A stretch of 34,640 bases of DNA from Candidatus Heimdallarchaeota archaeon (GTDB lineage: Archaea; Asgardarchaeota; Heimdallarchaeia; Heimdallarchaeales; Kariarchaeaceae): NCBI GenBank assembly GCA_015523565.1, contig WAKA01000061.1:1-34640 (forward strand), in the 5' to 3' direction. Of this stretch, positions 1 through 34,640 are shown in pieces; the first letter of the stretch is position 1, and each line of letters starts with the position of its first letter. The notes below the pieces were generated by a model that ran no database searches, was not told the origin of the DNA, and was given only the letters and a program-made list of their open reading frames with translations. The translations under genes and the position numbers were made by a program.

Positions 1-1
1 G

Positions 2-20
2 AGATGTGTATAAGAGACAG
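2..20 (+). other. Tn5/Nextera transposase mosaic end (library adapter remnant)
   Basis: The 19 bases match the hyperactive Tn5 mosaic end used in tagmentation libraries. They sit at the very edge of the window and are not genomic. Read through in frame they give the peptide MCIRDR, a known artefact at the N-terminus of metagenomic proteins. The first true genomic base is therefore about 21, and the window edge is an assembly or contig end, not a biological boundary. Confidence 0.97.
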
Positions 21-51
21 ATATTATAAGCTACATTCAAATGGAAGATTA

Positions 52-1566
52 ATGGCAGTTGCATTGAAAAAAATTTTGGGTTTATTTTTAATCATAATTT
101 CCATATCATTTCTTTTGGTTTCAGGTCAAAAGGCACTGGATACACCTAAAGAGCTAGGGGATGAAAAACTTTTGGTGTCATTGCCTGAAGGAAGTTCTAG
201 ACTTGTTTTGAAAGGGAATGATACAAATTGGCAATTTACCTTCTTGGAAGGACCACAACAACAAAATGATCCCATAGGAACTTCATACGAGGCAGACCAG
301 ATACTGCATTATGGAACCTTCAACAATATCACAAAACAATTGATAATTGAAAATGTCACCTCTCAACTAGTTTACCCATATCAATATGATTTCGTTGTCG
401 ATAGTGCGGGACGAGTACATACTGCATTTATCACTGGGAAATATACATTGTTTTATGCGGTAAGAGAGACCAATGGGACATGGATTGAACAGCAAGTTAC
501 GGATTCAAGTTATTGGTGGGCATGGTCTCCTGATATTGAGTTGACAAGTGAAGGAAAACCAGTTTTGACATATGTAGTGAGCTATAAATCTAAAGCCAAT
601 GAAATTTTCCCAATGCCCAGCCCATTTGAGTACATTGGAGCACGTTCACTTCATTATGCAGTTTTCAATGGAAGTGCATGGGATACTTACGACGTAATGG
701 GGCAGATAGGAAGCAAGATAACACCAAGCAGGCTATTGGAGATACAGTATCCATCTATATTAATAGAGAATGACACAACCTACTTGGCATTTACAAATAG
801 AATACCCCAAGCAGGGGAGACACAAATATTGTTTGCGAAATTCCCCGCAAATCCAGTATCCGCCACAACCAACAAATCCTTGCAACAATTTGTTTATACC
901 AAGGCATATCGCCTTTTTTCAACGGCAGGGGTTTTTACTTTTCCAAAAATATTTTTGTATGAAAAGTCAGTATATCTTGCAGGAGGCACTTGGATACGGG
1001 GTGGTGCTTGGTATGCATACCTAGAAGATGTCTCCGTTTCTCCAAAAAATGCAACATGGATTAGCGGCATGTATTCAAACGAATATTTAAGCCAAGAAGT
1101 CAGTTCAATGAGCGGGTATTTAAAGGATGGAACAATATTTCTTAGTTGGTCCCCATACTTCCTCTTTGACACCACAAAGAACCGATTTCAGAACGACATC
1201 ATTTTAATAGGAGTAGACATTAAGAAAGGGGCATCTGCCATTGAGAACTTTACATTGACATTTTTGACCGATACCATCAATGTTCGTCATAGTTTTCCAA
1301 ATATATTGGAAACAGAAAATACCATAAATGTGGTGTCTATTTTGTACAATAATACAGATACAGAACCATACCTTTCACTTGCATCAATTGGTCAATTTGA
1401 AACCATTGTCGAGGGAGGAGGATTGGCATTGGGAATTACATTAATTGCAGTTATTGCATTAATTCCAGCATTTCTTTATGTGATTAAAAAAGTCCCAGTA
1501 AGAGAGAAAGATGAGGAAATTCTTCCCCACATGATAAATTTAAAAGATTCTATAACCAGAGATTAA
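52..1566 (+). CDS. secreted, C-terminally membrane-anchored propeller-like protein
   Basis: The protein is about 504 residues long. Residues 1-27 form a signal peptide (basic LKK, then a hydrophobic stretch GLFLIIISISFLLVSG). A long extracellular part follows, then a single membrane helix near the C-terminus (GLALGITLIAVIALIPAFLYVI) and a charged cytoplasmic tail. The outside part holds recurring short motifs of the type LHYAVFNGSAW / SPDIELTSEGKPVLTY / YPSILIENDTTYLAF, which look like blades of a sialidase/BNR-type beta-propeller. It has many N-x-S/T sites. I chose ATG 52 because the upstream reading frame is adapter sequence. It lies 93 bp before an oligopeptide-type ABC operon in the same direction and may help bind or deliver substrate, but it is not a recognisable family-5 binding protein. 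The function is unknown. Confidence 0.75.
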   Translation: MAVALKKILGLFLIIISISFLLVSGQKALDTPKELGDEKLLVSLPEGSSRLVLKGNDTNWQFTFLEGPQQQNDPIGTSYEADQILHYGTFNNITKQLIIENVTSQLVYPYQYDFVVDSAGRVHTAFITGKYTLFYAVRETNGTWIEQQVTDSSYWWAWSPDIELTSEGKPVLTYVVSYKSKANEIFPMPSPFEYIGARSLHYAVFNGSAWDTYDVMGQIGSKITPSRLLEIQYPSILIENDTTYLAFTNRIPQAGETQILFAKFPANPVSATTNKSLQQFVYTKAYRLFSTAGVFTFPKIFLYEKSVYLAGGTWIRGGAWYAYLEDVSVSPKNATWISGMYSNEYLSQEVSSMSGYLKDGTIFLSWSPYFLFDTTKNRFQNDIILIGVDIKKGASAIENFTLTFLTDTINVRHSFPNILETENTINVVSILYNNTDTEPYLSLASIGQFETIVEGGGLALGITLIAVIALIPAFLYVIKKVPVREKDEEILPHMINLKDSITRD

Positions 1567-1659
1567 GTTGCATATTACGAGTTTTTCTTCTGGTATCTTT
1601 TCTAGACTAAAGTACGAATAATTTTAAGTTAAAGAAATTACAACAGGTTGAGGATTTGA

Positions 1660-3180
1660 ATGGAAACCGTAACATCGAAATCAGTGGCAGAACGTCAAAA
1701 TACACCCATTGGAAGATACATAACTCATATTGCATTTGCAGGAATCATTTTATTGAATTTGATTCCCTTAATTCAGATATATTTAGACGAAACAAAAAAA
1801 AGCAAACTATACAAATTCAACTTGACAAATTTTGAATTTGCATTAATGTCATTCGTTTTGCTGACTTTACTTTATGCGGTAGCAATATATGCACAGCCAA
1901 AAATTTCGAAACATGCAAGACCATTTACTTTTCTTGTTTTGATTTTTCAACCATGGCTAATAATTGTTGCAAACAATAACCTTTTCCTCGCGTATTTTGC
2001 AGGAACCTTTGTGCCTATCCTATATTGGTATTGGATAAGGTTTGGAGAACTCATGAGCCTTTTTGGGAACAGTCTATTCATATTTACTGTAAGACGGCAT
2101 ATCGCAATAATACCAATGTTTATTGCAATTTCATGGTTTACATTCTTTTTACTTAATCAATTGGTTAATCCAGTAGACCTTTTATTAGGGGTTAGGCAAG
2201 TCAGGTTTGGTAAAGAAGAACTAAAGACGTCATTGATGATAAGGTATGGATTAGCAGATGAAAACGGACGACCATATACATTTTGGGAAAGATATATCCA
2301 ATTTCTTAATGGGTTTATTCATGGAGACCTAGGGTTATCGTATAAAGACGGAGTTCCAGTAACTGAAAACATTGGCAATTTGCTTTGGACAACATTAAAA
2401 ATGCAAGTTTCCGCCCTCATTCTTTCTTTTTTCCTAAGTGTCACAATCGGAATCCTAGCTGCATATTACCACCAGACAACTTTAGATTCAATTATTTCAT
2501 CAATTGCCCTTTTGGGTCTTTCAATGCCAATTTTTGTGTCTGGGATTTTGGCAATACTCATTTTCTCAGGAACTGGACTGGGGTGGTTTCCATTTGGAGG
2601 AAACAAATCCCCAGACCATATCATGGAGGAAAAATGTAGTGCATGCGGATTCAAGCCAGATGAAATTTGGAATCAGCTTTGGACCTATGAAAATCAGCAC
2701 TATGGATGGCAAGACATAAATCTTTGGAAGGATTTCTTTCAAGTAAGTTATTTTTATACATATGATAGTATATGGCATCTTGTCTTGCCTGTTTTGACAT
2801 TGACTTTTGCAACAATGGCCACTTTTTCCAGATTGACAAGGGGAACCATGTTGGAAGTATTGAGAGAGGATTATATCCTTGCAGCAAAGGCAAATGGTCT
2901 TTCTGAGAAGAAGATTGTTGTGGATCATGCCTTGCCAAATGTCATGTTGCCGATCACCACCTTTCTAGGACTTAATATTGGTGGGATTTTAGCAGGAGCA
3001 CCAATTACAGAAACAGTATTTACATGGCCAGGATTAGGAAAGGCATACATCGCGGCGATAGGCATATTTGACGGACCAATCATTGTCGGATTAACAATGA
3101 TAATCACATTAATGATCTTGATTGCAAATATGCTAACGGACATCGCATATACAAAACTAGATCCGAGAATTTCTCTTTAG
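1660..3180 (+). CDS. oppB: oligopeptide/dipeptide ABC transporter permease, OppB/DppB family, with extra N-terminal membrane domain
   Basis: This is an inner-membrane permease of the peptide/nickel ABC importer family. The canonical OppB domain begins near residue 145 (RRHIAIIPMFIAISWFTFFLL) and carries the EAA coupling loop (DYILAAKANGLSEKKIVVDHALPN) that docks on the ATPases. Before it lies an unusual extension of about 140 residues with three to four further membrane helices. Between helices of the core there is a soluble insertion with a C326-S-A-C329 pair and several Trp residues. At 506 residues it is clearly longer than a typical OppB (about 310-340). A purine-rich gagga lies 6 nt before ATG 1660. 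The stop is immediately followed by the partner permease. The transported substrate cannot be told from sequence; peptides are the usual choice, with sugars or nickel as alternatives. Confidence 0.9.
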   Translation: METVTSKSVAERQNTPIGRYITHIAFAGIILLNLIPLIQIYLDETKKSKLYKFNLTNFEFALMSFVLLTLLYAVAIYAQPKISKHARPFTFLVLIFQPWLIIVANNNLFLAYFAGTFVPILYWYWIRFGELMSLFGNSLFIFTVRRHIAIIPMFIAISWFTFFLLNQLVNPVDLLLGVRQVRFGKEELKTSLMIRYGLADENGRPYTFWERYIQFLNGFIHGDLGLSYKDGVPVTENIGNLLWTTLKMQVSALILSFFLSVTIGILAAYYHQTTLDSIISSIALLGLSMPIFVSGILAILIFSGTGLGWFPFGGNKSPDHIMEEKCSACGFKPDEIWNQLWTYENQHYGWQDINLWKDFFQVSYFYTYDSIWHLVLPVLTLTFATMATFSRLTRGTMLEVLREDYILAAKANGLSEKKIVVDHALPNVMLPITTFLGLNIGGILAGAPITETVFTWPGLGKAYIAAIGIFDGPIIVGLTMIITLMILIANMLTDIAYTKLDPRISL

Positions 3181-3189
3181 GTGAATGAA

Positions 3190-4137
3190 ATGAGTACAAG
3201 CACAGCCCAAGAAAAAAAACAACCGAGGTTAAAAGAGGTCTCTGCCTCTCAGAATCAATGGATTGCAATCATAAATAGATTAAGAAGAAACAAGGTAGCA
3301 ATGCTAGCTTTTTATTATATTACATTAAACGTACTTCTTGCGATTTTTTATCCGCTTCTCATTCAGTTTGGACCCGTTGCGAATGCACCTGGCAAGGATT
3401 CTAAATTTGGAGGGGGAGTAAATGCCCATCCAACCCTCAAATATCCAGGAGGTGTCGATCAACAAGGATTTGATATTTTTTCAAGACTGCTGGCAGGTTC
3501 AGAAGTTTCGATTCTAGTGGGTATTTTTGCCACATTGATTTCAATGGCATTGGGAATTGCAGTAGGATTGATTGCAGGATATTTCCAAGGTAAAGTTGAA
3601 GAGATTTTAATGAGAATTGTTGACTTATTCCTTGCTGTCCCTTCACTCCTTATTGCAATTGTGCTTGTAAGCATTATCACCCAAGGCAAGTCAGACATCC
3701 TTCAAGGAATGCCCACAGTGTGGGTAATCACGTTTGTCATTGGATTTTTTGGATGGGCAGGACTGGCAAGGTTGGTGACTGCAAATGTAAAGCAGGTGTC
3801 TTCATTGGAATATGTATCGGCAGTACGTATCATGGGAGCAAGTAATGTAAGAATATTATTGGTACACATATTTCCCAACGTTCTTGCCCCAATAATTGTT
3901 GTTGGAGCTTTGTTTGTTGCGGGAGCAATTCTATCGGAGGCAGGACTAAGCTTTTTGGGGATTGGTGATCCAAACACTGTTAGTTGGGGAGTGATGGTAT
4001 CACTTTCCAGGCAAACAATGACAACAAATCCAGAACAGGCACTTATTCCAGGATTTGCCATATTCTTTTTGGTATTGGCAATCAATCTGTTTGGAGATGC
4101 ACTGCGAGATGCATTAGACCCCAAATTAAAAGAATAG
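3190..4137 (+). CDS. oppC: oligopeptide/dipeptide ABC transporter permease, OppC/DppC family
   Basis: Second permease of the importer, about 315 residues. It has the N-terminal OppC signature (a basic stretch NRLRRNKVAMLAFYYI followed by the first helix), a periplasmic-side loop, and the EAA loop (EYVSAVRIMGASNVRILLVHIFPN). The C-terminal motif ALFVAGAILSEAGLSFLGIG is highly typical of this family. ATG 3190 is preferred over GTG 3181 because AGGTGA at 3179-3184 overlaps the GTG and sits 5 nt before the ATG. It abuts oppB and must form the membrane heterodimer with it. Confidence 0.93.
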   Translation: MSTSTAQEKKQPRLKEVSASQNQWIAIINRLRRNKVAMLAFYYITLNVLLAIFYPLLIQFGPVANAPGKDSKFGGGVNAHPTLKYPGGVDQQGFDIFSRLLAGSEVSILVGIFATLISMALGIAVGLIAGYFQGKVEEILMRIVDLFLAVPSLLIAIVLVSIITQGKSDILQGMPTVWVITFVIGFFGWAGLARLVTANVKQVSSLEYVSAVRIMGASNVRILLVHIFPNVLAPIIVVGALFVAGAILSEAGLSFLGIGDPNTVSWGVMVSLSRQTMTTNPEQALIPGFAIFFLVLAINLFGDALRDALDPKLKE

Positions 4138-4180
4138 TTCGCTTGAAAAATATTCATAATCTCTTAAAATAAATGAGCAT

Positions 4181-4552
4181 GTGGAAAATAGTCAACTCAT
4201 CATTTTTTTTAAAGAAGGTCTATTTGGCGCATTTTTTGGGATATTGGCAATCATATTGACAGGATCACTTACATTGATCAGTTATTTTTTAATTGGGTTG
4301 ACAACATTTTTGTTTCTTCTTCCAATCATATTAGCAATACAGATTCTTTATTACCTACTTTATTCTTTTTGGACACTATGGTTTGGATTTTCACCATCAT
4401 ATCAAGCCCTTAAACAGAGGATTTCTCGTAAAAGAGTTCAAAAGGAAGACCCAGCAACCCTCACAAGAAAAGGGTTTAGGTATATGGTTTCTGGAATTGT
4501 CATGATGATTCTGTTTCAACCAACTCTTTACATTGTATTCAATCTTTTATAG
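4181..4552 (+). CDS. small hypothetical membrane protein in the ABC operon
   Basis: A 123-residue protein starting at GTG 4181, with no in-frame ATG nearby. Two long hydrophobic segments (about residues 15-40 and 42-70) are followed by a basic cytoplasmic stretch (RISRKRVQKEDP) and a last hydrophobic segment at 103-122, so three or four membrane helices. I recognise no family. Its place between the permease and ATPase genes of an Opp-type importer, with 43 bp and 63 bp gaps, suggests co-expression with the transporter. An accessory role in the complex is inference only. Confidence 0.6.
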   Translation: MENSQLIIFFKEGLFGAFFGILAIILTGSLTLISYFLIGLTTFLFLLPIILAIQILYYLLYSFWTLWFGFSPSYQALKQRISRKRVQKEDPATLTRKGFRYMVSGIVMMILFQPTLYIVFNLL

Positions 4553-4615
4553 AAAAATCAGAATAATTCATGTCGTAAGACAAATTACTTAAGAATGCCA
4601 TTTAGATGGTGACTT

Positions 4616-5701
4616 ATGGCTTCTGTAGAACTTTCCTCTTCAGAGCAAACTGAGGTGGAAATATTCCCCGGTTCTCCAAAAGATAGGACAGACGCTATTT
4701 TGGAAGTTAGGAACCTTCGAAAATATTTTCCAATTGAGAGCAAGTCAATCCTATTTTCAAAGGTGGTCGGTCAAATCAAGGCTGTTGATGGAATTGACCT
4801 TCAAATTTTCAAGGGAGAAATCCTCGGATTGGTTGGCGAATCTGGATGTGGCAAGTCGACCCTGTCAAAAACAATAATTGGTTTAGAAAAACCGACAACA
4901 GGACAGGTTCTTTATAGGGATAAAGATATCCATCACCCAAAAAGCAAAACTGAGTCAATGGAAGTAAAAAGAAATATACAAATGGTGTTTCAGGATCCAT
5001 ATAACTCTTTAAATCCCCGTAGGCTAGTCCGAGATACATTGAAAGAGCCATTGATTATCCATAAGCTTGCACCTGGTAGAGAAGAGGAAGTTGTCATTGA
5101 CATGCTTAAAAAAGTTGGATTGGAAGACTATCACGCATTACGCTATCCTCATGAATTTTCAGGGGGACAAAGGCAAAGAATTGGGCTTGCAAGGGCGCTT
5201 ATCATGAAACCAGAGATCATCATTGCAGATGAGCCAGTCTCTGCATTGGATGTGTCTGTTCAGGCGTCAATCTTGAATCTCATGCAGGATCTCCAACAGG
5301 AATTCAATGTCTCAATTATTTTCATCGCACATGACCTTTCGGTTGTCAAGCATGTTTCAAACCGGGTTGCGGTCATGTATCTGGGGCGAATTGTGGAAAT
5401 TGGTCCAACAGACATGGTATTTGATAGACCTGCACATCCTTACACTGTATCATTATTGTCAGCGATTCCATTCCCAGATCCAGACATTAAAAAGAAAAGA
5501 ATAATTTTGGAGGGGGACGTTCCATCCCCTGTCAACCTTCCTGAAGGATGCAGGTTTGCACCAAGATGTTATAAAGCCCAAGAGCTTTGTCACAAGGAAG
5601 AGCCAATGCTACAAGAAATCCGTCCAAACTTATGGGCGGCATGCCACTATCCTGAAGATGAGAAGGTAATATTTTTTGATGTAGTGGAGGAAGAAGCATG
5701 A
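4616..5701 (+). CDS. oppF: oligopeptide/dipeptide ABC transporter ATP-binding protein, OppF/DppF family
   Basis: Cytoplasmic ATPase of the importer, 361 residues. Walker A is GESGCGKST, the signature is FSGGQRQRIGLARAL, Walker B is IIIADEPVSALD, and the switch His lies in FIAHDLSVVKHV. The C-terminal oligopeptide-transporter extension ends with the Cys motif GCRFAPRCYKAQELC...C, which in this family can hold an Fe-S cluster. The N-terminal motif (NLRKYFPI, then AVDGIDL) is of the OppF type. ATG 4616 has GGTGA (4609-4613) just upstream. It overlaps the next gene by ATGA, so it is translationally coupled. Confidence 0.94.
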   Translation: MASVELSSSEQTEVEIFPGSPKDRTDAILEVRNLRKYFPIESKSILFSKVVGQIKAVDGIDLQIFKGEILGLVGESGCGKSTLSKTIIGLEKPTTGQVLYRDKDIHHPKSKTESMEVKRNIQMVFQDPYNSLNPRRLVRDTLKEPLIIHKLAPGREEEVVIDMLKKVGLEDYHALRYPHEFSGGQRQRIGLARALIMKPEIIIADEPVSALDVSVQASILNLMQDLQQEFNVSIIFIAHDLSVVKHVSNRVAVMYLGRIVEIGPTDMVFDRPAHPYTVSLLSAIPFPDPDIKKKRIILEGDVPSPVNLPEGCRFAPRCYKAQELCHKEEPMLQEIRPNLWAACHYPEDEKVIFFDVVEEEA

Positions 5702-6690
5702 AAATCAATATCATAAGAAGCATCATAAGGGGAATGTTTTCTAAAAGGACGGTTTACATAGAAAAGAATGGAAAGGAGGAAAAAGTTGAGAAAATAGTGA
5801 TTGTGGAAAAAATAATTGAAAAAACAAAAAGTATGCTTTCAAGTCCAACACTGGTGTGGTTTGCATCACTCTACTTTTTCTCCTTGCTAAGCATAATAAT
5901 ATTTAATTTAGTAAGGACAGGTTTCGATTTAGCCTCTGTTGCAACTGCTCCAGAATATTACACAGACTTGTTTCTGCATTATGGACTAAATGCTGAATCC
6001 ACTTACCAATCAAAATATTTACATGGATTTTCAAGTTGGCTGTATGCACCATTTGTTGTTGTTTTCATGGGGTTAGCGTTATTCTTCATTAAAGAAGCAG
6101 GATTGGCATTCAATAGCCCATCATTTTCAATAAGTGACATAAACAAAAAGTATGCCTATTTTAGCAAAAACGTGTTTGGGTATGATGTGGTTCTGTTTGG
6201 AAACCAAAAATGGAATGCATTCTATATAGGACAAGTCTGGCTTCCCATTATTGCAGCATGCATTGTTACAATTGCCTATTCAAGACATACAAAGAGAGAA
6301 ACTTGGATTGTCTCAAGATTTTTCATAAGCCTGTTGATTTCATTTTGGCTTGCCACTGACCTAGCAAAGATGACAGATCCAAATTATTATTATGATTGGA
6401 GTCTGTTTTTCCCAACCCTGTTTGAATTCAGATACAATAACAGATTTGTAGCCTACAATGGAGATTATAACCCAATGACTTTAACATTGGTGTTTACCTT
6501 CTTCCAGTTCATTCCAATGATCATGTTAGGAGTTGGCGAACTTGCATATTCAGCAACAAAAACCTACCTGCAGAAAAAACAGATTTTCAAATCAAAAGAG
6601 GAGAGAATTGTCCATATACCCACAAAGGAATTACCTTGGATAAAAGAAAGGAAGAAAACAAAAGCAGAGGAGGAATGGCTTGATGAGTAG
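5698..6690 (+). CDS. hypothetical multi-helix membrane protein between the two ABC ATPases
   Basis: A 330-residue protein whose ATG overlaps the oppF stop (ATGA). The N-terminus is strongly basic and amphipathic with a KVEKIVIVEKIIEK segment (about 28-42), probably a short coiled coil. Hydrophobic segments follow at roughly 52-72, 117-138, 183-202, 212-228 and 262-285. The C-terminus is long, charged and cytoplasmic (KKQIFKSKEERIV...KTKAEEEWLDE). I recognise no family. Overlaps on both sides (oppF upstream, oppD downstream by a few bases) show that it belongs to the transporter operon. Together with the 4181-4552 gene it suggests a lineage-specific variant of the Opp importer with extra integral subunits (inference). 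Confidence 0.65.
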   Translation: MKINIIRSIIRGMFSKRTVYIEKNGKEEKVEKIVIVEKIIEKTKSMLSSPTLVWFASLYFFSLLSIIIFNLVRTGFDLASVATAPEYYTDLFLHYGLNAESTYQSKYLHGFSSWLYAPFVVVFMGLALFFIKEAGLAFNSPSFSISDINKKYAYFSKNVFGYDVVLFGNQKWNAFYIGQVWLPIIAACIVTIAYSRHTKRETWIVSRFFISLLISFWLATDLAKMTDPNYYYDWSLFFPTLFEFRYNNRFVAYNGDYNPMTLTLVFTFFQFIPMIMLGVGELAYSATKTYLQKKQIFKSKEERIVHIPTKELPWIKERKKTKAEEEWLDE

Positions 6691-7702
6691 TGAAACAACA
6701 CATCCAACCCATGAAGATGTCCTTTTGGATGTTAGGGACATCTATACATATTTCAGAACAGAAAGTGGAGTGGTCAAGGCTCTTGATGGTGTATCGTTTG
6801 ATATAAGAAACAATGAAGCGGTCGGAATTGTTGGGGAAAGCGGATGTGGAAAATCAGTTACCGCAAAGTCAATTTTACGGATTCTACCAAAGAACGGAGA
6901 AGTTGTGGCTGGAGAGGTCTATTATCGAGGAGTCAATCTTTTAAACCTAACAGAGCCGCAAATGAGAACAGTCCGGGGAAAAGAAATTGCATTGTTGTTC
7001 CAAGATCCACTGTCATCATTGAATCCTGTTTTAAGTATCAGAGAACAAATGGTTGATGTCATTAGCCTCCATAGGGGAGTGGATGAGGAAGAAGCCGCAG
7101 AAATTGCAGTTAAGATGATGAAAGCGGTCGGAATTCCAGAAGCAGAACAGAGGATAGATGATTATCCTCATCAATATTCAGGAGGTATGAGACAAAGAAT
7201 ACTTATTGCAAGAGCATTGGCATTGGAACCAAGATTGCTTATAGCAGACGAACCCACAACAGCATTGGATGTGACAATTCAGGCCCAAGTCCTTGACATT
7301 ATCCAAAGGATGAGAAAGGAATTGGGGCTTTCACTTATGCTCATTACCCATAACTTAGGAGTCGTCGCAGAAAATACAGATAGGATCCATGTTTTTTATG
7401 GTGGAAGAGTTGTTGAATCAGGACCAACAAGAGATATTTTCAAAGATCCACACCATCCCTATACAATCGCATTGCTTGAGTCAATTCCATCATTTGTCAA
7501 GGGAAAAGGCAGACTGGCAACAATACCAGGATCTGTCCCTCAACTCATTAATCCACCATCAGGCTGCAGATTCCACCCACGATGCAAATATATGACTGAA
7601 GAATGCAAAAAGCGTCCACCACTGGAAAAAATAGGAAAAGACAGATATGTGGCATGCTTCCATGTTGACAAGGTTCTTGCAGATCGAAAGAAGTCCAGTT
7701 GA
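6683..7702 (+). CDS. oppD: oligopeptide/dipeptide ABC transporter ATP-binding protein, OppD/DppD family
   Basis: Second ATPase, about 339 residues. Walker A is GESGCGKSVTAKSI, the Q-loop is LLFQDPLSSLNPV, the signature is YSGGMRQRILIARAL, Walker B is LLIADEPTTALD, and the H-loop is LITHNLGVVAE. The C-terminal Cys cluster is GCRFHPRCKYMTEEC...C. SGGMRQR and TALDVTIQAQ mark it as OppD rather than OppF. ATG 6683 is preferred over TTG 6680 because gaggagg at 6667-6673 is correctly spaced. It overlaps the upstream membrane-protein gene. OppD and OppF form the heterodimeric motor under OppB/OppC. Confidence 0.94.
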   Translation: MSSETTHPTHEDVLLDVRDIYTYFRTESGVVKALDGVSFDIRNNEAVGIVGESGCGKSVTAKSILRILPKNGEVVAGEVYYRGVNLLNLTEPQMRTVRGKEIALLFQDPLSSLNPVLSIREQMVDVISLHRGVDEEEAAEIAVKMMKAVGIPEAEQRIDDYPHQYSGGMRQRILIARALALEPRLLIADEPTTALDVTIQAQVLDIIQRMRKELGLSLMLITHNLGVVAENTDRIHVFYGGRVVESGPTRDIFKDPHHPYTIALLESIPSFVKGKGRLATIPGSVPQLINPPSGCRFHPRCKYMTEECKKRPPLEKIGKDRYVACFHVDKVLADRKKSS

Positions 7703-7752
7703 ATTAGTTTGTTGCCAAAATATAGATAAACCACCCATAGGATAATATTTTG

Positions 7753-8157
7753 ATGAGCCATAAGATAAGAGTCGTAGTTGCAAAACCAGGACTAGACGGG
7801 CACGACAGAGGGGCAAAAATTGTGGCAAGAGCACTACGCGATGCGGGAATGGAGGTCATTTATACTGGTTTGCATCAAACACCAGAACAGATTGTGGAAG
7901 TTGCACTTCAAGAGGATGCAAATGCCATTGGACTATCTATATTGTCTGGAGCACATAAAGTGCTTTTCAAAAAGGTGATGGATCTTCTGAAGGAGAAAAA
8001 TGCAACAGACATCGTTGTTTTTGGTGGAGGCGTCATTCCAGAGAAGGACATTCCATATCTTAAAGAATTGGGGGTTAAAGAGATATTTGGTCCAGGTTCT
8101 TCGTTACAGGAAATTGTTGATTTTGTCAAAAACAATGTCAAACCAGCAGGAGTATGA
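7753..8157 (+). CDS. mcmA2: methylmalonyl-CoA mutase, cobalamin-binding (small/C-terminal) subunit
   Basis: About 134 residues, matching the B12-binding domain of methylmalonyl-CoA mutase. The cobalamin motif is complete: D15-G-H17-D-R-G20 supplies the lower axial His17, and LSILSGAH and VVFGGGVIP line the nucleotide tail. The enzyme interconverts (R)-methylmalonyl-CoA and succinyl-CoA. In archaea the two domains are commonly separate genes, as here. I chose ATG 7753 over TTG 7750. The catalytic subunit follows at once. No epimerase or MeaB-type G-protein chaperone is visible in the window. Confidence 0.94.
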
Positions 8158-8161
8158 GAAA

Positions 8162-9727
8162 ATGGAAAAGAAAAAATTCTATTCAACATCGGGATTTGAA
8201 ATCCCACCATTTTTGCAAAAATATGAAACTGACCTTTCCCCACCAGGTGAATATCCATTTATCAGGGGACCTTACCCGACAATGTATCGTGGAAGAAGAT
8301 GGACCATGCGGCAATATTCAGGATTTTCCACTGCTAAAGAAACAAATAGGCGTTTTCATCTCCTATTGGAACGGGGACAAACTGGTCTATCTGTTGCTTT
8401 TGACCTGCCAACACAGATGGGATTGGATTCCTCAGACCCTATGGCAGAAGGAGAGGTAGGAAAGGTTGGGGTTGCAATTGACACTGTTGAAGATATGAAA
8501 ATACTTTTTGATGGCATTGATCTTTCGAAAATTTCCACATCAATGACCATCAATGCACCTGCCATTGTCTTACTGGCCATGTACATAGTAGTTGCTGAGG
8601 AAAGTGGGATTGATCCAACCTTAATTTCAGGGACAATACAAAACGACATCCTAAAAGAATATACAGCAAGAGGGACTTACATTTTTCCACCAGAACCATC
8701 CATGCGCCTGATTACCAATATTTTTGAGTACTGTTCCAATCACCATCCAAAGTTCAATACGATAAGTATCAGTGGATATCATATAAGGGAAGCTGGGGCC
8801 ACAGCAGTCCAAGAATTGGCATTTACATTGGCAAATGCAAAAGCCTACGTTAGGGCAGCGATAAAAGCAGGACTTGATGTAGATGTGTTTGCACCAAGAT
8901 TAAGTTTCTTTTTCAATGCACACAATGATTTTTTGGAGGAAATCGCTAAATTCAGAGCTGCAAGGAGAATGTGGGCCAATATCATGAAAAATGAGTTTGG
9001 GGCAAAAAACAAAAAGTCAATGATGCTCCGTTTCCATACACAAACCGCGGGAAGCACATTAACAGCACAACAACCAGAGAACAACATAGTTAGGGTAACA
9101 ATCCAAGCACTCGCAGCTGTTCTTGGTGGAACGCAATCGCTTCATACAAATAGCATGGATGAAGCATTGGCACTACCAACTGACAAATCAGCAACAATAG
9201 CATTGAGGACACAACAAATAATTGCAGAAGAAAGTGGCGTGGCAAATACCATAGACCCATTGGGCGGCTCATATTATATTGAATGGTTGACAGACAAACT
9301 GGAAGAGGAAGCATACAATCTTATTGCGGAAATAGAAAAAGTGGGGGTTATTGAGGCCATCTCCTCTGGAATGATACAAAGAGCAATTCAAGATGCGGCA
9401 TACCAATATCAATTGGAAATAGACACGAAAAAAAGGAAAATAGTGGGAGTCAATTCATATATTCAGGAAGAAAATCTGGAGTTTGATATTCTTGAGGTTG
9501 ACGAGAGTATTCGTGATGATCAAATCAAGATGATTGAAAAAGTCAAGGCAAGCCGTGACAATCAACGAGCAGAAAATGCACTCAAATCATTGAGATCAGC
9601 TTGTGAAGGGAAAGAAAATGTGTTTCCCCATGTATTGGAGGCTGTACGCGCAAGGTGCACTATTGGAGAAATCTGCGGGACAATGAAAGAAGTATTTGGT
9701 ACATACAAGCCAGTGGATACAATATAG
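8162..9727 (+). CDS. mcmA1: methylmalonyl-CoA mutase, catalytic (large/N-terminal) subunit
   Basis: About 521 residues forming the TIM-barrel substrate domain of an adenosylcobalamin-dependent acyl-CoA mutase. Recognisable segments are [21 protein letters not shown] near the N-terminus, [42 protein letters not shown] (containing the catalytic His) and ARRMWA further on. Together with the small subunit it makes a complete split mutase, used for propionate/branched-chain oxidation or carbon assimilation. ATG 8162 follows the small-subunit stop by 4 nt and has aggag at 8149-8153. ATG 8135, inside the upstream gene, is a weaker alternative. The sequence resembles the archaeal mutases rather than isobutyryl-CoA mutase, but substrate choice is not proven. 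Confidence 0.92.
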
Positions 9728-9728
9728 G

Positions 9729-10325
9729 CTATAGATCTTTGGTAAGCTCAGTTCCCGCTTCTTTACCTGATTTTGCAAGCTTGACTTCATCTGTAACAAT
9801 GGAGAGAAGTCTGTCCTTGATGTTCCACTTCTTTAAGTAGTGAACAGTGGAGGGATAAAGGTAGTTATCTATGGGCTCATCATTGATGATACCTTCCCTT
9901 ATGGATGTAGCAGAGAAATGCATCCTATCATAAATACCAGTGCCTTGGGTTTTCAACCCCGCTTCTTTGAAAAGATTGACCGTAAATGGATTGTTGCTGA
10001 ACATGATATCAAAAGGAGGAAGGATACGTTTCAAATGGAACACCCATAAAGCATTGTCCAAGATATCTTGAACTGGGATTATCCAGATCCTATCCAAAGG
10101 AATATTTGCGTCTTTTAAGGCTTCACGCACCATAATTAGGCGTTCCCCAGCTGTCAAAGGGTTTTTTCGGGTATGGCTGATTTGAGCGGCGGCAACTGCA
10201 ATCAGCAATTCATCAACTTTTTCCATGATTTCCCTTATCACCCTCACATGTCCACGGTGGATTGGTTGGAATCTTGCAATGAAAAGACCTCGCACAACGA
10301 CATTTCTCAGAAACGCATTTATCAT
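9729..10325 (-). CDS. nadM: nicotinamide-nucleotide adenylyltransferase (archaeal NadM)
   Basis: Nucleotidyltransferase of about 198 residues that makes NAD from NMN and ATP. The family signature is RGLFIARFQPIHRGHVRVI (HxGH here is H-R-G-H) near residue 12, followed by TAGERLIMVREAL and the FSATSIREGI (SxTxxR) motif near 140. A C-terminal tail of about 25 residues goes beyond the usual archaeal NadM. I chose ATG 10325: an earlier in-frame ATG at 10358 would lie upstream of the transcription start predicted from the TATA box at 10370-10377. The 3' end is 1 nt from the stop of mcmA1 on the other strand. Confidence 0.9.
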   Translation of the reverse strand: MINAFLRNVVVRGLFIARFQPIHRGHVRVIREIMEKVDELLIAVAAAQISHTRKNPLTAGERLIMVREALKDANIPLDRIWIIPVQDILDNALWVFHLKRILPPFDIMFSNNPFTVNLFKEAGLKTQGTGIYDRMHFSATSIREGIINDEPIDNYLYPSTVHYLKKWNIKDRLLSIVTDEVKLAKSGKEAGTELTKDL

Positions 10326-10369
10326 TTTCTGAAAGCATTGGATTTTTTCGTCGCGCATTGCTTCTAAAG

Positions 10370-10377
10370 TTTTAAAT
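10370..10377. promoter_or_regulatory. shared TATA box between nadM and the uL3 operon
   Basis: TTTTAAAT contains the palindrome TTTAAA and can be read as an archaeal TATA box on both strands. With the usual spacing of about 26 nt it predicts starts near 10347 (minus, 22 nt before nadM ATG 10325) and near 10400 (plus, about 50 nt before the uL3 start). It is the only convincing TATA-like element in this divergent gap. Confidence 0.45.
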
Positions 10378-10452
10378 GAAACAAGATGTCAATGAGATTG
10401 AAGACTATGCCTATGCAGAGTGCATTAGGCCTCTAGCTTCAGGTGATGCGGA

Positions 10453-11457
10453 ATTACAGCACGTAATAAGAATGCACCCCATAGAAGTAGTTTAGGATAT
10501 AGAAGATCTCGAGCAAGCAGTCACAAACCAAAAGTTCGGGGTTGGCCAGATTATGAAGGAGATCCCAAAATTTTGGCATTTCCAGGATTTAAGGCAGGAA
10601 TGACCAGAATTATTTACAAGGAGGACTCTCCAAAATCTCATGTTGCCAACATCGATAGAATTGCGGCAGTGACTGTAATTGAAACACCTCCAGTCATCCT
10701 TATGGGAATGAGAACCTATAAACAAACACCATATGGGTTGAAGATTTTGGCAGAAGCAAAATTACAAAGCCCATCCAAGCACATTAGACGCATTAAGGTC
10801 AAATTCCCAGATGAGGAGAAGTATAAAGAACAACTGGAGAATGTTGAGAAAACAGCAGACCAAGCCGTGCAGTTGAGAGCGATTGTTCACACCCAACCAG
10901 ATTTGACTGGAATTGGAACAAAGAAGCCCAGCATCTTTGAAATAAGAGTTGGTGCCAAATCAGTTTCTGAAGGAATTAATTGGCTTAAGGAAAAGATGGG
11001 AAAAGAGCTTCAAATTGAGGACTTTACAAAACCAGGACAATATGTCGATGTGATAGGCATTACAAAAGGTAAAGGCTTCCAAGGACCAGTTAAAAGGCAT
11101 GGCATTACCCTGTTACAACACAAATCCAAGCACACAAAAAGAGGAGTTGGATCAATTGCACCATGGACACCAGCAAGAGTCCAATGGGTATTACCTAGAT
11201 ATGGGCAATTAGGGTATTTCAGGAGAACAGAATACAACAAGAGAGTCATGATGGTAGGAACCAATCCAGATGAGATCAATCCGAAAGGGGATTTTGTCAA
11301 ATATGGAAAGGTCAAGAACAGATACGTTGTGTTGAAAGGTTCTGTACCAGGACCGAAAAAACGCATGGTCATGTTAAGAGATGGTATGAGAAATCAAAAC
11401 AAACTTATCAAGGAGCCACGGATCACATACGTATCCCTTGAATCACAAATGAGGTAA
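10453..11457 (+). CDS. rpl3: ribosomal protein uL3 (L3), apparent ATT start
   Basis: Large-subunit protein next to the peptidyl-transferase centre, 334 residues if translation begins at ATT 10453. The N-terminal region ARNKNAPHRSS...KVRGWP is the expected archaeal uL3 extension, and FPGFKAGMTRI is the classic first strand. The central motif is VDVIGITKGKGFQGPVKR. An in-frame TGA lies at 10444-10446, and between it and TTG 10573 there is no ATG, GTG or TTG. TTG 10573 would delete about 40 conserved residues. AGGTGA at 10441-10446 is 6 nt before the ATT. So either a rare ATT initiator is used or the draft carries a base error there. First gene of a uL3-uL4-uL23-uL2 operon. Confidence 0.9.
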   Translation: MTARNKNAPHRSSLGYRRSRASSHKPKVRGWPDYEGDPKILAFPGFKAGMTRIIYKEDSPKSHVANIDRIAAVTVIETPPVILMGMRTYKQTPYGLKILAEAKLQSPSKHIRRIKVKFPDEEKYKEQLENVEKTADQAVQLRAIVHTQPDLTGIGTKKPSIFEIRVGAKSVSEGINWLKEKMGKELQIEDFTKPGQYVDVIGITKGKGFQGPVKRHGITLLQHKSKHTKRGVGSIAPWTPARVQWVLPRYGQLGYFRRTEYNKRVMMVGTNPDEINPKGDFVKYGKVKNRYVVLKGSVPGPKKRMVMLRDGMRNQNKLIKEPRITYVSLESQMR

Positions 11458-11471
11458 GTTGGAGGTGAAAA

Positions 11472-12248
11472 ATGATGATTAGCGTATTAAATGTAAAGGG
11501 AAACAAAACCAAAAGAAAAATAGAGTTGCCACCTGTGTTCAATACAGATTACCGCCCTGATGTGATCCGACGTGCAGTACTTAGTGAACAAAGTAAGCAA
11601 AAACAACCACAGGGACGTTATCCACTTGCCGGAAGAATTGTTGCGGCATCATCCTTGGGTCCAGGAAGAGGAGCATCCAAGATTCCACGAACACATGGAA
11701 GTGGAACACCTTCTGCTGGAAGAGGGGCATTTGTTCACAGTGCGGTTGGAGGAAAAATGCTCTTTCCACCCACTCCCGAAAAAAAGATTGTAGAAAAGAT
11801 CAATAAAAAAGAGCATAAGCTTGCTTTAAAATCTGCAATTGCGGCAACAAAAGAAAGGAACTTTGTTGAGCAGAGAGGTCATAGAGTCAGTGAAAAAGTC
11901 CAATTCCCCATCATCATAGAGGATAAATTTACAGATGTTCAAAAAACAGCAGAAGTAAAAACTGTCCTTGAAAACCTTGGATTGGGAATGGATCTTGAAA
12001 GATGCAATGTCCGTAAAATCAGGGCAGGAAAAGGAAAAAGAAGAGGGCGAAAATACCGGAAAAAGGTAGGGCCCCTTATTGTCGTTGTTGAAGACTGTCC
12101 ACTTTTGAAGGCAGCAAAGAATATCCCTGGTGTGGAAGTAGTTGAACTTCGACATATGAAGGTTGAAAACTTGGCACCAGGAGGAGATCCAGCAAGGCTG
12201 ACCGTTTGGACAGAAAAGGCCATTGCCCAATTGAAGGATATGGAGTGA
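11472..12248 (+). CDS. rpl4: ribosomal protein uL4 (L4)
   Basis: Exit-tunnel protein of the large subunit, 258 residues, the usual archaeal length. The tunnel-facing loop region is clear: LGPGRGASKIPRTHGSG...GRGAFVHSAVGG, followed by ALKSAIAAT. RRGRKYRKKVGPLIVVVED is the archaeal/eukaryotic C-terminal segment. Strong GGAGGTGA (11461-11468) stands before ATG 11472. It sits 14 nt downstream of uL3. Confidence 0.96.
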   Translation: MMISVLNVKGNKTKRKIELPPVFNTDYRPDVIRRAVLSEQSKQKQPQGRYPLAGRIVAASSLGPGRGASKIPRTHGSGTPSAGRGAFVHSAVGGKMLFPPTPEKKIVEKINKKEHKLALKSAIAATKERNFVEQRGHRVSEKVQFPIIIEDKFTDVQKTAEVKTVLENLGLGMDLERCNVRKIRAGKGKRRGRKYRKKVGPLIVVVEDCPLLKAAKNIPGVEVVELRHMKVENLAPGGDPARLTVWTEKAIAQLKDME

Positions 12249-12253
12249 TAGAA

Positions 12254-12514
12254 ATGGAAAACCATGAAATAATAATCAGACCCGTCTTCTCTGAATCAAT
12301 TTTCGACTTGATTTACAAGGAGAACAAGATACTCTTTGAAGTCAACAAGAATGCAAATAAATTCCAGATAAAACGGGCGGTACAAGAATTATACAATGTC
12401 AAGGTTGTAAAGGTGAACACAATGATTACACCACGGGGAACCAAAAAAGCCATAGTTAAATTGGCTAAGGAATACCCTGCTGATGACTTGGCATCTGAGC
12501 TAAATCTATTCTAA
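12254..12514 (+). CDS. rpl23: ribosomal protein uL23 (L23)
   Basis: An 86-residue protein at the tunnel exit and docking site for SRP and other factors. Recognisable parts are the N-terminal IIIRPVFSESI, then ILFEVNKNANKFQIKRAVQELYNVKVVKVNT and the C-terminal GTKKAIVKLA. ATG 12254 is 5 nt after the uL4 stop and has GGAG within the uL4 end. The length matches archaeal uL23 (about 80-86). Confidence 0.96.
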   Translation: MENHEIIIRPVFSESIFDLIYKENKILFEVNKNANKFQIKRAVQELYNVKVVKVNTMITPRGTKKAIVKLAKEYPADDLASELNLF

Positions 12515-12526
12515 TGAGGTGAAAAA

Positions 12527-13270
12527 ATGGGTAAAAAAATTCTTGTTCAAAGGCGTGGCCGTGGTGGACCTGTTTTCAGGGCAGCAGGGCACAAACGAAT
12601 TGAACCAATCAAGTACAGGAAATTCTCTAGGGAAGAATTGTCATCAAAATTCACAGCTAGAGTTGTTTCTCTTCACCATGAACCAGGAAGAGGTGCACCC
12701 CTTGCAAAAATCCTTTTTTATGATGGTCAGTATAAATATGTCCTTCCTGCTGAAGGGCTTGCAGTTGGGGACACCATTGAATATGGAGCAACAGCAGAAA
12801 TTGCCCCAGGAAATGTTCTTCCTTTGAAATTCATGCCAGTCAGAACCCCAATTTTCAACATAGAACTGCGTGCAGGCGATGGAGGAAAATTGGTGAGGTC
12901 TGCTGGAGCAACCGCCACAGTTGATTCAATTACAGATAAATGGGTTTATGTCAAACTCCCCTCAGGGCGCATTAAAAAGTTCCCACCAGAGGCAAGAGCC
13001 ACAGTAGGCGTAGTTGCAGGGGGCGGCATCACTAAGAAACCCTTGATGAAGGCAGGCAATAAATACCATAAACTGAGGGCAAAGGGTCATAAATACCCAA
13101 GAGTAAGAGGCACTGCAATGAACCCAGTGAAACACCCACATGGTGGTGGTGCACACCAGTCCCCACCAAGATCAACCACCGTTTCACGTAATGCCCCACC
13201 AGGCAGAAAAGTGGGTCTTATTGCGGCCAGACGTACAGGTATTAAACGTGGTCGTCAAGCAAAGATGTAA
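12527..13270 (+). CDS. rpl2: ribosomal protein uL2 (L2)
   Basis: A 247-residue large-subunit protein needed for subunit joining and peptidyl transfer. It begins GKKILVQRRGRGGPVFRA as in archaeal uL2. The highly conserved C-terminal signature RGTAMNPVKHPHGGGAHQSP includes the functionally important His. GAGGTGA (12516-12522) precedes ATG 12527. It is the last gene of the short operon. The usual next genes (uS19, uL22, uS3) are absent and a convergent gene follows after 2 nt. Confidence 0.97.
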   Translation: MGKKILVQRRGRGGPVFRAAGHKRIEPIKYRKFSREELSSKFTARVVSLHHEPGRGAPLAKILFYDGQYKYVLPAEGLAVGDTIEYGATAEIAPGNVLPLKFMPVRTPIFNIELRAGDGGKLVRSAGATATVDSITDKWVYVKLPSGRIKKFPPEARATVGVVAGGGITKKPLMKAGNKYHKLRAKGHKYPRVRGTAMNPVKHPHGGGAHQSPPRSTTVSRNAPPGRKVGLIAARRTGIKRGRQAKM

Positions 13271-13272
13271 AA

Positions 13273-14088
13273 TCAATAAAAAACATTTGCAGATTTATCA
13301 AATTTAATTTTTTTTCGAAATTCAGGAAGAATAGGATTATCTTCTAAGTTTAGCCATTTTAAATTGGGAAATAGATCAGTCATGTTAGATGGAAGTTCCG
13401 TCAGTTCATTTCCTGACAAATCAAGCCTCTTTAAGCTAATCAGTTCTTTTCCAATGTTGATTGAGAATATGTTGTTCCCAGAAAGATTTAACTCAGTGAC
13501 AGTTAGAGGTAAATCATTGAAATCAAAGTGAGTAATCCTATTGTCACGAAGATTTAAGGTCTCAATCTCTACACCCTGAAAAAATCCATGAGGGATTTCC
13601 TGAATGCTATTGCTTGAAAGATCCAAAATTTTGAGGTCTAAAGTTGAAATAAGGTTGTGCCTTAATGAAACAAGGGAATTGCGATGGATGTCAAGCACCA
13701 ATAAATTTCGGAGGTGGTTAAAAGTGCCTTCCTCGATATCGTGAATTAGATTCTCATTGAGATAAAGACGTTCAAGATTCCTGTTGTTCCAAAACAGATT
13801 TTTTGGAATGTATTCAAGCCTATTTTTGGAAAGGTCTAATTCACGGAGGTTTGGCATTTTTGAAAAAAAGTTTTCTGGAATGGATTGCAGGTCATTTAAT
13901 GCCAAATGAAGTTTTTCAAGGTAGGGAAGTCTTAATTTGAGGGGTTGTGGAATTTCAACCATTCGCATTTCAGAAAGATAAAGCTCAACTATTCTTGTTT
14001 TACCTTGTATCTTTCTGGTCACTAATTGGTTCCTCGATATGCCTAATTTTTTATGCAATTCCTGGATTTGCGCGGTATCATCCATCAT
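13273..14088 (-). CDS. leucine-rich-repeat protein
   Basis: About 271 residues made almost entirely of LRRs of the type LxxLxLxxNxLxxIPxxxF. I can count about nine repeats from residue 30 on, for example LEKLHLALNDLQSIPENFF, LRELDLSKNRLEYIPKNLF and LKRLDLSGNELTELP, ending in a cap-like LKWLNLEDNPILPEF. There is no signal peptide or membrane helix if ATG 14088 is the start. ATG 14154, which overlaps the upstream gene, is possible and would add a more hydrophobic N-terminus. It is probably a cytoplasmic protein-protein interaction module with no known partner. Small LRR proteins of this sort are frequent in Asgard archaea (general knowledge). Confidence 0.85.
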   Translation of the reverse strand: MMDDTAQIQELHKKLGISRNQLVTRKIQGKTRIVELYLSEMRMVEIPQPLKLRLPYLEKLHLALNDLQSIPENFFSKMPNLRELDLSKNRLEYIPKNLFWNNRNLERLYLNENLIHDIEEGTFNHLRNLLVLDIHRNSLVSLRHNLISTLDLKILDLSSNSIQEIPHGFFQGVEIETLNLRDNRITHFDFNDLPLTVTELNLSGNNIFSINIGKELISLKRLDLSGNELTELPSNMTDLFPNLKWLNLEDNPILPEFRKKIKFDKSANVFY

Positions 14089-14137
14089 AGAATAAGTCGA
14101 GTACGTCACTAAAAAAGACGATGTTAAATCCAAAATT

Positions 14138-14476
14138 TCAATAAAATAACGCATCAAGTAAATCTCTTATAGAATTTCTTATTGCCTTGTTTGGTTCATG
14201 AATGTAAATCTGTTTGAGCTCGGCAATTTGTAATTTATGCGTTGGATTTATCCATTCACTGAGTTTCTCAATTGCATCCAATTTTTGTCCAATGGATTTT
14301 GACGTGATCAAAACTTGGATTAGATCCTCAACTAGAAATATCTGTAATAGATCTGCAAGTTCCATTTCCTCTCTGATTGCCTTAGATTTTTGTGCGGAAT
14401 TGGGCTGGTTCATGAGTGCAAGATTGAATTCATGGTCATTCATGTATTGGAACCTTGCTTCCAGATCGACTACCAT
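14138..14476 (-). CDS. hypothetical small helical protein (HEAT-like)
   Basis: About 112 residues starting at ATG 14476; ATG 14497 is an alternative that adds seven hydrophobic residues. The second half reads as two helical hairpins (LADLLQIFLVEDLIQVLI, then QKLDAIEKLSEWI and KAIRNSIRDLLDALF), which resembles HEAT/armadillo repeats. I recognise no specific family. It lies just upstream of the LRR gene on the same strand and is probably co-transcribed, so the two may act together. Confidence 0.5.
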   Translation of the reverse strand: MVVDLEARFQYMNDHEFNLALMNQPNSAQKSKAIREEMELADLLQIFLVEDLIQVLITSKSIGQKLDAIEKLSEWINPTHKLQIAELKQIYIHEPNKAIRNSIRDLLDALFY

Positions 14477-14497
14477 AAATAACAATTCAAGTTTCAC

Positions 14498-14652
14498 TTA
14501 ATAAAGCACTGAAGAGTACATTAAATGTGAAGAATAAAAAAAAGATGCACAGCAGATTAATTTTCACTATAAATTATAAGAATTAATGTGAGATTTTAAT
14601 TTTTATGCAAACCTAAAGTTCAATTTATCATCAAGAAGTTCAAATATGAATT
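14498..14652. other. AT-rich divergent intergenic gap
   Basis: Contains poly-A and TA-rich stretches (for example around 14566-14580 and 14600) that could serve as TATA elements for the genes diverging on either side. I see no RNA gene, repeat or conserved motif. Confidence 0.4.
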
Positions 14653-14952
14653 GTGGGGCATTTCAAGCTTCAAAAGTTGGAAGAGTTCTTGGACAGGAAT
14701 GAGACAATCCATGAAGTTGGAGAAATTGGCAATGAGGCATATCTATTTACAGAAAATAGGATATTTATTTATGACAAAGATGGGTGGATATATGAGTTTT
14801 ATCCAGAAGAAATCATAATGGAACCGTTGAGGATAAAAGGAAAAGAATATCTCCACATTGATTATTTGAAAAGTTATGATTATTTTTTCGAGGATTTGGG
14901 GAAAAAGGCAAAAGAACTATCAGAAAGATTCCAATATTATTTTGGAGGATAA
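14653..14952 (+). CDS. small hypothetical protein
   Basis: A 99-residue acidic and aromatic-rich protein beginning at GTG 14653, because an in-frame TGA at 14647 excludes an earlier start. The pattern of short strands (EAYLFTENRIFIYDKDGWIYEFYPEEIIMEPL) followed by a helix (DLGKKAKELSERFQYYF) suggests a small beta-rich, PH-like fold. No family is recognised. A TATA-like TTTTTAAATA follows it and belongs to the next gene. Confidence 0.55.
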   Translation: MGHFKLQKLEEFLDRNETIHEVGEIGNEAYLFTENRIFIYDKDGWIYEFYPEEIIMEPLRIKGKEYLHIDYLKSYDYFFEDLGKKAKELSERFQYYFGG

Positions 14953-14965
14953 ATTATTTCATGGA

Positions 14966-14975
14966 TTTTTAAATA
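14966..14975 (+). promoter_or_regulatory. TATA box of the P-type ATPase gene
   Basis: TTTTTAAATA is a good archaeal TATA box. It predicts a transcript start near 14997 and a leader of about 33 nt containing a purine-rich AAAAAGAGAGAGA stretch before ATG 15030. Confidence 0.5.
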
Positions 14976-15029
14976 AAATAACGTAAGTTCTCTCAATCCT
15001 TAAAAAGAGAGAGACCTGTTTGAATTTGG

Positions 15030-17930
15030 ATGGCCATTTCCGACCCGCATGCTTTAGCACTGCAAAATATTCTTACAGAATATGGGACAGACACTGAAAA
15101 AGGGCTTCTACTTAAAAAAGTTCGGGAATTGAGAGATAGATTCGGTAAGAACGAGGTGACAACTAAAACACCCAGCTTCTGGAAGATCTATTTAGCACCA
15201 CTGTTTGATATATTAATCACAATTTATCTGATCATGACAGGTATTTTGGTCATTTTGGCAATATGGTATCCACCCATTTTAGGACAAGTATTGTTTTGGC
15301 TATCCATAATAGCTTTTAACATGATTATCGCAGTGTTCCAGCAATACAGGGCTCAAAAAAAATTGGATGCATTAAAGGACTTGTCGCCACCAAAGGCAAC
15401 TGTAGTTCGTGAAGGAAATATTGCAGAAATAAGGGCAAGTCTGCTTGTACCAGGTGACCTAGTCAAACTTGATTTGGGAGACAGAATTCCCGCAGATATG
15501 AGAATCATTAAGTCATCATCACTGACAGTCAATGAGGCATCGTTGACAGGAGAAAGCAAGGCAGTCTCAAAAATGGAGGATGGATCAAAGCCTTTGCCAA
15601 AAGATACACCAATTGCAGAAAGGGCAAACATGCTTTATATGGGAACATTTGTTCAGACAGGAACAGCCACAGCAGTTGTCGTAAGTATAGGAAATGAAAC
15701 AGAACTTGGCAAGATCGCCAGTGAAATTTCAGAAATGCAGACTCTTGAAATCCCACTCAGAAGCAGGGTTAATGCAATTGCAAAGAAACTTGTTCTTGTC
15801 ATGCTCATTCTTTTTGTCGCATCTGTTTCTTTCAAAATCTATTTCAGAATCACCAATCAAATGGAGTTGACTCCAGAAGCAATAGCCCAAGATCTTGTTC
15901 AAAGTGTAATCACAGCCATGTCGGTAATGCCCATTAACATCCCCTTGCTGACAACCATTGTTCTTATCACGGGAGTTGTGAAAATGGCTTCAGAAAATGT
16001 GATAATAAAAGAACTCTCCGTGATTGAGACATTGGGAAGAACATCAGTCCTTTGTTCAGACAAGACGGGAACAATGACGACTTCAAAAATGACGGTTTCT
16101 AGGTTATGGGACACTGAAAATTACTACGCAGTAAAATTTGATGAAACAGGGGAAGTCTCCATTTTCATGATTGATGAAAGCATGAAAAGAGATGCCAGTG
16201 AACTTGAACAATTTGTTTTCAGCCAAATGAACCAAATCGGAAGGGACACGGCCATTGAACTTCTTTTAACTGCAACAACCCTAAATAACGATGCAACCTT
16301 AGTTATCGAGGACGTCTATGGGGAAAAAGGGTTAAGCCTTTGGGAAGCAGTAGGGAATGCCACTGACGCGGCCTTTTTGGTGCTTGCATATAGAACAACC
16401 CTTGATCAAAATTACATAAGACAAAGATATATCAAGATTAGGGAATATCCATTCAATTCCACTGTCAAAAGAATGACAAAGCTGTTCAAGGATACCGAAG
16501 AGGGAGACTACATGATTTTCTCAAAAGGCGCCGCAGAAGTCCTTTTACCACGTTGTACACATATTGGAAATGAGGGAGAGAATAAGGTCAGACCTTTTAA
16601 GGAAGGAGAAAAAGAGAAAATCCAGAAAGATATCGATAGCTTTGCAAATTTAGGGTATAGGGTTGTAGCAGTTGCATACCGTGCAATCACGTCATTTCCT
16701 GATTTTTCAGATGCAATTGAGGAAAGGGAGTGGATGGAAAACAATCTAACATTTATTGGATTTGCATGTCTTTTAGACCCTCCAAGACCAGGGGTGAAAG
16801 AAGCAGTAGCAAAGCTGGATCAGGCGGGCATATTTCCAATCATGATAACGGGGGATTCCCCAAAAACGGCATCAACAATTGCGGCACAGGTAGGAGTTTT
16901 GGATCCTGACGAAATTGTGATTGAAGGAAAAGACATCTTAAAACTATCAGATGAGGAATTTTTCAAAGTCTCTGTCTTTGCACGCGTTTCCCCCCAAGAC
17001 AAAAAACTTATTGTAGACAAATATCAAAAAAGGGGAGATGTTGTTGCCATGACAGGGGATGGAGTTAATGACTCCCTTGCCATAACAAGAGCGGATGCAG
17101 GAGTTGCAATGGGGATTACAGGAACAGAAGTGACCAAGGAAGCGGCAGATATTATCCTTGCAGATGATTCCTATGTCAGCCTTGTAAAAGGGGTAGAACA
17201 AGGAAGGGGATTGTTTGAAAAGATTCGAATGATAATTTTCTTTTTTATTGCCGTGAATATCGCAGAAGGTATCGTCTACTTTTCCACATCATTCATCCCA
17301 GGATTTGTCCTTCTTAACAATTTGCAACGTGCGTATATCTTTTCCATAATGCATGGCATTCCCCCTGTCGTGCTCATTTTTGATTCGATTGCAGAAGACA
17401 TTATGGAACTGAAGCCGAGACAGCATGACGCCATCATTAACAAACGCTTGTTTGGAGCAATGACTGTTTTTTTTGCCTCATTCTCTTTAGTTTTGCTTAC
17501 AGCATATTTTGGAAATTACTTCGGCATTATCCCTGTGACAGAGTATAATCTTTCAGGAATGGTGCCAAACCTAAACAGCTCTAAATTGAGCGCAATATCC
17601 TATGAACAGGCAAAGGCAAGAACCATGCTAATTACAGTGATATATCTTACAGAATCAATGTTTATCCTTTCAATCCGAAGAATTAACCAAAGCATAATCT
17701 ATAGCTTACGAAACAGTGACTTGTTTGTCATCTCTATGGTATTGTTTGGCCCATTGCTTCATGCAACCGTTATGTATACAAATTTTCAAAGGGCATTTCC
17801 AGCCATATCTGTAGAGATAATTCGTTTATCATTGACAGATTGGCTATTGGCACTGACACTTTCAGCAATACCCATCCTTATGCTTGAATTATATAAAACC
17901 ATAATGAGAAAAAGAAATAGACAATTCTGA
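15030..17930 (+). CDS. P-type cation-transporting ATPase, specificity unclear
   Basis: A 966-residue membrane pump with all catalytic parts: actuator TGES at 173-176, phosphorylation site DKTGT at 344-348, nucleotide-binding KGAAEVLLPRC, MITGDSP, and hinge TGDGVND at 675-681. Membrane helices are at about 53-80, 86-105, 251-272, 291-315 and at least four in the C-terminal third. Overall it is of the P2/P3 (Ca2+, H+) class with the N-terminal cation-ATPase domain. The M4 ion-site motif is PINIP (301-305), not the PEGLP of Ca2+ pumps. M6 reads HGIPPVVLIFDS, without the usual N-x-x-x-D. Ion specificity therefore cannot be assigned; a proton pump or a divergent Ca2+ pump are both possible. Confidence 0.88.
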   Translation: MAISDPHALALQNILTEYGTDTEKGLLLKKVRELRDRFGKNEVTTKTPSFWKIYLAPLFDILITIYLIMTGILVILAIWYPPILGQVLFWLSIIAFNMIIAVFQQYRAQKKLDALKDLSPPKATVVREGNIAEIRASLLVPGDLVKLDLGDRIPADMRIIKSSSLTVNEASLTGESKAVSKMEDGSKPLPKDTPIAERANMLYMGTFVQTGTATAVVVSIGNETELGKIASEISEMQTLEIPLRSRVNAIAKKLVLVMLILFVASVSFKIYFRITNQMELTPEAIAQDLVQSVITAMSVMPINIPLLTTIVLITGVVKMASENVIIKELSVIETLGRTSVLCSDKTGTMTTSKMTVSRLWDTENYYAVKFDETGEVSIFMIDESMKRDASELEQFVFSQMNQIGRDTAIELLLTATTLNNDATLVIEDVYGEKGLSLWEAVGNATDAAFLVLAYRTTLDQNYIRQRYIKIREYPFNSTVKRMTKLFKDTEEGDYMIFSKGAAEVLLPRCTHIGNEGENKVRPFKEGEKEKIQKDIDSFANLGYRVVAVAYRAITSFPDFSDAIEEREWMENNLTFIGFACLLDPPRPGVKEAVAKLDQAGIFPIMITGDSPKTASTIAAQVGVLDPDEIVIEGKDILKLSDEEFFKVSVFARVSPQDKKLIVDKYQKRGDVVAMTGDGVNDSLAITRADAGVAMGITGTEVTKEAADIILADDSYVSLVKGVEQGRGLFEKIRMIIFFFIAVNIAEGIVYFSTSFIPGFVLLNNLQRAYIFSIMHGIPPVVLIFDSIAEDIMELKPRQHDAIINKRLFGAMTVFFASFSLVLLTAYFGNYFGIIPVTEYNLSGMVPNLNSSKLSAISYEQAKARTMLITVIYLTESMFILSIRRINQSIIYSLRNSDLFVISMVLFGPLLHATVMYTNFQRAFPAISVEIIRLSLTDWLLALTLSAIPILMLELYKTIMRKRNRQF

Positions 17931-18011
17931 GATTTTAAATAAGCAAACAACAACAAGGATTTGTTGAAATCAGGATTGGAAAAATACCTTTTGAAAGAAC
18001 ATCCAAATTCA

Positions 18012-18476
18012 ATGAAGCCATTTAAAAAAGCAGTATTGGGAGGGACTTTTGATAGGCTACACAGTGCACATAAAAAACTTCTGGAAACAGCCGCATGCCT
18101 TGCACAGAATGTGTTCATTGGAATTGTTGGAGATGCACTTGGAAAAAAACTTTTTCCAAAAAAGAAACATAATGAGCTCATCCAACCCTTTAATGTTCGA
18201 AAAGAAAATGTGGAAAGTTTTATGAAAAAATTCAGGTGTAACGTTGAAATCGGTGAGCTTAAAGACCCATGGGGACCTGCACCTTATGATGAAAATGCAG
18301 ATCTGATTGTAGTGTCAGAGGAAACAAAACCTGCTGCAGAAAAGATCAACGAAATGAGAAAGGAAAATAATTTACCACCACTTCATATATATGTCATTGA
18401 ATGGATAATTGACAGGGATGGAAAGCCTATTTCGTCTACAAAGCTTCGGGAGAAAGAGGCTAAATCCTCCTCTTGA
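18012..18476 (+). CDS. coaD: phosphopantetheine adenylyltransferase (archaeal CoaD/PPAT)
   Basis: About 154 residues, the usual size of archaeal PPAT, which makes dephospho-CoA from 4'-phosphopantetheine and ATP. It begins MKPFKKAVLGGTFDRLHSAHKK with the nucleotidyltransferase motif (H-x-x-H; the Gly usually found in HxGH is Ala), and ends with the ISSTKLR version of ISSTxIR. ATG 18012 fits the family start; TTG 17961 would add 17 residues without support. The last 17 bp overlap the convergent methylase gene. Confidence 0.9.
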   Translation: MKPFKKAVLGGTFDRLHSAHKKLLETAACLAQNVFIGIVGDALGKKLFPKKKHNELIQPFNVRKENVESFMKKFRCNVEIGELKDPWGPAPYDENADLIVVSEETKPAAEKINEMRKENNLPPLHIYVIEWIIDRDGKPISSTKLREKEAKSSS

Positions 18477-18939
18477 ATTTAGCCAGCCCGATTGCAATGG
18501 TGCCAATAGAACCAATGTCTCCCACAGGAAGCTGTACAGTTTCCCCCATATCCAAATCCTTTCTTGAAAGACCAGGGTCACTTCCACCAAAGACAATGGC
18601 AACCTTTTTACCCTTTAGACTTTCCACAAACTCTTCATCCAGTTGCTTATCCCCATATGGTGGAGGAGCCACTAGAACCAATGCTTCAGGTGAGAAAAGA
18701 TCAACAATGTCCTGTAGACCATTGAGGAAAAGAAAATTAACACCAGCCCTATACGCAAGTTTTTGTGCATTGGGAATCCCTTTCTGTGCAGCAGATCCCT
18801 GTGCCTGTGAAATGACAATCGTCCGATATCCCAAGCCAATGGCAATCCTGACAAATTCTGTACATCGGTTTGAGGAATTGACATTGTGCATTACAACAAT
18901 TGGCCACTTGTTGTCCATACCCAAAGTGAACTTCGCCAC
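18460..18939 (-). CDS. SPOUT-superfamily RNA methylase (COG4080 type)
   Basis: A 159-residue protein like the archaeal SPOUT proteins often mislabelled RecB-family nuclease. It begins with a strand IVVMHNVNSSNRCTEFVRIA, then TIVISQAQGSAAQKGIPNAQKLA. It ends with the knot region VAIVFGGSDPGLS and LPVGDIGSIGTIAIGLAKF, where a SPOUT enzyme binds S-adenosylmethionine. The substrate RNA is unknown. It converges on and overlaps coaD by 17 bp. Its upstream end faces the 5S rRNA promoter, so it is divergent from the rRNA gene; a role in rRNA modification would be inference from context only. Confidence 0.82.
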   Translation of the reverse strand: MAKFTLGMDNKWPIVVMHNVNSSNRCTEFVRIAIGLGYRTIVISQAQGSAAQKGIPNAQKLAYRAGVNFLFLNGLQDIVDLFSPEALVLVAPPPYGDKQLDEEFVESLKGKKVAIVFGGSDPGLSRKDLDMGETVQLPVGDIGSIGTIAIGLAKFKRRI

Positions 18940-19013
18940 TATTTGAAAAATGCCATTGTTTCGCTATTCCTTAACAATCTCTCACTTAATTTTTATTGTT
19001 ACCTAATTTAATT

Positions 19014-19023
19014 CTTAAATACC
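19014..19023 (+). promoter_or_regulatory. TATA box of the 5S rRNA gene
   Basis: CTTAAATACC is a strong archaeal TATA-like element. With the usual spacing it places the transcript start near 19044, about 40 nt before the mature 5S region. The identical decamer recurs at 28346-28355. Confidence 0.6.
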
Positions 19024-19048
19024 ACTCTGTTTTAACTAAGTATGTAAC

Positions 19049-19086
19049 ATCAACCACGGTTGATATGCGGAGGGTTCTCCTACCAG
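19049..19086 (+). other. 5S rRNA precursor leader, possibly the decayed 5' half of an ancestral 5S copy
   Basis: The leader can form two small hairpins: 19049-19054 with 19059-19064 (6 perfect pairs, loop CACG) and 19069-19072 with 19077-19080 (loop GGTT). The segment 19056-19073 also lines up with the true 5' half further on: ACGGTTGATATGCGGAGG here against ACGGTCATAGAGCCGGTG at 19166-19183. But the helix III/loop C part with CCGAAC is missing. This is what a tandem duplication followed by loss of the outer halves would leave. An alternative pairing of 19065-19068 and 19072-19074 with 19096-19098 and 19100-19103 would compete with mature helix II. Confidence 0.45.
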
Positions 19087-19214
19087 AAAGTTAAGCCCAG
19101 CATCGGACGACCCATGTACTGATTTCCGCGAGGGATCGGGAAAGGCGTCACGCTGTATTACGATTACGGTCATAGAGCCGGTGTGCACCCAGAAACATTC
19201 CGAACCTGGATAAG
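19087..19214 (+). rRNA. rrf: 5S ribosomal RNA, circularly permuted gene order
   Basis: All parts of an archaeal 5S rRNA are present, in rotated order. First comes the normal 3' half: loop B AAGTTAAGCCC (19088-19098), helix II 3' strand (19101-19106), helix IV (19107-19112 with 19144-19148, A19110 bulged), loop E GTACTG (19116-19121) facing CGGGAA (19137-19142), and helix V with loop D GCGA (19128-19131). Then helix I: CTGTA (19153-19157) pairs with TACGG (19165-19169) and is capped by a 7-nt loop where the normal 3' and 5' ends would be. Then the normal 5' half: loop A TCATAG, helix II 5' strand CCGGTG (19178-19183), and helix III CCAG/CTGG enclosing the 13-nt loop C with CATTCCGAAC (19196-19205). 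The new ends fall in loop B. Exact mature ends are estimates. No ordinary 5S fold is possible at this locus. Confidence 0.82.
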
Positions 19215-19217
19215 AAA

Positions 19218-19237
19218 GCAACTGTTGCATCTTTTTT
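19218..19237 (+). terminator. terminator of the 5S rRNA transcript
   Basis: A short stem (GCAA/TTGC, loop CTG, 19218-19228) is followed by six T residues (19232-19237), directly after the end of the permuted 5S. T-tracts are the main archaeal termination signal; the weak stem may be incidental. Confidence 0.5.
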
Positions 19238-19240
19238 CGG

Positions 19241-19247
19241 TTTATAT
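19241..19247 (+). promoter_or_regulatory. TATA box of the cpGTPase gene
   Basis: TTTATAT predicts a start near 19270, shortly before ATG 19273/19285, so the GTPase has its own promoter immediately after the 5S terminator and a very short leader. Confidence 0.45.
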
Positions 19248-19284
19248 GAAAATACTTCTAAAATACAAAAACATGTTTTTTTTG

Positions 19285-20079
19285 ATGTCAATGAATAAAT
19301 TTTGGGGGATTGTCTACAGCATGGTCGACAGGTCTGATGTCGTGTTGGAAGTTGTAGACGCAAGATTCCCCTCAATATGCAGAAGTACACGATTAGAAGA
19401 GTACGTCAATTCTATAGAGGATTGCAATCTAGTCATTGGTTTAAATAAAACAGACCTAATTCCAAAATCCCTACTCGATAGGTGGCTGGGTTGGTTTGAA
19501 GAACGAGGCTACGTTGCAACTGGGTTTTCCGCATCCAAACGTTTGGGCACGTCTCGAATTCGGAGGGTGCTACTTCGTGCATCCAAACGAAAGACAGCTG
19601 TTGTAGCTGTTGTAGGGTTCCCAAACACAGGAAAAAGCTCATTGATAAATACACTTAGAGGAAAAGCGGCCGCAGGTGTTGCACCGATTCCAGGCAAAAC
19701 AAGAGGAGAGCAAAAGATAAGGGTAAGCAATAGCCTTTTCATGTTTGACACGCCAGGAATTATCCCAGCCCAATTACCTGAGAAACACAGAATTTTATTG
19801 GGTCTCGACGCCATTACAAAAATCAAGGATCCAGAACATGCCGCCTTAATACTTTATGCACAAGCGGAAGAATTGAATCCAGGTGCAGTTGCAGAACATT
19901 ATGGAATTGAGAATGATGCACAAGATTTTTTGGCAAATCTCGCATATGCAAGAAACAAGATAGTGAAAGGGAATATGCCTGACGAAAGGGCCGCCGCAAT
20001 TATTTTTCTTTCAGATCATATCAGAGGACTTCTTCCAATTTACGAGAACCCTGCAAGACCACTACGCATGAGCCGTTAG
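19285..20079 (+). CDS. circularly permuted GTPase, RbgA/YlqF-Nog2-Lsg1 type ribosome assembly factor
   Basis: About 264 residues. The G motifs are in permuted order: G4 NKTD at about 54-57, G5 FSAS at about 81, then G1 GFPNTGKSS at about 111-119, G2 PGKTRG, and G3 DTPG. The N-terminal VLEVVDARFP segment is also typical. Bacterial RbgA and eukaryotic Nog2/Nug1/Lsg1 of this family act in late large-subunit assembly; Nog2 release is tied to 5S RNP rotation in yeast (established knowledge). ATG 19285 suits the TATA box at 19241 and the family N-terminus (MSMNKFWGIVYSMVDRSDVV). Earlier ATGs at 19183 and 19246 lie within or too close to the 5S unit. Confidence 0.88.
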   Translation: MSMNKFWGIVYSMVDRSDVVLEVVDARFPSICRSTRLEEYVNSIEDCNLVIGLNKTDLIPKSLLDRWLGWFEERGYVATGFSASKRLGTSRIRRVLLRASKRKTAVVAVVGFPNTGKSSLINTLRGKAAAGVAPIPGKTRGEQKIRVSNSLFMFDTPGIIPAQLPEKHRILLGLDAITKIKDPEHAALILYAQAEELNPGAVAEHYGIENDAQDFLANLAYARNKIVKGNMPDERAAAIIFLSDHIRGLLPIYENPARPLRMSR

Positions 20080-20202
20080 TTCAACATGATGCGAAAATCG
20101 GAAATAGGAGGAAAGTCGTTGAAAATATAAAAAAATAAAGATACAATGAAAAAGAAGATTATGTTGAACATTTTTCCCCATTGTTTCTTTGATATTCGAT
20201 TA

Positions 20203-20210
20203 CTTTAAAT
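20203..20210 (+). promoter_or_regulatory. TATA box of the AbrB-domain gene
   Basis: CTTTAAAT predicts a start near 20233 and a leader of about 25 nt that contains a purine-rich AAAAAAAGGGG before ATG 20258. Confidence 0.45.
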
Positions 20211-20257
20211 TAGTTAAAGTCCCATAATGATTAATAACCCAAAAAAAGGGGTACAGC

Positions 20258-21166
20258 ATGGTTTCGCACGGTCACAAAGTAAGCAACAAGGGACAGATTG
20301 TTGTTCCAGCAAAATACAGGAAACGCTTGGACATCAACCCAAAAGACAAGATGAATTTTAGAATTCGGGGTCATTTCCTGATTGTTGAAAAGGCACGGGA
20401 AACATCAAAAAACATCCAGTACCTAAAAGAGAAAAGAGGAAAATTCGGGGAAAAATACCTCACACAAGATGAATTGGAAGATATTATTAGAGACCTCCTT
20501 TATCAGCAGTTTTACAGAGGAAACAACTATGTGACTGATCGAGTAGGAAGTAGTGAATATAAGGTACTTGGAGCACAGGCAATCCTTGACGAGGTCGTAG
20601 AGGTATTTAAAGAGGGATCAGAGCCTTGGCTTCAGGGAGACTATGTTGAAACTCTTCGCAGATTTGCAGAAGACTTGGATCTCGATTTCCCAACGCTTCT
20701 TGAAGAATTTGTCAAGAAAATGAAAAACCTCGAGGTCATGGGACCAATCACTGACAAAGACGGGGCATCAATCGTTTATGCATTGGCAATTGGGGAAACC
20801 CTAAGTGAATTCAGGACAAGAGTGGGAGACATTGTCACGGAGAATTTAATTAAGGAGGCAGAGGTCGTCAGAACTGAATTGGAAAATAAAAACGACCCTG
20901 ATCTTTTAGAAATAAATTACTCCGCTGAAGAACTTGAAGACATCATAACGCAAAAACTTGCAGACAAATACTCCATTCTCATGAATCTTAGAGTCCTTAA
21001 GGAATTGGCAAAAGTATCCTTAAAATCAATTGGACAAAGGCACTACAAAAAAATCAGTCAGGAGCTGTTTGATTCCATTTTCAAGAAACAACCTCCAAAA
21101 GAAGAGAAGAAGAAACCAAGATTTGAAATTCCAAGCATCCCCTCTTTTGACGAGTTCGATAAATAA
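20258..21166 (+). CDS. AbrB/SpoVT-domain protein with long helical extension
   Basis: A 302-residue protein. Residues 4-46 are a swapped-hairpin AbrB/MazE-type domain (HKVSNKGQIVVPAKYRKRLDI...FRIRGHFLIVEK), normally a DNA-binding dimer in short antitoxins and transition-state regulators. The remaining 250 residues are mostly charged alpha-helix (for example YLTQDELEDIIRDLLYQQFYRG, DLDFPTLLEEFVKKMKNL and AEELEDIITQKLADKYSILMNLR). The tail is Lys/Pro-rich and ends EIPSIPSFDEFDK. I recognise no family for the extension. No toxin gene is adjacent. A DNA-binding or chromatin-type protein is a reasonable guess; it could also use the fold for protein dimerisation. Confidence 0.75.
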   Translation: MVSHGHKVSNKGQIVVPAKYRKRLDINPKDKMNFRIRGHFLIVEKARETSKNIQYLKEKRGKFGEKYLTQDELEDIIRDLLYQQFYRGNNYVTDRVGSSEYKVLGAQAILDEVVEVFKEGSEPWLQGDYVETLRRFAEDLDLDFPTLLEEFVKKMKNLEVMGPITDKDGASIVYALAIGETLSEFRTRVGDIVTENLIKEAEVVRTELENKNDPDLLEINYSAEELEDIITQKLADKYSILMNLRVLKELAKVSLKSIGQRHYKKISQELFDSIFKKQPPKEEKKKPRFEIPSIPSFDEFDK

Positions 21167-21258
21167 ACGCAATTGAAAAAAACATGCCAAATCGTTCAAC
21201 CTTCTTCATAAAGTATTATATAGATAAAGAACAGTGGTAACATTTAAGGGGCAATGGC

Positions 21259-22134
21259 ATGGCACTAGTAGACGTAACACAATCCCAGCTATTCAGCTTG
21301 AAAGAAAAACTAGCATATGCACTTCAAAAAGCCAAAGATGCAATAACCAATCCATTATACATGCCCAATGACTTGGGACAATATCTGGAAACAAGGAATG
21401 CAGCGGGGCAAAAACAGATCAAAGCAGATGTCATTGCAGAAGAGGTGTTCTTCACCCAAATTTCAGGATTTGGACTCAACGGGGTACTTTATTCAGAAGA
21501 ATCAGGGAAGAAAACATTTGGCAATCCAGACGCTGATGACGCAATAATATTGCTTCTTGACCCACTGGATGGATCTAAGAATTTTCAAAATGGGAAACCA
21601 TTCGGATGTATTTCTTTGGCATTTGGATTCAAACCAGAATATGAAAGACCAACTATGGCAGACCTACAGGGGGGAATGGTTCTTAACCTTTACAGAAACG
21701 AGTGCTTTAGTGCCATTAAAGGGCACCAAGTACTGAAAAATGGAAAGCAATATAACCATCCCTCCAAAAAACCGTTGCCCCAAAACAGGATCAACATCTA
21801 CACATATGACAAAAATGTCAAGAAATTCCTGAAACAATTCAACGGTCAATACCAATTCAAATCGTTAGGAAGCGTTGCATGGGAACTGGTGCTCGCAATA
21901 ACGAAGAATATAGACATGTTCATAGATCTAAGGGAACGGGTAAAGGTTCATGATTTTGCGGCAAGCATGATAATTGCAAAAGAGGCAGGATGTCATTTTT
22001 TAGTATTGGACACCCAAGATGAAAGAGATATCCCCATAGACAATTTTACAAAGGGATATAGCATTGCGGCATCATGTGACCTGGAACTTCTTGAAAGTAT
22101 TATTGAAGACATAAAAAGTGTTGGAAATGCATGA
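21259..22134 (+). CDS. inositol monophosphatase-family phosphatase (possible archaeal fructose-1,6-bisphosphatase/IMPase)
   Basis: A 291-residue Mg-dependent, Li-sensitive type phosphatase. Metal site residues are in LYSEESG and DPLDGSKNF, with the third motif as VHDFAASMIIAKEAGC (the common W-D-x-A-A has His-Asp here). Archaeal members often hydrolyse both inositol-1-phosphate and fructose-1,6-bisphosphate; the substrate is not decidable from sequence. ATG 21259 has AAGGGGC upstream. The next gene overlaps it by 8 bp, starting an operon-like run through to 25070. Confidence 0.85.
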   Translation: MALVDVTQSQLFSLKEKLAYALQKAKDAITNPLYMPNDLGQYLETRNAAGQKQIKADVIAEEVFFTQISGFGLNGVLYSEESGKKTFGNPDADDAIILLLDPLDGSKNFQNGKPFGCISLAFGFKPEYERPTMADLQGGMVLNLYRNECFSAIKGHQVLKNGKQYNHPSKKPLPQNRINIYTYDKNVKKFLKQFNGQYQFKSLGSVAWELVLAITKNIDMFIDLRERVKVHDFAASMIIAKEAGCHFLVLDTQDERDIPIDNFTKGYSIAASCDLELLESIIEDIKSVGNA

Positions 22135-23044
22135 GAATCCTTTTCTTGAACCGTATCTTCAAAATCCTATGATAAAATCCCCAGTCACCATAATTGTTTC
22201 TAGAACTGATGACGCAGGCATGAACATGAAAAAACACTTGGTTGAACTTGACAGCTATGAAAAAATGGCATTGAATGTACCAGAAACTTGGCCCAAAGGT
22301 GATTATGAACTGCTCATGTCAAAAAGCAAGGCACTGCTGACAATTCCTGAAAGACAAATCCATGCAGACTACATGAAAGGATACATTGAAACAAATTTAT
22401 TGATATTTGCATCAAAACACAGTTCAAAAGCAGGAATGAAGGCAATACTTGTCCATTCAACAGGAAATTGGTCTGAAGCATGGAACAACAGCGGAAGGGG
22501 AAGATCACTCGGAATATCGCATGGACAGGCAATGTTCAGGGGATACCATTCACTGAAAAAACAAAAAGAATTGTTGGAGCTTGATGAATATTGGTTGGGA
22601 ATTGAATGCACCCACCATGGTCCAACTGAATTGGATGTACCCCTTCTGTTCATGGAATGCGGAGGTACAGAAACAGAATGGAATGATGTAAAAGCTACAA
22701 AAGCAGTCTCATATGCAATCAATGAAGTGGCAGATAGTTTTGTCGATCCAAAGGAAGACAAATTGCCAACTGCAATCGGAATTGGTGGAGGACATTATTG
22801 CCCAGCATTCGTCAAACGGATTGACGCAAAAATGTTTTATTTGGGCCATGTGGCACCCAAGCACCATCATGACGCACTTGATGAGGAAATGGTCATTAAA
22901 GCATGGGAAAGAACAAAGGCAAAAGAAAAATTTTTTCTGATTGACAAGAAGGGAACAAAAGGAGCAAAAAGACAAGAGCTGATCCAGATCTTTGAAAAAC
23001 ATGGATACCCTTGGAAGCTGACTACAGCCTATCCCACAAAATAG
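22127..23044 (+). CDS. dtdA: D-aminoacyl-tRNA deacylase, archaeal/plant DtdA (GEK1) type
   Basis: About 305 residues. The protein recycles mischarged D-aminoacyl-tRNA. Typical motifs are IFASKHSSKAG, VHSTGNW, the metal-binding CTHHGPTELD, and GIGGGHYCPAF. The C-terminal region around GHVAPKHHHDALD is also conserved. Start ATG 22127 overlaps the phosphatase stop (8 bp); GTG 22118 would add three residues. Confidence 0.92.
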   Translation: MHENPFLEPYLQNPMIKSPVTIIVSRTDDAGMNMKKHLVELDSYEKMALNVPETWPKGDYELLMSKSKALLTIPERQIHADYMKGYIETNLLIFASKHSSKAGMKAILVHSTGNWSEAWNNSGRGRSLGISHGQAMFRGYHSLKKQKELLELDEYWLGIECTHHGPTELDVPLLFMECGGTETEWNDVKATKAVSYAINEVADSFVDPKEDKLPTAIGIGGGHYCPAFVKRIDAKMFYLGHVAPKHHHDALDEEMVIKAWERTKAKEKFFLIDKKGTKGAKRQELIQIFEKHGYPWKLTTAYPTK

Positions 23045-23093
23045 CCTGTAATTGAACGAATTGTTAAAAAACAATGAAACACCACTGCAATAT

Positions 23094-23351
23094 ATGGCAG
23101 ATGTAAATATCTATAAGGTTTCAGGATACTACAGGAAAAACAAAAGAAAAATCCCCTTGACCATGGAAGTCAGGGGAACAAAAATCTCTGAAGTCCTTGA
23201 AAAAGTCTATGCGGAAATAGGAAGCAGACACAGAGTCAAAAGAAATGAAATCTACATCCCAAAGGATGGGGGCATCAAGATCATTGAACCCAGTGAAGCA
23301 CGTAATCCAGAATTCAAGGATGTTGACGCAGAGGATTTCTATATCCCTTAG
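23094..23351 (+). CDS. rpl18a: ribosomal protein eL20 (L18a/LX)
   Basis: About 85 residues. VNIYKVSGYYRKNKRKIPL followed by EVRGTKISEVLEKVYAEIGS and RHRVKRNEIYI is the archaeal LX protein of the large subunit. The last 20 residues (PSEARNPEFKDVDAEDFYIP) form an acidic tail beyond the typical LX end. ATG 23094 is the family-consistent start; TTG 23052 is possible. Archaeal eL20, pfdA and ftsY are often neighbours; here pfdA follows immediately but ftsY lies 5 kb away. Confidence 0.92.
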   Translation: MADVNIYKVSGYYRKNKRKIPLTMEVRGTKISEVLEKVYAEIGSRHRVKRNEIYIPKDGGIKIIEPSEARNPEFKDVDAEDFYIP

Positions 23352-23360
23352 GTGAGAAAA

Positions 23361-23804
23361 TTGAGTACACCAGACCCACAACAAATCATGCAACTGCAAC
23401 AACTAGGACAGCAACTTGAAGCAGAAATCAAAGCTCTAGAAGAACAGAAATTGCAGGCAGAAAAACTCGAAAATGATCTCAACAAAACTGGTCAGACACT
23501 TAGAGGATTAAGAGACCCTGACAATGAACAGGACATACTCATCCCCATTGGCAGTGGTGTGTATGTCTACGGAAAAATCACAGACTGGCAAAAGATACTT
23601 GTTAATGTAGGATCCGGCACAGTCGTGCCGAAAACATTGGACGAGGCAATTAAAACAGTCGACAAACAAATTGAAAACTACAGAAACCTGATACAGCAAC
23701 TCTCACAGCACATCCAGCAAAAGATCATTGAAATCCAAAGCGTCCAAGACAGAATACAGCAACTGCAAAGTGGAAACTGGGGAATTGCACCCGGAAACAT
23801 TTAA
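23361..23804 (+). CDS. pfdA: prefoldin alpha subunit
   Basis: About 147 residues. Two long coiled-coil helices (roughly 4-50 and 95-137) flank a beta-hairpin region DILIPIGSGVYVYGKI...KILVNVGSGTVVPKTL typical of the alpha subunit. It forms the hexameric chaperone that hands unfolded proteins to the thermosome. TTG 23361 is preferred because AGGTGA (23350-23355) is 5 nt upstream; GTG 23352 overlaps that site. A Gln-rich start and an extra NWGIAPGNI tail are present. Confidence 0.93.
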   Translation: MSTPDPQQIMQLQQLGQQLEAEIKALEEQKLQAEKLENDLNKTGQTLRGLRDPDNEQDILIPIGSGVYVYGKITDWQKILVNVGSGTVVPKTLDEAIKTVDKQIENYRNLIQQLSQHIQQKIIEIQSVQDRIQQLQSGNWGIAPGNI

Positions 23805-23813
23805 GGATGACCT

Positions 23814-25070
23814 ATGCAGACTGCCTCTGTCATCACATATGGTTGCACCCACAATCAAAAGGACTCCCAGCTTATAGAAGCACAACTACTTAAGGGAGGG
23901 TACAAACTAGTTGACGAAAAAGAGGCAGATATCGTTGTTGTAAACACCTGTACTGTGAAAAGTCCCACAGAAAACAAGATCATGAGAAAATTGCAGGATC
24001 TGGAAAACAAAAAAAAAGTCATTGTCACAGGATGCCTAAGCCAAGCCGACCCTGATCTCATTAAAAGAAACTTCCCAAACTATACTGTAATGGGAGTAAA
24101 CGCCGCAAAATTCATCCTGAATGCATTACGAGCAGAAACAAGCCTACCTGTCATCAATGAGAAACCATTCGAGAAGCCACTGCAGGAAAGCACACAATGG
24201 AACCCCAACCTCAACATTATCCAAATCAATGAAGGATGCCTCAACGCTTGTACATTCTGCGCAACAAAGTTTGCAAGGGGAAGGCTTCATTCATTTTCCA
24301 GAGCAAGCATCATTCAAGCAATAAGGAAAAAACCAACACCAGAAGTATGGCTGACCAGCCAAGACACAGGATGCTGGGGATTTGACATTGGAGACAACTT
24401 GGCAAACCTGATTAATGACATCGATAGAATCAACCGAAAATTCTATCTGAGAATTGGAATGGGGAACCCAAACAATTTCATCAAGATACTCGACAATGTC
24501 ATTGAGGCATACCATTCAGAAAAGGTTTACAAGTTCCTCCACTTGCCAGTACAGGCAGGATCAAACCAAGTGCTCAAGCACATGAGAAGAGGATACACTG
24601 TCGAGGAATATGAAACAATTGTCCATTCATTCAAAAAAGAATTCCCAAACCTGACCCTCGCAACTGACGTCATCTGCGGATATCCGACAGAAACTGAAGA
24701 GGATTTCCTTTTAACACTCAAAACCATTGAAAAAACAAGACCAAGCATCACCAACATAAGCAGGTATTGGGAAAGAAAAGGAACATTCGCGGCAACTCTT
24801 CCCCAACTGCCACACCAAACAAGAAAGGAGAGGGCAAAGGCGGTACAGGAACTGACCACCGCAATCCAGAAACGGGACAATGAAAAATGGATTGGATGGA
24901 AAGGAGAAGCACTTGTCACAGAGAAAGGAACAAAAGGAGGAATGGTAGCCAGAAACATCTGGTACAAACCCATTGTTGTCGACATCCCTGAAACTACACT
25001 CGGAACATTCATACAGGTCAAAATCACAAAGGCAGAAACAACACACCTTATTGGTGAAAAAATAGAATAA
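23814..25070 (+). CDS. tRNA t6A37 methylthiotransferase (radical SAM, e-MtaB/CDKAL1 type)
   Basis: A 418-residue enzyme that adds methylthio to N6-threonylcarbamoyladenosine-37 in ANN-decoding tRNAs. The N-terminal UPF0004 domain (ITYGCTHNQKDSQLIEAQL; VVNTCTVKSPTENKI) provides the three Cys of the auxiliary cluster. The radical SAM cluster is GCLNACTFCATKFARG with C142, C146 and C149. A TRAM domain lies at the C-terminus. The family member with an archaeal partner set is e-MtaB rather than bacterial MiaB. ATG 23814 follows pfdA by 9 nt. Confidence 0.92.
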   Translation: MQTASVITYGCTHNQKDSQLIEAQLLKGGYKLVDEKEADIVVVNTCTVKSPTENKIMRKLQDLENKKKVIVTGCLSQADPDLIKRNFPNYTVMGVNAAKFILNALRAETSLPVINEKPFEKPLQESTQWNPNLNIIQINEGCLNACTFCATKFARGRLHSFSRASIIQAIRKKPTPEVWLTSQDTGCWGFDIGDNLANLINDIDRINRKFYLRIGMGNPNNFIKILDNVIEAYHSEKVYKFLHLPVQAGSNQVLKHMRRGYTVEEYETIVHSFKKEFPNLTLATDVICGYPTETEEDFLLTLKTIEKTRPSITNISRYWERKGTFAATLPQLPHQTRKERAKAVQELTTAIQKRDNEKWIGWKGEALVTEKGTKGGMVARNIWYKPIVVDIPETTLGTFIQVKITKAETTHLIGEKIE

Positions 25071-25100
25071 ACTCAAGACAATCATAAGATTATAAGCAAA

Positions 25101-25108
25101 ACCTATAA
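25101..25108 (+). promoter_or_regulatory. TATA box of the first seven-helix paralogue
   Basis: CCTATAAG predicts a start near 25131-25135, at the TTG start codon of the gene, so the mRNA would be leaderless or nearly so. Confidence 0.4.
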
Positions 25109-25134
25109 GTGCAACATGTTGCATAAATGGCTTA

Positions 25135-25959
25135 TTGCAAACTCCATTAAATTTATTGCATACAATTCTACTCCCCCTTGCAATCATAGAGCTATTCATC
25201 TTTGTAAGAGGGATTCTGATCTATAGAAAAACAGGAATTAAAGAATATTTGGAGTTTGCCTTTCTCTGGCTCGCCGCAACAATCACCTCAATTGCTGAAA
25301 TGATGATTAACACCAATGCAATGATCCCAAAAATTAAGGAAATTTCTTTAGTTATCTTCATTTTTGCTGTTTATATTCACGCGACAAGAACAATGGCAAA
25401 AAAAACAACTTGGAAATTCAAAACTCTTGTCTTTTTTGGGACAGGCTATTTTACCATATTGGTTACCACAGCAATCTTGTGGGAGCCAAAGGTTAATGGA
25501 AGACATACACAAGCAGAACCAGCCAATCTCCCCCTGAAGATGGGATTCGTTGAACACCCAATAGCTTACCTACCCCTTCGAAACCTATTTGCAAGTGTGT
25601 CATTCATCCTTATCCTAATCGCATTCACATTTTTCAAGGTTCCATCCCATGATTTAAGATTGAAAACTGCAAAGGCACTATGGCAATTGACTGCAGTCAT
25701 GGCCAATCTTATGGTTACAATAGTCTCACTTCAAGCAACCTGTACAATCCCAACCATACTGATTGACATTTGTGCACTTTTTGCACTCATCCCAACCATT
25801 GTTATCGCAATTGCAATACCAGAAGGATACATAATGCAATTCGCGCAAATATACAGAGCTGCATTAACTTATGAGAAAATACAAATGAAAGAAAAAGAAC
25901 AGAACATCCTTGAGTACATCCAAAAAGTAATCAAGATATTACGAAAACAGCATGAATGA
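25135..25959 (+). CDS. seven-helix hypothetical membrane protein, paralogue A
   Basis: A 274-residue protein with about seven hydrophobic segments (roughly 8-26, 36-54, 62-80, 93-111, 146-166, 182-200, 208-228). It ends with a conserved cytoplasmic signature PEGYIMQFAQIYRAALTYEK and a basic tail helix. The start is TTG 25135; the only nearby ATG (25127) is out of frame. It shares its whole layout and many positions with the next gene. I recognise no family. Hallmark shared blocks are FVRGILIYRKT, the LWLAATITS region, HDLRLKTAKALWQ and IPEGYI. A receptor or sensor module is one possibility, with no direct support. Confidence 0.65.
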   Translation: MQTPLNLLHTILLPLAIIELFIFVRGILIYRKTGIKEYLEFAFLWLAATITSIAEMMINTNAMIPKIKEISLVIFIFAVYIHATRTMAKKTTWKFKTLVFFGTGYFTILVTTAILWEPKVNGRHTQAEPANLPLKMGFVEHPIAYLPLRNLFASVSFILILIAFTFFKVPSHDLRLKTAKALWQLTAVMANLMVTIVSLQATCTIPTILIDICALFALIPTIVIAIAIPEGYIMQFAQIYRAALTYEKIQMKEKEQNILEYIQKVIKILRKQHE

Positions 25960-26019
25960 CCAAACTGGAAATTAAAAAAAAAAGAAAAAACCAATAAGCT
26001 AACATTGGAAAATGTAAGT

Positions 26020-26027
26020 GTTTATAT
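26020..26027 (+). promoter_or_regulatory. TATA box of the second seven-helix paralogue
   Basis: The TTTATATC element predicts a start close to 26050, within 2-3 nt of TTG 26052, again suggesting a leaderless transcript and a separate promoter for this copy. Confidence 0.45.
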
Positions 26028-26051
26028 CAGAAACTAACAAAACATCATTAT

Positions 26052-26921
26052 TTGAAACTCCAGGAGATATCTTTAGTTATATTGGCATTGTTTGAACTTT
26101 TCACATTTGCCAGAGGCATCTCCCTCTACAAAAAAACAAAAGTCAAGGACTACCTTTACTTTTCAACACTTTGGATTGCCGCATCAATCACATCAACCAT
26201 GCAAAATGCAATCCTCATCATGGGGGAAAACGAATTCTTCATCAAGATCAGAGAGATGGGGTTTGTCGTGTTTTTCCTTGCAATTTACGCATTCTCCATA
26301 AGGACATTGCTTACAAACGAAAAATTGACTTACAAAATACTCATGGCACTCGGTTTCATCTATTCCTCGATATTGGTAACATTAACTGTGTTATGGAAAA
26401 ACACAGACCAAAGATTGAATGTCCCAAAGGAACAGAATATAACAATGAATATAGGCATCAAAATAGGGCCTGTACTGTATTCATCACAATACCCACTGGC
26501 AAGAAACATTTTTGGAATTGTGGCGTTTGCAGCAATTGCAATAGCCTATTTCTCATTCAAGCCACCAATTCATGACAAAAGACTTATTACTGCAAGACGG
26601 CTTTGGCAAACCGCGGCAGTTTTCGGAAACCTATACGCAATACTCCTGTCGTTTTGGTACATTATTGGAGTATCACAATCCTTTAGGCTGATATTCGCAT
26701 TACTCGCAATAATCCCAATCACAATAATCACTTTCAGATACCCCGAAGGATACATAATCTCATTCTCTCAAATATACAGAGCCGCAAAAACTTATGAGAA
26801 AACACCACAAATGAAAAAGAATGACTTTGAAGAAGATCAGATTCTAGAATATATACAACAAGCTGCAAGAATAATAAGAAATAAAACCAAAGAAAGTCAC
26901 TTACGGCACCATAAAAAATAA
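26052..26921 (+). CDS. seven-helix hypothetical membrane protein, paralogue B
   Basis: A 289-residue paralogue of the preceding gene with the same sequence of blocks: FELFTFARGISLYKKTKVKDYL, IREMGFVVFFLAIYA, YPLARNIFGIVAF, HDKRLITARRLWQTAAV, and RYPEGYIISFSQIYRAAKTYEK. About seven membrane helices, then a charged tail (MKKNDFEEDQILEYIQQAARIIRNK). TTG 26052 is the start. Its last 25 bp overlap the convergent DUF998-like gene. The tandem pair shows local duplication. Function unknown. Confidence 0.65.
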   Translation: MKLQEISLVILALFELFTFARGISLYKKTKVKDYLYFSTLWIAASITSTMQNAILIMGENEFFIKIREMGFVVFFLAIYAFSIRTLLTNEKLTYKILMALGFIYSSILVTLTVLWKNTDQRLNVPKEQNITMNIGIKIGPVLYSSQYPLARNIFGIVAFAAIAIAYFSFKPPIHDKRLITARRLWQTAAVFGNLYAILLSFWYIIGVSQSFRLIFALLAIIPITIITFRYPEGYIISFSQIYRAAKTYEKTPQMKKNDFEEDQILEYIQQAARIIRNKTKESHLRHHKK

Positions 26922-27439
26922 AACAATAGCTCCAACAAAACAATAAGTTTCTGGAAAACAAATTGGTTAACTCCAGGAACAAAAAGACCAATAAACGAGC
27001 AAACACTGACAGAGACACTTAATACACGCAACAACAATTCATCTAGACAGCCTGCCAACAACAAATGTAATGGAACCAAAAAAAGAAAATAGAAGATTGC
27101 AAAAACGTTGTGGACATCACCAACCCAATCGTCAACAGCAGGAAAGAAACCAATAACAACAAGCATTAATCCAGTCAACAATCCAAAGGACATCACATAT
27201 GACTTACAAAAATCACCACTGTCAATCTGTGAACCATAAAACAAAACCAACGAGACACCAAACTGCACAACCGCAAGATTGAACAGAAAACCCCACCGAC
27301 CAACACCTAAAGCACTCAGAAACTGAGACCAAGGACGGTATCCATCATAAAGAATCCAAGACAAACCAACAAGAAAGACAAAAGAAAGCACAGAACCACA
27401 AACAATTTTTGAAAGCTTCATGACAAACCTCCTGAGCAA
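26897..27439 (-). CDS. DUF998-like integral membrane protein
   Basis: About 180 residues; ATG 27421 (MKLSKIV) is an alternative start removing six residues. Six hydrophobic helices with motifs such as PWSQFLSALGVGRWGFLFNLAV and FFPAVDDWVGDVHNVFAIFYF, which resemble the DUF998 family. The gene converges with and overlaps the seven-helix paralogue by 25 bp. It follows the nucleoside phosphorylase gene after 18 nt on the same strand, so the two probably form an operon. Function unknown. Confidence 0.65.
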   Translation of the reverse strand: MLRRFVMKLSKIVCGSVLSFVFLVGLSWILYDGYRPWSQFLSALGVGRWGFLFNLAVVQFGVSLVLFYGSQIDSGDFCKSYVMSFGLLTGLMLVVIGFFPAVDDWVGDVHNVFAIFYFLFLVPLHLLLAGCLDELLLRVLSVSVSVCSFIGLFVPGVNQFVFQKLIVLLELLFYFLWCRK

Positions 27440-27457
27440 CTAAAGAAAAACAAAAGG

Positions 27458-28213
27458 TCAAAGATTGGAAATCAACCCCTCAGCACAGAGTTCCAAACGT
27501 TCTCGAACCAGAGAAGCAGAACGTTCAACCTGACCATCAGATAAAATCATGTCACTCCCAACCAAAACACCACAGACATCAAGACCATAATATTGACCAA
27601 CCGCATAAAAACTGGACAACTCCATCTCAATAGACCCCGCATTGAGCATCTCGTAATAACGCAATTCTGACGCCGTAACCCTGAAAGGGGCATCCGTGCT
27701 CACGTTTATACCCTCCTGAATGTCAAAACCCAATTCAGAAAGCAAAGCACGGGAACTCGAAAAAAGAGAACCCGATGGACGGTCAACAAAGGTCGACGAC
27801 TTCAGATAATGATAACTCACACCCTCATCCCTGACTGAACGAACAGGAAACAAAATGTCGCCAACACCAAAATCAGACCACCAAAATAAACCTGCAATCC
27901 CTATAAGCAAAAAACGATCAAATCCCGCTTGACGATAATACTCCATCAATGACGCCAACGACGAACCACCAACACCAAAACCAGAAACACAACAGATATG
28001 CGAACGCCTACGTAACTTTACAAAATCACCAAAACACCCTGAAAAACTACGACCCTTGAACTTCTTTGATACATGTGTGAAAAGCCCACGATCAAAAAAT
28101 ATAACCAAAAGATTGCAATCAGAAATAAAGGACAAAAACTTGTCGGGAAACAAGCCTGAATGAATGACATATGTCGGATCACCATACTTGTCAGAAACTT
28201 GAGGATAACCCAT
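27458..28213 (-). CDS. nucleoside phosphorylase (PNP/uridine phosphorylase family)
   Basis: A 251-residue protein of the PNP_UDP_1 fold, which splits a nucleoside with phosphate into base and ribose-1-phosphate. Visible are the glycine-rich phosphate loop CVSGFGVGGSS, the core strand RFLLIGIAGLFWW...FGVGDILFPV, and STDAPFR. The ribose/base site GSIEMELSSFYAVGQYYGLDVC has M-E-L in place of the common M-E-x-x. Base preference cannot be told; uridine-type is slightly favoured by the overall pattern. The coding strand is strikingly T/G-rich (many GTT, TCT, TTT codons) compared with genes left of 22 kb, in step with the strand bias around 28 kb. Confidence 0.82.
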   Translation of the reverse strand: MGYPQVSDKYGDPTYVIHSGLFPDKFLSFISDCNLLVIFFDRGLFTHVSKKFKGRSFSGCFGDFVKLRRRSHICCVSGFGVGGSSLASLMEYYRQAGFDRFLLIGIAGLFWWSDFGVGDILFPVRSVRDEGVSYHYLKSSTFVDRPSGSLFSSSRALLSELGFDIQEGINVSTDAPFRVTASELRYYEMLNAGSIEMELSSFYAVGQYYGLDVCGVLVGSDMILSDGQVERSASLVRERLELCAEGLISNL

Positions 28214-28921
28214 ATCAAATAAATCCTAAAAATAATTGTTAACTCTTTCCAAAAACACTAAAAAAAATTATGAAACAAAAAAACAAACATAAACAGCCAA
28301 TCAGAAGAAATTAAGCAAATAAGAATACATTAACATGAATCCAATCTTAAATACCCCAACTCATAAGAAAATCCCTGCAAAAACTTGATTAAAAAAACAT
28401 TTTCAAAAAAATGGAAAAAACTAATGAATATCTTGATTTGGTCATGGATTGGATTGATAATCTGTTCCCATAAAAGCCCCAAGCGGGACTTGAACCCGCG
28501 ACCTGCTGATTACAAGTCAGCCGCTCTGCCAGACTGAGCTATTGAGGCAAATTCTGTGCAATATTGTTTGATGAATTAATTTATTTATATTTAGTGATAG
28601 TTTTCAGGTTATATTTAATTTTGGAGGTTACTAGTTTTAAGACATACTAAATTTATGTAATTGAAATGATCTGTTTTATTCCTTTTGTTGATGCGTTCTC
28701 CAATCGTATTCCATTGTTCCATGGTGTCTGTGTTCCTTATTTAGAGTCTATAAATTAAAATTATTTCAGATAACGGTCATGAATGTAGCGATTATCATAA
28801 TATTTCATTTTTATAATGAATGATTGGTTGTTTTTTGTAGTTACATTTTGGTGATTGTGATACCCATTGATTTTTTGCATTCTTTGGCAAAGTTCTTAAC
28901 TTTTAGGGCATTTTATGGGAT
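28214..28921. other. 708-bp gene-poor AT-rich segment with composition switch; candidate replication origin region
   Basis: Apart from tRNA-Thr on the minus strand I find no gene. The left part is A-rich on the plus strand (28261-28320: 39 A, 8 T), the right part T-rich (28681-28740: 28 T, 7 A). Genes diverge on the two sides. A TATA-like CTTAAATACC on the plus strand (28346-28355) has no obvious gene after it. TGTTCC recurs at about 28463, 28714 and 28731, but these are too short to call origin-recognition boxes. Confidence 0.4.
28476..28548 (-). tRNA. tRNA-Thr (anticodon TGT)
   Basis: A 73-nt cloverleaf: acceptor stem GCCTCAA with TTGGGGC (one G-U), D arm with AGCTCAGTCTGGCAGAGC, anticodon stem GCTGA/TCAGC with loop CTTGTAA, and T arm CGCGGGTTCAAGTCCCGC. 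No CCA is encoded and no intron is seen. An AT-rich TATA-like block (about 28573-28595) lies at the right distance upstream on the minus strand. Confidence 0.96.
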
Positions 28922-29854
28922 ATGTTCGGTAAGAAGATGTTCAGCCGTTTGAAGAAGGGCATTGGCGGGATTTTGAAGAAAATACGTTTGAAGCAGTTGG
29001 ATGAGAAGTCGTTGAAGGAGCCAATCCAAGAGTTGATTGAGCTGATGATTGCGAATGAGGTGGCGGTTGAGGTTGCAACGGAGATTGGAGAACGTGTTAA
29101 GCGCGAGCTTATTGAAGCAGGTACGGAGCAGGAGCGTTTCAAGGATGTTCGGCCTTTGCTTCGGGAAGCCCTTCGCAAGGCGATCAAAGAGGTCATTACG
29201 CCACCTGGCGGAGGAATTGACCTGTTTGAGGAGATTCGGAAGAAGCGTGAGGAGGGGGATCCGTATGTTATTGTGATGGAAGGCATCAATGGGACAGGGA
29301 AGACAACGACAATGGCAAAGCTTGCTCATAAGTTTCAGAAAGCAGGTTTTTCGGTTGTTTTTGCGGCTTCGGACACATTTCGTGCTGGTGCCATAGACCA
29401 ATTGTCCAAGCATGGTGAGAAACTTGGGATCAAGACGATTAAACACCAGCAGGGTGGTGACCCTACAGCAGTTGCGATAGATGCCCTTGATCATGCGTAT
29501 GCGAAGGGGATTGATGTTGTGATGGTGGACACAGCAGGTCGGATGCAAAACAACGACAACCTTATTCGTGAGCTGAAAAAGGTTGTTGATAAGACAGAGG
29601 CGGACATGCGTATTTTTGTGGGTGATTCGTTGGCAGGCAACGATGTTATCAGGCAGGCAAGGGAGTTTGCAGATCGTGTAGGGGTGGATGCGGTCATTAT
29701 GACCAAGGCGGATTCTGATGTGAAAGGTGGTGCAGTTCTTTCGGTTGCCCATACGGTTGGGAAACCCATTCTGTATCTTGGTGTTGGTCAGGGCTATGAT
29801 GATCTTCAGGAGTTTGATGCTGATTTCCTTGTTGATCAGATACTACCGAAATGA
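28922..29854 (+). CDS. ftsY: signal recognition particle receptor FtsY
   Basis: A 310-residue SRP receptor GTPase. The short basic N-terminus (FGKKMFSRLKKGIGGILKKI) probably contacts the membrane; the long acidic A domain of bacterial FtsY is absent. The N domain is helical (30-95). G-domain motifs are GINGTGKTTT near 121, DTFRAGA, DTAGRMQ, TKADSD and the closing GVGQGYDDLQEFD. It receives ribosome-SRP complexes at the membrane. ATG 28922 is preceded by a second possible ATG at 28916 out of frame. It is strongly G/T-rich in its sense strand, with G twofold to fourfold over C in sampled stretches. A T8 tract follows at 29893-29900. Confidence 0.96.
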   Translation: MFGKKMFSRLKKGIGGILKKIRLKQLDEKSLKEPIQELIELMIANEVAVEVATEIGERVKRELIEAGTEQERFKDVRPLLREALRKAIKEVITPPGGGIDLFEEIRKKREEGDPYVIVMEGINGTGKTTTMAKLAHKFQKAGFSVVFAASDTFRAGAIDQLSKHGEKLGIKTIKHQQGGDPTAVAIDALDHAYAKGIDVVMVDTAGRMQNNDNLIRELKKVVDKTEADMRIFVGDSLAGNDVIRQAREFADRVGVDAVIMTKADSDVKGGAVLSVAHTVGKPILYLGVGQGYDDLQEFDADFLVDQILPK

Positions 29855-29892
29855 CCGATGAGTCAGATTTTCATTTCTTTTCATCATACTGC

Positions 29893-29900
29893 TTTTTTTT
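29893..29900 (+). terminator. T-tract terminator after ftsY
   Basis: Eight T residues 39 nt after the ftsY stop and before the next promoter region, consistent with archaeal oligo-T termination. There is no clear stem before it. Confidence 0.4.
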
Positions 29901-29948
29901 GGGCATTCCCAGCAAAATGGATTTATCTTATCTTTTTCTATTGGATAT

Positions 29949-30734
29949 ATGGCATGGGATGCCAGTTTCAAGAACTTTCTCAAGAATTATCTCGATACTG
30001 AAGTTATAACGGAACTTGATGTACCCACCGCCAACCTCAGGCTTGATTTCTTGATGCGTAACAATGGGAATCTTCCGTCCCCATTCAAATATGCAAGATC
30101 AACCATTTTGGGGGAGTTCAAAAGTGAACGTGACAAGTTCTCCATGAGCCATTTCTTTCAAGGGGTTGCAAAGGGATACCTGCACCTTTCGACTGTCGGA
30201 CGAGGAGATACCCTGTCGCTTATGTTCATTTTGGGTGGAGGCATTCCAGTTCCCTCAGATCTAGTTAATGAGTGCAGGCAAGTTGAAAGAGGCGTCTACG
30301 TAATGTTTCGGGATTTTCAAGTGATCTTGGTTGAACTTGACAAGATAGAGTATGACCAATCCAACGAGTTTTTGGGGATTTTTGCGTCTTCAATCACCAG
30401 AAGAAAAGTGATAGCCAAAGCCCTTCGGAACAAGGAAAGGTTTATTATTTCATATTCATATTTCCTTTATAAGGATGAGGTGGTGGAAGTGGCAAAAGCA
30501 GAAAATATTGAGATAGACCCCCGAAGCCTAAGTATACGGGCGGCGGTGGAGAGTATCGGCATTGACAGGATAATCGAGGAAGTTGGGCTTCCACGAGTAA
30601 TTGAGGAAGTTGGGATTTCAAAAGTTGTCATGGAAATTGGTGTTGAGAAATTATTGGATGGATTGACTCCAGAACAGATGCAGAAATTGAAAAAATCCAT
30701 TGAAAACAGGAATCGAGAGGCAAAAGAAAGTTAG
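29949..30734 (+). CDS. PD-(D/E)XK-like nuclease-fold protein with nonapeptide-repeat tail
   Basis: 261 residues. The first 140 residues look like a restriction-endonuclease-like fold: an N-terminal helix (FKNFLKNYLDTE), a strand with an acidic residue (RLDFLMR, D33), and STILGEFKSERD, giving the spaced D...E-x-K pattern. A conserved-looking helix follows. Residues about 195-232 hold four tandem 9-residue units (GIDRIIEEV, GLPRVIEEV, GISKVVMEI, GVEKLLDGL), then TPEQMQKLKKSIENR. Similar repeat tails occur in Rpn-type/transposase-associated nuclease-fold proteins. No transposon ends are visible. The activity is inferred, not shown. Confidence 0.6.
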   Translation: MAWDASFKNFLKNYLDTEVITELDVPTANLRLDFLMRNNGNLPSPFKYARSTILGEFKSERDKFSMSHFFQGVAKGYLHLSTVGRGDTLSLMFILGGGIPVPSDLVNECRQVERGVYVMFRDFQVILVELDKIEYDQSNEFLGIFASSITRRKVIAKALRNKERFIISYSYFLYKDEVVEVAKAENIEIDPRSLSIRAAVESIGIDRIIEEVGLPRVIEEVGISKVVMEIGVEKLLDGLTPEQMQKLKKSIENRNREAKES

Positions 30735-30953
30735 AATGATTTAGATAAAGTTGTTGTCATAATGAGAAGAAACCCTCTGATTAATGCCACCGAGTTATTC
30801 CATGCAAAGAGTACAACATTTGACAGGTCTGTAATCTAACCATACAATATCTAATTTTCAACAAAGCATAAAAAACGTTAAATCATTTAATGTCTTGTCA
30901 AATCAATCCTCACAATTAATGACAGCTTGAAGATGAGTTAAGAAGTGGAAAAT
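30735..30953. other. intergenic gap before tRNA-Ser
   Basis: AT-rich with no clear gene. A 25-codon reading frame (30762-30839, RRNPLINATELFHAK...) is the only candidate and has no support beyond its existence. Confidence 0.3.
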
Positions 30954-31038
30954 GGCAAGGACGGGATTTGAACCCGCGCGTGCGGAAGCACACTGGTTTT
31001 CAAGACCAGCCCCTTGGACCAGGCTTGGGTACCTTGCC
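30954..31038 (-). tRNA. tRNA-Ser (anticodon TGA)
   Basis: An 85-nt class II tRNA: acceptor GGCAAGG with CCTTGCC, anticodon stem CTGGT/ACCAG with loop CTTGAAA, a long variable arm (GTGCTTCCGCAC), and T arm CGGGTTCAAATCCCG. No CCA is encoded and there is no intron. A TATA-like AT block (around 31055-31066) lies upstream on the minus strand. Confidence 0.96.
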
Positions 31039-31113
31039 TCATGCATTCTTTCATTTTGTATTTTTTATGGTTTTGGGTAAATTCGTGAATGCAGACAATT
31101 GTGGTTGATATTT

Positions 31114-31875
31114 TCAACAGTTGCCCATTTTCAGGCAACATTTGGGGTTATTCCAGCAAGACCTCGTTTTTTCGACCCATAATGGATCATTGGTAAGGAT
31201 CGCGATATCCCCGTCAGGTTTTGGGGTGATGTTCAGCATTACCTCATTATCTGAAAGGATATAGCTGTTTCCCATCCAGACACTTTGTTTTACTTTGGCA
31301 TTTGGTAATTTCTGGATATTACGGATAAGTTTCATTGTGTTTGGTTCCATTGGGACAATAGCATTGATTTGTTTGACATTAAGTTGATCGGGAATTAGGT
31401 ATTTGAAATAAGGGGAGAATTGTTTTGAAAGGACATACATTATTTTTGATTTTGTTTTCTTTTGTATTCTAAGGATTTCCCTTGGTATTTCATTTTGATG
31501 GTATATGTAGGCGATTGTCCCCTGTTGTTCGTCATATGGGTTCCAATTTTTAGTGATGATTTTTTGGATTTTTTTTATGTGGCTCAGTTTTATTTTCATC
31601 TCTTGTTGTATTCTATTTTCGAACAATTTGATGAGAAGAAATGGATCATTTATGAAAAACATGTTTGGTCTTGTATGCTTGTTTCTTTGAATGAGTCCTT
31701 TTTTTTCAAGAGAAATAAGAGTTGGGTAAATTTTGGAGTTTGGTAGTTTGACCATGGATGCAATTTCTTTTGCGGCTAATGGATTTCCTTGGTCGATGAT
31801 TGCGGCGAGCACCCTTTCCTCCACACTGTTGTCAAGCACCTGCAATTTTTCCAAGAGTGCACGAATTTCTTCCAT
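31114..31875 (-). CDS. TrmB-family transcriptional regulator with Cys-rich C-terminus
   Basis: A 253-residue protein. Residues 1-70 form the winged-helix domain of TrmB-type regulators (EERVLAAIIDQGNPLAAKEIASMVKLPNSKIYPTLISLEKKGLIQRN). The rest is an effector domain with a phospholipase D-like part (the REILRIQKKTKSKIMYVLSKQF region), lacking a sugar-binding domain of the full-length TrmB type. The C-terminus ends C240-x5-C246-C247-x5-C253, which could bind a metal or metalloid. It is divergent from an ArsM-like methyltransferase, so a local regulator of that gene is likely (inference). Start ATG 31875. Confidence 0.8.
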   Translation of the reverse strand: MEEIRALLEKLQVLDNSVEERVLAAIIDQGNPLAAKEIASMVKLPNSKIYPTLISLEKKGLIQRNKHTRPNMFFINDPFLLIKLFENRIQQEMKIKLSHIKKIQKIITKNWNPYDEQQGTIAYIYHQNEIPREILRIQKKTKSKIMYVLSKQFSPYFKYLIPDQLNVKQINAIVPMEPNTMKLIRNIQKLPNAKVKQSVWMGNSYILSDNEVMLNITPKPDGDIAILTNDPLWVEKTRSCWNNPKCCLKMGNC

Positions 31876-31908
31876 GCATTTATTTGGATGAACCCACAGT
31901 AATACTTG

Positions 31909-32002
31909 TCGAAGGTAGAATGGATTTTTGATTCAAATGAAAATTAGGTTTTATTGATTGATAAATTCAATGAATTCTACCAATCGAAGGTATTTTTGGT
32001 AG
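31909..32002. promoter_or_regulatory. repeat-rich operator candidate between trmB-like gene and arsM
   Basis: The divergent gap carries a perfect direct repeat TCGAAGGTA (31909-31917 and 31984-31992). It also carries an inverted pair GGTAGAAT (31914-31921) / ATTCTACC (31974-31981), and a shorter pair CTACCA (31977-31982) / TGGTAG (31997-32002). Such nested repeats are what a dimeric winged-helix regulator could bind. Binding by the adjacent TrmB-like protein is an inference. Confidence 0.5.
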
Positions 32003-32037
32003 GGATTATTTATTTTGCATGGAGACGGAAAGGAACT

Positions 32038-32742
32038 ATGGAGAACATTGAAAAAATTGTAAAGTCATCCTATTCGTCCCGTGCAAGAGACTTAATGGAA
32101 AAGGAAGAATTCATTGACAACAAAGGGTGTTGTGATAAGGAGGGAGGACATGGCACTCAAGCGGTATCTTTTGGATGCAATTCAAGGTTAGTTGATGTTG
32201 CTGGATTGAAGCAAGGGGAAATTGTTCTGGATTTAGGGTCTGGTCCAGGGCACGATGCCCTAATTGCATCTCAAATGGTTGGGAGCAAAGGGAAAGTGAT
32301 AGGGGTTGATTTTTCAGAGGAAATGATAGCACTGTCAAAGCGGAATGCAAAGGGGTATGAAAATGTTGAGTTTGTCTTGGGGGATATTAAGGATTTGCCT
32401 ATAGAGAATGAAAGTGTCGATGTTGTCATCAGCAATTGCGTGATTAATTTGGTTAAAGACAAGCAAAGAGTGTTTTCAGAGGCATATCGTACTCTCCGTC
32501 CAAATGGAAGACTTGTGGTTGCTGACATGATAACATTGGATAAGATTTCTGAAGAGGATACTGATGCATTTTGTGCATGCATAGGGGGAGCAACCTCAAT
32601 TGAGGAATATTTGCACATGATGGAACATGCAGGATTTACGGATGTTTCGGCAGATGAGGTTTTTAGGGATACGATGCAAGTGGGTGATGAAAAGAAAAGA
32701 TATCAGTCTGTTGTTTTCAAGGGCAGAAAACCAAGTGTATGA
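32038..32742 (+). CDS. arsM: arsenite S-adenosylmethyltransferase (ArsM-like)
   Basis: About 234 residues. The class I methyltransferase core has IVLDLGSGPGHDALIAS for SAM binding and VIGVDFSEEMIA. Cysteines sit at the places expected for As(III) binding: a GCC pair at 31-32, C47 in SFGCNS, C134 in ISNCVINLV and C179/C181 in CACIGGATS. The ISNCVINL and CIGGA blocks are characteristic of ArsM. It would methylate trivalent arsenic for detoxification. ATG 32038 has AAAGGA just upstream. Its stop and the stop of the convergent sulfurylase form one palindrome TGATCA. No arsenic pump or reductase is nearby, so another thiol-bound substrate is possible. Confidence 0.85.
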   Translation: MENIEKIVKSSYSSRARDLMEKEEFIDNKGCCDKEGGHGTQAVSFGCNSRLVDVAGLKQGEIVLDLGSGPGHDALIASQMVGSKGKVIGVDFSEEMIALSKRNAKGYENVEFVLGDIKDLPIENESVDVVISNCVINLVKDKQRVFSEAYRTLRPNGRLVVADMITLDKISEEDTDAFCACIGGATSIEEYLHMMEHAGFTDVSADEVFRDTMQVGDEKKRYQSVVFKGRKPSV

Positions 32743-34470
32743 TCAGTTACGAGCCAAATTAGCAATTGGTGTTGCTTCGCCAATGTATCCAAGTTCGATG
32801 AGTTTGTCAAGCACCTTTTTAGTGCTTTCCTCTACAGTTTCTTGATCAGTATGGCAAACGACCTCTGGGTTGGTTGGGGGTTCATAGGGGTCGTCAATTC
32901 CAGTGAAGTTTTTGATTTCCCCTGCCCTTGCCCGTTTATAGAGTCCTTTGACATCTCGTTGTTCGCACACTTCGATGGGGGCATTGACATAGACTTCTAC
33001 AAAGTTTCCGATTTTTTGCCTGACCTCGTCACGGATTTCCCTGTAAGGCGAAATTGCGGCAACAATAACAACGACGTTGTTTCTGGTCAGAAGCCCTGCG
33101 ACAAAACCGATACGGCGGATGTTTTCGTCTCTGTCCTCCTTTGAGAATCCAAGTCCTTTGGTAAGGTTTTGCCTGATAATATCTCCATCAAGGATTTCAT
33201 ACTTTATACCAAGTTTTTCAAGCTCTTTGCTTAAGTTTTTGGCAATGGTTGATTTTCCTGCACCGCTAAGACCAGTGAACCAGACGGTTACACCCTTTAA
33301 TGATTTCATTTCCTTGGGTTTCATGGAGTTCATGAGCACCTGAGCCACTTCTGGTCTCGTAAATTCCTTTGGAGGCAGTTGTCCTTCAAATAACATGGCC
33401 CTGACTTTTGTACCTGAAAGGAAGACATGGCTTTCCTTGGAGTGGGGACATGTTTTTGCAGTAGCCATTTGGTCACACACGGTGCAGAAGAACGCATGTT
33501 CAAACTTCAATGGTTGGATACCTAGTTCACTTGGCTCAAAAAGATCGAAAATTTTTTGGGCGTCATATGTGCCATAGTATTTTCCGACACCTGCATGATC
33601 TCTTCCGACAATGAAATGTGAACACCCATAATTTTGCCTGCTTATGGCATGAAGAACCGCTTCCCTTGGACCTGCATATCGCATTGCGGCAGGATAGACT
33701 CCAAGCACGACCCTTTCGAGGGGATAATATTTTTCAAGGATGGTTTTATAAGCTTCCATTCTAATGTCTGCGGGAATGTCATCACTTTTTGTCTCACCGA
33801 CAAGAGGGTTGAGGAAGAGCCCATCTACAGTTTCAAGAGCCACCTTTTGAATGTATTCATGAGCCCTGTGAATTGGGTTTCTGGTTTGGAAGGCTACAAT
33901 TGTTCGCCATCCTCTCTTTTTGAATTCAGATCTAGTTTGTTCAGGAGTCAGTCTTTCATTAAGAAAATTCTTGTGCGGAATATCTGCAATGAGCGTAATA
34001 TCCCCCCCAAGGTAGACATTGCCAGACTGCATGAGGGCATTAACTCCAGGATGTGCAGAATTGGTGGTTTTGTATACCATTTCCGCCTCCATTTTTTTGT
34101 CTGGAATGAATTTACTGGAGACGTCCATGATTGCAATAACTTGGTCATCCCAACAAAGAGAAATCTGAGATCCAGTATCAATTGTTTCTGCAATTTTCTC
34201 AGTGACTGGAAGAGTAATTGGAACTGTCCAGACCAGACCGTTTGCAAGCCTCATATTTCGAACTACGTTCAAATAGTCCTCCTGGTTCATGAATCCAGTT
34301 AAGGGAGAATATATTCCTGTTGCAATGCATTCCAAGTCAGCCAAGGATCTATTGGTCAGATTGATTTTTGGCAGGTCTTGTCCCATTTCGAGTAATTTTT
34401 GAGCTTCAGATCCTGTAACTCTTCTATTGATTAGTTTCCCGCCATGCGGGGGAACTAGTACATTTTCCAT
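32743..34470 (-). CDS. sat-cysC: bifunctional sulfate adenylyltransferase / adenylylsulfate kinase (Sat-CysC fusion)
   Basis: A 575-residue fusion. Residues 1 to about 395 are ATP sulfurylase: [32 protein letters not shown], and a zinc-type [15 protein letters not shown]. Residues about 396-575 are APS kinase: GLSGAGKST Walker [28 protein letters not shown] and [13 protein letters not shown]. Together they turn sulfate and two ATP into PAPS, for assimilation or sulfation. The order Sat-then-CysC resembles fungal and some bacterial fusions; the kinase keeps its P-loop, so it is likely active, unlike the allosteric version in fungal enzymes. A TATA-like element at 34491-34498 suggests a leaderless mRNA starting at ATG 34470. 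Confidence 0.95.
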
Positions 34471-34490
34471 GTTATGAAAATCTATGTTTG

Positions 34491-34498
34491 TATTTAAT
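34491..34498 (-). promoter_or_regulatory. TATA box of sat-cysC
   Basis: On the minus strand the element reads ATTAAATA, centred about 25 nt before the ATG at 34470, so transcription would start at or next to the start codon. Confidence 0.45.
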
Positions 34499-34640
34499 TG
34501 CTTTTAGTTATTGCTTCGTGTTAGGGAAAGAGATATACAAGACAATTAAATTGAGAATGTGGCTTAGGAAGAAAGAGAAGGATTATTGAAAAAATCATTT
34601 TATAAGATTAAAAATAGTAATCAAATACCAATAAACAAAA

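What the first reader, a model, noticed from the sequence alone, without database searches (positions are those of the whole stretch)
19087..19214. Circularly permuted 5S rRNA gene in an archaeon
Seen directly: the conserved 3' half of 5S (AAGTTAAGCCC, GTACTG, CGCGAG, CGGGAA) lies upstream of the conserved 5' half (CGGTCATAG, CATTCCGAAC). Joining the two normal ends gives a clean helix I, CTGTA/TACGG, closed by a 7-nt loop. Helix II (CATCGG/CCGGTG) and helix III (CCAG/CTGG around the 13-nt loop C) close only in this order. Length about 128 nt equals a normal 5S plus the loop. Established: permuted 5S genes are known in some algal/stramenopile mitochondria (mtPerm-5S); I know of none in archaeal chromosomes, but could not search. 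Inference: the ribosome would carry a 5S whose ends lie in loop B rather than at helix I.
Basis: partly seen in the sequence, partly recalled or inferred. Interest (0 to 1): 0.92.

Follow-up and report, generated by a model that had tools for sequence, protein, structure and literature searches.

The report
Circularly permuted 5S rRNA of Asgards
In most Asgard archaea, the microbes closest to our own cells, the gene for a universal ribosome part (5S rRNA) is written with its two halves swapped, and flanking sequence signals suggest the cell splices the RNA into a closed circle that restores the normal molecule.

Summary
Window 19087-19211 encodes a complete 5S rRNA with its halves swapped: a model of the permuted order matches it full length (98.2 bits), while a model of the normal order matches only as two half-hits. 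The host is a Heimdallarchaeia-type Asgard archaeon with no ordinary 5S detected. The arrangement is widespread: about 140 of 228 Asgard genomes carry permuted 5S genes, including single-contig genomes whose only detectable 5S is permuted. Ordinary 5S genes occur in five other families; the four genomes showing both carry the ordinary copy on other, bacterial- or plastid-like contigs.

Leader and trailer form a bulge-helix-bulge (BHB), the substrate of the archaeal tRNA-splicing endonuclease: 39 of 80 loci show the strict geometry against 1.0 expected. Cutting by the known rule and ligating restores canonical loop B; in genes broken elsewhere, and across loop-C inserts, it also restores the canonical sequence. 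The likely product is a closed circular 5S rRNA of about 123 nt. No RNA data were available, and the window copy's outer BHB helix is imperfect. The held literature does not describe this; one paper reports failing to find Heimdallarchaeum 5S.

The parts
19014..19023 (+). TATA-like promoter element CTTAAATACC
   Evidence: Sequence; YTTAWAW motifs upstream of permuted 5S genes in 44 of 74 loci against 15.2 in shuffles. Use as a promoter is inferred.
19044..19088 (+). Leader (start inferred from TATA spacing), with hairpins ATCAACCACGGTTGAT 19049-19064 and GGAGGGTTCTCC 19069-19080
   Evidence: Sequence; transcription start not measured.
19083..19086 (+). CCAG: 5' strand of the BHB central helix, pairs with CTGG 19206-19209
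   Evidence: Geometry conserved and covarying in relatives.
19087..19089 (+). AAA: 5' bulge of the BHB; predicted cut after 19088
   Evidence: BHB rule applied.
19089..19211 (+). Predicted excised 5S rRNA, 123 nt, junction CTGGAT|AGTTAAGCCC when circularised
   Evidence: R1 match 19086-19211, 98.2 bits; predicted junction.
19101..19106 (+). Helix II, 3' strand CATCGG (pairs with 19178-19183)
   Evidence: Covariation of helix II, 7 of 8 pairs with changes on both sides.
19152..19170 (+). Helix I hairpin GCTGTA-TTACGAT-TACGGT, joining the positions of the normal 5S ends
   Evidence: 6 of 7 pairs with changes on both sides across 79 distinct genes; loop census, TTCG commonest.
19178..19183 (+). 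Helix II, 5' strand CCGGTG
19189..19209 (+). Helix III CCAG/CTGG with 13-nt loop C AAACATTCCGAAC
   Evidence: 98.7% of cells paired, all 4 pairs with changes on both sides.
19206..19209 (+). CTGG: helix III 3' strand, shared with the BHB central helix as alternative pairing
19210..19212 (+). ATA: 3' bulge of the BHB; predicted cut after 19211
   Evidence: BHB rule; clean in same-genus G001 (ATA then an outer helix), outer helix imperfect in the window copy.
19212..19237 (+). Trailer with GCAACTGTTGC 19218-19228 and T6 run 19232-19237, probable terminator
   Evidence: Sequence; T runs within 70 nt downstream in 50 of 74 loci against 23.6 in shuffles.

Best explanation
Window 19014-19237 is a stand-alone transcription unit for the only 5S rRNA detected in this genome. 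The gene is circularly permuted: it begins in the 3' strand of loop B, runs through helices II, V, IV and I, crosses the place of the normal ends through a short hairpin loop, and continues through helices II and III. Leader and trailer pair with each other and with the 3' strand of helix III into a bulge-helix-bulge. The tRNA-splicing endonuclease EndA cuts after the second nucleotide of each 3-nt bulge, and RtcB joins the ends of the excised 5S into a circle of about 123 nt. Ligation rebuilds canonical loop B, so the ribosome receives a structurally normal 5S that is covalently closed. Shown computationally: the permutation, its conservation and covariation, the BHB geometry in relatives, and junctions that restore the canonical sequence. 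Inferred: transcription, cleavage, ligation, and that the circle is the final form in the ribosome.
For: Permutation: R1/R2 reciprocal test; 56 of 59 genomes of the class and about 140 of 228 Asgard genomes; covariation 0.842 against 0.243 shuffled. BHB: strict geometry in 39 of 80 unique loci against a mean of 1.0 with leaders and trailers re-paired; the central helix covaries (CCGG/CCGG, CGTG/CACG, CCAG/CTGG, CGAG/CTCG, CAAG/CTTG, CCGA/TCGG) and three registers all give the canonical junction. Genes broken in loop C or in the 5' strand of loop B, and loop-C inserts, also give canonical sequence under the same rule. Predicted products are 115-129 nt. The genome encodes two EndA-family ORFs and RtcB. 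Precedent: permuted SRP RNA of Thermoproteus is circularised this way (PMC4731332).
Against: No RNA evidence. The window copy's own outer BHB helix is imperfect: a 1-nt-bulge register with two C-A mismatches is the best found. The strict test fails in about half of the loci (some have 3 of 4 central pairs; Heimdallarchaeum-like genes have an extra leader hairpin and one extra A at the junction). A regular inner BHB helix is lacking, so the motif is of the relaxed kind.
Confidence: 0.85

Rival explanations
1. A permuted but linear 5S: leader and trailer are trimmed, or kept as an extra terminal helix, and the ribosome carries a 5S with free ends in loop B.
For: The terminal helix alone would make a stable end structure; mitochondrial permuted 5S exist (cited in PMC11528492). 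The window copy's outer BHB helix is imperfect.
Against: It explains neither the exact 4-bp/3-nt geometry, nor the four leader bases that copy the pairing of helix III, nor why cutting by the EndA rule restores canonical sequence at three different break sites and at loop-C inserts.
Confidence: 0.1
2. The circle is only an intermediate: after BHB ligation the helix I hairpin is cut, and the mature 5S is linear with its ends at the normal place, as permuted tRNAs are opened again.
For: Known for permuted tRNA genes (general knowledge; PMC3978253 listed). Helix I loops vary in sequence and length, and G106 has a 36-nt loop.
Against: The commonest loop is the compact TTCG tetraloop (33 of about 79 distinct genes), with no spacer to remove, unlike permuted tRNA genes. 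An engineered 5S with its ends joined by 4 nt works in E. coli (PMC7283268).
Confidence: 0.2
3. Assembly artefact, or a decayed 5S copy beside a functional ordinary gene that was missed.
For: The genome is a 233-contig MAG, 90% complete.
Against: Same order in independent assemblies across the class and most of the phylum, including single-contig genomes whose only RF00001 matches are the permuted genes themselves. Strong covariation. The four genomes with both forms carry the ordinary copy on other contigs; these look bacterial or plastid-like.
Confidence: 0.02

Closest known systems
Permuted circular SRP RNA of Thermoproteus (Plagens et al. 2015, PMC4731332)
   Same: A universal RNA whose canonical gene seemed missing; permuted gene, leader-trailer BHB cut by the tRNA splicing endonuclease, circular product in which ligation restores a functional loop.
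   Different: Different RNA, and reported for two Thermoproteus species; here it is 5S rRNA and phylum-wide. Their product was shown by RNA-Seq and northern blot; here it is predicted.
mtPerm-5S, permuted mitochondrial 5S rRNA (Valach et al. 2014; Rfam RF02547)
   Same: 5S rRNA gene with joined normal ends and swapped halves.
   Different: Organellar; RF02547 does not match this genome. No BHB or circular product is known to me for it (paper not held).
Circularly permuted tRNA genes with BHB (algae, Thermofilum; PMC3978253, PMC3218864)
   Same: Permuted gene order repaired by BHB splicing into a circle.
   Different: tRNA; the circle is reopened at the tRNA ends (general knowledge).
BHB-dependent circular pre-16S/23S rRNA of archaea, and permuted 23S of Pyrococcus furiosus (PMC7758197, PMC12918454)
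   Same: Same enzymes act on rRNA; circular intermediates or products.
   Different: Genes are in normal order; a 2026 paper states that 16S and 23S, but not 5S, are circularised.
Engineered cp5S in E. coli (Huang et al. 2020, PMC7283268)
   Same: Native 5S ends joined by a 4-nt connector and the RNA opened elsewhere; the ribosomes work.
   Different: Man-made, opened in loop C or D and fused into 23S rRNA.

Membership tests
5S rRNA | Five helices and conserved loops A-E | tested here: met
   R1 full-length match and covariation of all five helices; rotated sequences form a model that finds ordinary 5S genes.
5S rRNA | Gene ends closed by helix I | tested here: not met
   Helix I is an internal hairpin; the gene ends lie in loop B.
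5S rRNA | RNA present in ribosomes | not testable with these tools
   No RNA or ribosome data.
mtPerm-5S (Rfam RF02547) | Match to the family model | tested here: not met
   No match in the genome at E up to 10.
mtPerm-5S (Rfam RF02547) | Permuted order with normal ends joined | tested here: met
BHB-processed permuted RNA genes | 4-bp helix with a 3-nt bulge after each strand, plus outer helix | tested here: met
   39 of 80 loci strict, control mean 1.0; imperfect outer helix in the window copy.
BHB-processed permuted RNA genes | Cut and ligation restore the functional sequence | tested here: met
   Junctions equal canonical loop B or loop C; one extra base in Heimdallarchaeum-like and Kariarchaea genes.
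BHB-processed permuted RNA genes | EndA and RtcB present | tested here: met
   Two EndA-family ORFs (88.7 and 50.6 bits) and RtcB (564 bits) in the own genome.
BHB-processed permuted RNA genes | Ligated junction observed in RNA | not testable with these tools
   No read data.

The most novel reading that the evidence does not exclude
Most Asgard archaea carry a covalently closed circular 5S rRNA in their ribosomes, made by tRNA-splicing enzymes from a circularly permuted gene. The state is old in the phylum (possibly ancestral, with several returns to an ordinary gene), its break point has moved more than once, and some lineages also carry BHB introns inside 5S.
Probability: 0.7. Interest if true: 0.97.

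Novelty: new variant of a known kind. Interest (0 to 1): 0.94.

Why it matters
5S rRNA is universal in cytoplasmic ribosomes and is regarded as a linear molecule closed by helix I. Here most of the archaeal phylum closest to eukaryotes encodes it permuted, and probably uses it as a circle. This explains why 5S genes could not be predicted in complete Heimdallarchaeum genomes (PMC8813620). It would correct genome-quality scores that demand a 5S gene, give a discrete marker for Asgard phylogeny, and extend BHB processing to the last ribosomal RNA said not to undergo it. It is directly testable by junction-spanning reads.

Tried and rejected
Rfam RF00001 and mtPerm-5S on the window and genome: no match. 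Single-strand folding of the transcript: uninformative. A strict BHB with a continuous outer helix in the window copy itself: not found, only an imperfect register. EF-2 for a species tree: abandoned because of paralogues, replaced by ribosomal proteins. That tree is unrooted and partly unresolved: the permuted/linear label needs at least 4 changes (2 forced by well-supported branches), so one old origin with returns and several origins both remain possible. The 36-nt helix I loop of G106, the loop D insert of G121 and the break in G158 were not resolved. An EMBO J 2026 Asgard review with '5S ribosomal RNA' hits has them only in its references.

Full report
OBSERVATION. The order is that of a 5S rRNA whose 3' half precedes its 5' half. 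The normal ends are joined through helix I GCTGTA/TACGGT with a 7-nt loop; helix II is CATCGG/CCGGTG and helix III is CCAG/CTGG around a 13-nt loop C. The standard Rfam 5S model and the mitochondrial permuted model find nothing in the region or genome.

RECIPROCAL TEST. I built a covariance model of permuted genes (R1) and one of such genes rotated back to normal order and joined at the predicted splice junction (R2). R1 matches the window full length at 98.2 bits and ordinary Asgard 5S genes at only 15-36 bits. R2 matches ordinary Asgard 5S genes full length at 61.6-106.5 bits, but the window only as two halves, 19053-19158 and 19163-19281. So the sequence is a 5S rRNA and is permuted. The window was one of ten sequences in R1, so its score there is partly by construction; most of the survey hits were not in the model.

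HOW COMMON. Named relatives place the window in the Heimdallarchaeia/Kariarchaea. Within the class, 56 of 59 genomes have a permuted 5S. Across 228 Asgard genomes, 164 match R1; 24 of these are weak cross-matches in five families with ordinary 5S, which leaves about 140. I inspected roughly 65 loci by eye; the other assignments rest on model score and family. Ordinary 5S above the Rfam cut-off occurs in about 59 genomes of five families, f11, f18, f26, f27 and f28. Four genomes have both (G033, G051, G110, G134); there the ordinary gene lies on another contig and its sequence is bacterial- or plastid-like (my reading of the sequences). Single-contig genomes with only permuted 5S include G015 (3.33 Mb, two copies), G174 (1,418,269 bases), G054 (4.94 Mb), G121 and G122. 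Outside Asgard, 11 archaeal and bacterial genomes gave no match above 37 bits. In the same-genus genome G001 the permuted 5S also lies just upstream of the same GTPase gene.

STRUCTURE. On 79 distinct permuted genes, 90.8% of pair cells are standard pairs, and 26 of 28 pairs show changes on both sides. The covariation score is 0.842 against 0.243 for shuffles and at most 0.122 for slid structures. That alignment was fitted to the structure, which inflates these figures somewhat. Helix I, which in this gene order is an internal hairpin, is compensated in 6 of 7 pairs. Its loop is TTCG in 33 distinct genes and another short loop in most others. TATA-like boxes upstream and T runs downstream are enriched, as expected of stand-alone transcription units.

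ENDS AND MECHANISM. Leader and trailer pair in a helix that ends at the 5S borders. Next to it, four leader bases pair with the 3' strand of helix III, and a 3-nt bulge follows each strand of that 4-bp helix. This is the bulge-helix-bulge (four-nucleotide helix, two 3-nt bulges; PMC7714728) cut by the archaeal splicing endonuclease. The strict arrangement (0 nt on the 5' strand, 3-nt bulge on the 3' strand, outer helix of at least 5 bp) is present in 39 of 80 unique loci, against a mean of 1.0 when leaders and trailers are exchanged between loci. The loci are related, so 39 is not 39 independent events. The four leader bases covary with helix III: CCGG/CCGG, CGTG/CACG, CCAG/CTGG, CGAG/CTCG, CAAG/CTTG, CCGA/TCGG. 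Cutting after the second bulge base and ligating gives GAACCCGGAA|GTTAAGCC, CGAACACGGA|AGTTAAGCC or AACACGGAAG|TTAAGCC: the canonical 5S sequence from three registers of the central helix. Four genes break elsewhere (G099, G122, G124 in loop C; G084 in the 5' strand of loop B). There the same rule gives CCCAGAA|ACATTCCGAAC, CCCGGTC|CCATCCGAAC and TCGGAA|ACACCCG, again canonical. Inserts in loop C of several f19 genes splice to CCCGGTCCCATCCGAA|CCCGG, as in insert-free relatives such as G113. I did not compute a joint probability for these coincidences, but a linear permuted RNA gives no reason for them.

THE WINDOW COPY. It has the central helix (CCAG 19083-19086 / CTGG 19206-19209) and both bulges (AAA, ATA), but its outer helix is imperfect. 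The same-genus genome G001 has it cleanly. The predicted product is 19089-19211, 123 nt, junction CTGGAT|AGTTAAGCCC, one base longer at the junction than the usual form. The genome encodes two EndA-family ORFs, which would fit the heterotetrameric, permissive enzyme type, and one RtcB; the subunit type was not tested.

EVOLUTION. On a tree of uL3, uL4, uL23 and uL2 from 61 Asgard genomes, the permuted/linear label needs at least 4 changes, 2 of them forced by well-supported branches. The tree is unrooted and 20 rows lack three of the four proteins, so direction is not settled. The shared break site and shared BHB favour one old origin with several returns. Tandem permuted copies, as in G063 (L085), would offer a route back, since an ordinary 5S order lies across two copies; this is inference.

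LITERATURE. Ten full-text searches of the held PMC library found no report of permuted or circular 5S rRNA in archaea. Wu et al. 2022 state that 5S genes of Heimdallarchaeum could not be predicted by existing models. A 2026 paper says that archaeal 16S and 23S, but not 5S, are circularised. The nearest mechanism is circular SRP RNA in Thermoproteus; the nearest functional proof is the engineered E. coli strain. Most subscription journals and all preprints were out of reach, so priority cannot be claimed with certainty.

VERDICT. Permuted gene: near certain. BHB circularisation: likely (0.85), untested at the RNA level. Circle as the final ribosomal form: likely (about 0.7).

Noticed in passing
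L158, L159, L163, L169, L162 (genomes G101, G102, G110, G116, G127): Inserts in loop C of permuted 5S genes of family f19 look like small BHB introns: the EndA rule removes them to give the loop C of insert-free relatives.
   Followed up: partly
L089 (G099), L166 and L168 (G122, G124), L087 (G084): Permuted 5S genes with other break points (loop C, or the 5' strand of loop B); predicted BHB junctions are canonical there too.
   Followed up: partly
L085 (G063): Two permuted 5S genes in tandem, 157 nt apart, each with its own terminal helix.
   Followed up: partly
L161 (G106) and L165 (G121): Unresolved inserts in the helix I loop and in loop D of permuted 5S genes.
   Followed up: no
L091 (G134), L056 (G110), L001 (G051), L002 (G033): Ordinary, bacterial- or plastid-like 5S genes on contigs of Asgard bins that also hold a permuted 5S, suggesting contaminant contigs.
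   Followed up: partly
window 10573-13270: Ribosomal protein genes uL3, uL4, uL23 and uL2, followed on the other strand by an ORF that looks like a leucine-rich-repeat protein (13273-14157).
   Followed up: no
window 19183-20079: ORF directly downstream of the 5S (homology from about 19300), a circularly permuted GTPase of the YlqF/RbgA kind by my reading, so possibly a ribosome-assembly factor; the neighbourhood is kept in same-genus G001.
   Followed up: partly
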